This document shows positions 1-64,000 of a stretch of 64,000 nucleotides of DNA, piece after piece. Source of the stretch: Thermoleophilaceae bacterium (GTDB lineage Bacteria > Actinomycetota > Thermoleophilia > Solirubrobacterales > JACPNS01). Under the pieces are notes generated by a model that was given only the letters and a program-made list of their open reading frames with translations, was not told the origin of the DNA and searched no databases. Each line of letters starts with the position of its first letter. The first letter of the stretch is position 1. The stretch covers positions 1-64,000 of the forward strand of contig JAEMSX010000010.1 in the NCBI GenBank assembly GCA_016462645.1. Reading direction: 5' to 3'. Both the position numbers and the translations under genes were made by a program.

Positions 1-249
1 GGCCTGCTCACAAGCTCCCAGCAGATTGGCGGCGCCGTCGGCATCGCCGCGCTGGTGACGATCGCGACGACGGTCACCAACAACGCCGCGGCAGAAGGCA
101 CCGCCCGCGCCGCAGCCCTGGTCGAGGGCTTCCACTCAGCGCTCTATGTGCAGGCCGGGATCCTCCTGCTGGCCGCACTGGTGGGAGTGGCGATCGCCGG
201 AGTTGCTCGTGAGAGCGGCCGCATCGAGGCTTTGCCGGTGCCGGCGTAG
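1..249 (+). CDS. MFS drug exporter, DHA2 type (C-terminal fragment)
   Basis: The frame is open from base 1, so only the last 82 residues are present. The fragment opens with a Gly/Ala-rich segment (SQQIGGAVGIAAL) typical of the C-terminal half of 14-helix DHA2/EmrB proton antiporters. It then has one more hydrophobic span ending GVAIAGVARES and a short charged tail. Family assignment rests on this one motif and on hydrophobicity; the substrate cannot be told. It is convergent with the secreted lysozyme-like gene, about 250 bases away. Confidence 0.75.
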   Translation, partial: GLLTSSQQIGGAVGIAALVTIATTVTNNAAAEGTARAAALVEGFHSALYVQAGILLLAALVGVAIAGVARESGRIEALPVPA

Positions 250-334
250 TTGGTTGGGCTTGCTGTTGCCTCTCGCTTGCCATGTTGATGGCGGCGAGGG
301 GTGATGGCCGTTTGGGTAGATCGGCGAGTCGCTC

Positions 335-454
335 GCGGTCCTTCTTCCTTGACACCGCCGGATCGGGCGGTGCCTTGGAAAGAAGACCGCTTGAAAAGGC
401 GTTACGACTTCCAACGGTCCGCCCCAAGCCCCGACCCCCTGGAAAAAGGACCGC
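335..454. repeat. Three degenerate copies of a 17-nt motif, one pair forming an inverted repeat
   Basis: The gap between the convergent genes ending at 249 and 497 holds three related 17-mers. They are CTTGGAAAGAAGACCGC at 374-390, CCTGGAAAAAGGACCGC at 438-454, and an inverted copy at 335-351 (reverse complement CAAGGAAGAAGGACCGC). Copies one and two face each other around a perfect 7-bp stem, CACCGCC (353-359) with GGCGGTG (366-372) and a 6-nt loop. It could act as a bidirectional terminator, but it has no T run. Nothing else is visible in this gap. Confidence 0.4.
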
Positions 455-496
455 ACGCGCCGCTCCGCACCACCCAAATCGGCAGCCAAACCCGCG

Positions 497-1399
497 CTAC
501 CGCGCCAGAAGAATCTTCCGCACCCGCACCGTCGAAGCCCCATTTGTCCCGGCCACGCTCACCCGCAGCCGCGCAGCGGTTGTCGCGCCACCCAACGCCC
601 GAATTCGCTTCCGCACGCTGTGGGGCACGGCGACCTTCACCGTCATCCGCCCGCCCGCGGCGATCATCGCCGTGTCAGACGTCAGCTTCACGACGCCAGG
701 ACGACCGGGCACACGGAAGCTCGCGCCGACGGTCGAGATGCACTGCGCCTTCGGGCAGCTCACGCGCACGGAAATGGAACCGGTCCGCGCCGGGTGCTGT
801 TTGCGCTTGAACTTCAGTCGCGACAGCGGTGCGAGCACGTTCACGCCCTGCAGATCCACACAGGTTGTGGCGACGAGCTTCTGCGCGTCGGCCAGGCGCA
901 GCTGGTAGCGGCCGCGGTACTGCGCGGCGGGGCGTTCGATGTCGGCGATCCAGACGCCGTAAGTCTTGGATGAAGCAGCCGGGTCGCCCTTGCCGTTGGA
1001 CTTGTAGTAGTTCCGCACGGCGATCGCCTGATCGGTGAACCACTTCATCTGCAGGTCCGGCTTCTTCAGGTATCCCGCGTAGGCGCCCTTGTTCCAGATG
1101 CTCGTGCGCATCTGAAAAAAGCCGACGCTGTCGGCGTCGCCGTAGTTGAGGTTCTTCAGGCCTGACTCGACGAGTCCGGCCATCACGGGCAGCTCGCCCG
1201 GAAGCTCGCGTGCGGCGGCGGCGTTCGCCATCCAGTTCGCGAACTGTTCGGCCGTGGCCGAGTTGCCCGGGTAGGCGACGGGTTTGCCGCAGGTCGCTGC
1301 CTGGGCGGGCGCACTCCAGACCGCGCCGATCGCCGCCAGGGAAGCGGCGGCGATCAACGCGATCGGGATTGTGCGAATCGAGCGGTGTTTCAGAGTCAC
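497..1399 (-). CDS. Secreted lysozyme/transglycosylase-like protein
   Basis: Predicted exported protein of 300 residues. The GTG start at 1399 gives a clean signal peptide (VTLKHRSIRTIPIAL, then an Ala-rich core ending APAQA); the frame stays open further upstream but would overlap the preceding gene. The mature N-terminal half (about residues 45-165) resembles a lysozyme-fold transglycosylase domain: GLVESGL offers the candidate catalytic Glu, followed by SVGFFQMR, where SLT enzymes have their Gly-Leu-Met/Gln-Met motif. The C-terminal third is beta-rich and basic, with two cysteines (VSCPKAQC), possibly a wall-binding module. It starts 10 bases after the stop of the proline-rich membrane protein, so the two are probably co-transcribed. 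Enzymatic activity is inferred only. Confidence 0.8.
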   Translation of the reverse strand: MTLKHRSIRTIPIALIAAASLAAIGAVWSAPAQAATCGKPVAYPGNSATAEQFANWMANAAAARELPGELPVMAGLVESGLKNLNYGDADSVGFFQMRTSIWNKGAYAGYLKKPDLQMKWFTDQAIAVRNYYKSNGKGDPAASSKTYGVWIADIERPAAQYRGRYQLRLADAQKLVATTCVDLQGVNVLAPLSRLKFKRKQHPARTGSISVRVSCPKAQCISTVGASFRVPGRPGVVKLTSDTAMIAAGGRMTVKVAVPHSVRKRIRALGGATTAARLRVSVAGTNGASTVRVRKILLAR

Positions 1400-1409
1400 C
1401 CGCGCGAGG

Positions 1410-2084
1410 CTATTCCCCGGAAGCTCCGGAGCCGCCGGCGGACGAGCTTGAGGACGAGTTGTTGTCGGCCTCGGTGCAGACGCCCTGACCAGAGCTGCAG
1501 ATCTTGTAGAAGATCCCTGGCTGCATCGGAGTGCGGCTGCTGACCGTGTACGGCACATCGCTGCTCGGGCCGTTCTCCATCTGCACCACGTACGGAGCTG
1601 TGGTGCTCCAGGAGCTCAAACCACCCAGCGCCTGCGACGCGCCTTCGGCCTCGCCCTCGGCCTGGCCTTCGGCCTTGCCCTTCTCAGTGCCCTCGGCGAT
1701 GCCTTCGGACTTGCCAGCTTCCTTGCCGGCCTTCTCGCCTTCCTTCTGGCCCGAGGCGGTGCCAGCGGCCTCGCCTGCGGCGTTGCCCCGCTTGGCGCCC
1801 TCGGCGTAGATCTCGTTGTAGCCGTCCTTGCCCGGCTCGTAGTTCTTCTTTTCCAGCGCCTTGCCGCCGAAGAATGCGGCGACGATCAGGATCGCGCCGA
1901 CGACGCTGAGGATGGCGAGCTGCTTCTTGCGCTTCTTGTCGGCCTCCGCGAGCGGATCGACCGGCTGCTGATACTGCGGTTGCCCCGCTGGCGGCACTGG
2001 CGGCTGACCTGCGGGCGGCTGGCCACCGGGCGGCGGCTCGTAAGGGGGCTGGCCTCCGGGCGGCGGGGGCGGAAAGTTGCTCAT
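1410..2084 (-). CDS. Proline-rich single-span membrane protein with Gly-every-fourth-residue repeat
   Basis: 224 residues; ATG at 2084 preceded by AGGAG at a good distance. Three regions are visible. A cytoplasmic proline/glycine/glutamine-rich tail (about 1-48) precedes a basic stop (KKRKK) and one transmembrane helix (about 54-74). Then comes a stretch of about 50 residues with glycine at every fourth position (units such as QKEG, EKAG, KSEG, QAEG), followed by a small C-terminal domain with CSSGQGVC, probably a disulfide, and a Ser/Gly-rich tail. The topology suggests an extracellular repeat and domain. No function is recognised. The lysozyme-like gene follows 10 bases downstream, which hints at a cell-envelope role. 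Confidence 0.85.
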   Translation of the reverse strand: MSNFPPPPPGGQPPYEPPPGGQPPAGQPPVPPAGQPQYQQPVDPLAEADKKRKKQLAILSVVGAILIVAAFFGGKALEKKNYEPGKDGYNEIYAEGAKRGNAAGEAAGTASGQKEGEKAGKEAGKSEGIAEGTEKGKAEGQAEGEAEGASQALGGLSSWSTTAPYVVQMENGPSSDVPYTVSSRTPMQPGIFYKICSSGQGVCTEADNNSSSSSSAGGSGASGE

Positions 2085-2235
2085 GGTGTGATCTCCTGGG
2101 CGGTTTTGACAGTTTGGATTCGGTGCTCTGTCGGTCGTTCTCGCGAAGTGGCCGCGATCCTTCCGGCGCATTCTTTCGACAACGTCCGATGCGTGATGCG
2201 ACAAGACCGCATATTGTCCATCCCGGTGGATCGAG

Positions 2236-3663
2236 ATGGCTGAACAGGGGACAGCAAGTTCGTACGGCGTTTCGGCGTCGATCGCAGAGCAGGCCGCAAT
2301 GCTGCGCGCCGGCCAGACGACATCGCGCGCCCTCACCGAGGCCGCACTCGAGCGGGCTCACGCAACGCAGCCGACGCTCAACGCCTTCAAGCTGATCCTT
2401 GACGAGGAGGCGCTTGCCGCTGCCGACGAGGCAGATCGCCGCATCGCCAATGGCGAGTCGTCCACCGTGCTCGGTGTCCCGACCGCGGTGAAGGACGACA
2501 TGGACCTCGCCGGCCACCCCAGCGCGTTCGGCTGCGAAGGGGAGTTCACGCCGTGCACCGAGGACGGCGCGATCGCGAAGTTCCTGCGCCGCGAGGGAGC
2601 CGTGATCATCGGCAAGACGAACTCGCCCGAGCTCGGTCAGTTCTCTGTCACGGCAGGACCGGGCTTCGGAATCACGCGCAACCCATGGAGCCTTGACCAC
2701 ACGCCGGGCGGATCCTCCGGCGGGGCGGCCGCGGCAGTCGCCGCCGGTGTGCTCGGCGCCGCAGTCGGCTCCGACGGCGCAGGATCCGTTCGTATTCCGG
2801 CCAGCTGGTCAAACCTCGTCGGGATCAAACCGACGCGCGGTCGCGTCTCCACCTGGCCGGACCCGGAAGCATTCAACGGCATCACCGCGATCGGACCGCT
2901 CGCGCGCACGGTCGAGGACGCGGCACTGCTGCTTGACGTGCTGACCGAGAACGACCCGCGCGAGCTGCACAAGCTGCCGAAACCCGAACGACCCTTCGCC
3001 GAGAGCGTTGGCGCGGACCCCGGCCGACTGCGCGTCGCCGTCTCATTCAAGATCCCCTTCAGCGGCGTGCCGACCAAGCTCGATCCGCGCGTTCGCAAAC
3101 AGGTTGAGGGGATCGCAGGAACGCTCGCCGAGCTTGGCCACGATGTGCACGAGCAGAACCTCAAGTTCGGCAACGTCGGATGGAGCTTCCTCCCGCGATC
3201 GACCGCAGGCGTGGCCGAGTGGGCCGACCGCGTACCCGACAAATCGCTGCTCGATCACCGCACGCTCGAAAACGTCCGCGTCGGAAGCGTCATGAAGGCG
3301 GTATTGCCGTTTGCCCGTGGCTGGGAGGGGGTCGCGCGCCGTCGCATGGGTCGGATCTTCCGCGACTATGACGTCGTGATCGCACCGACCACTGCCGCCC
3401 CGCCGCTGAAGGCGAACGCACTCGAAGGATTGAACGGTTGGGCGACCGACAGGCTCTTCGTCGGTGCCTGCCCGTACGCGTGGCCGTGGAACGTCGCCGG
3501 CTGGCCCGGCATCAGCGTGCCCGCAGGATTCGTCGAGGGCCTTCCCGTCGGCGCCCAGTTGCTCGGCCAGGCATGCAGCGAAGACCGCTTGATCGCGCTT
3601 GCCGCTCAGCTCGAGGGCAAGCTCGCCTGGGACCAGCTGCGCCCGCCCGGCTTCGTCGCCTAA
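2236..3663 (+). CDS. Amidase (amidase signature family)
   Basis: 475 residues, the usual length for the family that hydrolyses carboxylic amides with a Ser-cisSer-Lys triad. All three elements are visible: Lys in GVPTAVKDD (about residue 92), the cis-Ser in TPGGSSGGAAAA, and the nucleophile Ser in GSDGAGSVRIPAS. No signal peptide is seen, so it is cytoplasmic. A GatA role is unlikely because no gatB/gatC neighbours are present; a stand-alone amide or urethane hydrolase fits better. It is divergent from the proline-rich protein, with 151 bases between the starts. The TAA overlaps the stop of the convergent gene by three bases. Confidence 0.92.
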   Translation: MAEQGTASSYGVSASIAEQAAMLRAGQTTSRALTEAALERAHATQPTLNAFKLILDEEALAAADEADRRIANGESSTVLGVPTAVKDDMDLAGHPSAFGCEGEFTPCTEDGAIAKFLRREGAVIIGKTNSPELGQFSVTAGPGFGITRNPWSLDHTPGGSSGGAAAAVAAGVLGAAVGSDGAGSVRIPASWSNLVGIKPTRGRVSTWPDPEAFNGITAIGPLARTVEDAALLLDVLTENDPRELHKLPKPERPFAESVGADPGRLRVAVSFKIPFSGVPTKLDPRVRKQVEGIAGTLAELGHDVHEQNLKFGNVGWSFLPRSTAGVAEWADRVPDKSLLDHRTLENVRVGSVMKAVLPFARGWEGVARRRMGRIFRDYDVVIAPTTAAPPLKANALEGLNGWATDRLFVGACPYAWPWNVAGWPGISVPAGFVEGLPVGAQLLGQACSEDRLIALAAQLEGKLAWDQLRPPGFVA

Positions 3664-4520
3664 GCGGCGCGAACTTTCTGCACCAGCACCGAGGCGCTCT
3701 TCAGGTCGTCCTCGAAGTGTTCGCGAATCGCGGTCTCGACCGAGTTCGCGTCGTTGATCGTGCTGTCGTAGACCACCACGATCGACTCGTCGTCGGCTTC
3801 GAGGAAATTGGTCTCGCCGAAATCCGTGTAGCGCGTGGCGCCGATCCCGATCAGCACGCGACCGGGCGAGCCCGCCGCCGCGAGATAGATCCCGACCGGC
3901 TCAAGCGGTGAGTCCTCGCCGCCGGTCTGTTTGTTGATCCGCTCGACGATCCAGTCCAGCAGCGTGTTTCCGTAGTACGAGTACCCGGGCAATGGGCTGT
4001 CGACGCCGTAAACGTGGGTCGTCTCGCCGCGGCGCAGAAAGCAGGCGAGCCGCAGCGTCGCCGTCGCGCCGTCCGCATCGAGCTCGCTGATCTCGAACGC
4101 CCGCGCTGCCATGCCCTTCGAGGCGCCGCCCCAGTTCTTCTTCTCGCTGATCTTGTCGGCGCCCTCGCGGCGGATCGAGCAGTCGTTGAACGCCGCGAGC
4201 GCGCGCGGGCGCAGCGCGACGGGCGCGCCGTGGGAGTCGTAGACAATCGCGCAGAGCACGCCGGCCTCGGGTTCGATCTGAACGTTCAGCGGGGCGTCGC
4301 TCGGTGGCAGCACGAGCTCGTTCGCGGAGAGCGGGAAGGCGCCGAGGAATCCGGCGTGCCCGGGCAGATACCACGGGAAGATCCCTTTGGGCGCGGTGGC
4401 CGGAGCGTCAACGCCCGCAAAATCGACGGACTCGCCGGCCTGCTCCAGGTGCCCGGCGAAGTTACCCGCGACGCCGAGGCCGAAGCAGTCGGTCAGGTCC
4501 GAGGTCGGAAGATCGATCAT
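3660..4520 (-). CDS. DUF5718-like conserved protein
   Basis: 286 residues, soluble, no signal peptide. The N-terminus, with GLGVAGNFAGHLEQAGE, and the internal NDCSIRREGADKISEKKNWG segment match what I remember of DUF5718 proteins, which are uncharacterised. The acidic residues and fold feel faintly recall fumarylacetoacetase-type proteins, but I see no firm catalytic set. Its stop overlaps the amidase stop; the PH-domain gene lies 14 bases upstream on the same strand, so the two may be co-transcribed. No function is assigned. Confidence 0.8.
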   Translation of the reverse strand: MIDLPTSDLTDCFGLGVAGNFAGHLEQAGESVDFAGVDAPATAPKGIFPWYLPGHAGFLGAFPLSANELVLPPSDAPLNVQIEPEAGVLCAIVYDSHGAPVALRPRALAAFNDCSIRREGADKISEKKNWGGASKGMAARAFEISELDADGATATLRLACFLRRGETTHVYGVDSPLPGYSYYGNTLLDWIVERINKQTGGEDSPLEPVGIYLAAAGSPGRVLIGIGATRYTDFGETNFLEADDESIVVVYDSTINDANSVETAIREHFEDDLKSASVLVQKVRAA

Positions 4521-4534
4521 CGCCCTTGCGGCGA

Positions 4535-5017
4535 CTAGAGGCCCTGCGCGGAGGGCGGCGTGGAGGGCGATTCCCGCTTGGCCTCGTCAACTGCCTTGAC
4601 GATGTCTTCGGGGTTGGCGATGCCCTCGAACGTGAATGACGCGTCGTCGGTGCCGGCGGTGTCGAAGTCGACGCGGCCGACCTGCATCACGCGCTCGAGC
4701 GGGCCTTGTGACGTGTTGACGTTCTGGACGCGGTTGATGTCGGTCTGCTGCACGTTCTTGGAGAGCAGTCCGGTGCGGATCCGCAGGCGCTCGTTTGTGA
4801 TCGTGTAGACGGTGGTCACGCGCAGGATGAAGCCGACGAGGATCGTCCCGGCGACGAGGATCGCAAAGACGAGCACCGCCCACGTCTGCGACCAGGCAAA
4901 CCAGAGAATCGCGGCGATCACGAGGTCGGCGGCGATGTTCTTGACATAGAACGAGAGCACGCCGCGCCAGGAGGGGTGCCCTTCGAAAACGATTGATTCT
5001 CCGGGGTGCAGGTCCAT
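4535..5017 (-). CDS. Bacterial PH-domain membrane protein (YdbS/YdbT-like)
   Basis: 160 residues. Two adjacent hydrophobic helices (about 24-45 and 48-68) are followed by a typical bPH_2 domain: [19 protein letters not shown], then the [11 protein letters not shown] strand and a C-terminal [14 protein letters not shown] helix. Proteins of this type sit in the membrane with the PH domain in the cytoplasm; their biochemical role is poorly known. A TAATCT box (5025-5030 on the minus strand) ends 7 nt before the ATG and no SD is visible, so the mRNA is probably leaderless. It is divergent from the chemotaxis-type receptor, 73 bases away. Confidence 0.88.
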
Positions 5018-5090
5018 GCGCGGCAGATTACCTGCAGGGCAGGCCCGAAGCCTTCAAGTATGCGGCTTTGCGCGCCGATCAGATTCGAAT

Positions 5091-6929
5091 ATGTATCGCT
5101 CGGATGCCCCCGCACCCGCGGCCGTGGAAACGGACGCCAAGGCCGACGCGCGCGCTCGCCGGCGCCTCGCGTTGTTCTACGTCGGCAGCATCGTCGCGAT
5201 GATCGTGATCCTGCTGGTGCGCGGGATGATCGTCGATCTCTCGCGTCAGAAGGTCTCCGACTACAACACGCTGGCCGCTGTGATCATCGCGCCGCCGCTG
5301 ATGTTTCTGGCCTGGCGCGTCGTCTCCAAGACCTTCCGCGGGATCCAGGCTGCCACTCACAACAGCGATCTGGCGGTCAAACAGAAGGCGATCGCCGCGG
5401 CCCTGCGGCTCCCGGCCCGCGGCACGAAGGTCTACCTTGCGGCCTGGCTGATCGGCTATCCGCTGGCGTTCGCGGTCACGCTCGCATTCACGCCGCTGCG
5501 CACGGAAGAGATCACCTCGTACTTCACCGACTTCATCGGCTTCATCCCCGTCGCCGGCTTCCCGATCTACGCCGTGATCGAGCGCGAGACGCGTCCGCTC
5601 CTGCGCACGCTCTACGCGCAGACCGCCGGAATGGAGGGGCGTGACGCCCTGATGCCCAAGCCGTTCAGCATCCCGTCGCGCGTGCTGCTGGCAATGGGTT
5701 CGCTCGCTCTCGCGATGGTGATGTTCACGCAGGGCAAGGTGATCGCAAACGCATTCGGCGCGAACGTCGCGTACACCAACGAAGGTCAGGTGCTGGTCTG
5801 GCAGGTCCCGGTCTTCGTGTTCATCGTCGGCATCGTCGGCGCGGCCGTGGTGATCAGCCTGCGCGGCTCGATCGAAGAACTCGCATCCCAGCTTCATGCC
5901 GCGGCCGACGGAGATCTGCGCAGGACTGGCGCGGTGACCTCGACCGACGAGCTCGGCTCGCTGATGCTCGAGGTCGATCGCATGCAGGCGTCGCAGGCCG
6001 CACTGATCAGGTCTTCAAGCGAAGTTGCCAGTGAGGTGACGCTCAGCGCCGCGGCTGTGGCCGACGGCAGCGAACAATCGGCGGTCGGAGTCGGCGAGAT
6101 CGCGCACGCGATGCAGGAGGTTGTCTCCGGCGCGCAGGTGCAGTTCGACCAGATCTCCAGCGCCCATGAAGCCGCGGCCGATCTCGAGCGCGCGCTGACC
6201 GGCGCCACCGAAGAGGTCCGCCGGGCGACATCGCTCTCGACCGAGACCCGCGAACTGGCCGACGCCGGGTCGAGCAGTGCGCTCGAGGCGCGCGAGGCGA
6301 TGGAATCGATGGCCGATCGGGTGGGCGAGGCTTCTGCCGCCGTTGACCGCCTCGGCAGCGACACCGCCGACATCGGAACGATCGTGGAGACGATCGTCAC
6401 GATCGCCAATCAGACCAACCTTCTGGCGCTCAACGCGGCGATCGAGGCCGCGCGCGCCGGCGAGCAGGGGCGCGGCTTCGCGGTCGTCGCCGAAGAGGTG
6501 CGCAAGCTCGCCAACGAGTCGAGCGACGCCGCGGCTGAGATCGCGGATCGCATTCGCGGGATCGAGCGCACGGTGGTCGAGACCGTGCGCGCGGTCGGCG
6601 AAGGACGCGGCGAGGTCACGCGCAGCGCCGATGTCGTCGATGCGGCGGGAACGCGATTCGCCGAGATCGCCGGCGCGCTGGGCGAGATCGACAACCACGT
6701 ACACGCAGTGGACGCCCGCACCAACGAGGTCGCGACCGCAACCGCCGCGGTGCGCAACGCGATCGAGGAGATCCTGCGTGTGACCGAAAGCGTCGCGGCG
6801 CTCGCCCAGCAGACTTCAGCCAGCACTCAGGAGGCGTCGGCGTCTTCCGAGGAGATCACCAGTTCAGCCGACACGCTGCGCTCGATGGCGCGCAGCCTTG
6901 AACAGCAGATCTCGGTCTTCAGGGTCTGA
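5091..6929 (+). CDS. Methyl-accepting chemotaxis-type receptor with polytopic N-terminus
   Basis: 612 residues from the ATG at 5091. About six hydrophobic helices (residues 27-265) take the place of the usual two helices and periplasmic sensor. A HAMP-like linker ([14 protein letters not shown]) and a complete MCP signalling domain follow; the hairpin tip [18 protein letters not shown] lies near residue 440. Receptors with this tip dock CheA/CheW, which are not in this window. The polytopic N-terminus suggests sensing within or at the membrane, for example energy state or a lipophilic ligand, but that is inference. The stop is 4 bases from the stop of the convergent HAD gene. Confidence 0.92.
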
Positions 6930-6933
6930 GCAG

Positions 6934-7725
6934 CTAGGAACGCAGCAGCGCAGGGAGATCGGCGATTGAGTCGATGATCGCCGCCGGTCCGAACCCGCGG
7001 TCGCTGGCGATCCCGTCTCGGTACTTGCCGGTGCGCACCAGCACGCCCTGGATGCCGCAGGTCTGCGCGCCGTTGACATCGGCCTCGATGTCGTCGCCGA
7101 CCATGATCGCCGAGTTCGCATCGACGCCCAGGCTTGCGAGCGCGGCGTTGTAGAAGTCGTTGGACGGCTTGCCGACGGTGATCGCGGTACGGCCGGTCGC
7201 ATACTCGAGCGCCGCGGCCCAGGCGCCGACGTCGAGCATCAGGCCGTCGCCGTGCTGCCAGTAGCGGTTGTGCTGGAGGGCCATCAGGCGTGCCCCGTCC
7301 ATCAGCAGGCGGAAGATCTCATTCATCGTGTCGGCATTGAAGCGGTCGGCGATGTCGCCGAGCACGACAACGTCCGGCGCCTGGTCCGCGCCGGCCTCAT
7401 TGAGTCCGGTGAGATCCTCCCGCAGCGAATCGCTCACGTAGAGGCGGGCATTGGAGATGTCGTGCGTGGCGCAGTACTGAACGGCCATCGCGGCGGGCGT
7501 GAGCATCTCATCGACGCTCGCGTCGATTCCGATCTCACGGAGCCGCGCCGCGACTTCCGCGCGCGAGCGCGAGGTGGTGTTGGTGACCAGGCGCAGGCCG
7601 CTGGCGATCTCGCGCAGTTCGGTGAGCGCTTCCACGGCGCCGGGGATCGGCTCATCGCCGACGTGCAGGACGCCATCGATGTCAAGCAGGACCGCCGGGT
7701 CTGGACGCAGTGCGAGGGGGCTCAC
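6934..7725 (-). CDS. HAD-superfamily (NagD/LHPP-like) phosphatase
   Basis: 263 residues. Motif I is VLLDIDGVL near the N-terminus (Asp nucleophile and acid/base Asp two apart). Motif II is LVTNTTS and motif III/IV is GKPSNDFYNAAL with IMVGDDIEADV. The order and cap type fit HAD subclass IIA, which includes NagD and LHPP phosphatases acting on small phosphates. The GTG at 7725 is preferred over a TTG at 7734 because a TAATTT box ends 7 nt before it, the spacing seen at many starts here. Cytoplasmic; substrate unknown. Confidence 0.88.
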   Translation of the reverse strand: MSPLALRPDPAVLLDIDGVLHVGDEPIPGAVEALTELREIASGLRLVTNTTSRSRAEVAARLREIGIDASVDEMLTPAAMAVQYCATHDISNARLYVSDSLREDLTGLNEAGADQAPDVVVLGDIADRFNADTMNEIFRLLMDGARLMALQHNRYWQHGDGLMLDVGAWAAALEYATGRTAITVGKPSNDFYNAALASLGVDANSAIMVGDDIEADVNGAQTCGIQGVLVRTGKYRDGIASDRGFGPAAIIDSIADLPALLRS

Positions 7726-7760
7726 GCTGGACAAATTAGGCGATCCTGCTGATCAATCGG

Positions 7761-8186
7761 TTATCCCGCTGTCAGATCTGCGGTGACCTGAGTTAGACGG
7801 AAGTTGTTGCCCGACGGGTCGCGGAAGCCGACGTCGATGCCGTACGGCTGCTCGAACGGCGCGTCGGTGAACTCGACACCGCGGCCTTTGAGCTCTTCGT
7901 AGTCCTTGTAGACGTCGTCGGTCGTGAAGAAGACAGTTCCTGCAAAGCCTTTGCCCATAAGCACATTGATCTGCTCCTTGGTTGCTGCGTCGATGATCGG
8001 CTCGCCGGGGATCGCCATCAGGGTGATTCCGGTCTCGGCGCCCGGAAGCCGGACGGTGAGCCAGCGGAAGTCGCCCATCTCGGCGAGGGTGACGTCTTCG
8101 TAGAGCTCGAAGCCGAGCTTCTCGGTGTAGAAGGCCAGTGCTTCGTCCTGGTCGTGGACCCAGAGTTGTGCGTTTTCGAGGTGCAT
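7761..8186 (-). CDS. VOC-family (glyoxalase/bleomycin-resistance-like) protein
   Basis: 141 residues with the paired beta-alpha-beta-beta-beta modules of the vicinal-oxygen-chelate fold: MHLENAQLWVHDQDEALAFY at the start and YGIDVGFRDPSGNNFRL at the end. Candidate metal ligands (His near residue 2, Glu near residue 57, and others) are not complete enough to predict an enzyme. The ATG at 8186 has AGGAA upstream. It follows the AraC-type gene on the same strand with 55 bases between; AraC-VOC pairs are common in actinobacteria, so the regulator probably controls this gene. Confidence 0.88.
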   Translation of the reverse strand: MHLENAQLWVHDQDEALAFYTEKLGFELYEDVTLAEMGDFRWLTVRLPGAETGITLMAIPGEPIIDAATKEQINVLMGKGFAGTVFFTTDDVYKDYEELKGRGVEFTDAPFEQPYGIDVGFRDPSGNNFRLTQVTADLTAG

Positions 8187-8241
8187 TTTCAGTTCCTTTT
8201 TGGTGAAGGGGGTTCGGTTGAGTTCCAAACTACGAGCCGGT

Positions 8242-8664
8242 TCAGGGCTTTGCTTCTCCATTTGTGCTGAGTGCGGCGCGGCCGTACATGCGCGAGATGC
8301 AGGCGGGGACCATCGCGTACGCGGCGGCCGGCGGATGCTTCCTGCGGTAGGCCATCGGCGGCATCCCGAAGTGCTTGGTGAAACTCGAGGTGAACGATCC
8401 GACGCTCTTCAGCCCGACGTTGAGACAGATCTCATTCACAGGCCGGTCCGTCTGCCGCAGCAGCATCGCTGCGCGTTCAAGTCGGCGGGCGAGCAGGTAC
8501 TGATTGGGCGGCTCGCCGAAGGTGCGCTTGAACTCGCGCGTGAAGTGCGCGCGGGAGAGGCCCGCCGCGGCCGCCATGTCGCTCACGTCGATGCCGTCGT
8601 GGTAGCGACCATCGGCGAGATCCTTGGCTTTGAGCAGGTGGCGTTCCGGGCTGACGGCGACCAT
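8242..8664 (-). CDS. AraC-family regulator consisting of the DNA-binding domain only
   Basis: 140 residues containing two helix-turn-helix motifs: DMAAAAGLSRAHFTREFKRT, then the second around VNEICLNVGLKSVGSFTSSF. There is no effector domain, unlike typical 250-300-residue AraC proteins, so ligand sensing must be absent, built into the tail, or supplied by a partner such as the VOC protein encoded next. A TAGATT box (8671-8676, minus strand) ends 6 nt before the ATG and there is no SD: probably leaderless. It is divergent from fadH. Confidence 0.9.
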   Translation of the reverse strand: MVAVSPERHLLKAKDLADGRYHDGIDVSDMAAAAGLSRAHFTREFKRTFGEPPNQYLLARRLERAAMLLRQTDRPVNEICLNVGLKSVGSFTSSFTKHFGMPPMAYRRKHPPAAAYAMVPACISRMYGRAALSTNGEAKP

Positions 8665-8737
8665 GCGGTCAATCTAACGGCCAACTCGCTTGTCGGGTTG
8701 CTCTGAATCGCACGCTTCAACTTGTACCGTCCTGATC

Positions 8738-10765
8738 ATGAGCGACTACCCCCATCTCCTTGAACCCCTCGATTTCGGGCACACCAAGCTGCGCAACCGC
8801 GTGGTGATGGGCTCGATGCACGTGAAGCTCGAGGACCGAGCCTCAGACATCAAGAAGCTCGCCGCGTACTTCGCAACCCGCGCCAAGGGCGGCGCAGGGC
8901 TGATCGTCACCGGTGGCTACTCGCCCAACCGCCGCGGCTGGTTGCTGCCGTTCGCAGGCGAGATGGTCTCTGGCCGCGACGCGCGCCGCCACCAGACGGT
9001 CACGAGCGCCGTGCACGCCGAGGACGGGAAGATCGCGCTGCAGATCCTCCACGCCGGTCGCTACTCGTACCACCCGTTCTCATTGAGCGCGTCTTCGAGC
9101 AAGTCACCGATCACGCCGTTCTCGGCCAAGGGCATGAGCGCGCGAACCGTCGAGAAAACCGTCCAGGACTTCGCCGACGCCGCCGTGCTCGCGCGCGAAG
9201 CCGGCTATGACGCCGTCGAGATCATGGGCTCCGAGGGCTACCTGATCAATCAGTTCCTCGCCCCGCGCACCAACAAGCGCGACGATGACTGGGGCGGCAG
9301 CCCCGAGAACCGCCGCCGCTTCCCGACGGAGATCATCAAGGCAGTGCGCGAGAAGGTCGGCGAGGACTTCCTCGTGATCTACCGCATCTCGGCGCTGGAT
9401 CTGGTGGACGACGGCCAGACGATCGACGAGATTCTCGCGCTCGCCGATGAGATCGAGCAGGCGGGGGCCTCGATGCTCACCACCGGCATCGGCTGGCATG
9501 AGGCGCGTGTCCCGACGATCGTCACCTCGGTGCCGCGCGCGGCGTTCATCGAGCAGACGGCGACGATCCGCCAGGTCGTCGACATCCCCGTGGTCGCCTC
9601 GAACAGGATCAACATGCCCGAGCAGGCCGAGCAGCTGCTCGCCGACGGCAAGGCGGACCTAGTGCAGATGGCGCGTCCGTTCCTGGCAGACCCGGAGTGG
9701 GTCAACAAGGCGGCGGCCGGCAAACCGCAGCTGATCAACACCTGCATCGCGTGCAACCAGGCGTGCCTGGACCACACCTTCAAGAACAAGCGCGCGACCT
9801 GTCTCGTGAATCCCCGCGCGGCCTACGAGACCGAGCTGATCCTCGCCCCGACCGACGCGCCGCGCCGCATCGCGGTTGTCGGCGCCGGCCCGGCGGGTCT
9901 CGCCTGCTCGACCGGACTCGCCGAGCGCGGGCACGACGTCACGCTGTATGAGGCCAGCGATCAGATCGGCGGTCAGTTCAACCTCGCTCGGCGCATCCCG
10001 GGCAAGGAGGAGTTCGACGAGACGATCCGCTACTTCGACGCTTTGCTTGACGAAGTCGGCGTCGAGCGCCGCTTCGGCACGCGCGCGACTGCTGAGCAGT
10101 TGAAGACCGAAGGATTTGACTCGGTTGTCGTGGCGACAGGCGTCGAGGGCCGCACGCCGGCGATTCCCGGGGTCGATCACGCGAAGGTCCGCTCGTACAC
10201 CGAGGCGATCGAGGATCCGAGTGGCAACGGCAAGACCGTCGCCGTGATCGGAGCCGGCGGGATCGGCTTCGACGTCTCCGAGCTGCTCACCAACGAGGAG
10301 TCACCGACGCTTGACCTCACGGCTTGGAAGCAGGAGTGGGGCGTGGCGCCCGAACAGGAGACGCGCGGAGGGATCGTCGAGCCGAAGGTTCCGCCGTCAC
10401 CGCGCAAGGTCGTGCTGCTCCAGCGCAAGGATGAGTCACTCGGCCGCGGGCTGGGCAAGACCAGCGGCTGGGTCCACCGCGCCGTGCTGCAGAAGAAGCA
10501 GGTCGAGATGATCAAAGGCGCGCGCTACGACAAGATCGATGACGCCGGGCTGCACATCAGCCTGGGCAAGGAGCACGACGAGTCGCGCACGATCGATGCA
10601 GACACGATCGTGCTCTGCGCCGGTCAGGAGTCAGTGCGCAGCCTCTACGACGAGCTGGTCGCCGCGGGCGTTGACGCGCACCTGATCGGCGGTGCGGATG
10701 TGGCGGCTGAAGTCGACGCCAAGCGGGCGATCCGCCAGGGCACGGAACTCGCGGCGACGCTTTAG
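8738..10765 (+). CDS. fadH: 2,4-dienoyl-CoA reductase (NADPH)
   Basis: 675 residues. Reduces 2,4-dienoyl-CoA intermediates when unsaturated fatty acids with double bonds at even carbons are beta-oxidised. The N-terminal old-yellow-enzyme TIM barrel (1 to about 330) is followed by a [4Fe-4S] cluster motif with the exact FadH spacing C-x2-C-x3-C-x11-C (from CIACNQAC). A C-terminal FAD/NADPH module follows (VVGAGPAGLACSTGLAERG, then AVIGAGGIGFD). The segment with LLQRKDESLGRGLGKTSGW is diagnostic of FadH among OYE relatives. A TACCGT box ends 7 nt before the ATG with no SD, so probably leaderless. No other beta-oxidation gene is nearby. Confidence 0.93.
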   Translation: MSDYPHLLEPLDFGHTKLRNRVVMGSMHVKLEDRASDIKKLAAYFATRAKGGAGLIVTGGYSPNRRGWLLPFAGEMVSGRDARRHQTVTSAVHAEDGKIALQILHAGRYSYHPFSLSASSSKSPITPFSAKGMSARTVEKTVQDFADAAVLAREAGYDAVEIMGSEGYLINQFLAPRTNKRDDDWGGSPENRRRFPTEIIKAVREKVGEDFLVIYRISALDLVDDGQTIDEILALADEIEQAGASMLTTGIGWHEARVPTIVTSVPRAAFIEQTATIRQVVDIPVVASNRINMPEQAEQLLADGKADLVQMARPFLADPEWVNKAAAGKPQLINTCIACNQACLDHTFKNKRATCLVNPRAAYETELILAPTDAPRRIAVVGAGPAGLACSTGLAERGHDVTLYEASDQIGGQFNLARRIPGKEEFDETIRYFDALLDEVGVERRFGTRATAEQLKTEGFDSVVVATGVEGRTPAIPGVDHAKVRSYTEAIEDPSGNGKTVAVIGAGGIGFDVSELLTNEESPTLDLTAWKQEWGVAPEQETRGGIVEPKVPPSPRKVVLLQRKDESLGRGLGKTSGWVHRAVLQKKQVEMIKGARYDKIDDAGLHISLGKEHDESRTIDADTIVLCAGQESVRSLYDELVAAGVDAHLIGGADVAAEVDAKRAIRQGTELAATL

Positions 10766-10772
10766 CCGGCGC

Positions 10773-11078
10773 TCAGGGGTTGAACACGCGCGCCGCGCGC
10801 ATGTCCACGCGCTGAAGGCCCGGCCTGAACGGCACGTCTTCGATCAGCAGAAGCTTGCGCTGCCTGTCGCCCTGGCTCAGCGACCCGTCGGCGCGTACGA
10901 CCCGCCACCAGGGGAGATCGTCCTCGATTGCCATCGAGAGCACCTTGCCCGCCTGGCGCGGCGCCCCGGGTGAGACATCGCCGTAGGTGCTGACATGTCC
11001 CTCGGGAATGCGGCGCACTGCGGCAAGGATGCGATCGATCCGGTCTTCAGCGGCGTCGGCCGCTAAATTTCCGCTCAT
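10773..11078 (-). CDS. Alkyltransferase-like (ATL/MGMT-family) DNA repair protein
   Basis: 101 residues, only the DNA-binding C-terminal domain of O6-alkylguanine-DNA alkyltransferase. Helices with RIPEGHVSTYGDVS and the wing after it are conserved, but the active-site PCHR is replaced by PWWR: the methyl-accepting Cys is Trp, as in ATL proteins, and the usual His is also Trp. ATLs bind O6-alkylguanine and hand the lesion to nucleotide excision repair. The ATG at 11078 has AGGAG about nine bases upstream. Start codon overlaps the divergent secreted-protein start (shared CATG at 11076-11079), so its leader must begin inside that gene. Confidence 0.9.
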   Translation of the reverse strand: MSGNLAADAAEDRIDRILAAVRRIPEGHVSTYGDVSPGAPRQAGKVLSMAIEDDLPWWRVVRADGSLSQGDRQRKLLLIEDVPFRPGLQRVDMRAARVFNP

Positions 11079-11760
11079 GAAAAAGCTCCTCGGTTTGCTT
11101 CTCGTTGGTCTGATCGCAGCGATTGCCGTGCCGTCCGCAGTTCTGGCTTCGCCAGGAGACACCGCGACCGTCGCCAAGAAGAAAAAGAAAACGTACTGCC
11201 AGAAGGCGGCCAAGTCGGTCAAGGGGAAGCTCAAGGGGAAGAGCCACGGATTCAGCATCTATGTCGAGGGCAACGGCTCGCTCATCCTGATCTGCCAGGA
11301 CAAGCCGAAGTTCTACGGAGAGTTCTCGATCACCAAGGGCGACAAGCTCTCCAGCTTGCGCGTCAGCCCGAAGAAGTGCGCGGTGGTGAAGGTCGCCGGC
11401 GGCGGCCACAACGATCAGGTCTATCTGTTCAGCTTTGACTTCTTTCTCTCCGGAAACGGCCAGGCGTCGATCTACACGGTCGGATACGGCCAGGCGTCGG
11501 GCACGAACGTCAAGCTCGCGCTCTCGAGCAACTGCGTCGCCGCGTTTGGCAACCGGGTCAACGGGCTCCCACAGGTTGAAGTCCAGGGCACGAACGCGTT
11601 CGGCTACACCGGCCAGATCAAGATTCCGACGGGCGCGAACATGACCGACAAGGAACTCGCGGCGGTGCAGATCAAGGCCGCCGGCGCCACGGCGATCGTG
11701 ACGTGGACCGAGGGCGGAGTTCCCAAGTCCTACACGTACGCAAAGCCCGCGGGCTTCTAG
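11077..11760 (+). CDS. Small secreted protein of unknown function
   Basis: 227 residues. A clear signal peptide (MKKLLGLLLVGLIAAIAV, cleavage near VLA-SPG) is followed by a lysine run (AKKKKKTYCQ) and a beta-rich domain with three or four cysteines (YCQK, LICQD, KKCAVV, SNCVAAF) that could form disulfides. The C-terminal part is rich in Gly, Ala and Thr. No family is recognised. A TAAATT box at 11064-11069 ends 7 nt before the ATG and there is no SD: leaderless, in contrast with its SD-bearing divergent partner. Confidence 0.8.
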   Translation: MKKLLGLLLVGLIAAIAVPSAVLASPGDTATVAKKKKKTYCQKAAKSVKGKLKGKSHGFSIYVEGNGSLILICQDKPKFYGEFSITKGDKLSSLRVSPKKCAVVKVAGGGHNDQVYLFSFDFFLSGNGQASIYTVGYGQASGTNVKLALSSNCVAAFGNRVNGLPQVEVQGTNAFGYTGQIKIPTGANMTDKELAAVQIKAAGATAIVTWTEGGVPKSYTYAKPAGF

Positions 11761-11771
11761 CCGCCGCACGC

Positions 11772-12002
11772 TCACTCGAACACCATCACCTGCGGCGGAT
11801 TGCCCGCGAGGATCTCTTCGCGCATCATCTGGCAGATTGGGCAGTCGTCCTCGATGTCATCGAGCGTCATCGCGCGGACGGTCGGCTCGGCGCCGAGCGC
11901 GGTCGGGTCGCCGATTATCTGAATCGTCTCCGCGGGCTCCAACGGTCGCTGCATGCGACCGCGACGGCTCGCTTTTCTGGTTTTGTTGGTTGATTTGCTC
12001 AT
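11772..12002 (-). CDS. Small protein with CPIC motif
   Basis: 76 residues. The first 20 are very basic (KSTNKTRKASRRGRMQR); the C-terminal half is acidic and contains DDCPICQMMREEILAG, a single CxxC that could bind metal or cycle as a thiol pair. This tail is like other short actinobacterial proteins I have seen but cannot name. It is divergent from the SRPBCC protein gene; 65 bases separate the starts. Coding is supported by a good start and amino acid composition; function unknown. Confidence 0.65.
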   Translation of the reverse strand: MSKSTNKTRKASRRGRMQRPLEPAETIQIIGDPTALGAEPTVRAMTLDDIEDDCPICQMMREEILAGNPPQVMVFE

Positions 12003-12067
12003 GCCGTCCAGTCAACAGATCGGCGGGTGACAGTTCAAGACTCGTCTGCAACTCTTTGGTGACGGCG

Positions 12068-12670
12068 ATGAAACGATTCAGCAAAATCGCGCTCTCGGCC
12101 GCCGGTCTCGCAGCGATCTACCACTTCGCGTTGCGAGAACGCGTGCTCAACTGGGGCACGACCGACGCCGAGGTCGCGGCCGTGCTCCCCGGGGATGAGC
12201 TGCTCCCCGAAGCCGACGGCGTCTCCACCCGCGCGATCACGATCGACGCACCACCGAGCGCGGTCTGGCCCTGGATCGTGCAGATCGGGCCGAAGCCTCG
12301 TGGTGGCGTGTACACGTACGACTGGATCGAGAATCTCCTCGGCCTCAACATGCAGAGCACGCGTCAGGTGCTCGAAGAGTTTCAGCACCCGACGCTCGGC
12401 GACGAGATCGGCTTCGGCGGCAACAAGATGGTCCTGGCAGAACTCGATCCGCAACGCTCGCTCGCCTGGCGTTCGAGCGACGGAAACTGGGTCTGGTCGT
12501 TCACTCTGATCGAGGACGAGGGCCGTACGCGCTTCGTCAGTCGAAACCGCTTCCGCCTGCCGCGCGCGATTGACAAGATCGGGATGGTGCCGATGATCCC
12601 GGGCTCGCTGGTCATGGAGCGCAAGATGCTGCTCGGCATCAAAGAGCGGGCCGAGTCCCTGAGCGCCTGA
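12068..12670 (+). CDS. SRPBCC-superfamily (START-like) protein with N-terminal helix
   Basis: 200 residues. A short hydrophobic N-terminus (IALSAAGLAAIYHFAL) may anchor it. Then TRAITIDAPPSAVWPWIVQIG is the typical first strand/helix of helix-grip SRPBCC proteins, followed by GVYTYDWIENLLGL, which is common in a subgroup annotated as SRPBCC or polyketide-cyclase-like. These folds bind hydrophobic ligands; no substrate can be given. The MFS gene starts 20 bases downstream but has its own -10 box. Confidence 0.85.
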   Translation: MKRFSKIALSAAGLAAIYHFALRERVLNWGTTDAEVAAVLPGDELLPEADGVSTRAITIDAPPSAVWPWIVQIGPKPRGGVYTYDWIENLLGLNMQSTRQVLEEFQHPTLGDEIGFGGNKMVLAELDPQRSLAWRSSDGNWVWSFTLIEDEGRTRFVSRNRFRLPRAIDKIGMVPMIPGSLVMERKMLLGIKERAESLSA

Positions 12671-12690
12671 GCCGGGCGTATTCTCCCGGC

Positions 12691-14283
12691 ATGGAATCTT
12701 CAGAGTCGGCAGAACAGAGCATCACACCGAAGCGCGCCGGACTGGTTCTCGCCGCGCTGATCCTGGTTGCGGCGGTCGCGAACCTCAACCTCGCGGTGGC
12801 GAACGTCGCCCTCCCGTCGATCGGCAAGGACCTGGACGCCTCGCAGACCGGACTCGACCTGATCGCGGTCGGCTACTCACTCGGTCTCGCGGCCTCAGTG
12901 CTCTACCTCGGCGCGATCGGCGACCGCTACGGACGCAAGCTGCTGCTCGTGCTCGGTACCGCGATCGCGATTCCCGCTTCGATCATGGCGGCACTCTCCG
13001 GCAGCGTCGAAGTGCTCTTTCTCGCACGCCTGATCGGCGGTCTCGCGGCCGGCATGGCCTACCCGACCACGCTGTCACTGATCACCGCGCTCTGGGCCGG
13101 CGCACCGCGGACCAAGGCGATCGCGCTCTGGTCGGCGCTCGGCGGCGCCTTCTCCGCGCTCGGGCCGCTCGCATCGGGCGCGCTGCTCGAGAACCACGAC
13201 TGGGGTTCGGTCTTTCTGATCACCCTGCCGCTCGCCGTGATCGCGCTGGCGATGGCGATCAAGTTGATCCCGAGCCACGTCAACGAATCAACCGAGAAGG
13301 TGGACAACTTCAGCGGCGTGATGTCAGTCGTTCTGATCGGCACGATCGTGCTTGGCCTGAACTTCGCGGCGGTGCCGGGAGAGACTGCGCTCGCGCTCGG
13401 TCTGATCGTGTTCGGACTCGCAACCGCCGCCGCGTTCTTCATGCGTCAGCGTCGTCTCGAGGTGCCGCTCTACGACATCAAGGTCGCTTCGCGCCCGATC
13501 TTCTGGGTCGCGGCAACGGCCGGAATCATCATCTTCGGCTCGCTGATGGCCGCGATGTTCATCGGCCAGCAGTTCCTGCAGAACGTGCTCAGTTATTCGA
13601 CGCTTGAGGCCGGCGCCGCGATCCTGCCCGCGGCGGTCTTCATGGTGATCGTCGCCCCGCGCTCGGCGAAACTCGTCGAGGCACGAGGCGCGCGCTTCAC
13701 GATGCTGTTCGGGTACGTCTTCTGCCTGCTCGGATTCGTCACGATGCTGCTGCTCTGGAAAGACGGCATTCCGTACTGGAAGGTCGCGCTGGCGTACTCG
13801 TTCATGGGCATCGGGGTGGGACTCGCCGGCACCCCGGCTTCGCACTCGCTGACCGGAGCGGTCCCTGTGCGCAAAGCCGGCATGGCCTCCGCCACGGCAG
13901 ACCTCCAGCGTGACCTCGGTGGGGCGATCATGCAGTCGATCCTCGGCGCGCTGCTCACCGCCGGTTACGCGAAGGCCGTCAGCGCCGCCGTCGCTTCCGC
14001 CCCCAACGCCGACCAGGTGACCAGCGCCACCGAGAACCAGCTGACGAAGTCGTTCGACGGCGCGGCCGCGATCGCCGAGCAGTATCCGCAGTACCAGGCG
14101 GCGATCATCAACGGCGCCAAACAGTCGTTCATCGACGGTCAGGATCTGGCGTACACGGCCGGCATCGTCGCGGTGCTGCTCGGGGCTGCCCTGGTCTTCT
14201 TCAAATTCCCGAAGAAGGAAGATGAGCAGCGCACGCTGCTCGAATATGCGTCCGAGGATCGCGCCGCGAACGCCGCGACTTAG
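12691..14283 (+). CDS. MFS multidrug exporter, DHA2 type, 14 helices
   Basis: 530 residues with about 14 membrane spans. Motif A between helices 2 and 3 reads GAIGDRYGRKLLL, and motif C-like GGAFSALGPLASGALL lies in helix 5. The family exports drugs, dyes or metabolites by proton antiport in the inner membrane. A long polar loop with NADQVTSATENQLTKSF sits before the last helix. TATTCT (12679-12684) ends 6 nt before the ATG without an SD. The downstream DUF6325 gene has its own SD. Substrate unknown. Confidence 0.92.
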   Translation: MESSESAEQSITPKRAGLVLAALILVAAVANLNLAVANVALPSIGKDLDASQTGLDLIAVGYSLGLAASVLYLGAIGDRYGRKLLLVLGTAIAIPASIMAALSGSVEVLFLARLIGGLAAGMAYPTTLSLITALWAGAPRTKAIALWSALGGAFSALGPLASGALLENHDWGSVFLITLPLAVIALAMAIKLIPSHVNESTEKVDNFSGVMSVVLIGTIVLGLNFAAVPGETALALGLIVFGLATAAAFFMRQRRLEVPLYDIKVASRPIFWVAATAGIIIFGSLMAAMFIGQQFLQNVLSYSTLEAGAAILPAAVFMVIVAPRSAKLVEARGARFTMLFGYVFCLLGFVTMLLLWKDGIPYWKVALAYSFMGIGVGLAGTPASHSLTGAVPVRKAGMASATADLQRDLGGAIMQSILGALLTAGYAKAVSAAVASAPNADQVTSATENQLTKSFDGAAAIAEQYPQYQAAIINGAKQSFIDGQDLAYTAGIVAVLLGAALVFFKFPKKEDEQRTLLEYASEDRAANAAT

Positions 14284-14335
14284 CACTAGGATCTTCGCGC
14301 ACCTTTCAGCAGCAAACACAAGCAGAGGACTTGGG

Positions 14336-14764
14336 ATGACAGAAGAAGCGTTGGACGCAATGGGGCCGGTCGACTACATCGTTGTCGAGTGGACCGGACA
14401 ACAGCCCAACGGCGAGGCGATCCCTCACCTGATTGACCTGGTCGACCGCGGCATCGTTCGCATCCTCGACCTCGCGTTCGTGACCAAGGGCGAGGACGGC
14501 ACGGTCGCGCAGATCGAGCTCAACGAACTCGGCGCCGAGTTCGCGATCTTCGACGGCGCATCGAGCAACCTGCTCGACGACGAGGACATCAACGAGGCCG
14601 CGAGCGCAATCGAACCCGGAACTTCCGCGGCGATCCTCGTCTGGGAGAACCTCTGGGCCGCGCCGTTCGCCTCGGCGCTGCGCAAGAACGGCGGCCAGCT
14701 GGTCGCAAGTGGCCGGATTCCGGTTCAGGCGCTGCTCGCAACCCTCGAGGCCGCAGAGGCCTAA
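14336..14764 (+). CDS. DUF6325-like protein
   Basis: 142 residues, acidic, soluble. The start GPVDYIVVEWTGQQPNGE and the VDRGIVRILDLAFVTKGEDG segment match DUF6325 proteins as I remember them, which are common in actinobacteria, often next to a SHOCT protein, as here. The C-terminal SAAILVWENLWAAPFASALR is the other conserved block. Function unknown; possibly a membrane-stress or gas-vesicle-like accessory protein, but nothing here proves it. A TAGGAT at 14287-14292 could be the -10 of a roughly 40-nt leader; AGAGGA precedes the ATG. Confidence 0.85.
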   Translation: MTEEALDAMGPVDYIVVEWTGQQPNGEAIPHLIDLVDRGIVRILDLAFVTKGEDGTVAQIELNELGAEFAIFDGASSNLLDDEDINEAASAIEPGTSAAILVWENLWAAPFASALRKNGGQLVASGRIPVQALLATLEAAEA

Positions 14765-14794
14765 ACCCCAGATTCGACTGAGAAAGGCAACACC

Positions 14795-15085
14795 ATGCCA
14801 GGATTAATTCGCGGCGTCGCCCGCACCGCAGTGATCGCCGGAACGGCGACGCACGTCAGCAACAACGTCTCCCGTCGCCAGGCCAATCGCTGGGCCGAGC
14901 AGGAGCAGTCGCAGCCGGGCTACATGGCCCCGGTTCAGCCGCAGCAGTACGAGCAGGCACCGCCGCCCGCGGCAGCACCGGCCGAAGACCCGATCGAGAA
15001 GCTCAAGGAATACGCCCAGTTGCACGACCAGGGCATCCTCACGGACGAAGAGTTCGCGGCCCAGAAGGCCAAGCTGCTCGGCTAA
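14795..15085 (+). CDS. SHOCT-domain protein
   Basis: 96 residues. A short N-terminal segment with Gly/Ala/Thr (RGVARTAVIAGTATHVSNN) and a Gln/Pro linker lead to a C-terminal SHOCT module, DPIEKLKEYAQLHDQGILTD followed by EEFAAQKAKLLG, a short oligomerisation motif. It follows the DUF6325 gene by 30 bases with GAAAGG before the ATG, so the two form an operon. The TAA overlaps the stop of the convergent MFS gene. SHOCT proteins typically act as oligomerising partners of membrane proteins; the partner here is probably the DUF6325 protein. Confidence 0.9.
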   Translation: MPGLIRGVARTAVIAGTATHVSNNVSRRQANRWAEQEQSQPGYMAPVQPQQYEQAPPPAAAPAEDPIEKLKEYAQLHDQGILTDEEFAAQKAKLLG

Positions 15086-16719
15086 GTACTCGCGGACAGC
15101 GGGGCGTCGGATTCTTCCGGCGCCCCGAGTTCCACGCCCGGAATCTTCGGCAATCTCTGGGCGATGATCAGGCCGATCGCCGCCAGCAGAGCAGCGAGCA
15201 GGATCGACTCCTTGATCGCCTGAATCTGCGCGTCTTCGTAGTAGGCGATCAACTTGTCAGTGTCGGATTTCGGCAGGCCGCTGTCTGCTGCCGCCTGGTT
15301 GAGCTGGTCCTTGGTCACGATGTCGATCCCACCAGCGGATGCCTTGGCAACAGCCGCCTGGGACTGGGCGCTGAGCGACTGATCCGCCTGCGCGGCACTG
15401 TTGAAGCCGCTGCTCAGGCTCGAGATCATGATTGCGCCGATGAGCGCCACGCCCAAAGACGAGCCGATGTTCTGCGCGGTGCCCTGAAGGCCGCCGGCCT
15501 CTCCGCGCGCCTTGTCTCCGACCGACGACATGATCACGTTTCCGAGCTGTGAGGCGACCAGACCGAAGCCCGCTCCGAAGATCGCCATTCCGATCGCGAA
15601 CAGCAGGTCGTTGAGCTCCGGGTCGATCGTCGTGACCAGAACCAGCGATCCGAGAATCACGAGCACGAGGCCGACGCTGACGATTTTCCGCGGCGAGAAC
15701 TTCACCGCGAGCTTCGGGCCAGAGAATGCCGCGACCAGCATCGCGACAGACATCGGCGCGAGCTTCACGCCGGTCTCGAATGCGTTCTTCAGCAGGACGT
15801 ACTGCAGGTAGATCGGGATGATGAAGAACACTCCACCGATCACCATCTGTTGCGCGGTCAGCATCGCCAGGCCATTCCGCAGCTGGAGCTTGTGCAGCAG
15901 GTCGGGATGAACGAGCGGGGAGCCGTCACGCGCGATCAGCCTGCGCTCCCAGCCGAAGAATCCGCGCAGCAGGAAGCCTCCGGCGGCAACCATGAACGGA
16001 ACCACCGAGAGTCCGAACGGGGTGATCTCCCTGCCGTTGATCGTCAGCGCGCCGGTCGGCTGGATCAGGCCCCACTCGGCCGACTTCAGCGCGGCGAGCA
16101 CGATCAGGCCGAATCCCAGCGATGAGAGCGTCACGCCGACGAGGTCGATCTTCGACTTGATCGGCTTCTCGGTGTCGGCGATCGTCTTCATGAACATCAC
16201 GATCACGACGCAGACCAGCGTCTCGGACGCAAACACGACGCGCCACGTCCACTCCTCGGTCACGAACCCACCGATCAGCGGACCGGCCGCGGCGCCTGCG
16301 GCCGCGATTCCGCCGAGCGCGCCGTACGCAGTCGCGCGGTCGCGCCCCGTGTAGTTGGACGCCGTCAGCGAGATGATTGCCGGCATCACCAGCACGGCAC
16401 CGATGCCCTCGATTCCGGACCATCCGAACAACAGCCATCCGACGTTCGGGCTGAGCGCTGTGATCAACGATCCGAGCCCGTAGGTGATCAGGCCGATCCC
16501 GAAGATCTTCCTGCGGCCGAAGATGTCGCCGAGCTTTCCGCCCAGCAGCATGAACGAGCCCATCACCAGCGTGTAGAGGGTGATGGCGAGCTGCACCATC
16601 GAGATCGAGGTGTCGAGATCCTCGACGACTGCGGACACGGACACGTTCATCACCGTGGTGTCGAGCACCATGATGAACTGCGCCGCGCACATGATCATGA
16701 GCACGCGCCAGTGTCTCAT
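15082..16719 (-). CDS. MFS drug exporter, DHA2/EmrB type, 14 helices
   Basis: 545 residues. N-terminal helix with AAQFIMVLDTTVMNVSVSAV carries the D-T-T-V/I-x-N-V-A motif of DHA2 exporters. Motif A is GGKLGDIFGRRKIF; motif C-like AAGAAAGPLIGGFV in helix 5. A periplasmic loop of about 60 residues near the C-terminus (from SAAQADQSLSAQ) precedes the final helix. A TAGGAT box ends 7 nt before the ATG, no SD. The sugar-porter MFS gene lies just upstream on the same strand (11 bases), but this gene's own box suggests separate transcription. Substrate unknown. Confidence 0.92.
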   Translation of the reverse strand: MRHWRVLMIMCAAQFIMVLDTTVMNVSVSAVVEDLDTSISMVQLAITLYTLVMGSFMLLGGKLGDIFGRRKIFGIGLITYGLGSLITALSPNVGWLLFGWSGIEGIGAVLVMPAIISLTASNYTGRDRATAYGALGGIAAAGAAAGPLIGGFVTEEWTWRVVFASETLVCVVIVMFMKTIADTEKPIKSKIDLVGVTLSSLGFGLIVLAALKSAEWGLIQPTGALTINGREITPFGLSVVPFMVAAGGFLLRGFFGWERRLIARDGSPLVHPDLLHKLQLRNGLAMLTAQQMVIGGVFFIIPIYLQYVLLKNAFETGVKLAPMSVAMLVAAFSGPKLAVKFSPRKIVSVGLVLVILGSLVLVTTIDPELNDLLFAIGMAIFGAGFGLVASQLGNVIMSSVGDKARGEAGGLQGTAQNIGSSLGVALIGAIMISSLSSGFNSAAQADQSLSAQSQAAVAKASAGGIDIVTKDQLNQAAADSGLPKSDTDKLIAYYEDAQIQAIKESILLAALLAAIGLIIAQRLPKIPGVELGAPEESDAPLSAST

Positions 16720-16729
16720 CGCGGGGATC

Positions 16730-18121
16730 CTATGCCTTGGGCGCGTTCCACATTTGCTCGATCTCTTCGAGCGTGCGGTCCTTCGTCTCGGGCACCTTGC
16801 GCCAGACGAAGGCGAGCGCGGCGACGCAGAGCGCGGCGAACAGCCAGAACGTCTCCGACTCGCCGAGCTGCTTGACCAGCGTGAGGAAGAACTGGCTCAC
16901 GAGCCACGCCGAGAACCAGTTGACGGCGGTCGCGATCGAGACCATGCGACCGCGCACCTCGCGCGGATAGATCTCGTTGATGATCGTCCAGACGATCGGC
17001 CCCATCGACATGGCGAACGATGCGATGTAGACGACCAGCGCGACCAGAGTGATTGCGCCGGCATCAGACGGCCCCTGGCTCGAGGGGGCGTGTGAGATGT
17101 CGCCCAGCTCCTGGAAGGCGAAGCCGACCGCGGTCAGGCTGATCGTCATTCCGATCAGGCCCGCGATCAACAGGGGCTTGCGGCCGAGCCGGTCGACGAA
17201 GAAGACGGCGATCAGCGTGGCGAGCACGTTGACCGCACCGATCGCCCAGGTTGTGGCGGCGGTCTGCGACGCGACCGTCGAGAACCCGGCGGCGTCGAAG
17301 ATCTTGTCCGCGTAGTAGATGATCGCGTTGATGCCGGTGATCTGCTGAAAGACCGCAAGTCCGACACCGACGATCAGCGGCGTGCGCCAGCGCTTCGAGA
17401 ACGCCACGCCCCAACTCGCCTGCGTCTCACCGGCGACATCGGCTTCGAGTTCGGCGATTGTGGCGTCCGGGTCCGGGTCGCCGGCGACTTTGGCGATCGC
17501 GTCGCGCGCGTCGTTGCGACGGCCGACTTTCAGATACCAGCGCGGCGAATCGGGCAGCGGGAGCACGAGGATCACGAGGGCGACGCCGACGACGGCGGAG
17601 ACGCCGAGCATCAGGCGCCAGTCCGAGGCGCTCATCAGTTCGTCGACGAGGTAGGCGAGGAAGATTCCGAAGGTGATGCCCAGCTGATAGCCCGAGACGA
17701 ACATTCCGCGCAGTCGCGAGGGCGCCATCTCGGCCGCGTAGAGCGGCGCGGCGACTGAGGCCACGCCGACGGCGAAGCCGACGACCAGGCGGCCGACGAC
17801 GAGCACCTCGGTGCCCGGGGCGAGCGCCTCGATCAACGCGCCGATCGAGAAGAGCGAGCCTGCGAACAGCAACGTCGGGCGGCGCCCGATCTTGTCCGCC
17901 ATCACGCCGGCGACGAGCGCTCCGACGAGTGCGCCGAGCGTCACCCAACTGGTGATGATCTCCGTCGCGGTGGTGCCGACGTGGAAGTCCTTGCCGATCC
18001 CGAGCAGCGCGCCGGAAATGACGCCCTGGTCGTAACCGAAGAGGATTCCGGCGACCGAGATCACGGCGCCGACGAGCAGCATCCACTTCGTTATTCCGCG
18101 CTGGGTCTCGCCGCGTTGCAC
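16730..18121 (-). CDS. MFS sugar porter
   Basis: 463 residues, 12 helices. Diagnostic sugar-porter motifs: GYDQGVISGAL in helix 1, DKIGRRP after helix 2, PSRLRGMFVSGYQLGITFGI, PDSPRWYLKVGR before the central loop, and PETKDRTLEEIEQMW at the end. The QQITGIN motif of helix 7 is present, so hexose or polyol uptake by proton symport is likely. GTG start at 18121 with TAGGTT ending 7 nt before it and no SD. Divergent from the SQR-like gene. No sugar catabolic genes are adjacent, so the substrate is open. Confidence 0.93.
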   Translation of the reverse strand: MQRGETQRGITKWMLLVGAVISVAGILFGYDQGVISGALLGIGKDFHVGTTATEIITSWVTLGALVGALVAGVMADKIGRRPTLLFAGSLFSIGALIEALAPGTEVLVVGRLVVGFAVGVASVAAPLYAAEMAPSRLRGMFVSGYQLGITFGIFLAYLVDELMSASDWRLMLGVSAVVGVALVILVLPLPDSPRWYLKVGRRNDARDAIAKVAGDPDPDATIAELEADVAGETQASWGVAFSKRWRTPLIVGVGLAVFQQITGINAIIYYADKIFDAAGFSTVASQTAATTWAIGAVNVLATLIAVFFVDRLGRKPLLIAGLIGMTISLTAVGFAFQELGDISHAPSSQGPSDAGAITLVALVVYIASFAMSMGPIVWTIINEIYPREVRGRMVSIATAVNWFSAWLVSQFFLTLVKQLGESETFWLFAALCVAALAFVWRKVPETKDRTLEEIEQMWNAPKA

Positions 18122-18171
18122 GACGCAAAACCTAAGGGTTGCGGCGGATGGGCAGGGAGTAGGCTGGCGAG

Positions 18172-19311
18172 ATGCGCATCCTTGTACTCGGTGCCGGCTT
18201 CGGCGGCCTCGAACTCACCACGACGCTCGCCGAGGAGTTCGGCGGCGAGCTCGAGATCACTTTGATCGACAAAACTGAATCGTTCGTCTTCGGGTTTTCA
18301 AAGCTCGACGTGATGTTCGGCCGCGTGACCGAGGAACACGTCAAGCATCAGTACGCCGACTTCGTCAAGCCGGGCGTGAAGTTCGTCCAGGCCGAGATCA
18401 CCAGGATCGACGGCGCCGCCAGACGCGTGGAGACGAGCGCCGGCGAGTTCGAGGCGGACATCCTCGTCGTCGGACTCGGAGCCGATCTCGACTGCAGCGT
18501 GACGCCCGGACTGGCAACAGGCGCGAACGAGTTCTACACCGAGGCCGGCGCGTTCGCAATGCGCGAGAAGATCGCTGCCTTCGGCGGCGGCAACGTGGTG
18601 ATCGGCGTGATCTCCGCGCCTTTCAAGTGCCCGCCCGCACCGAGCGAGACGGCGCTGCTGATGCATGACCAACTCGTCAAGTCCGGGTTGCGCGACACGT
18701 CGACAATCTCGCTGGTCATGCCGTTCGGGCGCCCGATCCCACCGTCGCCCGATGCATCGGCCGCGCTGCTCGAGGCGTTCGCCCAGCGCGACATCTCCTG
18801 GCGCCCGCAGACCGCGATCGTCAGCGTCGACGACGCGCGCGGCGTGGCGACGACCGAGGACGGCACCGAGATTCCCTACGACCTGTTCCTCGGCGTTCCG
18901 CACCATCGCGCGCCCGCGGTCGTCCTTGCGTCGGACATTTCCGAGAATGGGTGGATTCCTGTCGATCCGCTCACACTGGAAACGCCGATCGACGGGGTCT
19001 ACGCGGTGGGCGATGTTGCCGCAGTCGGCACCCCGCGCGCCGGAGTCTTCGCTGAGGGCCAGGCAAAGGCGGCCGCCGCCAGCATTGCCGCACGTATCCG
19101 CGGCGAAGCATCAGACACGAAGTACGACGGCCATGGTGTTTGTTACCTCGAGTTCGGCGAGGAACAGGTCGGGATGGTCGATGTGACTTTTTTCGGCGAG
19201 GACAAGACGGCCACGCTGACTGGTCCGTCCGAGCAGTACGTGGCCGACAAGACTGAGTTCGGAACGAGCCGGATCAAGCGCTGGTTCGGCAACGACTGGG
19301 TCGCGACCTAG
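18172..19311 (+). CDS. FAD-dependent oxidoreductase, sulfide:quinone-reductase/NDH-2-like
   Basis: 379 residues. FAD Rossmann motif ILVLGAGFGGLELTTTLAE at the very start, second motif IVVGLGADL-type, and VYAVGDVAAVGTP near the end that contacts FAD. The block FKCPPAPSETALLMHD is characteristic of the SQR/flavocytochrome-c branch, but the Cys set for polysulfide chemistry is incomplete (one at FKCPPA, one at HGVCYLEFG). It is probably a membrane-associated dehydrogenase passing electrons to quinone or a heme partner. TAGGCT ends 6 nt before the ATG. Its stop abuts the stop of the convergent zinc-finger gene. Confidence 0.88.
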   Translation: MRILVLGAGFGGLELTTTLAEEFGGELEITLIDKTESFVFGFSKLDVMFGRVTEEHVKHQYADFVKPGVKFVQAEITRIDGAARRVETSAGEFEADILVVGLGADLDCSVTPGLATGANEFYTEAGAFAMREKIAAFGGGNVVIGVISAPFKCPPAPSETALLMHDQLVKSGLRDTSTISLVMPFGRPIPPSPDASAALLEAFAQRDISWRPQTAIVSVDDARGVATTEDGTEIPYDLFLGVPHHRAPAVVLASDISENGWIPVDPLTLETPIDGVYAVGDVAAVGTPRAGVFAEGQAKAAAASIAARIRGEASDTKYDGHGVCYLEFGEEQVGMVDVTFFGEDKTATLTGPSEQYVADKTEFGTSRIKRWFGNDWVAT

Positions 19312-19584
19312 TCACGCCCGCAGTTCGAACATCAGCTCGTCGACGTAGCACCAGCTCCAGCTCTCGCCGGGCTCGACCGAGCGGATGATCGGATGGCCGC
19401 TCGACTCGAAGTGGGCGGTGGCGTGCTTGCCCTCGGAGTTGTCGCAGCAGCCGATGTGACCGCACTGCTGGCACATGCGCAGGTGCACCCAGCGCATTCC
19501 CAGCTCGAGGCACTCCTCGCATCCAGCGATCTCCTGCGGCGCGCCGAGAATCTCGACAGTGTCCAGATGGGTGCACTCAGCCAT
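19312..19584 (-). CDS. UBP-type zinc-finger protein
   Basis: 90 residues forming a single Zn-UBP domain: CEECLELGMRWVHLRMCQQC, then GHIGCCDNS and HATAHFESSGHPIIRSVEPG. All Cys and His ligands of the treble zinc fold are present. In eukaryotes this domain binds the free C-terminus of ubiquitin; bacterial stand-alone versions are common in actinobacteria and their ligand is unknown. TAGTCT ends 6 nt before the ATG, no SD. Confidence 0.93.
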   Translation of the reverse strand: MAECTHLDTVEILGAPQEIAGCEECLELGMRWVHLRMCQQCGHIGCCDNSEGKHATAHFESSGHPIIRSVEPGESWSWCYVDELMFELRA

Positions 19585-19593
19585 CGGCCGAGA

Positions 19594-19920
19594 CTATCCA
19601 GCCGGCGCGGATTCGAGCGCGCGTTCGCGCCAGTACAGAAACAGCGGCAATGCGAAGCAGAGGCCGATGAAGATGTTCGCCGGGATGATCCACCACCACT
19701 GGCGGATGTCGTGCTGCCGGGCTTCGCCCGAGGCCCAGAACCAGAACACGAGCGAGGAGAGCGTCACGTCCATGAAGACGGCGAGCGCGATCGTGTTGTC
19801 GACCGCCGCGTTCAGCAGATCGACGAGGTCGAAACCCTGGTCGGCGACGTAATAACCGATCAGGATCGGCGGGACGAAGAAGCCGATGATCGTCGCAAAG
19901 AGGTAGACGCGGGCGCGCAT
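19594..19920 (-). CDS. DUF2834 membrane protein
   Basis: 108 residues with three hydrophobic helices (about 5-24, 43-63, 76-96). The arrangement LFATIIGFFVPPI, MDVTLSSLVFWFW and PANIFIGLCFALPLFLYWRE matches DUF2834 proteins, which are small inner-membrane proteins without known function. TAGGTT ends 6 nt before the ATG, so it is probably transcribed alone as a leaderless mRNA although the zinc-finger gene follows 9 bases downstream. Confidence 0.88.
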   Translation of the reverse strand: MRARVYLFATIIGFFVPPILIGYYVADQGFDLVDLLNAAVDNTIALAVFMDVTLSSLVFWFWASGEARQHDIRQWWWIIPANIFIGLCFALPLFLYWRERALESAPAG

Positions 19921-19946
19921 GGGACAAACCTAGTGCGCGGCGATGC

Positions 19947-20420
19947 CTAGCGCGCTGACGTGTACTGGTCCAGCCCCGCGCGGGCCTTCTTCTGCACCGC
20001 GCCGCGGATGATCGGCGTCCAGCCGAGCAGCAGTCCGCTCGCTCCGAGCGCCTGGCGCGACCAGTTGTAGAAGCTGAAGTCGTCCATGTGCTCGGAGATC
20101 TTCCCGTCCTTGAAGCGGAAGTGGGCGTGCACATCGTTGACGACCTTGCGGCCGGTCTGCGTGAAGGTGTAGGTCGCGATCCAGTGCGCGGTTCCGGAAT
20201 CCTCGCTCGCGTCGTGTTCGGCGAGTTCGATCACGAGGTCGTCGGCGCGCTCGGTGAGCATCTTCCACATCAGCCCCGGCTCGTCGCCCTTCAGGTCCGG
20301 GAAGACCGGGTCCGAGAACTTCGCATCGGGTGCGTAGCACGAGGCCATGGTCGCCCCGTCGCGGGCACCGAAGGCGGCGTAGAAGTTGGTGATCAGGGCG
20401 TCGTTGGCGTCAGAGCTCAT
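19947..20420 (-). CDS. SnoaL/NTF2-like protein
   Basis: 157 residues with the cone-shaped alpha+beta fold of SnoaL-like proteins: LITNFYAAFGARDGATMASC at the N-terminus, then YAPDAKFSDPVF, THWIATYTF-type strands and KVVNDVHAHFRFKDGKISEH. Such proteins are isomerases, cyclases, or plain binding proteins. The C-terminal 30 residues (LLGWTPIIRGAVQKKARAG) recall an Arg-rich helix in a uncharacterised subgroup. Start at 20420 chosen because the nine upstream codons have no better signal. No function assigned. Confidence 0.88.
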   Translation of the reverse strand: MSSDANDALITNFYAAFGARDGATMASCYAPDAKFSDPVFPDLKGDEPGLMWKMLTERADDLVIELAEHDASEDSGTAHWIATYTFTQTGRKVVNDVHAHFRFKDGKISEHMDDFSFYNWSRQALGASGLLLGWTPIIRGAVQKKARAGLDQYTSAR

Positions 20421-20513
20421 TCCGCCATGTTCGCAGCCCGGGCACACGTCCCGCGGGGATCTGCAGGACGTGTGCCGGGATGCGATTGCCCCTCGATCGG
20501 GGCGCCGGGGGAC

Positions 20514-23500
20514 TCAGCGCCCGTAGACCTCGAGCTCGTTGATGGAGTAGCCCTTGGATGTGTTCTGCCTTGCGGTGCCGGCGATACGCACGTAGCGGGC
20601 CGACCGCGCGGTGAACGGATGGTTCTCGACGCCGCCCTTGCCGGCGGTCACGGTCGCAACCGTGGTCCATGTCGAATTGTTCGTTGAGACCTGCACCGTG
20701 TACTTGGCCGCGGGTCCACCGCCCCAACGCACGATCGCGCGCGCGACCGATTGCGTGCTGCCGAGATCGACCGTGATCGACTGCGTGTTGCTCGACGCGC
20801 TTTCCCAGTATGTGGTGGGATCCCCGTCGACGGCGAATGACGGCGGCTTCGCGAGCAGTCCGAGCAGGCCGCGGTTGTAGCTCGTCGCGCTGACCGACTT
20901 CTTCAGGGCGAGGTTGCTGACGTTGTCGCCGAACGCAGCCGGGAACGAGACGACCTGCTGGTAGGTCGGTCGGTTCTGCCACGAGATCAGCGGGTCATTG
21001 ATGCCGCCGAGCGGTGACTGGTTTATCGCGTCGGCGCACCACTGATCACCGGCCGAGCAGATGGAGTCCGCCGGATAGATCTGCGCCGGCGTCTGGCCGA
21101 CAGCGGTGTCGAGGCTCGCCAGCAACGCACTGCGGCAGGCCGCGAGGTTGCCGTTCCCGCAGAACGTGACCGGGAACCTGCCTTGCACGGGCCTTCCGAG
21201 GATGCTGCGCAGATCCTTGTCCACATAGCCCCACCAGCCGTACTGGAAGGAGGAGCCCTTGTGGGTCTGGGCCTGGTTGCTCGACGGTCCGCCCAGCGTG
21301 GACGTCTGACCCTGCTGGCCGCCCGAGGGCGACTCGTTGATCTGCATCGCGTTCACGACGGACTGGTAGAGCTCGGGGCCCATGGTGCCCTTGAACTGGG
21401 CTTCCACAAGCAGCGGCCACCAGGCGTCGAACACCTGGATCGCGTGCTGGTACGCGTAGACCTTCGAGCCCGCACTTGACTCGACGCGCTTGGCGCCGGA
21501 AGCGAGCCAGGCCTGCAGCTCAGCAACCGTCTGCTGCTGGACGGGGTTTGTGACCGACTGGCTCGTCAGGACGGCGATCAGCTCGGGCAGCACTTCCTTG
21601 GCCCGCATGTCGGTGACTGCGGCTTCCTCCATCACTGCGGTCAGCTTCGCGCGATCGAACTTCTGTCCGCCGGCGAGCGCGGTCTTGATCGGCTTGTCCA
21701 GCAGATCGACGCGCTGCACCGATCCGAAGCTGAAGTTTCCGTCGGCCGCGCTGAAGCCCGGTGCCTGCTTGTTGTTCCAGCTGACGTAGTAGTCCTGGTT
21801 GACCGAGTTCGGGTGCTCCGAGACCGGGGCCAGCTGCGAGGTGTTGTCGGCTGGATTGAAGCCCGGCCACTCGTACTTCGCTTCGGCCTTGATCGGCAGG
21901 TTCGGATCAGTCTCGGGCGCGCGGACCGGATTGCGACCGGAGTCGAAGTAGGCCGCGTCCTTGCTGTTGACGTAGAACCAGTTGAATGCGTAGTCGATGT
22001 TCGAGGCCGCGGTCTTGAAGCCGTCGGCGGTGCTCATCAGGTTCGGGTCGTTGAACATCTGGAACCCGATCACCGAGTCGGCATCGTGCAGATAGGTCGA
22101 GCGCAGCACCGTGAACGCGGTCGGCTTGCCGGCGACCTTTCCGCGGAATGAGACCAGGCCGTACTTCGTGCGGTAGGTGGTCATCGTGTACGAGCCCGCT
22201 GCAGTGCTGTCGGCGAGCGTCGGCGACCATGAGTTGTCGACCGACAGCGGCGTCATCGCGATGCAGTCGCCGCGGTAGAGATAGTGGTTCGACTTCGTCG
22301 TCGGCGTGCCGCCGCCGGGTTCGCACAGCGTGACCGCGTAGGTGTCGGTCATGTCGTGCTCGCTCGATGTCGGACTCCACGCGTAGCTCGGTCCACGACC
22401 GATCTGAACGTAGAAGTTCAGGCCGGCGAATCCGACTCCGCGGGCGCTGATGCCCGGGCCCTGGAGCTCCTGCTGGATCAGCAGCTGCGGCGAGAAGTAC
22501 CCGGTCTGCGGGCCCATGACCGCCACGGGGTGCCCGTCCGTCGTGCCCGTGCCGGAGACCACGAGGGCGTTCGACATCCCTGACTTCGCGTCCGTGCTGC
22601 CTGCCAACGGGAGGCTGGCGAGGCCGGCGAGCGTTGAACTCGACGAGTCAGCGGCCGATGCGCTCGCGCCTGCGCCTGCGGAGATGATCGGCGCGGGGGT
22701 CACGCTGCCGGCATCCGGCATCGCGACGCTCGTGGTGTTCGCCGGCGCCTGGCTGTACGGGAACTGTGCCCCGTTGTGAATCGTGGTCGTCGCCTCGGGG
22801 TCCTCCTGCTCGCGCAGCGCGGACCAGACCTGTGCGCCTTGTGCGGCGCCGTACTTGCTCTCGGAAGCGATCTTGACCAGCGCTGACTGCATCTCCTGCC
22901 CGCCGCCATTGCCGAACAGCCCGCCGATCACGTCGGCGATTGCGATCAGGTCGGTCTCGGTGAAGTGCTTGGGCTTGCCGTTGCCTGTGACGACGTACTC
23001 GCCGGGATAATTGTCCTGCGTGATCGATTGATCGATGTAGGCGTTGACTCCTTCGAGGTATGCGTCGACATCGGCTCGCAGCTGAGCGCCGCGCATGCCT
23101 TCGCCCTCGAGTGCGGTGACCTGCGCGTCGAGGTCCTCCTGGGTGTAGGGAGCGACCTGCCAGAGGTTCTGCTCCTGGGCGCGGTTGCCCGCAGCGCCGC
23201 CCGCGAAGCTGCTGAGCTTGCCCTTGCCGAGATGACGGAAGGCGTCCATCACGAACAGTCGCGCCTGGGCGCCGGCCCAGCCTGCGCCGAACTCAGTGCC
23301 TGCGCGGGTCGTGCCGTAGATGTGCGGAACTCCGTACTGGTCGTAGTTGATCGTCACGTCGGATCGCGGCTTGACCGTCTTGTTGACGGGTGCCGACGGA
23401 AAACCGAACGAACCGTCGCCGAAGTAGCTGCCCAGCCCACTGTTGGCGAGGCTCTGGTAGCCCTGGATCAGGTTTGAGTACGGCGGCAGCTGATCGACGA

Positions 23501-23741
23501 AGTTGGCCGGACGGGTTCCGAGCGCCTTGTGGCCGAGGATGTCAACCAGCGTCGCGTTGCCGTTTGCGCCGGGCGGCAGGATGTCGTTGCACTGGCCGAG
23601 GCAGTAGTCCGGAAACGTGCTCGCCGGTTGCGCCGCGGACGCGGCCCCGGCCGGAATCATCAGTGCCGCGAAAGCGGCAATTGCGGCAAGCAGCAGCCTG
23701 CCGGTGCGCGCGGTGGCGCGCAACGTCTTGAAACAGGACAT
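20514..23741 (-). CDS. Secreted penicillin-acylase-family N-terminal hydrolase with C-terminal discoidin domain
   Basis: 1075 residues, exported: signal peptide with LLLAAIAAFAALMIPAG, cleavage near ASA-AQP. A long N-terminal alpha-subunit region leads to a self-processing site before SNALVVSG, giving Ser-390 as N-terminal nucleophile; the family cleaves amide bonds of acylated amines such as beta-lactams or N-acyl-homoserine lactones. HDMTDTYAV further on carries the typical active-site Asn/Asp area. From about residue 945 a F5/8-type C (discoidin) domain follows (DGDPTTYWES, RYVRIAGT, ELEVYGR), probably binding wall or matrix sugars. About 300 residues longer than classical acylases. ATG at 23741 with GGGGGA ahead. 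Confidence 0.92.
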   Translation of the reverse strand: MSCFKTLRATARTGRLLLAAIAAFAALMIPAGAASAAQPASTFPDYCLGQCNDILPPGANGNATLVDILGHKALGTRPANFVDQLPPYSNLIQGYQSLANSGLGSYFGDGSFGFPSAPVNKTVKPRSDVTINYDQYGVPHIYGTTRAGTEFGAGWAGAQARLFVMDAFRHLGKGKLSSFAGGAAGNRAQEQNLWQVAPYTQEDLDAQVTALEGEGMRGAQLRADVDAYLEGVNAYIDQSITQDNYPGEYVVTGNGKPKHFTETDLIAIADVIGGLFGNGGGQEMQSALVKIASESKYGAAQGAQVWSALREQEDPEATTTIHNGAQFPYSQAPANTTSVAMPDAGSVTPAPIISAGAGASASAADSSSSTLAGLASLPLAGSTDAKSGMSNALVVSGTGTTDGHPVAVMGPQTGYFSPQLLIQQELQGPGISARGVGFAGLNFYVQIGRGPSYAWSPTSSEHDMTDTYAVTLCEPGGGTPTTKSNHYLYRGDCIAMTPLSVDNSWSPTLADSTAAGSYTMTTYRTKYGLVSFRGKVAGKPTAFTVLRSTYLHDADSVIGFQMFNDPNLMSTADGFKTAASNIDYAFNWFYVNSKDAAYFDSGRNPVRAPETDPNLPIKAEAKYEWPGFNPADNTSQLAPVSEHPNSVNQDYYVSWNNKQAPGFSAADGNFSFGSVQRVDLLDKPIKTALAGGQKFDRAKLTAVMEEAAVTDMRAKEVLPELIAVLTSQSVTNPVQQQTVAELQAWLASGAKRVESSAGSKVYAYQHAIQVFDAWWPLLVEAQFKGTMGPELYQSVVNAMQINESPSGGQQGQTSTLGGPSSNQAQTHKGSSFQYGWWGYVDKDLRSILGRPVQGRFPVTFCGNGNLAACRSALLASLDTAVGQTPAQIYPADSICSAGDQWCADAINQSPLGGINDPLISWQNRPTYQQVVSFPAAFGDNVSNLALKKSVSATSYNRGLLGLLAKPPSFAVDGDPTTYWESASSNTQSITVDLGSTQSVARAIVRWGGGPAAKYTVQVSTNNSTWTTVATVTAGKGGVENHPFTARSARYVRIAGTARQNTSKGYSINELEVYGR

Positions 23742-23769
23742 TGTGAGTTCCCCCTGAGGATCTGTTGCG

Positions 23770-23788
23770 CCGGAACTCCCCGTTCCGG
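23770..23788 (-). promoter_or_regulatory. Perfect inverted repeat in the penicillin acylase leader
   Basis: On the minus strand CCGGAAC pairs with GTTCCGG around a 5-nt loop (GGGGA). The stem is 7 bp without mismatch and ends 28 nt before the acylase ATG at 23741. It may be an operator or a 5' UTR hairpin. Confidence 0.5.
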
Positions 23789-23869
23789 GCGTGAGTGAGT
23801 GTTTGAATCAGACGCCGCGTCCGCGCGGATGGCGGAGGCGGGTCACCGAGTTCTGTGTTCGCGGATTGG

Positions 23870-24571
23870 TCAGATGCGGTCAGCCACTGGGCTGCTCTCA
23901 CCGCCTTTCCGCACCTCGCGCAGCCGCTGCGACCACGTCCTGCGTTCGGAATCGTCCATTGCGTAGGCGATGAAAAGGGAGCGCATCGAGTCGCGCAGCT
24001 CGCGCGCGTGCGACTCGTCGTCGTGCGGGAGCGCCAGGCGTCGGAGCGCGAAGCCGTCGGCGAGCGCGACGAACGCGCGAGCACCGACGTCCGGCTCGCG
24101 GGCTCCTGCAACGCGCAGCGCTTCGGCGGCGAGGCGCTCGAACGCGTCCATCGCGTTCGCGGCCGCGGGAGCCATCGCCGGGTTGCGCGCCGCGGCGAGA
24201 TAGCAGTCGAACTGGGTGATCGCGATTGAGTCGGGCAGCTGAGTCAGCGCGTCGGCGATCAACTCGGCGAGCTCGTCGGCGCTTCCACCGCTGGATGCGA
24301 TCAGGTCGGCGAAGTTGTCGAGCAGCTCCACCTGTCCGGCGACCGCAGCCGTGACGGCTTCTTCGATCAGTTCATCGATCGAGGCGAAGTAGTAACTCGT
24401 TGAAGCGAGCGGAACGTCCGCTCTGCTGGCGACAGCGCGGTGGGTGACCCCGGCGATCCCGCTCTCCGAGATCACCTCGATGGCGGCCGCGATCAGCGCA
24501 GCTCGGCGTGCTTCACCACGCGCTTGTTTGCCAGTCGATCGACCATCGGTGTACCAGTCAGTACCAGTCAT
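23870..24571 (-). CDS. TetR-family regulator
   Basis: 233 residues. The N-terminal helix-turn-helix is RRAALIAAAIEVISESGIAG then VTHRAVASRADVPLASTSYY, the TetR signature with recognition helix near LASTSYYF. The C-terminal ligand domain is helical. The ATG at 24571 is preferred over that at 24601 because TAGCTT ends 7 nt before it. Right after the start codon lies a 10-bp tandem repeat (see separate entry). It stands between the acylase and a divergent flavoprotein and might regulate either. The effector is unknown. Confidence 0.9.
   Translation of the reverse strand: MTGTDWYTDGRSTGKQARGEARRAALIAAAIEVISESGIAGVTHRAVASRADVPLASTSYYFASIDELIEEAVTAAVAGQVELLDNFADLIASSGGSADELAELIADALTQLPDSIAITQFDCYLAAARNPAMAPAAANAMDAFERLAAEALRVAGAREPDVGARAFVALADGFALRRLALPHDDESHARELRDSMRSLFIAYAMDDSERRTWSQRLREVRKGGESSPVADRI
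24551..24570. promoter_or_regulatory. Tandem 10-bp repeat at the TetR start codon, candidate operator
   Basis: GTACCAGTCA occurs twice head to tail (24551-24560, 24561-24570), covering codons 1-8 of the TetR gene. If transcription starts at the ATG, the repeat sits at about +2 to +21, well placed for autorepression. It encodes the TGTDWYTDG stretch, so codon coincidence is possible. Confidence 0.35.
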
Positions 24572-24654
24572 AGCGGCCAAGCTACCAGAAAACTTGGACA
24601 TTTGTTCAGGAAATTCACGGATCGGGCGGATCCAAGCCGCATTACGCTTGCGCG
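24572..24654. promoter_or_regulatory. Divergent promoter region with two -10 boxes
   Basis: 83 bases between the TetR gene and the cNMP/thioredoxin-reductase-like gene. Leftward TAGCTT (24579-24584) ends 7 nt before the TetR ATG. Rightward TACGCT (24643-24648) ends 6 nt before the flavoprotein ATG. Neither start has an SD. No clear -35 hexamer is seen for either. Confidence 0.6.
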
Positions 24655-26217
24655 ATGGCCCAATCGCTCAGCCCCATGCTCACCCAGGATCAGCTGGACA
24701 CCCTGCTTGAGCACGGCGAGGAACGTACGGCCGAGCGCGGCGACGTGCTCTTCAAGATCGGCGACGCGCGCTATCCGTTCATCGCGATCATCGAAGGTGA
24801 GGCCTCGATCCGCGATCGTGATGGCAACGAGATCGTCCGACACGGAGCGTCGCGATTCCTCGGAGAGACGAACCTGCTCTCCGGTATGACGGTCTACCTC
24901 GACGCGGTGGCCGAGACACCGATGCGTTACATCGCCGTCGAACGCGAAGCGCTGCGCGAGCTGCTCGCCGACGAAGGACCGCTGGCGGACCTTTTGCTCT
25001 CCACCTTCATCGCGCGACGCGAGGGGCTCCAGGTCTATGGCGGGGTGGGCGTGGAGATCTTCGGATCGCGCGATTCGGCTGCCACACGTGCGTCGGTCGA
25101 TTTCCTGCGCGCGTCGCGTCTGCCGTACACCTGGCACAACACCGCCAACGGCGAGGGTCTCGACGAAGTGGCGGAGCTCGATCCATCGCAGATGCCGCTG
25201 GTCCGCCTCCCCGGCGGAACCGACCTGTACGCGCCGAGCAACGGCGAGATCTCGCGTCGGCTCGGAGTCGGGCGAAAACTCGATCCGCGCGAAGAAGTCG
25301 ACCTGCTGATCGTCGGCGCCGGTCCGGCCGGGCTGGGCGCGGCGGTCTACGGCGCATCTGAAGGACTCAGCACGCTGATCATCGACTCATCGATCCTCGG
25401 CGGGCAGGCGGGAAGCTCGCGCAGGATCGAGAACTACCTCGGGTTCCCTGCCGGCATCAGCGGGGCAGAGTTGACCGTGCGCGCGGTCACCCAGGCGCGC
25501 AAGTTCGGCGCGCGGACGGCGAGTCCGTATCGCGCCATGGAGCTTCTCCCGGGCGAGGATCAGCACCTCGTCCGGCTCGACGACGAACGCGAGGTGTCCG
25601 CCCGCGCGGTCGTGATCGCGACTGGCGCCGCGTACCGCAAGCTCCCCGTCGCCAATCTCGATCAGTACGAGGGCGAGAGCGTCTTCTACGCGGCCGGCCC
25701 ACTCGAGGCGCAGCGCTGCGGCGCTTCACGCGTGGCCGTCGTGGGCGGTGGAAACTCCGCCGGCCAGGCCGCGATCTGGCTTGCGCGCGGAGGCGCGCTC
25801 GTGACGCTGCTGCACCGCCGCGCGGACCTCGCCGAGACGATGTCTGACTACTTGATCCGCGACCTTGAGCGCTACGGGGTCACGGTGCGCGACAGCAGTG
25901 AGGTCGCGGAGCTTCACGGCGACGATGGTCAGCTCGAGGCCGTGACGCTGAAGGACGGGGAGCGCATGGCGATCACCACGCTCTTCCTCTTTCTCGGCGC
26001 AGAGCCGTGCGCGGACTGGATCGGTCCCGCGGTTCGCCGCGACGAGCACGGCTTCATCCTCACCGGGCCGGACGTCGGTTCCGATTCACCGCTGGAGACG
26101 AGCACCCCGGGCGTCTACGCAGTCGGCGACATCCGCTCGGGTTCGACAAAGCGCTGCGCCACTGCCGTCGGCGAAGGCGCGATGGTCGTCAGCCTCGTGC
26201 ACCGGCGCTTCGCCTAG
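24655..26217 (+). CDS. Cyclic-nucleotide-binding / glutaredoxin-like / thioredoxin-reductase-like fusion without redox cysteines
   Basis: 520 residues in three modules. Residues 1 to about 125 form a cNMP-binding beta barrel (ERGDVLFKIGDARYPFIAII, then GETNLLSGMTVYLDAV). About 130-195 is a glutaredoxin-like module (EIFGSRDSAATRASVDFL) in which the CxxC is replaced by Ser/Asp. From 215 on is a thioredoxin-reductase-like FAD/NADPH module (LLIVGAGPAGLGAAVYGASE, VVGGGNSAGQAAIWLARGG, GVYAVGDIRSGSTKRCATAV). The CATC active site of TrxR is missing: the region reads FYAAGPLEAQRCG. It may therefore be a cNMP-gated NADPH oxidase or diaphorase rather than a thioredoxin reductase. Such fusions are known in actinobacteria; their reaction is not. 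Confidence 0.92.
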   Translation: MAQSLSPMLTQDQLDTLLEHGEERTAERGDVLFKIGDARYPFIAIIEGEASIRDRDGNEIVRHGASRFLGETNLLSGMTVYLDAVAETPMRYIAVEREALRELLADEGPLADLLLSTFIARREGLQVYGGVGVEIFGSRDSAATRASVDFLRASRLPYTWHNTANGEGLDEVAELDPSQMPLVRLPGGTDLYAPSNGEISRRLGVGRKLDPREEVDLLIVGAGPAGLGAAVYGASEGLSTLIIDSSILGGQAGSSRRIENYLGFPAGISGAELTVRAVTQARKFGARTASPYRAMELLPGEDQHLVRLDDEREVSARAVVIATGAAYRKLPVANLDQYEGESVFYAAGPLEAQRCGASRVAVVGGGNSAGQAAIWLARGGALVTLLHRRADLAETMSDYLIRDLERYGVTVRDSSEVAELHGDDGQLEAVTLKDGERMAITTLFLFLGAEPCADWIGPAVRRDEHGFILTGPDVGSDSPLETSTPGVYAVGDIRSGSTKRCATAVGEGAMVVSLVHRRFA

Positions 26218-27413
26218 GCGTCGACCGTCTGGTTCTCCGGCGCAAACCAGCGCGCCAACCGCTCCTTGCTGAGCACCTCAGACGGCTTGACCTGCCGGCT
26301 GAATGAGTCGCGCATGTCCTGGCCCGCGTCGGGCTCGCTCGCCCAACCCTTGAACGCCGCAGGCGAATTCGGGAACTTGCCCCAGGCGAAGGACCAGTCG
26401 TAGTGCTCGGCAGCGCGCGCGTCGCGCCAGGCCTCGTACCCGGCGAGCTCCGGGTCGCCGCCGGTCACGCCGTCGGCGACGTGAATCGCCTGTTCGATCG
26501 CGTCGCCGATTCCCTGCGCGGTTCCCGGGTGCTTGAAGTGACAGGCGTCTCCCACCAAGGCCCAGCCGGGCCCGTTGGTCTTGCGGAAGTACCCACGCAT
26601 CAAGGATTCCGGCGCGACGAACAGCTCGCTGACCATCGTCGCGTTCTCGAGCACCTCCGGGTCGAGGATCTCCGGGAAGCTGCGCAGCGTCTCGAGGTAG
26701 CGATCGAGCAGCACGTCCTTCGAGCCGTGCGTGTAGTCCGGATCGCCCCAGGCGGTCAGGAGATGCTGGCCGTCCTCGGCCGCCCAGCTGCTGAGGATCG
26801 CGTCCTCACGGATCGCGGACGTGGAGTAGCCGTCGTTCGGAATCCCGCGCCAGAAGGCGAGCAGGTACGAGACCTCGCCGGACTGCTGGCCGGTCTGCTC
26901 GATCCCGAGTTTGCCGGCGACCTTCGACGCGCGGCCGTCGGCGCCGAAGACCCAGTTCGCGTGGATCTCCTCGCCGTCCTCCAGGACGACGCCGGTGGCC
27001 GGGTCGCCCTCAGTTCCGGATCCGATCACGTCCACGACCTTCGTGCCGAAGCGACCTTCAACCCCGGCTGCGAGGGCGCAGTCAACGAGCACCTTGTCGA
27101 GCGCCGTCCGCCGCGGAGCGATCAGCCCGTCGTGACCGTCCACGGGGGTGAAGCGGCCCTTGCTCTCATGGCCGTAGCCGACGATGCGAAAGCCGAGCCG
27201 CGGAACGTTGTGCGCGGCGTGCAGGGTGGTGAGGATTCCGAGTTGATCGAGCCGGGCGATCGTGTTCGGGAAGATCATCAGCGTTGAGAGCGTGTCGCTC
27301 GGGAACTCGTCGCGGTCGACCATCACCACGTCCCAGCCCTTCTTGGCGAGCGACAACGCGAGGGTCGATCCGGCGCAGCGTGCGCCCACTACTACGGCAT
27401 CTCGTTTCTCCAT
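26214..27413 (-). CDS. FAD-dependent monooxygenase / geranylgeranyl-reductase-like flavoprotein
   Basis: 399 residues of PHBH-fold flavoprotein: AVVVGARCAGSTLALSLAKKG is the FAD Rossmann motif with the R-C-A-G-S variant common in actinobacterial members, VFGADGRASKVA is the DG motif, and GWALVGDACHFKHPGTAQGI is the GD motif. Such enzymes hydroxylate aromatic or aliphatic compounds or reduce prenyl chains. No pathway neighbours indicate the substrate. The stop overlaps that of the convergent fusion gene by four bases. Divergent from the DUF1428 gene. Confidence 0.9.
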   Translation of the reverse strand: MEKRDAVVVGARCAGSTLALSLAKKGWDVVMVDRDEFPSDTLSTLMIFPNTIARLDQLGILTTLHAAHNVPRLGFRIVGYGHESKGRFTPVDGHDGLIAPRRTALDKVLVDCALAAGVEGRFGTKVVDVIGSGTEGDPATGVVLEDGEEIHANWVFGADGRASKVAGKLGIEQTGQQSGEVSYLLAFWRGIPNDGYSTSAIREDAILSSWAAEDGQHLLTAWGDPDYTHGSKDVLLDRYLETLRSFPEILDPEVLENATMVSELFVAPESLMRGYFRKTNGPGWALVGDACHFKHPGTAQGIGDAIEQAIHVADGVTGGDPELAGYEAWRDARAAEHYDWSFAWGKFPNSPAAFKGWASEPDAGQDMRDSFSRQVKPSEVLSKERLARWFAPENQTVDA

Positions 27414-27497
27414 GGCGCACAGTTTTCCAGCTTTACGGCGTTGTTGCGTGAATCTGGGTAGGTTGATTTGAACTACTTAACCGGAGGGGAGGCCGAG

Positions 27498-27860
27498 ATG
27501 GCCAAGTACGTGGACGGATTCGTGATCGCGGTCCCGAAGAGCAAACTCGACGACTACAAGAAGCTGGCGCGAGCTGCCTCCAAGGTTTGGATGGATCTCG
27601 GAGCGCTCGACTATCAGGAGCTCGTCGCCGACGATGTCCCATACGGCAAGGAGACGTCGTTTCCGCGCGCGGTGCAGCGCAAGAACAGCGAGACCGTGGT
27701 CTTCTCGTGGATCACTTACAAGTCACGCGCGCATCGCGACAAGATCAATGAGCAGCTGATGAAGGATCCGCGGATGGAAAAGCTGATGGCGGACGCCGAA
27801 GGGGTCTTCGATCCGTCGCGGATGATCTACGGCGGATTCACCTCGCTGGTCTCGGCCTGA
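27498..27860 (+). CDS. DUF1428 protein
   Basis: 120 residues. YVDGFVIAVPKSKLDDYKKL at the N-terminus and ETVVFSWITYKSRAHRDKIN in the middle are the DUF1428 hallmarks, a ferredoxin-like (dimeric alpha-beta barrel) fold of unknown function, related to the YciI/ABM group. ATG at 27498 with a strong purine-rich SD (GGAGGGGAGG). Cytoplasmic. Its stop is 2 bases from the stop of the small convergent gene. Confidence 0.92.
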   Translation: MAKYVDGFVIAVPKSKLDDYKKLARAASKVWMDLGALDYQELVADDVPYGKETSFPRAVQRKNSETVVFSWITYKSRAHRDKINEQLMKDPRMEKLMADAEGVFDPSRMIYGGFTSLVSA

Positions 27861-27862
27861 GT

Positions 27863-28126
27863 TCAGGCGAGCAGCGAGTCCGGCACGAAGTAGCAGGGCT
27901 CCATGTCCGGCTGCGGGACCTTCAAGCCGACGTTGTCGACGCTCGGCACGCGTACGTGTTTGAGGTGACCACCGTTGGCGAGGATCCAGTCCTCAGCGGC
28001 CTCGGGCTCAAGACCGCTGGTCTCGAGCGTCATCTGCGTGAAACAGGTGAAGCCGTCGGTGTGGACGAAACTGAGCGGCTTCAGCTCGTGAAGCTTGGCG
28101 ATGATCTGTTCCTCGGTGTTGGGCAT
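27863..28126 (-). CDS. Small conserved-looking hypothetical protein
   Basis: 87 residues: TEEQIIAKLHELKPLSFVHT, then a Cys (FTCFTQM), and a C-terminal part with PQPDMEPCYFVPDSLLA. The composition and its own TAAGGT box 6 nt before the ATG support a real gene. It lies 9 bases downstream of a methyltransferase gene on the same strand. No family recognised; the two Cys might pair. Confidence 0.65.
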   Translation of the reverse strand: MPNTEEQIIAKLHELKPLSFVHTDGFTCFTQMTLETSGLEPEAAEDWILANGGHLKHVRVPSVDNVGLKVPQPDMEPCYFVPDSLLA

Positions 28127-28135
28127 CAGCCAACC

Positions 28136-28963
28136 TTACTGCGGCGGTTTGTGCGCGACGACGATGAAGTGCGCGCTCGCTCCGAGAATGCTCGGCTCGG
28201 ACTCGACGCGACGGATCGCGGCGAGCAGGCTCTCGGTGCGGGAGAGGTCGGTCAGCCAGGGCGACGGGTCGATCCACGACGCAGGTCCCTCGACGGCGAT
28301 CGTCTGGTCGTAGTAGAAGCCGGCGAATGAAATGTCGTCGCGGAGCTGGTCCGGGAGATGGAAATACGCGGTCGTGAACCACTCGGGATTGCGCTGCGGA
28401 TTCAGGTGGGTGCCCTCGGCGAGATCGCGCTCGACGATCGCCTCGAACTCCGGATCCGCGAGAAAGCCCTTGGCGATCCCGTCGTAGGTCGAGGCGAACC
28501 GCGAGATCCCGGCGCCGAGCAGAATCCCGCCAGGCCGCAGGATCCGCAGCGCTTCGCGCAGGGCCTGGTGGCGCTCTCTCGGCTCGATCAGGTGGTAGAG
28601 CGGCCCCAGCAGGAGCGCTGCGTCAACACTCGCATCGGCAAGCTCGACCTTGCGCGCCTCGCCGACCGCGGCACGGGAATCGTTGCCCTCGATCTCCCCG
28701 AGACCCGCTGCGGCCTGGCCCACGTGCGACTCGATCGGATCAAAGAGATGAACCGTGTGGCCGGCTTCCGCAAGCGGCACCGCGTAGGTCCCCGGGCCAC
28801 CGCCGATGTCGGCGATCACGCCCGGCGTGGACGGCAGGAAGCGCTGAAGAATCTCAAGCGTGCGCATGAATTCGATCGGAACGTTCTTCAGGCGGTCGGC
28901 TTCGACGCCGTCGGCGTAGTGCGCGGCGATTTCGGCGGGGGTGTCGGGCAGGATGTCGCTCAT
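28136..28963 (-). CDS. Class I SAM-dependent methyltransferase
   Basis: 275 residues. SAM motif I is VIADIGGGPGTYAVPLAEAG (near residue 55), motif II HLFDPIESHV, and motif III LRPGGILLGAGIS. The remaining C-terminal cap (YFHLPDQLRDDI) determines the substrate, which I cannot infer. Start at 28963 (SDILPDTPAEIAAHYADGVE) is supported by TATCGT ending 7 nt upstream. Cytoplasmic; no pathway partners nearby. Confidence 0.9.
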   Translation of the reverse strand: MSDILPDTPAEIAAHYADGVEADRLKNVPIEFMRTLEILQRFLPSTPGVIADIGGGPGTYAVPLAEAGHTVHLFDPIESHVGQAAAGLGEIEGNDSRAAVGEARKVELADASVDAALLLGPLYHLIEPRERHQALREALRILRPGGILLGAGISRFASTYDGIAKGFLADPEFEAIVERDLAEGTHLNPQRNPEWFTTAYFHLPDQLRDDISFAGFYYDQTIAVEGPASWIDPSPWLTDLSRTESLLAAIRRVESEPSILGASAHFIVVAHKPPQ

Positions 28964-29082
28964 GCGGCGCACGATACCGATGCCACTGGCCATGTGAGCT
29001 TGGGCAGCCAATGGTCGCCCTGGCGAGCATGCCGGCCAAAGCGCGGAACCCGAATAAGTTTCCGGTTATACGAGAATTGCGA

Positions 29083-29162
29083 TAAGATCTCGCGAGTACC
29101 CCCGCGTACCTGAATTTTGGTCAGTGCGGGGTAGACCATGTGACCCGAGGGGGGTCACATGG
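29083..29162 (+). promoter_or_regulatory. Structured leader of the lipase gene: -10 box plus two hairpins
   Basis: A TAAGAT (29083-29088) could be the -10 element, with no good -35. The following leader of about 100 nt contains two consecutive hairpins. The first pairs TACCCCCGC (29097-29105) with GCGGGGTA (29126-29133), one bulged C. The second is a perfect 11-bp stem, CCATGTGACCC (29136-29146) with GGGTCACATGG (29152-29162), around the loop GAGGG. The second ends 31 nt before the lipase ATG. Confidence 0.5.
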
Positions 29163-29193
29163 AAACAAACCTCTGGGGAGGGAAATAGTCCAC

Positions 29194-30522
29194 ATGCGTT
29201 TTCGCACGTCTGTCAAACACTTGCTGCTCGTGGCTGTCGTCGCATCGGTAGCGGCGCTGATGCTGCCGAGCATGGCCAGCGCGGCCTCGGCAAACGACGC
29301 TTTCTACAAGTACACGGGAAGCACGCCGCTCGCCAACTACGCGCCCGGCACTCCGCTCAAGACGCGGAACATTCCGTACCACATCCTTGGTCTCGCGACT
29401 CCTCTGCGCGCGACCCAGATCCTTTACCGGGCAACCGACGCGCAGAACCGCCCGACGGTCAACGTCACCTCGGTGGTGCAGCCGTCGTGTTTCCTCTGCC
29501 TCAACCGCGAAAAGGTCATCTCGTACCAGTCCTTCTATGACTCACTGAATCCCGAAGACCAGCCTTCCGTGCAAATTGCCGGCGGTCTTTCACTCACCGG
29601 CATCATCCCGCAGATCGAGACCGCGCTCTTCGCGCCGTTCCTGCTTCAGGGCTACTCGATCGTGGTCTCCGACACCCAGGGCCAGACCGCGGACTTCGCG
29701 GCCGGACCGGAATACGGAACGAACACGCTCGACTCGATCCGTGCTGCGATCAAGTCACCGCAGGTTGACCTCTCAAGCAACGCGAAGGTCGCGATGATCG
29801 GCTACTCCGGTGGCGCGATCGCGACGGAGTGGGCAGCGGAACTCGCGCCGACCTACGCACCCGACCTGAACAAGAACCTGATCGGCGCCGCCTTCGGCGG
29901 CGTGCTGGTCGACCCCGACCACAACCTGCCGTACGTCGGCGGTTCGTCGATCTGGGCCGGGGTCGCGCCGATGGCGCTGATCGGAGTCGCGCGTTCCTAC
30001 GGCATCGACCTCCAGCCCTATCTCAACGACTACGGCAAGACGTTGGTGACGAAGCTGGAGAAGGCCTCAATCATCAATGTCCTCGGCCAGTACTCGGGCC
30101 TCAAGTGGACTGACTTCGTCAAGCCGCAGTACGCCAACCCGCACAGCATCCCGGCGTACGTCCAGGCTGCCAACAAGGTCATCATGGGCACCGGTGGCAC
30201 GCCGAAGATCCCGATGCTGGTCGGTCAGGGCACCGGGGGTGAGCTTGAAGGCACGCCGGCCAGCGCCACGTACGGCAAGGGCGACGGCGTCATGCTTGCC
30301 GGCGACGTGCGCTCGCTGCTGCGCAGCTACTGCGCGAAGGGCATCAAGGTGAAGTACAACGAGTACGGCGGAAGCCACCTCACCAGTGCGCTGGAATGGC
30401 TGCCGCAGGCAATCAGCTGGACCTTCGACCGCTTCAGCATCTTCAGTTCGCTGACGCTGCCGAACAACTGCTCGAGCATCAAGCCGGGCAACTCGCTCGC
30501 ACCGGCGGTCTACACGCCGTAG
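29194..30522 (+). CDS. Secreted lipase of the LIP (secretory triacylglycerol lipase) family
   Basis: 442 residues. ATG at 29194 with GGGGAGGGA ahead. Signal peptide MRFRTSVKHLLLVAVVASV through ASAA-SAN. The mature protein has the LIP-family hallmarks: QPSCFLCLN near residue 90, YSIVVSDTQGQTADFAAGPE, and the nucleophile elbow IGYSGGAIATEW with Ser-205. Candidate His lies at YGGSHLTSALEW near the C-terminus. The family hydrolyses acylglycerols or long-chain esters outside the cell. A rho-independent terminator follows within 25 bases of the stop. No chaperone or regulator gene is adjacent. Confidence 0.93.
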   Translation: MRFRTSVKHLLLVAVVASVAALMLPSMASAASANDAFYKYTGSTPLANYAPGTPLKTRNIPYHILGLATPLRATQILYRATDAQNRPTVNVTSVVQPSCFLCLNREKVISYQSFYDSLNPEDQPSVQIAGGLSLTGIIPQIETALFAPFLLQGYSIVVSDTQGQTADFAAGPEYGTNTLDSIRAAIKSPQVDLSSNAKVAMIGYSGGAIATEWAAELAPTYAPDLNKNLIGAAFGGVLVDPDHNLPYVGGSSIWAGVAPMALIGVARSYGIDLQPYLNDYGKTLVTKLEKASIINVLGQYSGLKWTDFVKPQYANPHSIPAYVQAANKVIMGTGGTPKIPMLVGQGTGGELEGTPASATYGKGDGVMLAGDVRSLLRSYCAKGIKVKYNEYGGSHLTSALEWLPQAISWTFDRFSIFSSLTLPNNCSSIKPGNSLAPAVYTP

Positions 30523-30544
30523 CCAGCCGCGCAGCCGATCATGA

Positions 30545-30590
30545 GCGCCCGTCCCTCGACCGACTGAGGGGCGGGCGCTTTCTGTTTCCG
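30545..30590 (+). terminator. Rho-independent terminator after the lipase gene
   Basis: GCGCCCGTCCCTC (30545-30557) pairs with GAGGGGCGGGCGC (30566-30578): 13 bp with one G-T pair and an 8-nt loop, followed by a T-rich tail TTTCTGTTT. This separates the lipase from the following promoter, which begins only 20 bases later. Confidence 0.85.
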
Positions 30591-30597
30591 ACTGCCC

Positions 30598-30626
30598 TTG
30601 CCAAATCGCGAAACCCGACTTATATT
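30598..30626 (+). promoter_or_regulatory. Near-consensus sigma-70 promoter
   Basis: TTGCCA (30598-30603), exactly 17 nt, then TATATT (30621-30626). This is the best housekeeping promoter seen in the window. It points to the 48-residue ORF starting at 30722; expected transcription start near 30633. Confidence 0.75.
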
Positions 30627-30636
30627 GGTTCACCGA

Positions 30637-30690
30637 GTGGCGGCCGGGGGGGGCGCCACGAGGGACTGAGGTCACGCAAGGACGCGCGAC
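30637..30690 (+). promoter_or_regulatory. G-rich structured leader of the 48-residue protein gene
   Basis: The leader has a 6-bp stem GTGGCG/CGCCAC (30637-30642, 30654-30659) enclosing an 11-nt G-rich loop, then a second hairpin GTCACGC/GCGCGAC (30671-30677, 30684-30690) with one mismatch and loop AAGGAC. The second ends 31 nt before the ATG; a run of seven G lies between it and the start. Confidence 0.4.
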
Positions 30691-30721
30691 TCGAACTGAC
30701 TCCCGGGGGGGACATTCCGGA

Positions 30722-30868
30722 ATGGATTCTCAGGCAATCGCTCTTGAAATGCCGATGCTCGTCGATACCGACGCGCCGCGGCGTGAGCTCGTCGTCTTTC
30801 TCTCGCTGAGCACGGTCGCTGTCTGGGCATTCGCCGTGATTTCGTCAGCGCAGGCACTCGTCATCTGA
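30722..30868 (+). CDS. 48-residue single-span membrane protein
   Basis: Too short for most gene callers. It reads MDSQAIALEMPMLV, then an acidic/basic patch DTDAPRRE and one hydrophobic helix (about residues 23-45: LVVFLSLSTVAVWAFAVI and on) ending ALVI. Positive residues (RR) just before the helix predict the N-terminus inside. A strong promoter, a terminator in front of it and a G-rich SD-like leader support expression; the downstream gene is convergent, so it is monocistronic. It has no recognised family; a small regulator of a membrane complex or a toxin-like peptide are possible. Confidence 0.6.
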   Translation: MDSQAIALEMPMLVDTDAPRRELVVFLSLSTVAVWAFAVISSAQALVI

Positions 30869-30915
30869 ACCGAGGCCCGACCACGCCCTTGGCGGCGAGT
30901 TCTGGCTCGCGTCGT

Positions 30916-31386
30916 CTAGTGATGAAAATCGTGCACCAATGCGTGCCCCTTACCGCGCCTGAGCAGGGCGCGGTTGACGAGAAACACGAACGGGAACGCA
31001 ATCGCGAATCCGAGCGCCATCGGGCCCCAGAAGAGCAGCTCGTCCAGCGCGGCATCCATCGCCCCGGGGAACAGCAACATCGTGAGGTTCTCGATGATTT
31101 CCATTACGGTGATCGAGAACGTGTCGGTCGCAAGCACGATCGGGATGATCGCCCCCAGCGCGAGGTTTGCGCGAAAGAGCGGGATTGACGTGAGCAGGTA
31201 GCCGAAGAAGAACGCGAGTGCGATCGCGAGGACAAGCGATGGCATCACGCTCCAGCCAAGCGCGTTGGAGATGACCAGCCCCAGCACCTCGCCGATCACG
31301 CAGCCGGTCATGCAGTGCAGGGTCGCGCTGACGCTGAGGCGGTTGAGGCTCTGCTCTTCGTGAGCGTGGGTTGCGTGGGCTTCCAT
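30916..31386 (-). CDS. DUF4396 membrane protein of the copper operon
   Basis: 156 residues. N-terminus rich in His (EAHATHAHEEQ), then about four helices; LHCMTGCVIGEVLGL is the Cys-containing DUF4396 core as I remember it, and the C-terminus is again His-rich (GHALVHDFHH). DUF4396 proteins are often encoded beside copper P-type ATPases. The ATG at 31386 is 6 nt after GGAGG; another ATG at 31389 overlaps the ATPase stop. A role as copper-binding membrane partner of CopA is inferred from position and the His/Cys residues. Confidence 0.88.
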   Translation of the reverse strand: MEAHATHAHEEQSLNRLSVSATLHCMTGCVIGEVLGLVISNALGWSVMPSLVLAIALAFFFGYLLTSIPLFRANLALGAIIPIVLATDTFSITVMEIIENLTMLLFPGAMDAALDELLFWGPMALGFAIAFPFVFLVNRALLRRGKGHALVHDFHH

Positions 31387-31388
31387 CA

Positions 31389-33647
31389 TCAACCTCCGAT
31401 TCTGCCGGCGTTGTATGAGGAACGGAATCGGCGCAGCCGCAGCGCGTTCGCGACCACTGAGATGCTGGAGAACGCCATCGCCAGCCCGGCAATCAGCGGG
31501 TTGAGCAGACCGGCGGCCGCGAGCGGCAGCGCGGCGAGGTTGTAGCCGAATGCCCACGCGAGGTTCTGTTTGATCGTCCGCAGGGTGGCGCGCGAGAGCC
31601 TGATCGCATCGCCTGCCGCGCGCAGGTCGCCCGAGACGAGCGTCAGGTCACTGGCTTCGATTGCGACGTCGGTTCCGGTGCCGATCGCAAGCCCCAGATC
31701 CGCCTGTGCGAGCGCCGGTGCGTCATTGACTCCGTCACCGACCATCGCCACGACACGTCCCTCCGACTGCAGGCGGGCGATCACGCTCGCCTTGTCGGCC
31801 GGCAGCACCTGGGCGATGACTTCGTCGATTCCGACTTCAGCGGCGACTGCGTTCGCGGTCCCGGTGTTGTCTCCGGTCAGCAGGACCGGACGCAACCCGA
31901 GCTTCTTCAGGTTGGCGACGGCCTCGGCGCTGCTCGGCTTGACGGTGTCTGCGACAACGAGCATGCCGCGGACTGCTCCGTCCCACGCGATCAGGACCGC
32001 CGTGCGCCCAGAGCTCTCGGCTCGGCGCTTGGCCGCTTCGATCTCCGCGGGCATCGCAAGACCCCAGTCCTTGAGCAGTCGCTCGCCGCCAATCTGCGCG
32101 CCGCGTCCGAGGGCGATGCCCTCGACACCGAGTCCGGCGCGGCTGACGAACGATTCGACGGCAGGCAGCGGACCAGTCTCAGCTTCAGCGGCGACTGCGA
32201 TCGCCCTCGCGATCGGGTGTTCGGACGCGTCTTCGAGCGCGCCGGCGATCCGTAGGAGCTCCGTTCGATCTGTCGCCTCCGCCGTCACGACGTCGGTCAG
32301 GCTCATCTTCCCGGAGGTCACGGTGCCCGTCTTGTCGAGCACGATCGTGTCGACCTTGCGAGTTGACTCGAGGATCTCGGGACCTTTGATCAGCAGCCCG
32401 AGCTGCGCGCCGCGTCCAGTGCCGACGAGCAGCGCAGTCGGAGTGGCGAGTCCCAGGGCGCATGGGCAGGCGATGATCAGTACCGACACGGCGGCGGTGA
32501 AGGCGAACGCAGTGCTTTCGCCCGAACCGATCCAGAAACCCAGCGTCGCGACGGCGAGCACGATCACCACGGGCACGAAGATCCCGGACACCCGGTCAGC
32601 AAGCCGCTGCACCGGTGCCTTCCCGGTTTGCGCGTCGCTGACCAGCTGCGCGATCTGCGCAAGCGCGGTGTCGGCTCCGACTCGCGTCGCGCGCACGACC
32701 AGGCGGCCACCGGCGTTGACGGATGCGCCGACGACCTCGTCGCCCGGCTGCTTCTCGACCGGTACGGATTCGCCGGTCAGCAGCGACTGGTCAACTGCTC
32801 CAGAGCCGTCCTCGACGACGCCGTCCGTGGCGACCTTCTCGCCCGGCCGGACTATGAAGCGGTCGCCGGCCTTGAGCTGTTCGATCGGGATCCGGGTTTC
32901 GCTGCCGGATTCGTCGAGCACCGCGACGTCCTTGGCACCGAGTTCGAGCAGCGCGGTCAATGCGGCACCCGCGCGGCGCTTCGCCTTCGACTCGAAGTAG
33001 CGACCGGCGAGCACGAAGACCGTGACCGCGGCAGCGACCTCGAGGTAGATCTCGTCGCTTCCGGACGCCGAGAAGCTCAGCTTCATGCGCATGTCCGGCA
33101 TTCCGGCATCGCCGATGAAGAGCGCGTAGAGCGACCAGAGGTAGGCCGATATGACTCCGACGCTCACCAGGGTGTCCATCGTTGCGGTCGCGTGCTTGAA
33201 GTTGGTCCAGGCCGCCTGGTGGAACGGCAGGGCGCCCCAGATCACGATTGGCGACGCCAGCGTGAGCGACAGCCACTGCCAGTTGTCGAACTGCAGCGGT
33301 TCGATCATCGCGATCGCGAGCACCGGGAGCATCAGCGCCAGCGATATCCGCAGCCTCGTGCGGAGCGCGTCCGTCTCGTCCGGCGGCTCGGGGGATGATT
33401 CGTCTCCCGCCGTGCTCGCCAGCGACGTTCGATATCCCGCGGCCTCGACGGCGTCGACGAGTTCTCCCGCCGCTACTGCCTGCGGATCAAAGGCGACAGT
33501 CGCGGTCTCGGTCGCATAGTTCACGGTGGCGCTGACGCCATCGAGCTTGTTGAGCTTGCGCTCGATGCGGTTCGCGCACGACGCACAGGTCATTCCGCTG
33601 ATCGGCAGATCAACCCGCTCCTGCTGAGAAGTCGTCTGGTCGGACAT
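31389..33647 (-). CDS. copA: Copper-translocating P1B-type ATPase
   Basis: 752 residues. Exports Cu(I) from the cytoplasm using ATP. One N-terminal heavy-metal domain with GMTCASC (Cys-21, Cys-24); eight expected membrane helices; the transport motif CPC at 394-396 in [17 protein letters not shown]; phosphorylated Asp-438 in DKTGTVTSG; the P-domain [20 protein letters not shown]; and the SEHPIA-type nucleotide motif ([12 protein letters not shown]). All key residues are intact. GGAGGTG precedes the start. It is the third gene of an operon with CopZ-like, exported, and DUF4396 proteins. Confidence 0.96.
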
Positions 33648-33649
33648 GA

Positions 33650-34519
33650 CTACTTCACCTCCTCGGTGAAGGCGGCGGTCTGCACACGGCCGCTGTCCTT
33701 GAACTGCAGGAACAGCCTGTATGCGCCCGCGGTGGGGAACGTCGCCTCGAACATGATCTCGCCGGGCGCGCCGGCGTGTTCCTCGGGGTGGACGTGGAGG
33801 AACGCCAGGTCGCCGTCACGCAGGGCGACGAGGTGGCCGTCCGCACCCAGGTACTTCTCGACTTCGACGGGACGACCGTCGCGAGAGACTTCAAAGCGGA
33901 GGCTCGTTGCCTTGCCGGGACGACTGTCGGAATCACTGAGGCGCACGCGGTAGCCATCATCAGTGGCGGCGGCTGCCGGCGCCGGCAGCGGCTTCAGCTT
34001 CGACTCGCCGTCGACGCGCAGATCGGAGGCGAGCGTCACCGGCTCGCCTTCGCGGAGGAAGTCGGCGAAGAGGCGGTAGGAGCCCGCCTGCGGGAGCGAG
34101 ACCGCGGCGCTCCAGGTGCCGTCCGCTTCCATCTGCGGGTGAAGGTGCTGGAAGCCGGTCAGATCGCGTCGAACCACGATCAGATGCATGGGCTTCGTGT
34201 GTGTCGGTGTGAAGTCGCGGACCGTCGCGCCGCTCGTGTCGACGATGCGAAATCTGAGTTGCTCGCGTGCACCGCGCATGAGCTCCGGTGTCTCGACGAT
34301 CAGCCGCACGCCGTGGTCCTCGACGGCGAGGCCGCGCACCGCGTGAGCGCCGGCCGCGCCGCCGCTCATGCTCATCGCGCCTTCGCCCTCGTCTGCGTGT
34401 TCCGATTCGGCGGCCCGCGTGGGCTTCTCCGGATCGAGCGCGCGGCCCACGCCGATCGACGCCACGAACACCAGCAGCAGGAGGCCGGCAAATGCTGCGA
34501 GCTTCAACGCGGCGCTCAT
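33650..34519 (-). CDS. Exported His/Met-rich protein of the copper operon
   Basis: 289 residues with an N-terminal membrane anchor or signal ([19 protein letters not shown]). A His/Met-rich stretch ([16 protein letters not shown]) precedes two similar beta-sandwich-like repeats, each with a conserved His cluster: [25 protein letters not shown] (about 107-130) and [23 protein letters not shown] (about 225-250). The repeats recall cupredoxin-like copper-binding modules. It probably buffers or hands off copper outside the membrane. It overlaps copZ by four bases and ends 2 bases before copA. Confidence 0.88.
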
Positions 34520-34749
34520 GACTCGACCACCGTGTATCCGGCGAGTTCGACGGCCGCGCGCACAGCGTCGTCGCTCACGCCGGAGCTGCCCGTGGTGACG
34601 GTGACCTCACCGCTGCTCAGATCGACCTCAACAGCTTCGACGCCCGGAACCTCGGTGACTTCTTCTGTGACCGATGCGACGCAGTGCGAGCAGGTCATTC
34701 CTGTGACCACGTAGGTCCGAGATGGCTTGGTTTCAGTTGAGTGGTTCAT
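34516..34749 (-). CDS. copZ: CopZ-like heavy-metal-associated chaperone
   Basis: 77 residues forming one HMA domain: TYVVTGMTCSHCVASVTEEV with the Cu(I)-binding CxxC, then VEVDLSSGEVTVT and the C-terminal [12 protein letters not shown]. Cytoplasmic copper chaperone delivering Cu(I) to CopA. ATG at 34749 with AGGA ahead is chosen over a start 48 bases upstream. It is the first gene of the copper operon and lies directly downstream of two CsoR-type boxes. Confidence 0.93.
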   Translation of the reverse strand: MNHSTETKPSRTYVVTGMTCSHCVASVTEEVTEVPGVEAVEVDLSSGEVTVTTGSSGVSDDAVRAAVELAGYTVVES

Positions 34750-34767
34750 TTCCTGTACTCCTTCAAT

Positions 34768-34822
34768 ATACGGGGTGGGGGTATCCGGTGAGGCCAATAT
34801 AACAGATACCCTAGGGGGGTAT
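34768..34822 (-). promoter_or_regulatory. Two CsoR-type operators around a -10 box of the copper operon
   Basis: Both sites fit ATAC-N9-GTAT. The upstream one, with flanks GATACCCTAGGGGGGTATC (34805-34823), is nearly the classic CsoR palindrome; the other lies at 34768-34784. Between them on the minus strand is TATATT (34796-34801), so the strong site falls between -35 and -10 and the second in the early leader. Apo-CsoR bound here would block transcription until Cu(I) is present. No csoR gene is in the window. Confidence 0.8.
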
Positions 34823-34889
34823 CGGGAAACTTCAAAAAAGTTTTCGGCGGTGATTCATGGTTCCAGCATGGGGCGTAGCCTGTACAGAC

Positions 34890-35672
34890 GTGTGGTGGAA
34901 TCGCGAACTCGCGAATTGCCGCCCGCGACTTGGCGCATCGCTGGCGATCGCCGTTGCCGCGTTGAGCGGCTGCGGTGGCAACGACGCGACCGCGCCTGCG
35001 CCGCCCGCGTCGTTGCCCACTGCGCAGCGCTCGGGATACTCCGGCTGCACTCCTCCCGGTGCGTTTCTGCGTCATGGCTCGCGCCGCGAACAGAAGGTCG
35101 CGCTCACGTTCGATGACACGCCCAGCGCTACGACGCTGGCGCTTGCGAAGGTCCTCAGCGATCACGATGCGAAGGCGACATTCTTCGTGTTCGCCAATCA
35201 GATCGGTGACCAGGCCGGATCGCTGCGACGCCTGATCGTCGACGGCTCAGAACTCGGGAGCCACTCGTACAGCCACCTGAATATGACTGAACCTGGCGTC
35301 GATGTCGGGCAGGAGGTGCGGAAGGCGAACTCCGCGATTGAAGCTGCCACGGGATTCACGCCTTGTCTCTTCAGAGCGCCATACGGCAAGCTCGACCCGG
35401 TGCTCGTGCGGCAGCTCGTGCGACTGGATATGACGATGATCGGTTGGGATGTGGACCCTGCGGACTGGGAACACCCGGGCGCCGAAGTGATCGCCTCACG
35501 CGTCCTCAAGGACGTGCGACCGGGGTCGATCGTGGTGCTGCACGACAGCCCAGAGACGCAGGGCCAGACGATCAGGGCGCTGCCCGCGATTCTCGATGGT
35601 CTCGCGACAAAACGCCTCGAAACAGTGACCGTGACGGAGCTGCTCGGCGGCAGAATGCTCAGACAGGGGTAA
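34890..35672 (+). CDS. Polysaccharide deacetylase lipoprotein (NodB/CE4)
   Basis: 260 residues from a GTG start preceded by TAGCCT (8 nt); an ATG at 34857 is an alternative. Lipoprotein signal ASLAIAVAALSGCGG places it on the outside of the membrane. NodB motifs are all present: motif 1 ALTFDDTPS (general base Asp and metal Asp; Thr where Gly is usual), motif 2 GSHSYSH (metal His pair), motif 3 RAPYGK, motif 4 GWDVDPADWEHPG, motif 5 VLHDS. It should remove N-acetyl groups from a GlcNAc polymer. The next two genes encode a GGDEF protein and a PgaC-like synthase, which suggests joint exopolysaccharide work. Confidence 0.9.
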   Translation: MWWNRELANCRPRLGASLAIAVAALSGCGGNDATAPAPPASLPTAQRSGYSGCTPPGAFLRHGSRREQKVALTFDDTPSATTLALAKVLSDHDAKATFFVFANQIGDQAGSLRRLIVDGSELGSHSYSHLNMTEPGVDVGQEVRKANSAIEAATGFTPCLFRAPYGKLDPVLVRQLVRLDMTMIGWDVDPADWEHPGAEVIASRVLKDVRPGSIVVLHDSPETQGQTIRALPAILDGLATKRLETVTVTELLGGRMLRQG

Positions 35673-35756
35673 ACGGTGTTTCGTTTCTGCCGATAAATCC
35701 GTATTGTTGCCAACGAGGGGCCAGTCACGAACTTCGCATTCAGACAAAGCACGACC

Positions 35757-38036
35757 GTGATACCGCAGGGCGATGTGAGCGGATCCAGCACGTCAGAGGA
35801 TGGCGGTCGGCTCCAGGCTCCAGCGTGGCTGCTGGCACTGGCCGCCCTGGCTGCGGCCAGCCTCGCTTCGATGGCCCTGATCCTGGCTTTTCAAGCCCAG
35901 GGCGAGCGCGCGACGGTCGCAAACCTGCTTGACGACGCTGCTTTGCTGTTCGCGTTGGCCGCCGCGACGCACGCGTCCCTGCACACCTTGTCCACCACAC
36001 GGACGATGTGGCGGCTGCTTGCCGTGGGTCTCCTCTCATGGGTGATCGGTGAGGCGATCTTCGACGTGCGCACTCAGATCCTTGACCGCAGCATGGACGA
36101 GTCGATCGCCGACGTCTTCTACGTGCTGTTCTATCCATTCGCCCTGGCGGCGCTGTGGGTGCGCGACCGTGAGGCCCGCAGCGGCCGCCTTGACGTCCGC
36201 ATGCTCGACGCACTGATCGTGGCCGGGGCGGCAGCGCTGGTCGCCTACGACCTCGTGTACGACCAGAACTTCGACAGCGCGCCGACGTCGGCCGGTGACA
36301 TCGCGCGCGCCGCATACCCCGTCTTTGACGGTCTGCTGCTCTGGGTGATTGCGTACCAGGCCTATAACCCTGCGATCGTCTGGGATCCGACACGCTGGCT
36401 GCTCGCCGCGGGGACTGTCGGGCTCCTGGTCGCTGACATCTTCTGGAATGTGCTCGGTGCGCTGGAGTACGCAATCGCGGTCTCCGCCGCGATGCTCTGC
36501 ATCGGCGCCGCGGCAATTCTGACGCCCGAGACGACCAGTCCGCGTGACCCCACGCGCCGACTGCCGTCTCAGCTGGTTCCGGCGATCGTCCTCTCGGCCG
36601 CGATCGCCGCGATCGCGGCAACGCTGGTCGTGAATGTCTACAGCGACGCGCCCGTCCTGATCGTCGGAGCGATGGTCGTCATGGGGATCGTGCTCGTGCG
36701 GCTCCTCGCGACCCTGGCGCTGAATGACCGACTGCTCGTCGAGAGCGAGGAGCGGGCGGTCAGCGATTCGCTCACGGGCCTGCGAAACCGCCAGTACTTC
36801 GTGGAACGACTTGATGTCGAAGTGCAGCGTGCAGACCGGGATGGAACGCCGGTTGCGCTGCTGATGATCGACATCGACGACTTCAAACTGATCAACGACC
36901 TGGCCGGTCATCGCGCCGGCGATCGCGCCCTGGTCTCGATCGCAGAGGCCATGAATGCTTCAAGTCGCGCCACCGACATCGTCTGCCGTCTCGGCGGCGA
37001 CGAACTGGCGATCATCGCGCCGGCGACGAGCGCGTCTGAAGCGATGGGCCTGGCCGAACGGCTCCGCGCGCGCGTCCATGCGATCGTCATCTCCGAGCTC
37101 GCGGACCAGGGCGGGGTGTCAGTCTCGATCGGCTGCTGCGTCTATCCGGACATCTCCGACTCGTCGACCGAATTGATCGAGCGCGCCGACGAGACGCTCT
37201 ACGCCGTGAAGCAGAGCGGCCGGGATCGCGCGGCGATCTACGACCATGCCGCAACGCATCCGCACGACGATGCGTGGCAGCTGGCGCGAACAAAGGCCGA
37301 ACTTGCCGCGCGCAACGCGGATTTCCGCGCGGTGTTCGCACACGCCCATGAGGCGATGGTCATTACCGACGAAGACGGGACCGTGTTGATGGCCAACGCC
37401 GCCAGCGTGCGCATGTTCGGTGCCGCGCGTGAGCAGATGATCGGCCGGAGCGTCATGGAATTCGTCAGGCCGGAGCACAAGTCCGAGCTCGCCGACCTGA
37501 TCGCGAACACCCAGACCGCAGGCGAGGCGGAAGGGAAACTGCATCTCGTCGTTCCCGGCGACGAGCATCTGCTGGTCGCGTTCTCGACGTCGCGATTCGC
37601 ACCCGGTCGCTACCTGACGATCGTGCGCGACATCTCAGAGTCCGAAGAGGCCGCGGAGCGTTTGGCGCGGAGCGAAGCGCACTTTCGTGCAGTTTTCGAG
37701 AATTCGATCGATCCGATGTTCGTCACCGACGACGCAGGCATTGTCCGCGATGCAAATCGTGCGGCAGCGCTGCTTGTCGAAAGGTCTCTGCCTGAGTTGA
37801 TCGGTCAGCCCGTCGAGCAACTGATGGAGGCGGGCTCAAACATCGACGTGACCGCGCTGAGAGCGGATCTGCGTTCCGTCCAGGAACAGCAGGGGAGCCT
37901 CACGACGCGCGACAAGAGCGGCAAAGTGAGGACGTTCGAATACACCGCAGTTGCGGACTTCGTGCCCGGCCGCCATCTCTCGATCGTGCGCGACGTCTCC
38001 GATCGCGCGTCTCTGCCCGAGAAACCCGAATCCTGA
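35757..38036 (+). CDS. Membrane GGDEF protein with two C-terminal PAS domains
   Basis: 759 residues. About eight hydrophobic helices (30-330) form a membrane module, followed by a GGDEF domain (about 340-505): VSDSLTGLRNRQYFVERL, MIDIDDFKLINDLAGHRAGD, and the active loop GGDEL at 413-417 (last residue Leu, not Phe). An RATD five residues before it matches the RxxD inhibitory site. Two PAS domains follow (about 530-645 and 650-755: FRAVFAHAHEAMVITDEDGT; FRAVFENSIDPMFVTDDAG). PAS domains after the cyclase is an unusual order. It probably makes c-di-GMP. Its TGA overlaps the ATG of the glycosyltransferase, so the two are translationally coupled. Confidence 0.92.
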   Translation: MIPQGDVSGSSTSEDGGRLQAPAWLLALAALAAASLASMALILAFQAQGERATVANLLDDAALLFALAAATHASLHTLSTTRTMWRLLAVGLLSWVIGEAIFDVRTQILDRSMDESIADVFYVLFYPFALAALWVRDREARSGRLDVRMLDALIVAGAAALVAYDLVYDQNFDSAPTSAGDIARAAYPVFDGLLLWVIAYQAYNPAIVWDPTRWLLAAGTVGLLVADIFWNVLGALEYAIAVSAAMLCIGAAAILTPETTSPRDPTRRLPSQLVPAIVLSAAIAAIAATLVVNVYSDAPVLIVGAMVVMGIVLVRLLATLALNDRLLVESEERAVSDSLTGLRNRQYFVERLDVEVQRADRDGTPVALLMIDIDDFKLINDLAGHRAGDRALVSIAEAMNASSRATDIVCRLGGDELAIIAPATSASEAMGLAERLRARVHAIVISELADQGGVSVSIGCCVYPDISDSSTELIERADETLYAVKQSGRDRAAIYDHAATHPHDDAWQLARTKAELAARNADFRAVFAHAHEAMVITDEDGTVLMANAASVRMFGAAREQMIGRSVMEFVRPEHKSELADLIANTQTAGEAEGKLHLVVPGDEHLLVAFSTSRFAPGRYLTIVRDISESEEAAERLARSEAHFRAVFENSIDPMFVTDDAGIVRDANRAAALLVERSLPELIGQPVEQLMEAGSNIDVTALRADLRSVQEQQGSLTTRDKSGKVRTFEYTAVADFVPGRHLSIVRDVSDRASLPEKPES

Positions 38037-39454
38037 TGGGCGGGAAACCGCAACGCGCGCCTGAGGTCGTCCCCAAAGTCATCGATTTGGAGGTGCCTCA
38101 TCCGTCGCACCGCGGTTGGGACGAAGGGCGCTTGCCCCGGGGTTCGATCCTCAACTTCGTCTACCTGCGGGTGAAGACACGGTTCTCGATCAGCATCGTG
38201 ATTGCGCTCGGTTGGGCCGGGCTCTCGACGTATCTTGCGACGCGCTGGATCAACGACTTGGCGGAGGTGTTCACGATGCCGGTTGCGATCGCAATCGTCA
38301 CGGGGATAGCGATCGTTCCCGGGTATCTCAGTGCCCAGCTCCTGATTGCAATTTTCTTCGACCGCCCTCGCTCGATTGAGAACGTCGAACTGAGCTATCC
38401 GTCGATGACCCTGCTGATCGCCGCGTTCAACGAGGAGGAGTCGATCGAGGCGACGCTCGACGGCGCTCGCAAGCAGGACTACCCGGGACCGTTGGAAATC
38501 CGCGTGATCGATGACGGCTCGACCGACTCCACGCGCGAGATCGTGCGCGCGATCGAAGCGGTGGACCCGCGCGTGCAGCTGATGGTCGCTGAGCACGGCG
38601 GCAAGTCCAGCGCACTCAATCACGGGCTCTTCGAATCGCGATCGCGCTACGTCGCAACCGTCGACGCTGACACCCTGCTGATGCCGCAGTCTTTGCGCAG
38701 GGCGACAGCCCGCCTGCTCGTGTCTCCGGCCGACACGGTGGCGGTTGCCGGCGATGTGCTCGTGCGAAACGCGCGCAAGAACCTGATGACACGGATGCAG
38801 GATTGGGACTACGTGCTCGGGATCGCATCGGTCAAGCGGCAGCAGGGTCTGGTTCGTGGAACGCTGGTGGCGCAGGGTGCGTTCAGTGTCTACGACGCGC
38901 GAAAACTGCGGCGCATCGGTGGATGGCCGGACATGATCGGTGAGGACATCGTGCTCACGTGGTCGCTCTTCGTGCACGGTGGGCGGGTCGCCTATGAACC
39001 GACCGCTGTCGCCTACACCGATGCGCCCGAGCGGCTCCGGATGTTCATCCGCCAGCGCAAGCGCTGGGCGCGCGGGATGATCGAAGGTCTGCGCGCGCAC
39101 GGCGGAACGTTGATCGCCAGGCACCGGGTCTACTCGTACGCGGTGGGCGTGAACTGGGGGTTCCCATATCTCGACTTCGTCTTCACGTTCTTCTGGATCC
39201 CGGGGCTCGTGCTCGCCTTGACCGGGAACTTCATGATCGTCGGCCCGATGACGCTGGCAGTGATCCCGCTGAACGCACTCGTGACCGCGATGATGTACCG
39301 CCGGCAGCGCACGGAAGTCGAACGCGTCGGGCTTTCCCTGCGGCGGAACTTCCTCGGCTTTGTCGCCTACTTCTTTCTGTACCAGCTGATGATGTCGCCG
39401 ATCTCGACCTGGGGCTACTTCGAGGAGCTCTTCAGGCGCGACCGCGCGTGGTGA
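38036..39454 (+). CDS. Processive family 2 glycosyltransferase, PgaC/IcaA-like
   Basis: 472 residues. Two N-terminal helices (about 48-115), a cytoplasmic GT-A domain, and three or four C-terminal helices. Catalytic elements: LLIAAFNEEESIEATLDGA, IDDGSTDST, TVDADTL (DxD), GEDIVLTW (base Asp) and QRKRWARG (QxxRW), the set seen in hyaluronan, cellulose and poly-GlcNAc synthases. Likely product is a beta-linked N-acetylglucosamine polymer pushed through the membrane. Start overlaps the GGDEF gene stop (TGATG). With the deacetylase and GGDEF protein it forms a compact exopolysaccharide locus. No PilZ domain is seen. Confidence 0.92.
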   Translation: MGGKPQRAPEVVPKVIDLEVPHPSHRGWDEGRLPRGSILNFVYLRVKTRFSISIVIALGWAGLSTYLATRWINDLAEVFTMPVAIAIVTGIAIVPGYLSAQLLIAIFFDRPRSIENVELSYPSMTLLIAAFNEEESIEATLDGARKQDYPGPLEIRVIDDGSTDSTREIVRAIEAVDPRVQLMVAEHGGKSSALNHGLFESRSRYVATVDADTLLMPQSLRRATARLLVSPADTVAVAGDVLVRNARKNLMTRMQDWDYVLGIASVKRQQGLVRGTLVAQGAFSVYDARKLRRIGGWPDMIGEDIVLTWSLFVHGGRVAYEPTAVAYTDAPERLRMFIRQRKRWARGMIEGLRAHGGTLIARHRVYSYAVGVNWGFPYLDFVFTFFWIPGLVLALTGNFMIVGPMTLAVIPLNALVTAMMYRRQRTEVERVGLSLRRNFLGFVAYFFLYQLMMSPISTWGYFEELFRRDRAW

Positions 39455-39483
39455 ATCGGTAGCGGTCGCCGGCCTGCGGGCAC

Positions 39484-39523
39484 AAAAAAACGTCCGATCC
39501 CGCCTTGCGGCGGTTTCGAACGT
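39484..39523 (-). terminator. Rho-independent terminator for the minus-strand secreted protein gene
   Basis: On the minus strand the arms at 39523-39509 and 39504-39490 form a 15-nt imperfect stem (12 pairs) around the loop GCAA, followed by TTTTTTT (39489-39483). It lies about 130 bases past the stop at 39650. The rest of this gap (39455-39649) has an AT-rich stretch near 39550-39610 and nothing else recognised. Confidence 0.65.
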
Positions 39524-39649
39524 ATGGGTTCTTATCGGCAGCTCGGCCGAGAACCTTTAGCTTTTTCTGCAAGTTTTCTCAAATTTGTTGAAAAACCGCT
39601 TGTACAAGCCAAATCTGATCGAGGAGATGCTCGGAGCGCAGGGGATGGC

Positions 39650-40672
39650 TCAGCGAATTCTGAAGCTGATCGATCTGGCCGCAGATCTTCCGCCATCGGG
39701 AGTGCTCGCGACGGCCGTGAGCCGGTAGCTGCCGGGCTTGAGCCGCTTCCCGCTCAGCTTCTCCGCGAACGGGATCGAATTGATCCCCGCAGCCACGTCC
39801 GCGGTCTTCACGCCGACCAGCTTGTAGAACGAACAGCGCTTTCCCCTGCTCGTGGCCGACTTGCATCGACCGCCCGACCTGCGACCGGCCGTCTTGCGCG
39901 CGAAGGTCAGCTTGAGCTTCGCGGCGCCGGACGTCGTCACGTAGATCCGCTTGTTTCCGCTGGCGATGTCCAGGACTGAGATGACCGGTCGAACCGCAGG
40001 AACGATCGTTTTCGGTCCCGGGCAGGCGCCATGCGTGGTTGCGTCGGCGGAACAGAGATCCTGCGTGGCATCGCCGTATCCGTCCGCGTCAGCATCCGGC
40101 TCGATGTCAGCGTTGATCAGGAGCCCGATGTCGTCGATGGTGTTCGCCGGGGCCTGCGTGGAATCGTCCGCAAGAACCGGAGACCAGAAGTCCCAGAGCG
40201 AGTCGTGCGCTGCGGTGTTGTAGAGAACCTGGACCGTGGCCATCACACCTGCCGAGTCGTTGTGGATGTCCACGCCGATGCGGTTGCCGGCTGCAATCGG
40301 AAGCCTGGTGTCGAACTCGTGCACGCCGTCAGCGGTCGGTACGGCCTGCGGCGATTCGCTGATGATCGAGTGATCGCCGTCCAGCACCTTCAGCGCTGCG
40401 CGGAAGGTTGTGGCACCGGCTGAACGCAGCCGCCAGCGTGTGATCACTCCGCCCGCCGGGGCGACCAGCCCGCCAGCGGCCTGGTCTGCGGCGTTCAGCG
40501 TGTCCTGGCTCGCACTGCACGTCACCGGCGTCGCCATCGCCAGACATGTCGAGTTGTCGGGTGCGTGGGAGAGGTTGTTTCCGATCGTGACCGCACCGCC
40601 GCTTGCCGGGAGCAACGCGATTGCGAGCAACGAACAGATGAGGGCGCCGAGCGCGTTCTTCGGGATACGCAT
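39650..40672 (-). CDS. Secreted protein of unknown function with a calcium-binding-like Asp loop
   Basis: 340 residues, exported: MRIPKNALGALICSLLAIAL with cleavage near SGG-AVT. The first 200 mature residues form a beta-rich domain. At about 205 there is DADADGYGDATQDLC, resembling a thrombospondin-type-3/EF-like calcium loop. The C-terminal 110 residues (RIYVTTSGAAKLKLTFARKT onward to PGSYRLTAVASTPDGG) form an Ig-like repeat with basic residues, often seen at the end of secreted proteins in Solirubrobacterales. Not a recognised enzyme. A hairpin at 40696-40714 precedes the start. Confidence 0.82.
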   Translation of the reverse strand: MRIPKNALGALICSLLAIALLPASGGAVTIGNNLSHAPDNSTCLAMATPVTCSASQDTLNAADQAAGGLVAPAGGVITRWRLRSAGATTFRAALKVLDGDHSIISESPQAVPTADGVHEFDTRLPIAAGNRIGVDIHNDSAGVMATVQVLYNTAAHDSLWDFWSPVLADDSTQAPANTIDDIGLLINADIEPDADADGYGDATQDLCSADATTHGACPGPKTIVPAVRPVISVLDIASGNKRIYVTTSGAAKLKLTFARKTAGRRSGGRCKSATSRGKRCSFYKLVGVKTADVAAGINSIPFAEKLSGKRLKPGSYRLTAVASTPDGGRSAARSISFRIR

Positions 40673-40695
40673 GGGAGTTGCTTCGACCGCGTGGC

Positions 40696-40714
40696 GACCG
40701 CCCTTTAGGCGGCC
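40696..40714 (-). promoter_or_regulatory. Hairpin upstream of the secreted calcium-loop protein gene
   Basis: GACCGCC (40696-40702) and GGCGGCC (40708-40714) form a 7-bp stem, including one G-T wobble in RNA, with a 5-nt loop. It ends 23 nt before the ATG at 40672 (minus strand). Confidence 0.3.
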
Positions 40715-40753
40715 GTCCATCGCGGTCAGAGCAACGCCGGTGAGCGCGTTGTA

Positions 40754-41887
40754 CTAAGGCCTCAGCTTCGCGACCAAGCCCGCGTGATCGGACGGCCAGA
40801 GGCCGCTCGCCGTGCGGTTGTCGGGATCGAGTCCGATCAGGCGCGATCGCCTGACGGTGATTGCGCCCTTGGTCATCACGTGATCGATGCGCTGGTTGAA
40901 CAGTCCCGCCGGACTCGGGTCGTCGACGAGTTCACCGAAGCCGAACGTGTACCCCGGGTCGCCCGGGTTGGCAACCGGCCAGGTGTCCGTCAGGCCGCCG
41001 GCCAGCAGCGCGCCGAACGCGAGGTTGCCCGGAGACGGCTCGTTCGGGTCGGAGTTCATGTCGCCGACGAGGACGACCTTGCCGGGTGCCGAGCCGACCG
41101 CGCCGGTCGGCGCGACCAGCTCGCCCGCCTGTTGCGCGCGGAAGCCGGGGTGGAACGACTCGAGGTGCGTGTTGACGAAGCGGAACTTCCTGCCCCTGGC
41201 GTTCACGTCGACCGACACCCACCCGCGCTTGACCTCGATCGTCGCGCCGACACCAGTGGTCACCGAGAAGTTGTTCACGAAGTTTGCGCCGGCCGGGTTG
41301 GACAGCGACACGCCCGGCGAACCCCAGAGCGGCGCGAGAATCACATCGCGGTCGATCAGGCGGAAGTCCTTGTTGTAGGGAGCGCCGGCCGGTGACTCGA
41401 TCGAGATCTGCTGCTGGGACTTGACGACCTTGTACGGGGCCCCGTACGCCGCCAGCCAGTACTGGAGCGACGCCAACTGGTCGTACTCGAGCGTCGTCGC
41501 ATCGGCTGGATCGCCGAGCGGTCCGCTGAGCCATTGCGAGACCTCCTGAAGCCCGACCAGGTCAGGGCGCGTGCGCGCAATCTCGCGAGCGATCAGCCTG
41601 GCGCGCGCGGGAATGTCCGAGTGGATCACATTCGTGTAGATCTGCGCGTTGGCCGCGAGCAGATCCGGAATCGTCGTCGCAGCGATCGACCGCGTGAGGT
41701 CGGCGCCGAAGTACATGTTGCGCGTCATCACCGTCACCCCGGACTTATGCGTGGCAGGTGGCCAGTGATGCCCGTGATGCGATCGATGTGCCGCGGCCGT
41801 CGACGCGAACACCGCCGAGACGCACACGAGGGCGAACAGGAACGTTGCCGTGCGCATCGGGCGCACGCTGAGCTTTGAGCGGACCAT
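40754..41887 (-). CDS. Secreted endonuclease/exonuclease/phosphatase-family protein
   Basis: 377 residues. Signal peptide with TATFLFALVCVSAVFASTAA, then a His-rich start of the mature protein (HRSHHGHHW). EEP-fold motifs: VMTRNMYFGADL (Asn), LVGLQEVSQW (metal Glu), FVNTHLES, VLVGDMNSDPNE (Asp/Asn), and WPSDHAGLVAKL (catalytic His). The family contains DNase I-like nucleases, sphingomyelinases and inositol phosphatases, so the substrate is open. GGGGAG precedes the ATG at 41887; an in-frame ATG 30 bases later is less well placed. Confidence 0.92.
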   Translation of the reverse strand: MVRSKLSVRPMRTATFLFALVCVSAVFASTAAAHRSHHGHHWPPATHKSGVTVMTRNMYFGADLTRSIAATTIPDLLAANAQIYTNVIHSDIPARARLIAREIARTRPDLVGLQEVSQWLSGPLGDPADATTLEYDQLASLQYWLAAYGAPYKVVKSQQQISIESPAGAPYNKDFRLIDRDVILAPLWGSPGVSLSNPAGANFVNNFSVTTGVGATIEVKRGWVSVDVNARGRKFRFVNTHLESFHPGFRAQQAGELVAPTGAVGSAPGKVVLVGDMNSDPNEPSPGNLAFGALLAGGLTDTWPVANPGDPGYTFGFGELVDDPSPAGLFNQRIDHVMTKGAITVRRSRLIGLDPDNRTASGLWPSDHAGLVAKLRP

Positions 41888-42034
41888 GAAACTCCCCAGT
41901 CTTCAATCCGTTTGTGCCGGGCAGCGCGTCAAAGCCAAGCGGATGGCGCTGATGCAGGCACCTTGCGGCCATCGTAACGATCTGCCGCCGATCGCGGCAC
42001 AGGGCTGCTTGAGCTTCGCCTTCAGCCGGTCACG

Positions 42035-42721
42035 CTATTCGGCGAGATTCACGCACACCGCGAAGGAGACGAGTTTCCAATTCGTGGTGAGCGGGGTGAT
42101 CTCGTTCGCGTACGCGATCCAGCTTGAAGTGTTGAAGGGGTAGCCCAGATCCATCGGCTGGCTCACCGTCAGGGCAACCGGGGGAATCGATGACACAGCC
42201 GTCGCGGTCGCGCCTCCACCGATGACCTTCTTCGTGCCCGGGCAGTCGGCAATGACCCCTTTGAGATCGCTGGCATCGTTCACGCTTTCCGCGGTGACGG
42301 TCTCGCGTCCGCTGATGCCGACGGGGCCGGTCGCGCCGTTGGCGCCGGTCGCGCCCTGCGCGCCCGGGCTGCCTGTCGCACCGGTCGCGCCCGCGTCACC
42401 GCGTGAACCGGCGATGCCCGGTTGACCGGTCTCTCCCTTTGGTCCCTGCGCGCCGACGAGTCCCTCGGGAAAGACCGACGCCGGGAACCTGGCCCGCTTG
42501 TCCAGTGCCAGCAGCCGGCCGGCTCGAGGCCTCTTGGTCGCATGCAGGCCGTCGACCCTGTCGGCGTTGATGCCGCGAGATTGGGTCGCGGCTGAGCGGT
42601 CGACCGCGCTGACCGATCCATTTCCACTCAGCGCGATCATCGTCGCGATGAGCGAAAGCCCGAGCGCGACGAGTGGAATGACCCGCGTGAAAATGCGATC
42701 GAAGAAGTCTGACCGGTGCAC
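42035..42721 (-). CDS. Collagen-like membrane-anchored protein
   Basis: 228 residues. N-terminal transmembrane segment (IPLVALGLSLIATMIALSG), a linker, then about 16 uninterrupted Gly-X-Y triplets (residues 89-140, starting GAQGPKGETGQPG), and a C-terminal beta-rich domain with KKVIGGGATATAV and one Cys pair candidate (ADCPGTKK, FAVCVNLAE). Bacterial collagen-like proteins trimerise and stick out from the cell surface. GTG start with TAGCTT ending 6 nt before it and no SD. Divergent from the stress cassette. Confidence 0.88.
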   Translation of the reverse strand: MHRSDFFDRIFTRVIPLVALGLSLIATMIALSGNGSVSAVDRSAATQSRGINADRVDGLHATKRPRAGRLLALDKRARFPASVFPEGLVGAQGPKGETGQPGIAGSRGDAGATGATGSPGAQGATGANGATGPVGISGRETVTAESVNDASDLKGVIADCPGTKKVIGGGATATAVSSIPPVALTVSQPMDLGYPFNTSSWIAYANEITPLTTNWKLVSFAVCVNLAE

Positions 42722-42854
42722 GCTGCAAAGCTAATCCCGCTCACTCTCAGGATGTCAGTAGTTCTCCACATGGCCTGCGTAGTTGCCACGGAAGTGCCGC
42801 ACGATCCCCGGGCGTAGCGTCGGCCGTGCAGGTTGAAGTTACGGAGGTGAATCG

Positions 42855-44180
42855 TTGGAGTACGCGGATCGCACCGAGGCAGGTCAACGCCTCGGTGCAC
42901 GAATGAAGGCCTTTGCCGAAGAGCGGCCGGTCGTCGTCGGCATGCCGCGCGGGGGTGTGCCGGTGGCGATCGAAGTCGCCAAGGCGCTGGGCGCGCCATT
43001 CGACATCGCCGTCGTGCGCAAGCTCGGAGCTCCGGGCCAGAGTGAATTCGCGATCGGCGCGATCGCCGAAGGCGGGATCATGATCGTCCAGCCGGCCGCC
43101 CGGGAAATGTCGGGGGCCAGCGACGAGCAGTTGGCGAGGATCGTGCGGAAGGAGCGGGCCGAGCTCGAGCGGCGCGCCAATGTCTATCGCGCCGAGTGCC
43201 CCATGCGCGACCTGAACGGCCGCACCGTCATCCTCGTGGACGACGGGCTCGCCACGGGGTCGACGGCGATCGCAGCAGCGCGCAGCCTGCGCGCGCGCGG
43301 CGCAGAAAAGGTGATTCTCGCGGTGCCGGTGTGTCCGCCCGAAAGCCTCGAACAACCGCTCGACGATTCAATCGAGCGGGTCGTCTGCCCGTTCACGCCG
43401 AGTCCGTTCTTCGGGGTCGGACTGTGGTTTCGAGACTTCGAGCAGGTCGGCGACGACGCGGTGATCGGGATGCTGCGCGAGGCCGTCGATCTGGGAGGAG
43501 AAGGCCCGGTCGAGGTGCCCGTGAGCGCGGAGCAGGTTGAGATTCGCGAAGGTGCCGGCGTTCGGCTGCTCGGCGACCTGACGATCCCTGAGCACGCGCG
43601 CGGACTGATCGTGTTCGCGCACGGGAGCGGCAGCAGCCGCACCAGCCCCCGCAACCAGATGGTCGCGCGAACGTTGAACCACTCGGGCTTTGCGACCCTG
43701 CTTTTCGATCTGCTCGACCCGGTCGAAGCGGACGATCCACGCAACACCTTTGACATCCCGCTGCTCGGCAGACGGCTGGTCGTGGCCACCGAGCAGATGC
43801 TTCAGCGCTCAGACCTTGCTCAGTTGCCGGTCGGGCTGTTCGGCGCAAGTACGGGTGCGGCAGCCGCGTTGTGGGCGTCCGCAGAACTTGAAGGACGAGT
43901 CTCAGCGGTTGTTTCGCGAGGCGGCCGACCTGACCTGGCGATGGAGCGGCTGGAGAAGGTCACGGCTCCGACGCTTCTCATCGTCGGCGGTGAGGATCAC
44001 ACCGTGATCGGGCTCAATCGTGCCGCAGCGCACCGCATGTTCTGCCCGACGGAGATCCTGATTGTCGAAGGCGCGGGACATCTCTTTGAGCAACCCGGTC
44101 AGCTTGAACGGGTGGCCGGCGAAGCAGCCGGTTGGTTCGGAATCCACATGCGAGAGCGGGTGACCCATGAGCTTGGCTGA
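42855..44180 (+). CDS. Phosphoribosyltransferase / alpha-beta hydrolase fusion
   Basis: 441 residues in two domains. Residues 1 to about 215 are a PRTase with VVVGMPRGGVPVAIEVAKAL and the PRPP loop VILVDDGLATGSTA. Residues 225-435 are a dienelactone-hydrolase-like domain with VFAHGSGSSRTSPRN, nucleophile elbow GLFGASTGAAA, Asp near GGEDHTV and His in EGAGHLFE. The start is TTG at 42855, fixed by a perfect GGAGGTGA four bases upstream. It overlaps the erythromycin-esterase-like gene by 14 bases. Such fusions occur in stress-linked clusters of several phyla; substrates unknown. Confidence 0.92.
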   Translation: MEYADRTEAGQRLGARMKAFAEERPVVVGMPRGGVPVAIEVAKALGAPFDIAVVRKLGAPGQSEFAIGAIAEGGIMIVQPAAREMSGASDEQLARIVRKERAELERRANVYRAECPMRDLNGRTVILVDDGLATGSTAIAAARSLRARGAEKVILAVPVCPPESLEQPLDDSIERVVCPFTPSPFFGVGLWFRDFEQVGDDAVIGMLREAVDLGGEGPVEVPVSAEQVEIREGAGVRLLGDLTIPEHARGLIVFAHGSGSSRTSPRNQMVARTLNHSGFATLLFDLLDPVEADDPRNTFDIPLLGRRLVVATEQMLQRSDLAQLPVGLFGASTGAAAALWASAELEGRVSAVVSRGGRPDLAMERLEKVTAPTLLIVGGEDHTVIGLNRAAAHRMFCPTEILIVEGAGHLFEQPGQLERVAGEAAGWFGIHMRERVTHELG

Positions 44181-45504
44181 CACGCGACTGCAGCGAGAGC
44201 TGTTGCGACTGGCCCGGCCGCTGCGCGGCCGCGAGGATCTGGCGCCCCTGGTCGAGTCGGTCGCCGATTCCGAGGTCGTGATGCTCGGCGAGGCGACACA
44301 CGGAACCAAGGAGTTCTACGAATTGCGCGCCGAGATCACCCGCAGACTCGTGGCCGATCACGGCTTCGATTTCGTCGCGGTCGAAGGTGACTGGCCCGAT
44401 TCGGCACTGATCGATCGATTCGTGCGGGATGCTCCCGACCCGGATGAGCGCGACGCCCAGAACGCGCGTGATGTGCTCGCCCGGCTCGATCGCTGGCCGA
44501 CCTGGATGTGGGCGAACGAGGAGGTCGCTGTACTCGTCGACTGGATGCGTCATTTCAACGACCTTCACGCGCCCGATCGCCAGGTGCGCTTCCACGGTCT
44601 CGACATCTACTCGCTCTACAAGTCGATCAGCGCCGTCATCGCGTACCTCGAGGATGTCGACGCCCCGATCGCCGACGAAGTGCGCGAACGCTACGGCTGT
44701 TTCGAGCTGCACAGTCCCGATGAGATCGCCTACGCACGCTCGACACTGCACTTCCCGCGCGGCTGCGCAACGCAGGCGGTCCAGAACCTTCGCGCGCTGC
44801 TCGAGGTGGACGTGCCCATCGGTCGGCCGGACGGAATCGAGCTCTTCAGCGCGCGTCAGAACGCGCGGGTGGTGCGCGACGCAGACCGCTATTACCGGAC
44901 GATGCTGCACGGCAATGTCGATTCCTGGAACATTCGCGACCGACACATGATGGAGACGCTCGAGTTGCTGCTCGCCGGCGGGGCCGCCGGTCGAAAGCGA
45001 GCGGTCGTCTGGGCGCACAACACTCACATCGGCGACTACCGCGCCACAGACATGGCGTCCCACGGTTTCTTGAATCTCGGCGGTCTGGCCAGGGAGCGTC
45101 TCGGCCGTTCTGCGGTGTCCCTTGTCGGATTCGGGACGCACAGCGGCCGGGTGGTCGCCTCGCATGCGTGGGACGGCCCGACGGAGAGCGTCGACGTGCC
45201 TCCTGCGCGGCCCGGGAGCTACGAGTTCGCAATGCACGAGATCGCGGACAAACTTGGAAGCAGCGACATGTACCTGGTCTTCGACGAGCAGTCACGTCAT
45301 GGGCCGCTCGCCGCCGTCGCCGACAACCGCGCGATCGGGGTGGTCTACGACCCGCGACATGAGTCGCGCGGAAACTACGTTCCGACTGCGCTGGCCGATC
45401 GCTATGACGCGTTCGTCTTCGTCGATCGCAGCGCGGCTCTGCGTCCGCTGGTCACGTCCGCGCACCGCCACGAGCTTCCCGAGACCTATCCGAGCGGGGT
45501 CTGA
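44167..45504 (+). CDS. Erythromycin-esterase-like protein
   Basis: 445 residues. EreA/B-family motifs: VVMLGEATHGTKEFYELRAE (active-site Glu and His), VAVEGDWPD, RFHGLDIYSLYKS, and VWAHNTHIGD near 285. The family hydrolyses the macrolide lactone ring, but most members outside resistance elements act on other unknown substrates. It overlaps the PRTase-hydrolase gene by 14 bases and is followed by a terminator-like hairpin and hsp20, so a stress cassette is more likely than drug resistance. Cytoplasmic. Confidence 0.9.
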   Translation: MSLADTRLQRELLRLARPLRGREDLAPLVESVADSEVVMLGEATHGTKEFYELRAEITRRLVADHGFDFVAVEGDWPDSALIDRFVRDAPDPDERDAQNARDVLARLDRWPTWMWANEEVAVLVDWMRHFNDLHAPDRQVRFHGLDIYSLYKSISAVIAYLEDVDAPIADEVRERYGCFELHSPDEIAYARSTLHFPRGCATQAVQNLRALLEVDVPIGRPDGIELFSARQNARVVRDADRYYRTMLHGNVDSWNIRDRHMMETLELLLAGGAAGRKRAVVWAHNTHIGDYRATDMASHGFLNLGGLARERLGRSAVSLVGFGTHSGRVVASHAWDGPTESVDVPPARPGSYEFAMHEIADKLGSSDMYLVFDEQSRHGPLAAVADNRAIGVVYDPRHESRGNYVPTALADRYDAFVFVDRSAALRPLVTSAHRHELPETYPSGV

Positions 45505-45535
45505 GAGAGGCCGCCGCGGCGGTCTCAGTGGTTTT
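45501..45535 (+). terminator. Probable terminator after the erythromycin-esterase-like gene
   Basis: CTGAGA...TCTCAG outer arms and CCGCC/GGCGG inner arms form a GC-rich hairpin that includes the stop codon, followed by GGTTTTCC. A four-base bulge (GAGG) and a tiny loop weaken it. Confidence 0.5.
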
Positions 45536-45637
45536 CCGCAATCGGTCTGACGCGTTGCACGGATGCCTGGTTTTCGGGCCGTGCGTAGCGTGCGAAACGA
45601 CTGGCTATCCGCACTCTATTTGGGAGGTTTCAGAACC

Positions 45638-46087
45638 ATGGCCACCACACTCGCACGCAGAAATCCGCTCCTTGACGTCTCGGAGTTCAGGGGCCTCATC
45701 GAACCGTTGTTCAGCGACTTCGAGGCCCAGCTCGGCGTCTCACAGAGCTGGATGCCTGCCGTCGACGTGATCCGCAATGAAGAAGGCGTGAAGATCCATG
45801 CCGACATTCCCGGGATCAAGCCCGAGGACGTGAAGATCGAAGTCGAGAACGGCACGCTGACAGTTTCCGGCTCCGTTGAAGAGAGCAAGGAGACGAAGGA
45901 GGACGGCGGCAAGTTCCTGCGCCGCGAACGTCGCTACGGAAGCTTCTCGCGTTCGATGACGCTCCCGGCCGGGATCGATCGCGAGGCAATCGACGCGACC
46001 TGTGAGAACGGGGTCCTCGAAGTCTCCATTCCACTTCCGCGACGCTCCGACGACGGCAAGATCGAAATCAAACCCAAGAGCGCCTGA
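45638..46087 (+). CDS. Small heat-shock protein (Hsp20/alpha-crystallin)
   Basis: 149 residues, the usual size. N-terminal MATTLARRNPLLDVSEFRGL, then the alpha-crystallin domain from PAVDVIRNEEGVKIHADIPG to the conserved A-x-x-x-N-G-V-L-E (ATCENGVLEVSIPLP), and a short C-terminal extension with K-I-E-I-K, the I-x-I anchor. ATP-independent holdase forming oligomers in the cytoplasm. Strong SD GGGAGG before the ATG at 45638. No HAIR or CIRCE operator is visible upstream. Confidence 0.95.
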   Translation: MATTLARRNPLLDVSEFRGLIEPLFSDFEAQLGVSQSWMPAVDVIRNEEGVKIHADIPGIKPEDVKIEVENGTLTVSGSVEESKETKEDGGKFLRRERRYGSFSRSMTLPAGIDREAIDATCENGVLEVSIPLPRRSDDGKIEIKPKSA

Positions 46088-46103
46088 GCGGGCGCGGCGG
46101 ACG

Positions 46104-47267
46104 ATGCCGGCGCGACGGCCGGAAAGGGTCGCGTACCTCGACAATCTCAAGCTCCTGCTGGTCGCCGTGATCATTGCCGCACACGGCGCGGTGGCGTACG
46201 GAAGCCTTGAGAGTGCGTGGCCCTACCAGGACGTTCAGGAGACTCAGCTCGGCGGGGCCGCCGATTCCGTGCTGGCGACGATGGTGATCCCGGCCGCGCT
46301 TTTTGCGATGGGCCTCTTCTTTCTGATCTCGGGCCTGGTCACTCCCGGGTCGGTGTCGTGGAAAGGCCCGCGGAAGTTCGCGCGCGACCGACTGGTCCGG
46401 CTCGGCGTGCCGCTGCTGGTGTGGACGCTCGTCCTCTGGCCGGGCGCGATCTGGCTGGCGCATCTTGCGGCCGGAGAATCGCGCTCGTTCTGGTGGCAGG
46501 TCGCGCACGGCGATCCGTTCCTCGACACCGGCCCGATGTGGTTCGTCGAGGTGCTTCTGATCTACTCGCTGGCCTACGCCGCGTGGATCAGACTGCGCGA
46601 TCGCGCACCGACCAGGCCCGAGGACGCGACCATGTCGCTTCGCGACAATCCGTTGTCTGGACGCACACTCGTCGTGCTGGCCGTCTGCATCTCCGTGGCC
46701 ACTGTGCTCGTGCGACCCGTTCTTCCAGCCGCAAGCGGACAGATCGGCCAGTCCCATCTGTGGCAGTGGCCGCAGTTTGTCGCGCTGTTCGGGCTGGGCA
46801 TCGTGGGCGCCGAACGCGAGTGGTTCAATCCGCTCCCTGACCGGCTTCGGCGCAGTTGTGGTCTTGCGGCGCTCGCCTCACTGCTTGCTTTTCTGTTCGT
46901 CGCCGGCATGATCGCGGCGCTGGGAGTTGACGGGGATGTGATCTTCGATCCCGGGATTCACTGGCCGGCAGTCGCATTGGCCGCACTTGAAGGTCCGATG
47001 GCGGTCGGCGCATCGGTGTGGCTGCTTGGCGAGGCTCAGCTCAGACTGAGTACCCGACCCGGACCGTTTGGACAAGCGATGGTGCGAAGTGCGTACGGCG
47101 CGTTCCTCTTCCAGGGGATCGTGCTGCTCGGGTTGATGATCGCGCTGCGCCCGATCGGCGTTCCGGCCGAGGTCAAGGCTTTGACGGCTGCGACGTTCGG
47201 TGTGGTGGGTTCGTTCGCGCTTGCCTGGCTGCTCGTATCGCGCACCGGGATCGGCCGCGTCATCTGA
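46104..47267 (+). CDS. Acyltransferase-3 family membrane protein
   Basis: 387 residues with about ten helices. RVAYLDNLKLLLVAVIIAAH is the N-terminal motif, including the conserved His of the family, and KFARDRLVRLGVPLLVWTLV is the R-x-x-R block. These proteins transfer acyl groups from cytoplasmic donors to sugars or lipids on the outer side of the membrane. It starts 16 bases after the hsp20 stop, so likely co-transcribed. Target unknown; exopolysaccharide or glycolipid modification is possible. Confidence 0.88.
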   Translation: MPARRPERVAYLDNLKLLLVAVIIAAHGAVAYGSLESAWPYQDVQETQLGGAADSVLATMVIPAALFAMGLFFLISGLVTPGSVSWKGPRKFARDRLVRLGVPLLVWTLVLWPGAIWLAHLAAGESRSFWWQVAHGDPFLDTGPMWFVEVLLIYSLAYAAWIRLRDRAPTRPEDATMSLRDNPLSGRTLVVLAVCISVATVLVRPVLPAASGQIGQSHLWQWPQFVALFGLGIVGAEREWFNPLPDRLRRSCGLAALASLLAFLFVAGMIAALGVDGDVIFDPGIHWPAVALAALEGPMAVGASVWLLGEAQLRLSTRPGPFGQAMVRSAYGAFLFQGIVLLGLMIALRPIGVPAEVKALTAATFGVVGSFALAWLLVSRTGIGRVI

Positions 47268-47274
47268 CGCAGCC

Positions 47275-47295
47275 GATCCCGCGCTTGGCGGGGTC
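47275..47295. terminator. Hairpin between convergent genes
   Basis: GATCCCGC (47275-47282) and GCGGGGTC (47288-47295) pair over 8 bp (one wobble) with loop GCTTG, between the acyltransferase stop (47267) and the stop of the convergent membrane protein (47308). No T run, so termination is uncertain. Confidence 0.35.
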
Positions 47296-47307
47296 AGGAG
47301 CCAGCTG

Positions 47308-47958
47308 TCAGGCGGGTGCTGCCTGAAGCTCTTGCTTAGGAGCAAGTCCGCCGTAGAGCGCGACCGACAGCGCCGACATCCCAACGGCGAAGCACGCGGC
47401 CCCGGGCACGTCGGTGCCGAGCAGGTGCATCGCGATGAAGCCGCCAATCGCGGCCCCCGCGCCCCAGGCCGGAATCAACCCGGCGCGTACGGCGGCGATC
47501 GTCCCCACCGGCAACGCGAGGATGAATCCGATCGAACCGGTTGCGCCGAGCACGATCAGGCCCCACATTCCTTCCATCGCGTCCTGGATCTCAAGGGACA
47601 TCGTCGCCGACGTGGCGTTTGTCAGCGCAGAGTCGTAGAAGTCGGCGATGATGAATCCCGGGATGGTCGAGATGCCCAGAAGCGCGAGGATCCACGCGAC
47701 GTTGGCAAGCCACCCGCCGCGGCCGCGGATCTCGGTCGCGAGCACGAGCACGGTGGCCAGCCAGAGCGTGTAGCCGAAGTGGAAGCCGAACGACTTCCAC
47801 TGGAGCATGTCGGGGTCGGCGGCGTACGCGGTGAGCATCGCCTTTCCGGTCTCGGCGGGGGCGGGGTCAGTCGCGGCGCCGAGCACGATCAGCGCCCCGG
47901 CCAATGCCGGAGCGACGATCAGGAACCAGCGGCGGGCCTGTACGGCGGAAGATGTCAT
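47308..47958 (-). CDS. Six-helix membrane protein of unknown function
   Basis: 216 residues, about six hydrophobic helices, among them FLIVAPALAGALIVLGAAT, FHFGYTLWLATVLVLAT and IPAWGAGAAIGGFIAMHLL. Few charged residues in the helices; no transporter or enzyme motif recognised. GAAGGAG precedes the ATG. A NarL-type regulator lies downstream on the same strand with its stop 85 bases away on the far side, so it may or may not belong to that two-component system. Confidence 0.8.
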   Translation of the reverse strand: MTSSAVQARRWFLIVAPALAGALIVLGAATDPAPAETGKAMLTAYAADPDMLQWKSFGFHFGYTLWLATVLVLATEIRGRGGWLANVAWILALLGISTIPGFIIADFYDSALTNATSATMSLEIQDAMEGMWGLIVLGATGSIGFILALPVGTIAAVRAGLIPAWGAGAAIGGFIAMHLLGTDVPGAACFAVGMSALSVALYGGLAPKQELQAAPA

Positions 47959-48042
47959 ACGAACTCCTTCGGTCGGATTGCAGTCCCCGCGACGCTAGGC
48001 CCGCGCGGCCGCCGGTTCGTAGCGCCGTGGGAGGATTCCGCG

Positions 48043-48717
48043 TCAGCCCTCAGGATGATTCTCGCCCGGGTGGATCAGCCCCGCGGCGAACGCCATCACG
48101 ACAAGCTGAACTCGGTCGCGCGCCCCCAATTTGCCGAGGATCCGGCGCACATGGGTCTTGACGGTTGACTCGCCGAGAACCAGGTGTTCCGCGATCTCGC
48201 CGTTCGAGAGTCCGAGTGCGATCAGCCGCCAGACCTCGCGCTCGCGTGCGCTCAGCTGATCTGCGCCGGGCAGTGCGATCGGCGTATGACTCTGCTCGGT
48301 GAAGGCGTCGATCAGGCTGCGCGTCACTGTCGGCGTGAGCATCGCCTCGCCGCGCGCGACGGCGCGGACGGCCTCCACGATCTGCTCCGGCGGGGCGTCC
48401 TTGAGAATGAAGCCCGCGGCGCCGGAAAGCAGCGCCTCGCGCACCAGATCGTCGTCGTCAAAGTTGGTCAGGATCAGAACGTGAGCATCCGCGCGTGCGT
48501 CGCGGATCAGTTCGGTGGCGGCGATGCCGTCACGGCCCGGCATGCGGATGTCCATCAGTACGACGTCGGGTGAGAGCCGCTCGACGGCTTCGACCGCGCC
48601 GAAGCCGTCCTCGGCCTCGCCGACGACCTCGATCCCCGGTTCCGGACGCAGCACAAGCCGGAGGCCGGCGCGCACGACGGGCTGGTCGTCGCAGATCAGC
48701 ACGCGGATCAACTTCAA
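48043..48717 (-). CDS. NarL/LuxR-type response regulator
   Basis: 224 residues. Receiver domain with VLICDDQPVVRAGL, the phospho-acceptor Asp in VVLMDIRMPGRDGI and the LILTNFDDDD switch; then a LuxR HTH (LSAREREVWRLIALGLSNGE, IAEHLVLGESTVKTHVRRIL). Its start overlaps the stop of the histidine kinase gene by four bases (ATGA-type coupling), so it is the partner of that kinase. Targets unknown; genes next to it are candidates. Confidence 0.95.
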   Translation of the reverse strand: MKLIRVLICDDQPVVRAGLRLVLRPEPGIEVVGEAEDGFGAVEAVERLSPDVVLMDIRMPGRDGIAATELIRDARADAHVLILTNFDDDDLVREALLSGAAGFILKDAPPEQIVEAVRAVARGEAMLTPTVTRSLIDAFTEQSHTPIALPGADQLSAREREVWRLIALGLSNGEIAEHLVLGESTVKTHVRRILGKLGARDRVQLVVMAFAAGLIHPGENHPEG

Positions 48718-49877
48718 CCCGCTTCCACCGTCGCCGCGGCGCCAAGAGGCAGAGCGGCGCGGAGCTCGTGATCCGTCCCGCGCGTGAGTTCAAGGCTGCC
48801 GCCGAGTCGTTCCGCGCGCTCGCGCATTCCGACCAGACCGAATCCTCGGCCCTGGCCTGCGGCCGTCGGCATCGGGTTGACGATCTCAATCATCAGGTTC
48901 TCATCGTCCTGCTCGAGGGTCAGCCGCACCGGCTGATCGGCCGCATGCCTGCGTGCGTTGGTCAGTCCCTCCTGAACGATGCGGAAGGCCGCGCCGGCGA
49001 CGGACGCGGGCACCGCACCGACCTCCCCGGGCGTTTCGAGCGTGATCTCCATGCCGGCACCGCGCAGCGACTCGACGAGTCGCTCGATCGCCGGGAGCGG
49101 ATCCTCGAGGCGCGCGTCGTCGTTCTCGCGCAGCTCCCCGAGCACGCGACGCACCTCGACCATCGCCTCGCGCCCGGTCGCCTCGATTGAGGCCAGCGCG
49201 TCGGCGGCGCTGGCAGGGTCCGAGTCGACGACGCGTCGAGCCCCGCCGGCCTGCAGCACCATCGCGCTGAGGCTGTGGGCGACGACATCGTGCAGGTCCC
49301 GGGCGATCCGCAGGCGTTCGTCGCTGGCCGCAAGTTGGGCACGGATGTCTGCCGACTCGCGCAGCTGAGCGGCCTGCGACTTGAGCAGAGCGTGCTGCTC
49401 GCGCTGACGCCGGAACGTGGCGGCGGCGATGAACACACCGGCGATCAGGACGCCACCCCAGAGAGTCTCCTCGACGATCTCGGAAGTCGTCGTGCGGTCG
49501 GCCACGGTGATCGAGGCGTTGGCGACCACGATCGTCAGCCAGGACCAAAAAGCTGAGCGCCCGCGTGATCCCGCCGCCGCAACCAGCACGCATGCCCAGA
49601 AGACCATGCCGCCGACCGTGTAGCTGACCTGCAGGTCCGGCTGGACGATCTGCGGCAGCATGAACAGCCAGAGTGCGATCAGCGGCGCCGCCACCGGGTG
49701 GCGCCCGCGCAGCAGCAACATCGCCGGCGCTGCCGCCGCGACGAGGCCGGCGTCGAGCGCGAGCGGGTCACTCGCCGCAGCCGAGGCCAGCGAGATCGCG
49801 CAGAGCAGCACGATCATCCCGTCGACCGCGTGCATGCGCAGCAATCGCGGAGTGCGAGCGGAAAAGAGCGATTTCAT
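48714..49877 (-). CDS. Sensor histidine kinase, NarL-partner type (HisKA_3)
   Basis: 387 residues. About four to five N-terminal helices with very short loops (residues 15-160) suggest intramembrane sensing. HisKA_3 motif ERLRIARDLHDVVAHSLSAM carries the phospho-His; the ATPase domain has RIVQEGLTNARRHA (N box) and GRGFGLVGMRERAERLGG (G box). No periplasmic sensor domain. ATG at 49877 is supported by TACGAT ending 8 nt upstream; the response regulator overlaps by four bases. Confidence 0.95.
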   Translation of the reverse strand: MKSLFSARTPRLLRMHAVDGMIVLLCAISLASAAASDPLALDAGLVAAAAPAMLLLRGRHPVAAPLIALWLFMLPQIVQPDLQVSYTVGGMVFWACVLVAAAGSRGRSAFWSWLTIVVANASITVADRTTTSEIVEETLWGGVLIAGVFIAAATFRRQREQHALLKSQAAQLRESADIRAQLAASDERLRIARDLHDVVAHSLSAMVLQAGGARRVVDSDPASAADALASIEATGREAMVEVRRVLGELRENDDARLEDPLPAIERLVESLRGAGMEITLETPGEVGAVPASVAGAAFRIVQEGLTNARRHAADQPVRLTLEQDDENLMIEIVNPMPTAAGQGRGFGLVGMRERAERLGGSLELTRGTDHELRAALPLGAAATVEAG

Positions 49878-50089
49878 CGAGGCCGATCGTAGTGCCGCGT
49901 CTGGTGGCGCGAGCACCGCCGAGACGGCACAAACTGCGGCGACGTCCTCGCTCGGCTCGGTCCGCCTGCTTCGGCCACGGGCACCTCAAGTCGGATGTCG
50001 GTTCACCGCTTCGGAACTCGCGACGGGTTGCTGCGCGAGATTCCCGGGCACGCCTGCGAGCTGACTTCTCTGGGAGATAGCCTCAAGCG

Positions 50090-50758
50090 GTGCCCCCAGG
50101 AGACCTACTCGAGCGCGGCGATCCGGAGCTTCCGGCGCTCGTGTTCCTGCATGCGGCCGGGACCGGGCCGGAGATCTGGCTGCCGCAGCTTGAGCACTTC
50201 GCTGAGCATTTCCATGTCCTGGCGCCAGACCTGAATGACGACGCGGTCGACGCGGCGTTCAGCGTCCCGACCGCAGCGGCCGCCGTCGCGGAGTTGATCG
50301 ACACGAAGGCCGGAGGGACGGCGATCGTCGTCGGGATATCGCTCGGCGCGTTTGTGGCTCTGCAACTGGCTGTCGACGATCCGGAAAAGGTTCAGGCGTT
50401 GGTCCTCAGCGGCGGACAGTCGCGTCCCGCCAGAGCCGGACTGTTCCTGACTTACGTTCTGCTCGCGCTGGTGCCGAAGCGATTCACGATTCGGCCCGGC
50501 GGATCCAAGCGCGCGCTGCTGCGCAGCTATCGCAGCTTGTTCAGCTGGGACCTTCACGATCAGTTGAAAGACGTGAAGGCCAGGACGCTGGTGCTGTGCG
50601 GCACGAAGGATCGCCCCAATCTCGCCGCCGCGCGCGAACTCGCCGCGAAGATCCCGGGCGCAGAACTCAAATTGATCGAGGACGCTGGACACCTTTGGGT
50701 TGGCGGTCGGGCGCGGGAGTTCAACGAGATCCTCACGGCCTTTGCCGATTCGCGCTAG
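50090..50758 (+). CDS. Alpha/beta hydrolase
   Basis: 222 residues. LVFLHAAGTGPEIW carries the oxyanion HG-like turn, VVGISLGAF the nucleophile Ser, CGTKDRPN the acid Asp and EDAGHLW the catalytic His. It is short for the family because the cap is small. GTG start at 50090 with TAGCCT ending 6 nt before it and no SD. Divergent from the two-component system. Substrate unknown. Confidence 0.92.
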   Translation: MPPGDLLERGDPELPALVFLHAAGTGPEIWLPQLEHFAEHFHVLAPDLNDDAVDAAFSVPTAAAAVAELIDTKAGGTAIVVGISLGAFVALQLAVDDPEKVQALVLSGGQSRPARAGLFLTYVLLALVPKRFTIRPGGSKRALLRSYRSLFSWDLHDQLKDVKARTLVLCGTKDRPNLAAARELAAKIPGAELKLIEDAGHLWVGGRAREFNEILTAFADSR

Positions 50759-50831
50759 TCGTCGCGCGGATCCCCGGTGTTGCGGCTGTCGCACCGAGCT
50801 TCGGACCCGAGGCGAGAAATCGTTCACGCGC

Positions 50832-51434
50832 TCAGCCCTGAGGGGCGGTGTCGAGGTACGCCGCAGTCAGCGCCACTGCTTCGTCGAGCAGCTCGTCACG
50901 ACTGATCTCAGTCTGGTCGAGCACCCAGTGGATCGCAAGGTTCTCGATCGCGACCACCATCACCCACGCCTTCACCTGCGCGGCGGCGCGGTCGGTGACC
51001 TGGCCGTGGAGGACCATCAGCGTTGCGGCGAGATCACGTATGCGCCGCTGCATTGTCCGGTACTGGACGAGAACCCGGGACCTCGGCAGCTCTTCCAGGA
51101 GCACCCGGAGCAGTGCTGGGTCGGATTCGAGGGCCGTCAACAGAGCATCGATGACCGCTCGCGCGTTTGCCGGGCTGAATTCGTCGATGCGGTCGCTCAG
51201 CGACAACTCGATCTGCGTTGCGAGGTCCTCCCAGTACTGATCGATCACGACATCGAGGATCGCCTGCTTGTCGGGGAAGTACTGGTAGAGCGAGCCCGGG
51301 CTTATCCCGGCCGCGGCGGCAACGCGATTGGTCGCGAAGCGGTCGTAGCCCTCATTCACGAGCAGCAGCCGCGCGGCCGTGACAATCCGCTGCACCATCT
51401 CACGCGACCGCGCTTGCTTGGGTTCTTTGCGCAT
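50832..51434 (-). CDS. TetR/AcrR-family regulator
   Basis: 200 residues. HTH: MVQRIVTAARLLLVNEGYDR then FATNRVAAAAGISPGSLYQY, a clear TetR signature. ATG at 51434 or a TTG one codon earlier; TATAGT ends 6 nt before that TTG. It is divergent from the DUF2236 oxygenase gene with 46 bases between, and shares a semi-palindromic site there. TetR regulators next to DUF2236/Lcp-type oxygenases usually repress them, so that is the probable role. Confidence 0.92.
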   Translation of the reverse strand: MRKEPKQARSREMVQRIVTAARLLLVNEGYDRFATNRVAAAAGISPGSLYQYFPDKQAILDVVIDQYWEDLATQIELSLSDRIDEFSPANARAVIDALLTALESDPALLRVLLEELPRSRVLVQYRTMQRRIRDLAATLMVLHGQVTDRAAAQVKAWVMVVAIENLAIHWVLDQTEISRDELLDEAVALTAAYLDTAPQG

Positions 51435-51450
51435 CAATCGCGAACTATAT

Positions 51451-51466
51451 GCGAGCAATCATTCGC
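51451..51466. promoter_or_regulatory. Candidate TetR operator in the divergent interval
   Basis: GCGAGCAATCATTCGC is a 16-bp interrupted palindrome: five of eight half-site positions match, and the other three keep purine/pyrimidine symmetry. It lies between the two start codons, overlapping the start-proximal promoter of the TetR gene and just upstream of TAGCCT (51469-51474) of the oxygenase gene. Confidence 0.5.
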
Positions 51467-51480
51467 GTTAGCCTTTTTGT

Positions 51481-52728
51481 ATGCAGACCGAACAGATGCT
51501 CACGCACGGCGCGACCAGGCTTCCGTCTCGATTCCGGGAGAACGAACCTCGCGCTCGAAGGCTGGCCAGGCCGCTCCTGCGTTTCGGCGGTATCGGCCCC
51601 GAGATTGACGAGTCCTTGATGGCGCGTATCGGAGCGGCGCTGATGCAGCGGGATGAGCCCGGCGCAGCCCTCGCGGACGCGATCAGAATGCGAGTCGACG
51701 GACCGGCTCGGGTGACGCAGCAGCAGTTGCGGGCCGCGATGAGGAGCGGAATCGCTGGCGTCGAGGCTTGCCCGCCGGCGCTCGCGGAGTTCATGGCGGT
51801 CGTCAGTCACGTGCCGGACTGGGTCGATTGGGAGCTGATCGATCAGGGTGCATCGGTGCTTCGACGGATGGGCCCCAACGGCCGCGACGTTCTGGAGCAG
51901 CTGGCGCTGGTCGGGGGATATCGCTTCGGTGGACCAGGCGATCTGCTCGTTGCGACCGGCGGACTCACGGGTGGCCGCACGCTGCGGCGGCTCGCCGAGA
52001 CGCAGCATTGGACGGTCACGCTCGCTGAGCCCGGATCGCTGCGACCGGGAACTGAGTCGTGGCGGTTGACGGTCTACGTCCGGGCGATGCATGCGCTGGT
52101 GAACTCGACCTACGAGTCGAAGTGGGACGTGGATCGCTGGGGCCTGCCGATCAATCAGGCCGACCAGCTCGGCACGTTGGGCCTGTTCTCGGGGACCCTC
52201 CTGCTCGGGTGCAGAATGCTGGGCGTGCCGATCTCGCAGTCCGACGCACACGCCTTCATGCACATGTGGAAATACGTCGGATGGCTGATGGGCGTGGACC
52301 CGTCATTCCTGACCGATGACGAGCATGAGGCACACCGCCTCGCCTACCACGTTCTGCTTGCCGCTCCCAACGTCTCGGACGCCGGCCCTCTGTTGGCGCA
52401 GAGCGTGCACGTGGCCATCGGCGAACGTCGATTCGATCGCTGGCCTGCGGGCCTCCAGCAACTGCGTGGTCGTCTCGAGCGGGAGCGATTTCTGAGCATG
52501 CTCAACGGGTTCGTCGGCGTGGAGGGCATGCGCGAGCTGGACCTCCCGCGGCGGTTGCCCTGGGCGCTTGCGCTCGTTGTGATGCAGAACGTGATCCGGT
52601 ACCGCGTGATTGACCGATTGCACGGCGGACCGGATCGACGCGAGCGCATCGGCCGGGAAGTCGCGCTGGCTCTGGTGGCCAGCTATTTCGCGGGCGAGCA
52701 GGCAGACGTCGGAGACCTCCCCGGTTGA
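51481..52728 (+). CDS. DUF2236 (MpaB/latex-clearing-protein-type) oxygenase
   Basis: 415 residues. The RLTVYVRAMHALVNSTYESK segment supplies the candidate heme-binding His and the active-site Arg of the rubber oxygenase Lcp/MpaB family; GLPINQADQLGTLGLFSGTL and FMHMWKYVGWLMGVDPSFL follow as in family members. These are b-type heme proteins; Lcp cleaves polyisoprene, others hydroxylate terpenes or peptides. No signal peptide is seen, so the substrate is probably intracellular. TAGCCT ends 6 nt before the ATG. TetR gene divergent, toroid protein 28 bases downstream. Confidence 0.88.
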   Translation: MQTEQMLTHGATRLPSRFRENEPRARRLARPLLRFGGIGPEIDESLMARIGAALMQRDEPGAALADAIRMRVDGPARVTQQQLRAAMRSGIAGVEACPPALAEFMAVVSHVPDWVDWELIDQGASVLRRMGPNGRDVLEQLALVGGYRFGGPGDLLVATGGLTGGRTLRRLAETQHWTVTLAEPGSLRPGTESWRLTVYVRAMHALVNSTYESKWDVDRWGLPINQADQLGTLGLFSGTLLLGCRMLGVPISQSDAHAFMHMWKYVGWLMGVDPSFLTDDEHEAHRLAYHVLLAAPNVSDAGPLLAQSVHVAIGERRFDRWPAGLQQLRGRLERERFLSMLNGFVGVEGMRELDLPRRLPWALALVVMQNVIRYRVIDRLHGGPDRRERIGREVALALVASYFAGEQADVGDLPG

Positions 52729-52756
52729 GCGGTTCGCCGAGGGTTATGTTTCGCAG

Positions 52757-53530
52757 ATGGCTGCGGCGACTTCGGACCTGACTGCCGATGGCGCGATCGA
52801 TTGGCTGTTGGCGGCGGACGAGCCCGGCGTCAGGTTGATGGCGCGCAGGGACCTGCTTGGCGAATCCGTTGCTGCCGAAGACGCGGCGGAGGTGATGAGC
52901 GGCCCGAAGGTGCAGGCGTTGATGTCGGGTCAGATGCCCGACGGCGGCTTCGGCGTCAAGCCCTACAGCAAGTGGTCGGGTGCCCATTGGCGCCTCGTTT
53001 CGCTCGTGGAACTGGGCGTTCCCCCGGGCGAGCCCAACCTGCTTGCTGCGGCCGAAACGGTGTTGGAGTGGCTCACCAGCGAGAAGCACCGCGGCGGCAT
53101 CCAGGTCATCGATGGTCTCACCAGACGCTGCGCGTCGCGAGAGGGGAACGCTGTCGCGGTCGCGTGCCGGCTGGGGATGGCAGGTGACCCTCGCGTGGAG
53201 TTGCTCGCCCGGAGCCTGGTCGAATGGCAGTGGCCGGACGGGGCGCGTGACGCAGCCCTCAGGACCGCCGAGCTGTTGGTCCAGCATCGTCTCTTTCGAT
53301 CGCTCAAGACAGGAAGGTCGATCGATTCACGCTGGCTGAAGTTGAGGTTTCCGCCGTACTGGCATTACGGAATCCTTCAAGCGTTGACGATCCTCACGCG
53401 GCTCACCGACGGCCGCTGGCCGGCCGAAGGCAGGTGGTACAAGCACGACGTCCTCGACTGGGGCGGCAGTGGTCCGAATGAGATGATCACGTTGAACGCC
53501 CTGCGGGTGCTGGCTGCGACAGGCAAATAG
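52757..53530 (+). CDS. Alpha/alpha-toroid (squalene-cyclase/prenyltransferase-repeat-like) protein
   Basis: 257 residues. Repeats of about 50 residues with QMPDGGFGVKPYSKWSGAHW and WQWPDGARDAALRTAELLVQ look like the QW/prenyltransferase repeats of the toroid fold, but the length is only about half of a cyclase and no DxDD acid motif is present. ATG at 52757 is preceded by TATGTT at 6 nt. Follows the DUF2236 oxygenase; a terpene-related function of both is tempting, but not shown. Confidence 0.8.
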   Translation: MAAATSDLTADGAIDWLLAADEPGVRLMARRDLLGESVAAEDAAEVMSGPKVQALMSGQMPDGGFGVKPYSKWSGAHWRLVSLVELGVPPGEPNLLAAAETVLEWLTSEKHRGGIQVIDGLTRRCASREGNAVAVACRLGMAGDPRVELLARSLVEWQWPDGARDAALRTAELLVQHRLFRSLKTGRSIDSRWLKLRFPPYWHYGILQALTILTRLTDGRWPAEGRWYKHDVLDWGGSGPNEMITLNALRVLAATGK

Positions 53531-53658
53531 AGGGGGCACGGTTCAAACCTGCGCCGTGGCCGTGAACGCGCGTCACCAATTTCGGCGTGGTCGCCGCAAG
53601 AGGGAACGATTGATGGAGTCGATCGGGGGGCCGAACGTCGTCAGTCGCGGTCGATGAA

Positions 53659-53805
53659 ATGTCAATGAGCATCGCCACCCAACCGGCACCAAGTCTGACG
53701 AGTGACGCGCAGGATCTGGATTCGATCCTGCAGCACCTCGAGGCCTCGAAGCGAGCGTCAGTTGCGACAACTCGCTTCGTGAGAGATGCTTCGCCGGCAG
53801 GATAA
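53659..53805 (+). CDS. Possible 48-residue leader ORF before the tandem-GGDEF gene
   Basis: ATG at 53659, stop at 53805, overlapping the next gene by 20 bases. Sequence MSMSIATQPAPSLTSDAQDL then DSILQHLEASKRASVATTRF. No SD and no -10 box. It could couple translation to the GGDEF gene or be chance. Apart from it the 255-base gap holds nothing recognisable. Confidence 0.25.
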   Translation: MSMSIATQPAPSLTSDAQDLDSILQHLEASKRASVATTRFVRDASPAG

Positions 53806-55918
53806 GCAAACGGAAGCTGGCCTGAACCCGCGCTTTCTCTGGACGGTCGCGGCGCTTCTGTGGCTGACGCTCGGCTCGGTGCAATGCGCGTCGTGGGCAT
53901 TTCATCTGACCCCGATCCGTCTGCCGATGGGTACGTTCTTGCTCGGCGGCGTGATGGCGCTGATGCTCGCGGTCACCTGGTTCGTATGCGGGTTGCGGGG
54001 AGTGCCGATCGACCCGTGGTACCACGCGCCCCTGGCCGGTGGATGGCTGATGATCGTGGCCGCCAGCTCGTTGGACCCCAACCAGCACAGCGCCGACGTG
54101 GTCTATCCGATGCTGCCGATGCTGGTTGCGTTGATGATCTTCCCGGCCAACCGCTCGTGGCCGTATGTCATTGCCGGCGTCGCGGGTTCCTGTGGCTTCG
54201 TGATCTTCGGCCAAGACCCGACTCCGCTGCCGCGGTCGATCATCGTCGGCGTTCTTGTGGTCGGTGCCGCCGCCATTCTGTTGGTGGGCCACAGCCAATT
54301 GCACGCGGCGCTCAAGCGCAATCGAAGCCTTTCGGAGACGGATCCGCTCACCGGGCTGCCGAACTCTCGCCGATTGATGACACGCCTGCATGATGAGTTC
54401 GCCCGTGACGCGCGCGGGGAGGACGGCACGTTCGGAGTGCTCGCTCTTGATCTGGACGCCTTCAAGACCGTGAACGACACGCTCGGCCATTCGACCGGTG
54501 ACCGTGTGCTGGTCGAAGTCGCCCGCGCGATCGAGCGCGAGCTCGAGCCCAGCGACATGGCTGTTCGCCGCGGTGGGGACGAGTTCACCGTTGTGGCGCT
54601 CGAGCATGAAGGCCGTCGCCTCTCGTCGTTGCGGGAGCGCATCGCCGAGGCGATCAGCGAGACTCGGAGCCAGCTGTGCCCGTCGATCGAGCCGCGCGCC
54701 AGCGTGGGTCTGGTCATGCACGAGGCCGGTGAGCGGCCGGAAGACCTTCTGCACCGCGCCGATGACGCTCTGCACGAAGCCAAACAAGAGTCACATGTTC
54801 GCCGCGGAAACCCGGAGCGCCAATACGGCCAGGTGTTGGCATTCGTCAGAGCTGATGTTCCCAACGGGGAGGACCGTGAGCTGCTCGGGTCCGAGGCCAA
54901 CGAAACGACGTTGAGCTACGACGAGATGGTCCGCACAGCGTCCTGGCAGATGCTCGCCGCGTGTTACGCGATGATCGCCGCGTGCGTGCCGCTGATCGGG
55001 ATCACAGGTCGCGGCGATTCGCTTTCGCCGGTTGTGATCTCGGGTGTCTGTCTGGCTGCTGCGGCTGGAGCCGCGGCATGTCTCGTCGGCGGCCCGCGGA
55101 CCAACCGCAAGGCCCCTCTGCACGTGGCGATCATCGGTGCGATCGTTCTGGCCGTGGCGCTGGTCAGTGCCTCCGGGGCAGTGCTGAACGCGACCGCCGA
55201 CATTCTGATCATGCCGGCGATGTTGGCCTTCTATGTCGTCGGGCGCCGCGCAGCCCATCTGTACGCGCTGACGGCGCTGGGGCTTTACGGGTACTTCCTC
55301 TCGACGACGTCGTATGACCTCACGGTCATTCGCACAGTGCAGACCGCTGCGGTGGTACTGCTCGTCGGCGCAATCCTGCCGCGCACGCTGAAGCAGACCC
55401 GCGCCGCCTGCGACGAGAGTGAGCGCCTGTCGGGAATTGACGCGCTGACCGGACTCGCCAATGTGCGTCGCATGCACCAGCGTCTGAACGAAGAGCTCGC
55501 GAGGGCGGCGACAGTTGGCGGTCAGGTGACGATCTTCATGATCGACCTCGATGACTTCAAGCTCGTCAATGACCGCTACAGCCATACGGTCGGAGATCGC
55601 ATGCTCGAAGCCGTCGGAGCGAAGATCATGGGAGAGATGCGCGCGTACGACCTGGCGGTTCGGCGCGGCGGGGACGAGTTCCTGATCGTGATGCCGCACG
55701 GCGGCGAGCTCGATGCTGCCGCGTTCGCAGAGCGGATTGCCGAATCGATCGCAGAAGTCCGTTTGAAGATCTGTCCGGACCTCAATCCGCGTGCGAGCGT
55801 CGGATACGCCACCGCTCGACCTGGCGACTCCGCGGCAGAGCTGATCGCCTGCGTCGACCAAAAAGAGAAGTCGGTCAAGCTGGATCACCGCGAGGACTTG
55901 CTGCTCGCTGCCGGCTAG
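53786..55918 (+). CDS. Tandem membrane-GGDEF protein (internal duplication)
   Basis: 710 residues. Two copies of the same layout: about six helices (20-170) plus GGDEF (about 180-345), then about six helices (380-530) plus GGDEF (about 545-705). Active loops GGDEF at 263-267 and 628-632, both intact, with LDLDAFKTVND and IDLDDFKLVND before them. The inhibitory RxxD is present only in the second copy (RAYD); the first has EPSD. Two cyclase active sites in one chain could dimerise within the molecule. Probable diguanylate cyclase; sensed signal unknown. AGAG is the only SD-like sequence. Confidence 0.93.
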   Translation: MLRRQDKQTEAGLNPRFLWTVAALLWLTLGSVQCASWAFHLTPIRLPMGTFLLGGVMALMLAVTWFVCGLRGVPIDPWYHAPLAGGWLMIVAASSLDPNQHSADVVYPMLPMLVALMIFPANRSWPYVIAGVAGSCGFVIFGQDPTPLPRSIIVGVLVVGAAAILLVGHSQLHAALKRNRSLSETDPLTGLPNSRRLMTRLHDEFARDARGEDGTFGVLALDLDAFKTVNDTLGHSTGDRVLVEVARAIERELEPSDMAVRRGGDEFTVVALEHEGRRLSSLRERIAEAISETRSQLCPSIEPRASVGLVMHEAGERPEDLLHRADDALHEAKQESHVRRGNPERQYGQVLAFVRADVPNGEDRELLGSEANETTLSYDEMVRTASWQMLAACYAMIAACVPLIGITGRGDSLSPVVISGVCLAAAAGAAACLVGGPRTNRKAPLHVAIIGAIVLAVALVSASGAVLNATADILIMPAMLAFYVVGRRAAHLYALTALGLYGYFLSTTSYDLTVIRTVQTAAVVLLVGAILPRTLKQTRAACDESERLSGIDALTGLANVRRMHQRLNEELARAATVGGQVTIFMIDLDDFKLVNDRYSHTVGDRMLEAVGAKIMGEMRAYDLAVRRGGDEFLIVMPHGGELDAAAFAERIAESIAEVRLKICPDLNPRASVGYATARPGDSAAELIACVDQKEKSVKLDHREDLLLAAG

Positions 55919-56043
55919 CGGGCAGCTCAGACGCTCGTTCAAATTTGAGATCCTCGGCGGGCGTTTGCCGATGAAGGCGAAGGGCGTTCCGGCCACGCTC
56001 ATGCGCAGACCAGCCGCCCAGCGTTCTCTGTAAGACTCATCTG

Positions 56044-57066
56044 ATGGAACACGAGCCTTTCGAGTTCGGTCGGCGTCCGGAACTCGCCGCCGAACTGGCG
56101 GAGTTGGACGAGCCGGGAGTGGCCGGTGGCCGCGTAGTGGCTCAACACAGTGGTCGCTGGCTGGTCAATATGGTCGGCAGCGAAACCGAGCCGCAACTGC
56201 TGTCGGCACGTAGTCGCCTGAGGCAGGACCCGCCCACCGTGGGAGACTGGGTTGCGGTCGATCCCGAAGGAGCCATCGTCGCGGTGCTTGCGCGGCATGG
56301 AGTTCTCGTGCGGCGCGCCGCAGGCGAGGCCACCGCGGCTCAGGTGTTGGCCGCGAACGTCGACCTCGCACTGATCGTGGAGCCGCTGCCAGACCCGAAC
56401 CAGCGTCGGTTGGAGCGACTGGTATCCATCGCCGTCGCGGACTCTGTGCCCGCCGCATTGGTGCTCACGAAAGCCGACCTCGATCCCGATGGAGACGCAA
56501 CCGCCGCGCGGCTTGCGCGCCAGCTCCCGGTGACTTCCGCGCTGGCGGTCAGCGCTGTGGACCGCACCGGCTTTGACGCGCTGCTGAAGTTGCTCGAGCC
56601 GGGGACGACGGCAGCTCTGATCGGTCGCTCGGGAGCAGGTAAGTCGACACTCGTAAACACCCTGCTCGGCGTCGAGCGTCAGGCGACGCAGCCTGTTCGG
56701 GCCAGTGATGGCCGCGGGCGGCACGTCACCGTGACGCGCGAAATGATCGCGCTCCCGGGCGGAGCGCTGATCATCGACACGCCGGGACTGCGCGAAGTTG
56801 GCCTCTGGGACGGGGCTCAAGCGGTGTTTGCCGAGATCGACCGACTCGCTGCCGACTGCCGCTTCGCCGATTGCCAACACGAGAGTGAACCCGGCTGCGC
56901 GGTGCGTGAGGCCGTCGATCCCGCGGAGCTCGCCGCGTGGCGCAAGCTGGCGCGCGAGCAGGAAGAACTGGCCGATCGCAAAGCCGTGGCCGCCGAGCGC
57001 AAGGAGCGAAGCCGTACGTTGAGCCGCCGGATCAAAGCGATGAAACGAGCCGACCGGCATCATTGA
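56044..57066 (+). CDS. rsgA: Ribosome small-subunit-dependent GTPase A
   Basis: 340 residues, circularly permuted GTPase that helps late 30S maturation. OB domain at the N-terminus; G4 VLTKADLD comes before G1 (GRSGAGKSTL, from residue 194), G2 GRGRHVTV-type and G3 IIDTPGLRE. A zinc module follows (CRFADCQHESEPGCAV) and a basic C-terminus (KKERSRTLSRRIKAMKRADR-like). All motifs intact. The TGA lies in a small hairpin CGGCAT/ATGCCG (57055-57060, 57069-57074). Confidence 0.95.
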   Translation: MEHEPFEFGRRPELAAELAELDEPGVAGGRVVAQHSGRWLVNMVGSETEPQLLSARSRLRQDPPTVGDWVAVDPEGAIVAVLARHGVLVRRAAGEATAAQVLAANVDLALIVEPLPDPNQRRLERLVSIAVADSVPAALVLTKADLDPDGDATAARLARQLPVTSALAVSAVDRTGFDALLKLLEPGTTAALIGRSGAGKSTLVNTLLGVERQATQPVRASDGRGRHVTVTREMIALPGGALIIDTPGLREVGLWDGAQAVFAEIDRLAADCRFADCQHESEPGCAVREAVDPAELAAWRKLAREQEELADRKAVAAERKERSRTLSRRIKAMKRADRHH

Positions 57067-57077
57067 GAATGCCGCCG

Positions 57078-57105
57078 TACCAGGCTGCTCCACTCCGCGG
57101 CATTG
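57078..57105 (-). repeat. Broken copy of the tRNA-fMet 5' end
   Basis: These 28 bases match 58645-58672 at 25 positions, in the same orientation. The match covers the tRNA-fMet acceptor 5' strand and D-arm region plus six bases upstream of the gene. The remaining tRNA body is absent, so this is a relic, not a gene. With the intact tRNA it brackets a 1.5-kb segment holding one gene. Confidence 0.65.
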
Positions 57106-57250
57106 CCTGATCCAGTCCGCGCACGAGGAGCCGCGAAGAACTCACAACTTCGCCGGCGACTGCCCGCTGGCCCCGGGCCTCGACGCCGCGACCAGCCGGA
57201 TGTGGGACGATGGATCTGCCGTCGACCCGAATTGAAAGGAAGGTGGGGCA

Positions 57251-58471
57251 GTGTCCGGGACGTCCGAGAGGAACCGAGTCGTCGTCGTGGGATCGAGTTT
57301 CGCGGGTATGACTGCGGCGCTGGATCTGCGCAAGCGGCTTGACCCGACTTACGAAGTCGTCGTCTTCGATCCGCGCGCCGATTTCACGTTCATTCCGTCG
57401 CTGATCTGGTTGCCGTTCGGTCTGCGTGAACCGGAGGACATCAGCTTCCCGTTCGCCCCGATGTACGAGAAGAAAGGCATCCGGTTCGTGAACGAGGCGG
57501 TGACGGGGATCGACGTCGACGCCCGCACCGTCTCCAGCCTTTCAGGCGACACGCTCGGCTACGACCGCCTGCTGCTTGCCACCGGTCCACGGCTCGCTTT
57601 CGAGAAGGTGCCGGGTCTCGGCCCGGTGGGCGGCCACACCCAGTCGGTCTGCAACATGGAGCATGCGCTGCTGACGCGCGCCGCATGGGAGGGCTTTCTC
57701 GAGAATCCGGGTCCTGTGGTGATCGGCACCGCCCAGGGCGGGTCGTGCTTCGGTGCCTCTTACGAGTTTCTGCTCAACACCAAATACCGCATCAAGAAAG
57801 CCGGGCTTGAAGACGTTGCGCCGGTCACCTTCATCACGGCTGAGCCGTTTCTGGGCCATTTCGGATTGGGCGGCGTGGCCGACTCCGAGCAGCGCGTGGA
57901 GAAGTTCTTCGGCAAGCTCAACATCGAGGGGATCCCCAACAACACGATCAAGGAAGTGCGCGACGGCGAGATCGAACTCGAGGGTGGTCGGGTACTGCCG
58001 TTCGCGTTCTCGATGATCGTGCCGCCGTTTGCCGGCGTCGACGTGGTGGCTCAAACCGAGGGACTCAGCAACCCGATGGGTTTCGTGCCCGTGGACGACG
58101 AATTCCGCCACAACGAGATCGACTCCATATTCGCCGCCGGCGTGGACATCGCGATCAAACCGCCGCACGAGACGCTGGTTCCCGCCGGAGTGCCGAAGAC
58201 GGGTCACATGAGCGAGATCATGGGGCGTACCGCGGCGCAGAACATCGCTGCCGATCTTCAGGGCGGCGAGCGCAAGAGCCTGCCGCTCGGCGAGCTCGAA
58301 GCGATTTGCGTGCTCGATGCCGGAAACAGCGGAATCATCTTCAAGGCCGACCACGTGCTCGGCGACTCCGAGCACCCGCGGGTGATGGCAGGGCCGCAGG
58401 CGCACTGGGCAAAGCTCGCGTTCGAGCGCGTCTTCCTCGAGACCCGCAAGCGAGGCTTTGCGTCGATCTGA
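57251..58471 (+). CDS. Sulfide:quinone-reductase-like flavoprotein
   Basis: 406 residues. FAD motif VVVVGSSFAGMTAALDLRKR; WLPFGLREPEDISFPF; a Cys in QSVCNMEHALL, a second in GGSCFGASYEFLL and a third in EAICVLDAGNSG, close to the three-Cys pattern of SQR enzymes; and C-terminal KTGHMSEIMGRTAAQNIAAD with WAKLAFERVFL amphipathic helix for membrane attachment. Oxidises sulfide or a related thiol and passes electrons to quinone if the assignment holds. GTG start with AAGGAAGGTGGGG ahead. Lies between the tRNA-fMet relic and the intact tRNA gene. Confidence 0.9.
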   Translation: MSGTSERNRVVVVGSSFAGMTAALDLRKRLDPTYEVVVFDPRADFTFIPSLIWLPFGLREPEDISFPFAPMYEKKGIRFVNEAVTGIDVDARTVSSLSGDTLGYDRLLLATGPRLAFEKVPGLGPVGGHTQSVCNMEHALLTRAAWEGFLENPGPVVIGTAQGGSCFGASYEFLLNTKYRIKKAGLEDVAPVTFITAEPFLGHFGLGGVADSEQRVEKFFGKLNIEGIPNNTIKEVRDGEIELEGGRVLPFAFSMIVPPFAGVDVVAQTEGLSNPMGFVPVDDEFRHNEIDSIFAAGVDIAIKPPHETLVPAGVPKTGHMSEIMGRTAAQNIAADLQGGERKSLPLGELEAICVLDAGNSGIIFKADHVLGDSEHPRVMAGPQAHWAKLAFERVFLETRKRGFASI

Positions 58472-58559
58472 TCGGCCGATTCGACGCGCTCATACGGCCG
58501 GATCACTTCAGAATGAATGCCGCAGGCATTCCAACCGGCACTGCGCGGTCTCCGCTATG

Positions 58560-58591
58560 CAAAAAGGCCGCCCAGAGGGCGACCTTTTTTC
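58560..58591. terminator. Bidirectional terminator between the SQR-like gene and tRNA-fMet
   Basis: GGCCGCCC and GGGCGACC form an 8-bp stem (one wobble) with a 3-nt loop, flanked by AAAAA on the left and TTTTTT on the right. It can stop transcription from both sides. Confidence 0.85.
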
Positions 58592-58592
58592 A

Positions 58593-58666
<74 letters not shown>

Positions 58667-58768
58667 GCGTTGACCTCAACATAGCAAAACCCCTTCAAAT
58701 AGGGCGAAACACGTCCGGACGTCCAGAGCGTGCCACACGGCGCACGCCACTACCCGTATGGTTGGGTC

Positions 58769-60052
58769 GTGGTCACCTCCGGTCTGGCTGAATCCCGGCT
58801 TTTTGAGTTCTCGCGGCAACTGCAGTCGGTTCAGAACTACGAGGAACTGCTCGTCGCGCTCTCGGATGAGGTGCGCGACGCCATTGGGTACAACTCGTCC
58901 TGGATCTCGATCGTGATGCCTGAACGCGGCACGTTCAAGACGATGACCCCACGGGGGACGATGGTCGGTGACATCTGGGACGACGCGGTCGAACTCCCGA
59001 TCGCAGGAGACGAGTTCGTGACCGAAGTGGTCGAGTCCCGACGCCCGGTGATCATCGAGGACGCACAGTCCGACCCGCGTGTCAATCGCGAGGTTGTCGA
59101 GGCGTTGGGACTGCGCACGATCGTCACAGTGCCGCTCACGCTGATCGACACGACGTTCGGCACAGTCAGCACGGGGACGTTCGGTGATGAGGGCGTCCGG
59201 CTGCCCAGTGATGCCGAACTTGAGTACCTGGGTGAACTCGCGAAGATCGTCGTGCTTGCCTCCGCTCGCATACTCCTGGCGCGCGAGCGCGAGGAGAAGA
59301 TTCGCAATCAGGCGGAGACCGACCGCCTGCTTGCCGATCGGCAACGCATCGAGAGCCTCGGTGAGCTTGCCGGTGGCGTCGCCCACGATTTCAACAACAT
59401 GATCACGGTGATCCTCGGGGCGGCGCAGGTGCTGCGCGGCGAACTCAAAGAGCCGGAGCAATTCGCAAACCTGCGCCTGATCGAGAACGCGGCCGAAAGC
59501 GCGAGCGACCTTGCCAAGCAACTGCTCGCGATCGGAAAGCGCCAGGAGCTTTCCGCCGAGCCGACTGACGTGGTTGACCGCGTTCGATCGATCGGAGGCA
59601 TGCTCGGACGCGTGCTCGGCGCATCGATCACAGTGGAAGTTGTGACCGAGCCCGACCTGCCGGAGGTCTTCGTCGACCGCCGCCAGCTTGAGCAGGTGCT
59701 GATGAACCTTGGCCTCAACGCACGCGACGCGATGCCTGACGGGGGGACGCTCACGATCAGCGTCGAGTCCGACGAGATCGACGAGGAGTACGTCGAGACG
59801 CACCCATGGTCGCGGCCCGGAAAGTACGTTCGGATCACGGTCGCGGACGACGGCGTCGGGATGAGCGAGGACACGCTCCAGCACATCTTCGACCCCTTCT
59901 TCACGACCAGAACCGACACCGGTGGCACCGGTCTCGGGCTGTCCGTTACGCGCGCAATCATCGAGCAGCACGGCGGTCTGGTGCGGGCTTCGAGCAAGCT
60001 CGGTTCGGGCACAGCTGTCAGCGTTTATCTGCCCGCCCTGCCGGTCGGATAG
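58769..60052 (+). CDS. GAF-domain sensor histidine kinase
   Basis: 427 residues, soluble. GAF domain (about 10-165), then a coiled coil and phospho-His in LGELAGGVAHDFNNMITVIL, N box NLGLNARDAMPDGGTL, G1 VADDGVGMS, F box FDPFFTTRTDTGGTGLGLSV. The H-D-F-N-N block marks the group found in hybrid-type kinases with stand-alone regulators. No response regulator is beside it. GTG at 58769 is fixed by TATGGT ending 6 nt upstream; earlier in-frame codons are not supported. Confidence 0.95.
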   Translation: MVTSGLAESRLFEFSRQLQSVQNYEELLVALSDEVRDAIGYNSSWISIVMPERGTFKTMTPRGTMVGDIWDDAVELPIAGDEFVTEVVESRRPVIIEDAQSDPRVNREVVEALGLRTIVTVPLTLIDTTFGTVSTGTFGDEGVRLPSDAELEYLGELAKIVVLASARILLAREREEKIRNQAETDRLLADRQRIESLGELAGGVAHDFNNMITVILGAAQVLRGELKEPEQFANLRLIENAAESASDLAKQLLAIGKRQELSAEPTDVVDRVRSIGGMLGRVLGASITVEVVTEPDLPEVFVDRRQLEQVLMNLGLNARDAMPDGGTLTISVESDEIDEEYVETHPWSRPGKYVRITVADDGVGMSEDTLQHIFDPFFTTRTDTGGTGLGLSVTRAIIEQHGGLVRASSKLGSGTAVSVYLPALPVG

Positions 60053-60098
60053 ATTTAGCCGCGATTCTGACCCCCGCAACGCGAAGAGTTACCGCCAA

Positions 60099-61430
60099 AT
60101 GCACTCGAAGAACGGCCGTAAGCACAAGTCCTTGATCACGCTCGCTTCAATGGCGATGCTCGCCCTCCTGGCGCTCGTCCTCAGCGGCTGCACCACCGGT
60201 ACCCCGGCGAACACGTGGGTCCAGCCGAATCAGAACGCGCAGAACACGCGTTATGTCGGCGGTCGAATCAACACGAAGACCGTCGCGATTCTCGGCGTCG
60301 CGTGGGCTGCTGACATCGACACCAAGGCCGGCTTCGGCAACGCGGCGCCCTCGCCCTACATCACCGCAAAGAACGTCTTCGTCCAGACCCCGGGCGGCGG
60401 AATCAAGGCCCTCGACCTCAACACCGGCGACCCGGCGGTCGGCGCGACGATCGCGGCCAACGCCGTTCTGCGTCCGACCTGGCTCTCACGCCTGAAGGCC
60501 GGCGCCCTGCGCAAGATCAAATCACCGGTCTCACCGATCCTCACCACCGGCAACGATGACGCCGAGATCGTCGTCGGCGCCGCCGGCTCGAAAGTCGCCG
60601 CCGTGAGCAACACCTCGGACGCCGAGTGGACCTCGACGATCAAGGCCGTCGGCAACACCACGCCGAAGGTGATCGCAAACATGGCCGTCGCCCACGACAG
60701 CGTCTACGTGCCCGTCGCGAACCTTCCGAAGGACCTCGCCTCACTCGACGGTGAGCAGCTCACCAAGAAGCTCCAGGGCAAGTCCAGCAACAACGGTCAG
60801 CTCGTATCGCTCAACACCAGCAACGGCGACGTCAACTGGACCAAGAAGCTCGCGTCCGTGCCGCTCGGCGCCGCGACCGTGGTCAACAACATCGTCTTCA
60901 CCAGCACGCTCGACGGTCACGTCTACGGCTTCAACGCCGGCAACGGCGACACCGTCTTCGAATCGAAGCTCCCGGCAGGCGCAGTCGCGCCGCTCGCCGC
61001 CTTCGACGGCACGCTGATCGTCCCGGCCAGCTTCGTTCACCGCAGGGGCCAGAAGGCCCAGGTTGTCGCCTTCACGATCGGCGGACTCGGTGAGGTCGGC
61101 GGGGCAGCAGCTCCGAAGATCAAGGCGCAGGCTGAGACCAAGACCGCCGACTCCGCCAAAAGCGAGAAGGCCGCCGGCGGCGAAGCCGCTGCCGAAGGCG
61201 CTGACGGCGCCGCACTCTTTGCGGCCAACTGCGCCGGATGCCACACGCTGAAGGCCGCCAACACAAGCGGTACGGTCGGCCCGAACCTCGACCAGTCAAA
61301 ACCGACCGAGGCTCTGGTTGTCAATCGCGTAACCAACGGTCTCCGCGCGATGCCGTCCTTCAAGGGCACGCTTTCCACCGAAGAGATCGCGGCAATCGCG
61401 AAGTACGTCTCTTCTGTGGCCGGCAATTAA
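60099..61430 (+). CDS. Lipoprotein with PQQ-type beta-propeller and C-terminal cytochrome c domain
   Basis: 443 residues. Lipobox MLALLALVLSGC. Then a propeller of WD-like blades from the PQQ-binding dehydrogenase fold (GVAWAADIDTKAGFGN, GGIKALDLNTGDPAVGA, GDVNWTKKLA, GHVYGFNAGNGDTVFES). An Ala/Glu/Lys linker leads to a cytochrome c domain with one heme-binding CAGCH, Met ligand in LRAMPSFKG and a closing helix (IAAIAKYVSSVAGN). Likely an extracytoplasmic electron carrier, substrate unknown; PQQ ligands are not obvious. It starts 46 bases after the kinase gene; no SD is clear. Confidence 0.9.
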   Translation: MHSKNGRKHKSLITLASMAMLALLALVLSGCTTGTPANTWVQPNQNAQNTRYVGGRINTKTVAILGVAWAADIDTKAGFGNAAPSPYITAKNVFVQTPGGGIKALDLNTGDPAVGATIAANAVLRPTWLSRLKAGALRKIKSPVSPILTTGNDDAEIVVGAAGSKVAAVSNTSDAEWTSTIKAVGNTTPKVIANMAVAHDSVYVPVANLPKDLASLDGEQLTKKLQGKSSNNGQLVSLNTSNGDVNWTKKLASVPLGAATVVNNIVFTSTLDGHVYGFNAGNGDTVFESKLPAGAVAPLAAFDGTLIVPASFVHRRGQKAQVVAFTIGGLGEVGGAAAPKIKAQAETKTADSAKSEKAAGGEAAAEGADGAALFAANCAGCHTLKAANTSGTVGPNLDQSKPTEALVVNRVTNGLRAMPSFKGTLSTEEIAAIAKYVSSVAGN

Positions 61431-61451
61431 CGCTCCGTTCAGAAAGTTTGG

Positions 61452-61482
61452 GGTTCGCTTAGGGGGTCACCCCTTATGAACC
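61452..61482 (+). terminator. Two-step hairpin after the cytochrome lipoprotein gene
   Basis: Outer arms GGTTC/GAACC (61452-61456, 61478-61482) and inner arms AGGGG/CCCCT (61461-61465, 61470-61474) with loop GTCA and an internal bulge. No T tract. It may be a terminator or part of the next gene's leader. Confidence 0.35.
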
Positions 61483-61514
61483 GGCCTGCGGCAGGGCCCA
61501 GGATGTAGGCACAG

Positions 61515-61530
61515 GGACGGTTCGCCGTCC
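61515..61530 (+). promoter_or_regulatory. Hairpin with TTCG loop in front of the large secreted protein
   Basis: GGACGG-TTCG-CCGTCC, a perfect 6-bp stem with a stable UUCG-type loop, ending 29 nt before the ATG at 61560. GGAG (61548-61551) serves as SD. Confidence 0.5.
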
Positions 61531-61559
61531 TCAAGCCCACCGATCCAGGAGTTCCCGCA

Positions 61560-63443
61560 ATGTCGTTCCACCCCTCGAAGTCGCTCCGACTGGCGTTCCC
61601 CGCGCTGGTCGTCTTCGCGCTGATCACGATCGCACTGGCGCTGCCCCGCTCAGCAGACGCCGCCCCCAAGTGCGGCGGGAACTCCAAGATCTGGGTTGTC
61701 AACGGCAAGAAGGTCTGCCTGAAGACTGCCCGCACGAAGGCGGGTCATGCTGGCGTCCAGACTTCCTCGCGGCTTGCTCGTTGGTTTGCCGAGGTGTCCA
61801 GGCCGGCCGCGGGCAGCAGGCTGAAGGTTCCGGCCAAGCTGCGCGCTGCCGCGCCAAAGGCTTCTGCTGCCGCGGTGAAGCTTGCGACCCGCGCCGCCTC
61901 GATGGACAAGAAGCCGCGGATTGCCGCCAATGGAAAGCGGGCGTTCGCCGCCGCGGTCGGGGCAGTCGTCGACACGATCAGCGTGAAGGGTCCGTCCCAG
62001 ACGCTTCCCAGTGGCGTCGAGCTCACGTCGCAGATTGACGTGCGTGAGTTCGCGGACGGTTCAAAGAAGTTCAACGTCACCGTCGACTCGAGCTACAACG
62101 GCTACACGGTCCGCTATCAGCCAGTGGTCGAGGAAGTCATCGGCGTGGTTCCCGAAGTCGAATGCCCGACCGCCGCCGGACTGCTGACGATCGACCACAA
62201 ATCCAGCACCGGCGGAACGATGATGGTGCTCAAGGGCAAGGGCGTCATCGCTGCCGTCACCGAGAAGTTCCACGACACGCTTCACGCGACCGGACACGTC
62301 GGGCGTGACGCCAAGCTGCATGACGTCGACGCCAGGGTCACCATGAAGGTGGAGCACTACGAGCGCGGCCTGCAGATGGTGATTCAGCTCGCCGGTGGGT
62401 TCAGTGTCCCGCGCGAGGGTGATCCGGCAGCGACGGGACCGCTCAGCGCCGACATCAAGCTGAAGGTCGCCGGTGCCTCCTCCGCCGAGGAAAAGGCAGC
62501 CGCCAAGCAGCTGGCCGCCCAGTCCGCCAGCAGCAGCGCCACGATCAACTCTCTCGGCTCGCAGGCCGAGGTTGCGCGCTGGCGGATGATGCAGGACGAG
62601 TACAAGTGGTACTCGTTGCCCGGCCGCTGCGCCAACCTGCGCTACAGCCCGGACTCGGTCGCCAAGCTCGCGGCCGGCAAATCACTTCAGGTCTCCGGCC
62701 GCGTGGAGGCCAGCTCCGGTGGCGAAGCCTCTGGCGAGTTCACCGTCTTGAGCGTCGAGCGCGGATCGTTCACCGTCACGAAGGCACAGTCCGACCCCGG
62801 CGCGCCGGCGCGCTTCGCCGCCAAGGCCGCAAGCCCGGACGCCGAGAAGCTCACCGTCGGCGCCGACGTGATCGCGACCTCTACGGCTGGACGCGCGCAG
62901 TGGGGTTGGTACGCCAAGGACGACCTCAATCTGCCCGAGAAGATCAGCGGCACGATTTCCTCCACATCGACGACTCCGGGTACATACGACTTCTTCCACT
63001 CCTGGGTCGTCTACACGCTCGATGAGGTGTACGTGAGCGACAACGGCTACATCTCGGCCTGGTACAAGCTCACCACCGCCGACCAGGACGAGGTCCAGCA
63101 GGACATCGGCGTCGGATGCCGCTGGGTCGGCAAGGGCTCGGGCGGCAACATCGAGGCCGGGGACATCGAGCTGAACAAGCCGCCCGGGGGCGAGTGGACC
63201 CACGCGGTGATGTACGACGTCGAGGTCCCGAACACGACCTTCGTGCCGACCGACTGCGGACCCGAGGCTCCGCCGTCGTTCACCGGCACGCTCGTGGGGT
63301 TCGTCAACATGGCGATGCTCGGGGGCGGGTTTGAGCCTGTCGGCGACGGCTTCCACCTGGATGCGGTGCGCACATACACGGACCCCGCCAGCCAGCGGTC
63401 GACGGTCGCTTCCTGGTCACTCGAACCCGGCGACCCGCAGTAG
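61560..63443 (+). CDS. Large secreted protein of unknown function
   Basis: 627 residues. Signal peptide with LAFPALVVFALITIALAL, cleavage near ADA-APK, then a short Cys-containing module (PKCGGNSKIW, GKKVCLKTA) probably disulfide-bonded. A basic Ala/Lys-rich region follows, then several beta-rich domains with Thr/Ser and Gly; Cys in EVECPTAAG, GRCANLR, GVGCRWVG and PTDCGPEA. No catalytic motif recognised. High Lys/Ala content and repeats of short strands suggest a structural or adhesive surface protein. ATG at 61560 with GGAG and a hairpin leader. Confidence 0.85.
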   Translation: MSFHPSKSLRLAFPALVVFALITIALALPRSADAAPKCGGNSKIWVVNGKKVCLKTARTKAGHAGVQTSSRLARWFAEVSRPAAGSRLKVPAKLRAAAPKASAAAVKLATRAASMDKKPRIAANGKRAFAAAVGAVVDTISVKGPSQTLPSGVELTSQIDVREFADGSKKFNVTVDSSYNGYTVRYQPVVEEVIGVVPEVECPTAAGLLTIDHKSSTGGTMMVLKGKGVIAAVTEKFHDTLHATGHVGRDAKLHDVDARVTMKVEHYERGLQMVIQLAGGFSVPREGDPAATGPLSADIKLKVAGASSAEEKAAAKQLAAQSASSSATINSLGSQAEVARWRMMQDEYKWYSLPGRCANLRYSPDSVAKLAAGKSLQVSGRVEASSGGEASGEFTVLSVERGSFTVTKAQSDPGAPARFAAKAASPDAEKLTVGADVIATSTAGRAQWGWYAKDDLNLPEKISGTISSTSTTPGTYDFFHSWVVYTLDEVYVSDNGYISAWYKLTTADQDEVQQDIGVGCRWVGKGSGGNIEAGDIELNKPPGGEWTHAVMYDVEVPNTTFVPTDCGPEAPPSFTGTLVGFVNMAMLGGGFEPVGDGFHLDAVRTYTDPASQRSTVASWSLEPGDPQ

Positions 63444-64000
63444 TCAGCTCTGACCATGCGCCACGAGGTCTCGCGCGGCAAGCGTGAAGACCTCGGAGAG
63501 CGCCGGGAACGGCTGGATCGTGCGGGCGAGTGCCGATGCCTCGGTTCGCGTCTGCACAGCCAGCGTCGCCTGACCCATCCAGTCGGCGGCGTGCGGACCG
63601 ACTGCGATAGCGCCGACGATGCGGCCGGTGCGCTGATCGCCGACCAGGGTGAGGAACTCGTCAACGGCGTCGCGCCAGTCGGCGCGGACGATCGAAGAGG
63701 CGGCGGTGTCGGCGACCGAACCCGTACCGAGCGCGACTGCGATCCCGTCGGCCGCGGCGCTCTCCGGCGTGTGGCCGACGCCGAACGCATTCGGGTCGGT
63801 GTAGACGACCCGTGGAATCGCGTGGTAGTCAGCGTCGTAGCCGTGGCCGAGGATCTCGGCGGCGACCAGTCGTGCCTGGTACTTGCCGGTGTGGGTGGTC
63901 ATGTTGATCGCGTTCACGTCGCCGATCGCATAGATGCCGGGCGCGGCGCGCAGGCGCTTGTCCACTTCGATCGCGCCGCGTTCGAGCTTGACCGGCAATG
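63444..64000 (-). CDS. Pyridine-nucleotide-disulfide oxidoreductase, C-terminal part (cut by window end)
   Basis: 185 residues remain; the frame runs through the end of the window. KLERGAIEVDKRLRAAPGIY then AIGDVN is the FAD-contacting block, followed by a dimerisation domain (YHAIPRVVYTDPNAFGVGHT) and the segment GRIVGAIAVGPHAADWMGQA. It lacks the His-x4-Glu of dihydrolipoamide dehydrogenase (the region reads HGQS at the end), so it may be a mercuric-reductase-like or NAD(P)H oxidoreductase. The redox Cys pair would lie upstream, outside the window. The TTG at 63998 need not be the start. Confidence 0.88.
   Translation of the reverse strand, partial: LPVKLERGAIEVDKRLRAAPGIYAIGDVNAINMTTHTGKYQARLVAAEILGHGYDADYHAIPRVVYTDPNAFGVGHTPESAAADGIAVALGTGSVADTAASSIVRADWRDAVDEFLTLVGDQRTGRIVGAIAVGPHAADWMGQATLAVQTRTEASALARTIQPFPALSEVFTLAARDLVAHGQS

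What the first reader, a model, noticed from the sequence alone, without database searches (positions are those of the whole stretch)
34890..39454. Compact c-di-GMP-linked exopolysaccharide locus: deacetylase, GGDEF-PAS-PAS, PgaC-like synthase
A NodB lipoprotein, a membrane GGDEF protein with intact inhibitory site, and a family 2 synthase with DxD and QxxRW follow one another; the GGDEF stop overlaps the synthase start. In poly-GlcNAc systems these three activities (modifying deacetylase, c-di-GMP supply, polymerase) belong together, but usually with PgaA, PgaD or PilZ, none of which is present. This may be a minimal Gram-positive version with local c-di-GMP control.
Basis: partly seen in the sequence, partly recalled or inferred. 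Interest (0 to 1): 0.7.

Follow-up and report, generated by a model that had tools for sequence, protein, structure and literature searches.

The report
c-di-GMP-linked polysaccharide synthase locus
Three neighbouring genes in an uncultured actinobacterium encode a polymer-making enzyme, an enzyme of the signal molecule c-di-GMP and a sugar deacetylase; relatives of the polymer-making enzyme repeatedly sit beside different c-di-GMP enzymes, so it is probably a signal-controlled surface-polysaccharide synthase, a variant of a known kind of biofilm system.

Summary
In detail: a lipobox-bearing NodB deacetylase (34890-35672), a membrane GGDEF-PAS-PAS protein (35757-38036) and a GT2 synthase (38036-39454, one-base TGATG overlap), all with catalytic motifs (the signature is GGDEL, with an intact RxxD I-site). 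The full order recurs only in one congener, and the deacetylase is not found beside other orthologues. The c-di-GMP link is more general: orthologous synthases sit directly beside differently built GGDEF enzymes in three independent actinobacterial lineages and in one Bacillota relative. In genome G040 that neighbour carries the only GGDEF and only EAL domain detected, and no PilZ or MshEN receptor was found. The enrichment exceeds chance (P about 0.0002-0.0015), but most homologues, above all in Bacillota, have no such neighbour. The synthase folds like hyaluronan and cellulose synthases and is PgaC-related, yet fails the PgaC/IcaA equivalog cut-off; PgaD is absent and the deacetylase is PdaB/NodB-like. 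A poly-GlcNAc system is therefore not established. Best reading: a PilZ- and PgaD-free, c-di-GMP-coupled synthase-dependent exopolysaccharide locus, a new variant of a known kind.

The parts
34890..35672 (+). NodB-type (CE4) polysaccharide deacetylase, predicted lipoprotein (lipobox LSGC); alternative ATG start at 34857
   Evidence: Pfam PF01522 E=6e-26; PdaB/NodB/PgdA-like in NCBIfam, all below cut-off; motifs complete; PDB chitin/peptidoglycan deacetylases
35757..38036 (+). Membrane GGDEF-PAS-PAS protein (N-terminal 9-10 predicted helices, GGDEF residues 334-491, PAS around 520-630 and 640-750); GGDEL signature, RATD I-site
   Evidence: Pfam; alignment to PleD; low-confidence model, pLDDT 62
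38036..39454 (+). Processive-type GT2 membrane polysaccharide synthase, 5 predicted TM helices (46-76, 81-108, 366-395, 404-430, 439-465), motifs DD159, DAD210-212, GED302-304, QRKRW340-344
   Evidence: Pfam, NCBIfam TIGR03937 159 bits, AlphaFold2 pLDDT 90.5, Foldseek to HAS and BcsA
38034..38038 (+). TGATG stop/start overlap between GGDEF gene and synthase gene, suggesting translational coupling
   Evidence: Sequence; in congener G001 the same junction is a 4-base overlap
34750..34889 (.). Divergent intergenic region shared with a copper operon; two CsoR-like GC-rich palindromes (about 34767-34786 and 34805-34823). A link to nodB transcription is inference only
   Evidence: Sequence

Best explanation
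A membrane GT2 synthase polymerises and extrudes a polysaccharide (sugar unknown; an N-acetylated aminosugar is the best guess). Its co-translated neighbour, a membrane diguanylate cyclase with PAS sensors and an I-site, supplies or presents c-di-GMP locally and thereby switches the synthase on. In this genus a surface-anchored NodB lipoprotein then deacetylates the emerging chain. Shown: gene order, intact catalytic motifs, synthase fold (predicted), recurrent linkage with varied c-di-GMP enzymes, no PgaD or PilZ found. Inferred: polymer identity, deacetylation of this polymer, c-di-GMP dependence and how c-di-GMP reaches the synthase.
For: Overlapping genes in G000 and G001. GGDEF enzymes of different architecture directly beside orthologous synthases in three independent Actinomycetota lineages and in Aquibacillus, on separate branches of the synthase tree. 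Six of seven loci with a GGDEF hit have it within 2 kb of the synthase, against one between 2 and 10 kb (P=7e-4); Poisson-binomial from genome-wide GGDEF counts P=0.0015 on any strand, 2e-4 on the same strand. In G040 the adjacent PAS-GGDEF-EAL protein carries the only GGDEF and only EAL domain detected, with no PilZ or MshEN. Synthase model matches hyaluronan and cellulose synthases over its length. All synthase-adjacent GGDEF domains aligned (window, two in G001, G034, G040, L072, L132) keep RxxD and the catalytic residues. NodB conserved upstream in G001 at 64%.
Against: Most homologous synthases, including many in the same order and nearly all in Bacillota, lack an adjacent GGDEF gene. G150 keeps an intact synthase although no GGDEF was detected (84% complete assembly). 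The same GGDEF-PAS-PAS family occurs in G003 without the synthase. NodB linkage rests on two congeners that share wider synteny. No c-di-GMP-binding element in the synthase was identified. G000 has 24 GGDEF domains and one MshEN effector, so other targets exist.
Confidence: 0.55

Rival explanations
1. The GGDEF protein is not a cyclase but a c-di-GMP receptor subunit of the synthase, like YdaK of B. subtilis or PelD: c-di-GMP made elsewhere binds its I-site and the protein activates the synthase through the membrane.
For: Signature is GGDEL in all four members of this GGDEF family; I-site intact in the window and G001 members. YdaK (degenerate GGDEF with I-site in an exopolysaccharide operon) is an experimental precedent (PMC7064775), as is PelD (PMC8461298). 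G000 has many other GGDEF domains to supply the signal.
Against: All catalytic and metal-binding residues other than the F-to-L change are present, unlike YdaK and PelD; in G040 and G034 the neighbour has a canonical GGDEF and in G040 it is the only GGDEF domain found, so there it must make any c-di-GMP.
Confidence: 0.17
2. Mere neighbours: the GGDEF protein serves other c-di-GMP outputs (MshEN-type pilus ATPase, an RsiG-type anti-sigma factor) and the synthase is constitutive or regulated otherwise.
For: MshEN present in G000 and G001; RsiG switch reported in class Thermoleophilia (PMC8325347); most homologous synthases have no GGDEF neighbour.
Against: Adjacency is enriched and independent in several lineages; overlapping genes; in G040 and G034 no MshEN or PilZ was found and the neighbour is the sole or near-sole c-di-GMP enzyme. 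RsiG was not tested.
Confidence: 0.2
3. NodB acts on peptidoglycan (PgdA/PdaB-like wall modification) or on environmental chitin, and is in the cluster by accident of position. (Compatible with the best explanation for the other two genes.)
For: Best curated matches are PdaB, NodB and PgdA; absent beside all other synthase orthologues; deacetylase homologues are common in the order in unrelated places.
Against: Kept upstream in G001 at 64% identity although the gene above it differs (copper operon in the window, another gene in G001).
Confidence: 0.35
4. A true Gram-positive poly-beta-1,6-GlcNAc (PNAG/PIA) locus.
For: PgaC_IcaA is the best NCBIfam model for the synthase; 30% identity with E. 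coli PgaC in the core.
Against: Score 159 against a cut-off of 422; C-terminal membrane part does not align; no PgaD; deacetylase not of the PgaB/IcaB type; hyaluronan and cellulose synthases are the nearest solved folds.
Confidence: 0.15

Closest known systems
pgaABCD / icaADBC poly-GlcNAc loci
   Same: GT2 membrane synthase of related sequence, a NodB-fold deacetylase, and (in E. coli K-12) a diguanylate cyclase gene dgcT beside pgaABCD
   Different: No PgaD, deacetylase of another subfamily, synthase below the equivalog cut-off, GGDEF gene overlapping the synthase gene
Bacillus subtilis ydaJKLMN
   Same: Gram-positive exopolysaccharide operon with a membrane GGDEF protein and a putative synthase; local c-di-GMP signalling shown there (PMC7064775)
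   Different: YdaK is a degenerate receptor fed by DgcK; here the GGDEF domain looks catalytic; no further synthase subunit gene in the cluster
Pel (PelD, Gram-positive Pel cluster)
   Same: c-di-GMP control of a polysaccharide machine without PilZ, through a GGDEF-fold membrane protein (PMC8461298)
   Different: PelD is a degenerate GGDEF with a GAF domain; other glycosyltransferase and a multi-gene cluster
Bacterial cellulose synthase BcsA / hyaluronan synthase
   Same: Overall synthase fold and D, DxD, ED, QxxRW motifs
   Different: No PilZ domain, 16-18% identity
Sinorhizobium meliloti BgsA mixed-linkage glucan synthase
   Same: Synthase without PilZ reported to bind c-di-GMP through its C-terminal part (cited in PMC10374906)
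   Different: Different synthase; no C-terminal extension identified here

Membership tests
PNAG synthase (PgaC/IcaA, TIGR03937) | Score above the equivalog cut-off | tested here: not met
   159.4 bits against 422.3; homologues in other phyla 154-193
PNAG synthase (PgaC/IcaA, TIGR03937) | Accessory PgaD subunit | tested here: not met
   PF13994 absent from 8 genomes, found in the E. coli control; IcaD not tested
PNAG synthase (PgaC/IcaA, TIGR03937) | PgaB/IcaB-type deacetylase | tested here: not met
   NCBIfam hits are PdaB, NodB, PgdA and others; no PgaB or IcaB model listed
PNAG synthase (PgaC/IcaA, TIGR03937) | Product is beta-1,6-GlcNAc | not testable with these tools
   Needs biochemistry
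Processive GT2 polysaccharide synthase | D, DxD, ED, QxxRW motifs plus membrane channel helices | tested here: met
   Motifs at 159, 210, 303-304, 340; full-length fold match to HAS and BcsA, TM-score about 0.58-0.64 for the best entries
BcsA-type c-di-GMP-regulated synthase | PilZ domain | tested here: not met
   No PilZ in the protein or the assembly
Diguanylate cyclase | GG(D/E)EF signature and metal-binding residues | tested here: inconclusive
   GGDEL; all other PleD-equivalent residues present; activity not testable here
Diguanylate cyclase | RxxD inhibitory site | tested here: met
   RATD five residues before GGDEL
YdaJKLMN-type operon | Degenerate GGDEF receptor (YdaK) | tested here: not met
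   GGDEF domain otherwise catalytically complete
YdaJKLMN-type operon | YdaL and YdaN components | not tested
   No further gene in the cluster; no genome-wide search made
CE4 polysaccharide deacetylase | Five CE4 motifs | tested here: met
   TFDD, HSYSH, RAPYG, DPADW, LHD

The most novel reading that the evidence does not exclude
The synthase clade is itself a direct c-di-GMP receptor of a new sort, needing neither PilZ nor PgaD, and in organisms such as G040 it is the dedicated output of a one-enzyme c-di-GMP circuit (a single GGDEF-EAL protein encoded next to a single synthase).
Probability: 0.2. Interest if true: 0.75.

Novelty: new variant of a known kind. Interest (0 to 1): 0.45.

Why it matters
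How Gram-positive bacteria, and actinobacteria in particular, connect c-di-GMP to polysaccharide synthesis is poorly known. A synthase clade spread over several phyla that repeatedly has its own c-di-GMP enzyme beside it, but lacks every known receptor module looked for, points to a missing receptor. G040-like genomes, with one GGDEF-EAL protein beside one synthase, would be a very simple test case.

Tried and rejected
A TPR partner in three deltaproteobacterial loci looked PgaA-like, but BLAST of the L082 protein to E. coli PgaA gave nothing, so no PgaA claim is made. AlphaFold of the GGDEF protein was too poor (pLDDT 62) to identify its membrane sensor by fold search. The idea that loss of GGDEF goes with loss of the synthase (G056: no GGDEF and a synthase cut short) is not general, since G150 has no GGDEF found and intact motifs. 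Terminator and promoter scans were at background. No riboswitch of Rfam in the window. No c-di-GMP-contacting motif could be singled out in the synthase; the invariant Arg/Lys (K190, R226, K267, R341, R343) lie in or near the catalytic core.

Full report
Observation. The deacetylase (34890-35672) has all CE4 motifs and a lipobox; the GGDEF protein (35757-38036) has an N-terminal membrane part, a GGDEF domain and two PAS domains; the synthase (38036-39454) carries the D, DxD, ED and QxxRW motifs. The GGDEF stop and synthase start overlap by one base (TGATG); deacetylase and GGDEF gene are 84 bases apart. One correction: the signature is GGDEL, not GGDEF. All four members of this family have it, and the remaining PleD catalytic positions and the RxxD I-site are intact in the window protein. 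A GGDEL domain may be an active cyclase or not; sequence alone does not decide.

Host. The window lies in a 2.65-Mb, 149-contig assembly estimated 82% complete. Its nearest named relative among the fetched records is a groundwater Actinomycetota MAG, followed by Solirubrobacterales MAGs. Absence statements for G000 are limited by that completeness.

Order in relatives. The complete order recurs in the congener G001 (deacetylase 64%, GGDEF 51%, synthase 75% identity), with a second GGDEF copy behind the synthase. The two G001 copies are 69% identical to each other and 50-51% to the window's, so the duplication is most simply specific to G001. G001 also shares flanking genes with the window (a lipase and an endonuclease/phosphatase-family gene), so conservation there is partly plain synteny. 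G003 has the GGDEF protein without the synthase; G002 has the synthase without this GGDEF or NodB beside it. The deacetylase is beside the synthase only in G000 and G001.

The general signal. Orthologous synthases elsewhere sit next to other c-di-GMP enzymes: G034 and G040 have a PAS-GGDEF-EAL protein 3 and 6 bases downstream; G321 (the same locus as L072) has a PAS-GGDEF protein about 40 bases upstream and a response-regulator/histidine-kinase protein downstream; Aquibacillus saliphilus has a 7TMR-DISM-GGDEF protein downstream; G064 has a GGDEF-HD-GYP gene two genes away. On the synthase tree these are separate branches. Over the 80 loci, six of seven loci with a GGDEF domain have it within 2 kb of the synthase, although only 23% of the searched flank lies there (P=7e-4). 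From genome-wide GGDEF counts, three linked actinobacterial lineages are observed against 0.23 expected (P=0.0015; same strand 0.12 expected, P=2e-4). These P values use approximate gene counts (one gene per kb) and a hand-made grouping into lineages, so they are indicative. The set was chosen by synthase similarity, not by neighbour, except that the window itself was picked for this feature; without that lineage two linked lineages remain.

The most telling genomes are G040 and G034. G040 (1.9 Mb, 92% complete) has one GGDEF and one EAL domain in all, both in the protein beside the synthase; G034 has two GGDEF domains and one EAL, the latter again in that neighbour. Neither has a detectable PilZ or MshEN receptor. 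RsiG, a c-di-GMP-binding anti-sigma factor known from Thermoleophilia (PMC8325347), was not tested.

Limits. Most of the family has no c-di-GMP neighbour. In the same order, G002 and the loci L064, L065, L067 and L068 have none; several others are cut by contig ends (G046, G143, L061, L062). In Bacillota the gene is usually alone. G150 has an intact synthase and no GGDEF found. The association is therefore recurrent but optional.

What the synthase is. AlphaFold2 with 66 sequences gives a confident model (pLDDT 90.5, pTM 0.88): two N-terminal helices, a GT-A domain, an interface-helix region and three C-terminal membrane helices. Foldseek's best matches are hyaluronan synthase and cellulose synthase over the whole length. 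By sequence the nearest curated family is PgaC/IcaA, far below its cut-off; E. coli PgaC aligns at 30% over residues 122-379 only. It belongs to a family shared by Actinomycetota, Bacillota, Chloroflexota and Myxococcota, with a strongly conserved TLVAQGAFSxY...GGWPDxIGEDI...RQRxRWARGM core. I found no member with a known product. It is thus a synthase of unknown sugar specificity; an aminosugar is a guess from PgaC/NodC similarity.

Mechanism. Most likely the GGDEF protein, inserted in the same membrane and probably made from the same message, raises c-di-GMP locally (PAS and I-site setting its output) and the synthase responds. How is open: directly, or through the GGDEF protein acting as receptor, as YdaK does for the B. 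subtilis yda system (PMC7064775) or PelD for Pel (PMC8461298). PilZ is excluded as part of the protein and was not found in the assembly; PgaD was not found. NodB may deacetylate the exported chain in this genus; peptidoglycan is an equally possible substrate.

Comparison. A diguanylate cyclase gene next to a synthase locus is not new in itself (E. coli dgcT beside pgaABCD; ydaJKLMN). New here are the synthase family, the lack of known receptor modules, and the repeated pairing with unrelated c-di-GMP enzymes. I file it as a new variant of synthase-dependent, c-di-GMP-linked exopolysaccharide loci, not as a PNAG locus.

Noticed in passing
window 31389-34749, palindromes near 34767-34786 and 34805-34823: Copper operon (HMA chaperone, YtkA-like protein, P-type ATPase) divergent from nodB, with two CsoR-like GC-rich palindromes in the shared 140-base promoter region; nodB transcription could be affected by copper.
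   Followed up: partly
window 53786-55918: Second GGDEF gene in the window, with two GGDEF domains in tandem; many such double-GGDEF frames are listed in this genus (G000-G004).
   Followed up: no
L038 8064-8813 (G056): Synthase reduced to its C-terminal part, joined to what looks like the start of another gene, in a genome without any GGDEF domain found; deletion or assembly join.
   Followed up: partly
L077, L082, L087: In three deltaproteobacterial MAGs the synthase homologue is followed by a TPR protein with a signal-like N-terminus; no similarity to PgaA by BLAST for the one tested.
   Followed up: partly
L124 380-4244: Actinomycetota MAG with sortase, synthase homologue and a TackOD1-domain protein in a row.
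   Followed up: no
window 42855-44180: Fusion of a phosphoribosyltransferase domain with an alpha/beta hydrolase, followed by an erythromycin-esterase-family gene (44167-45504).
   Followed up: no
window 42035-42721: Collagen-like repeat protein with an N-terminal hydrophobic segment.
   Followed up: no
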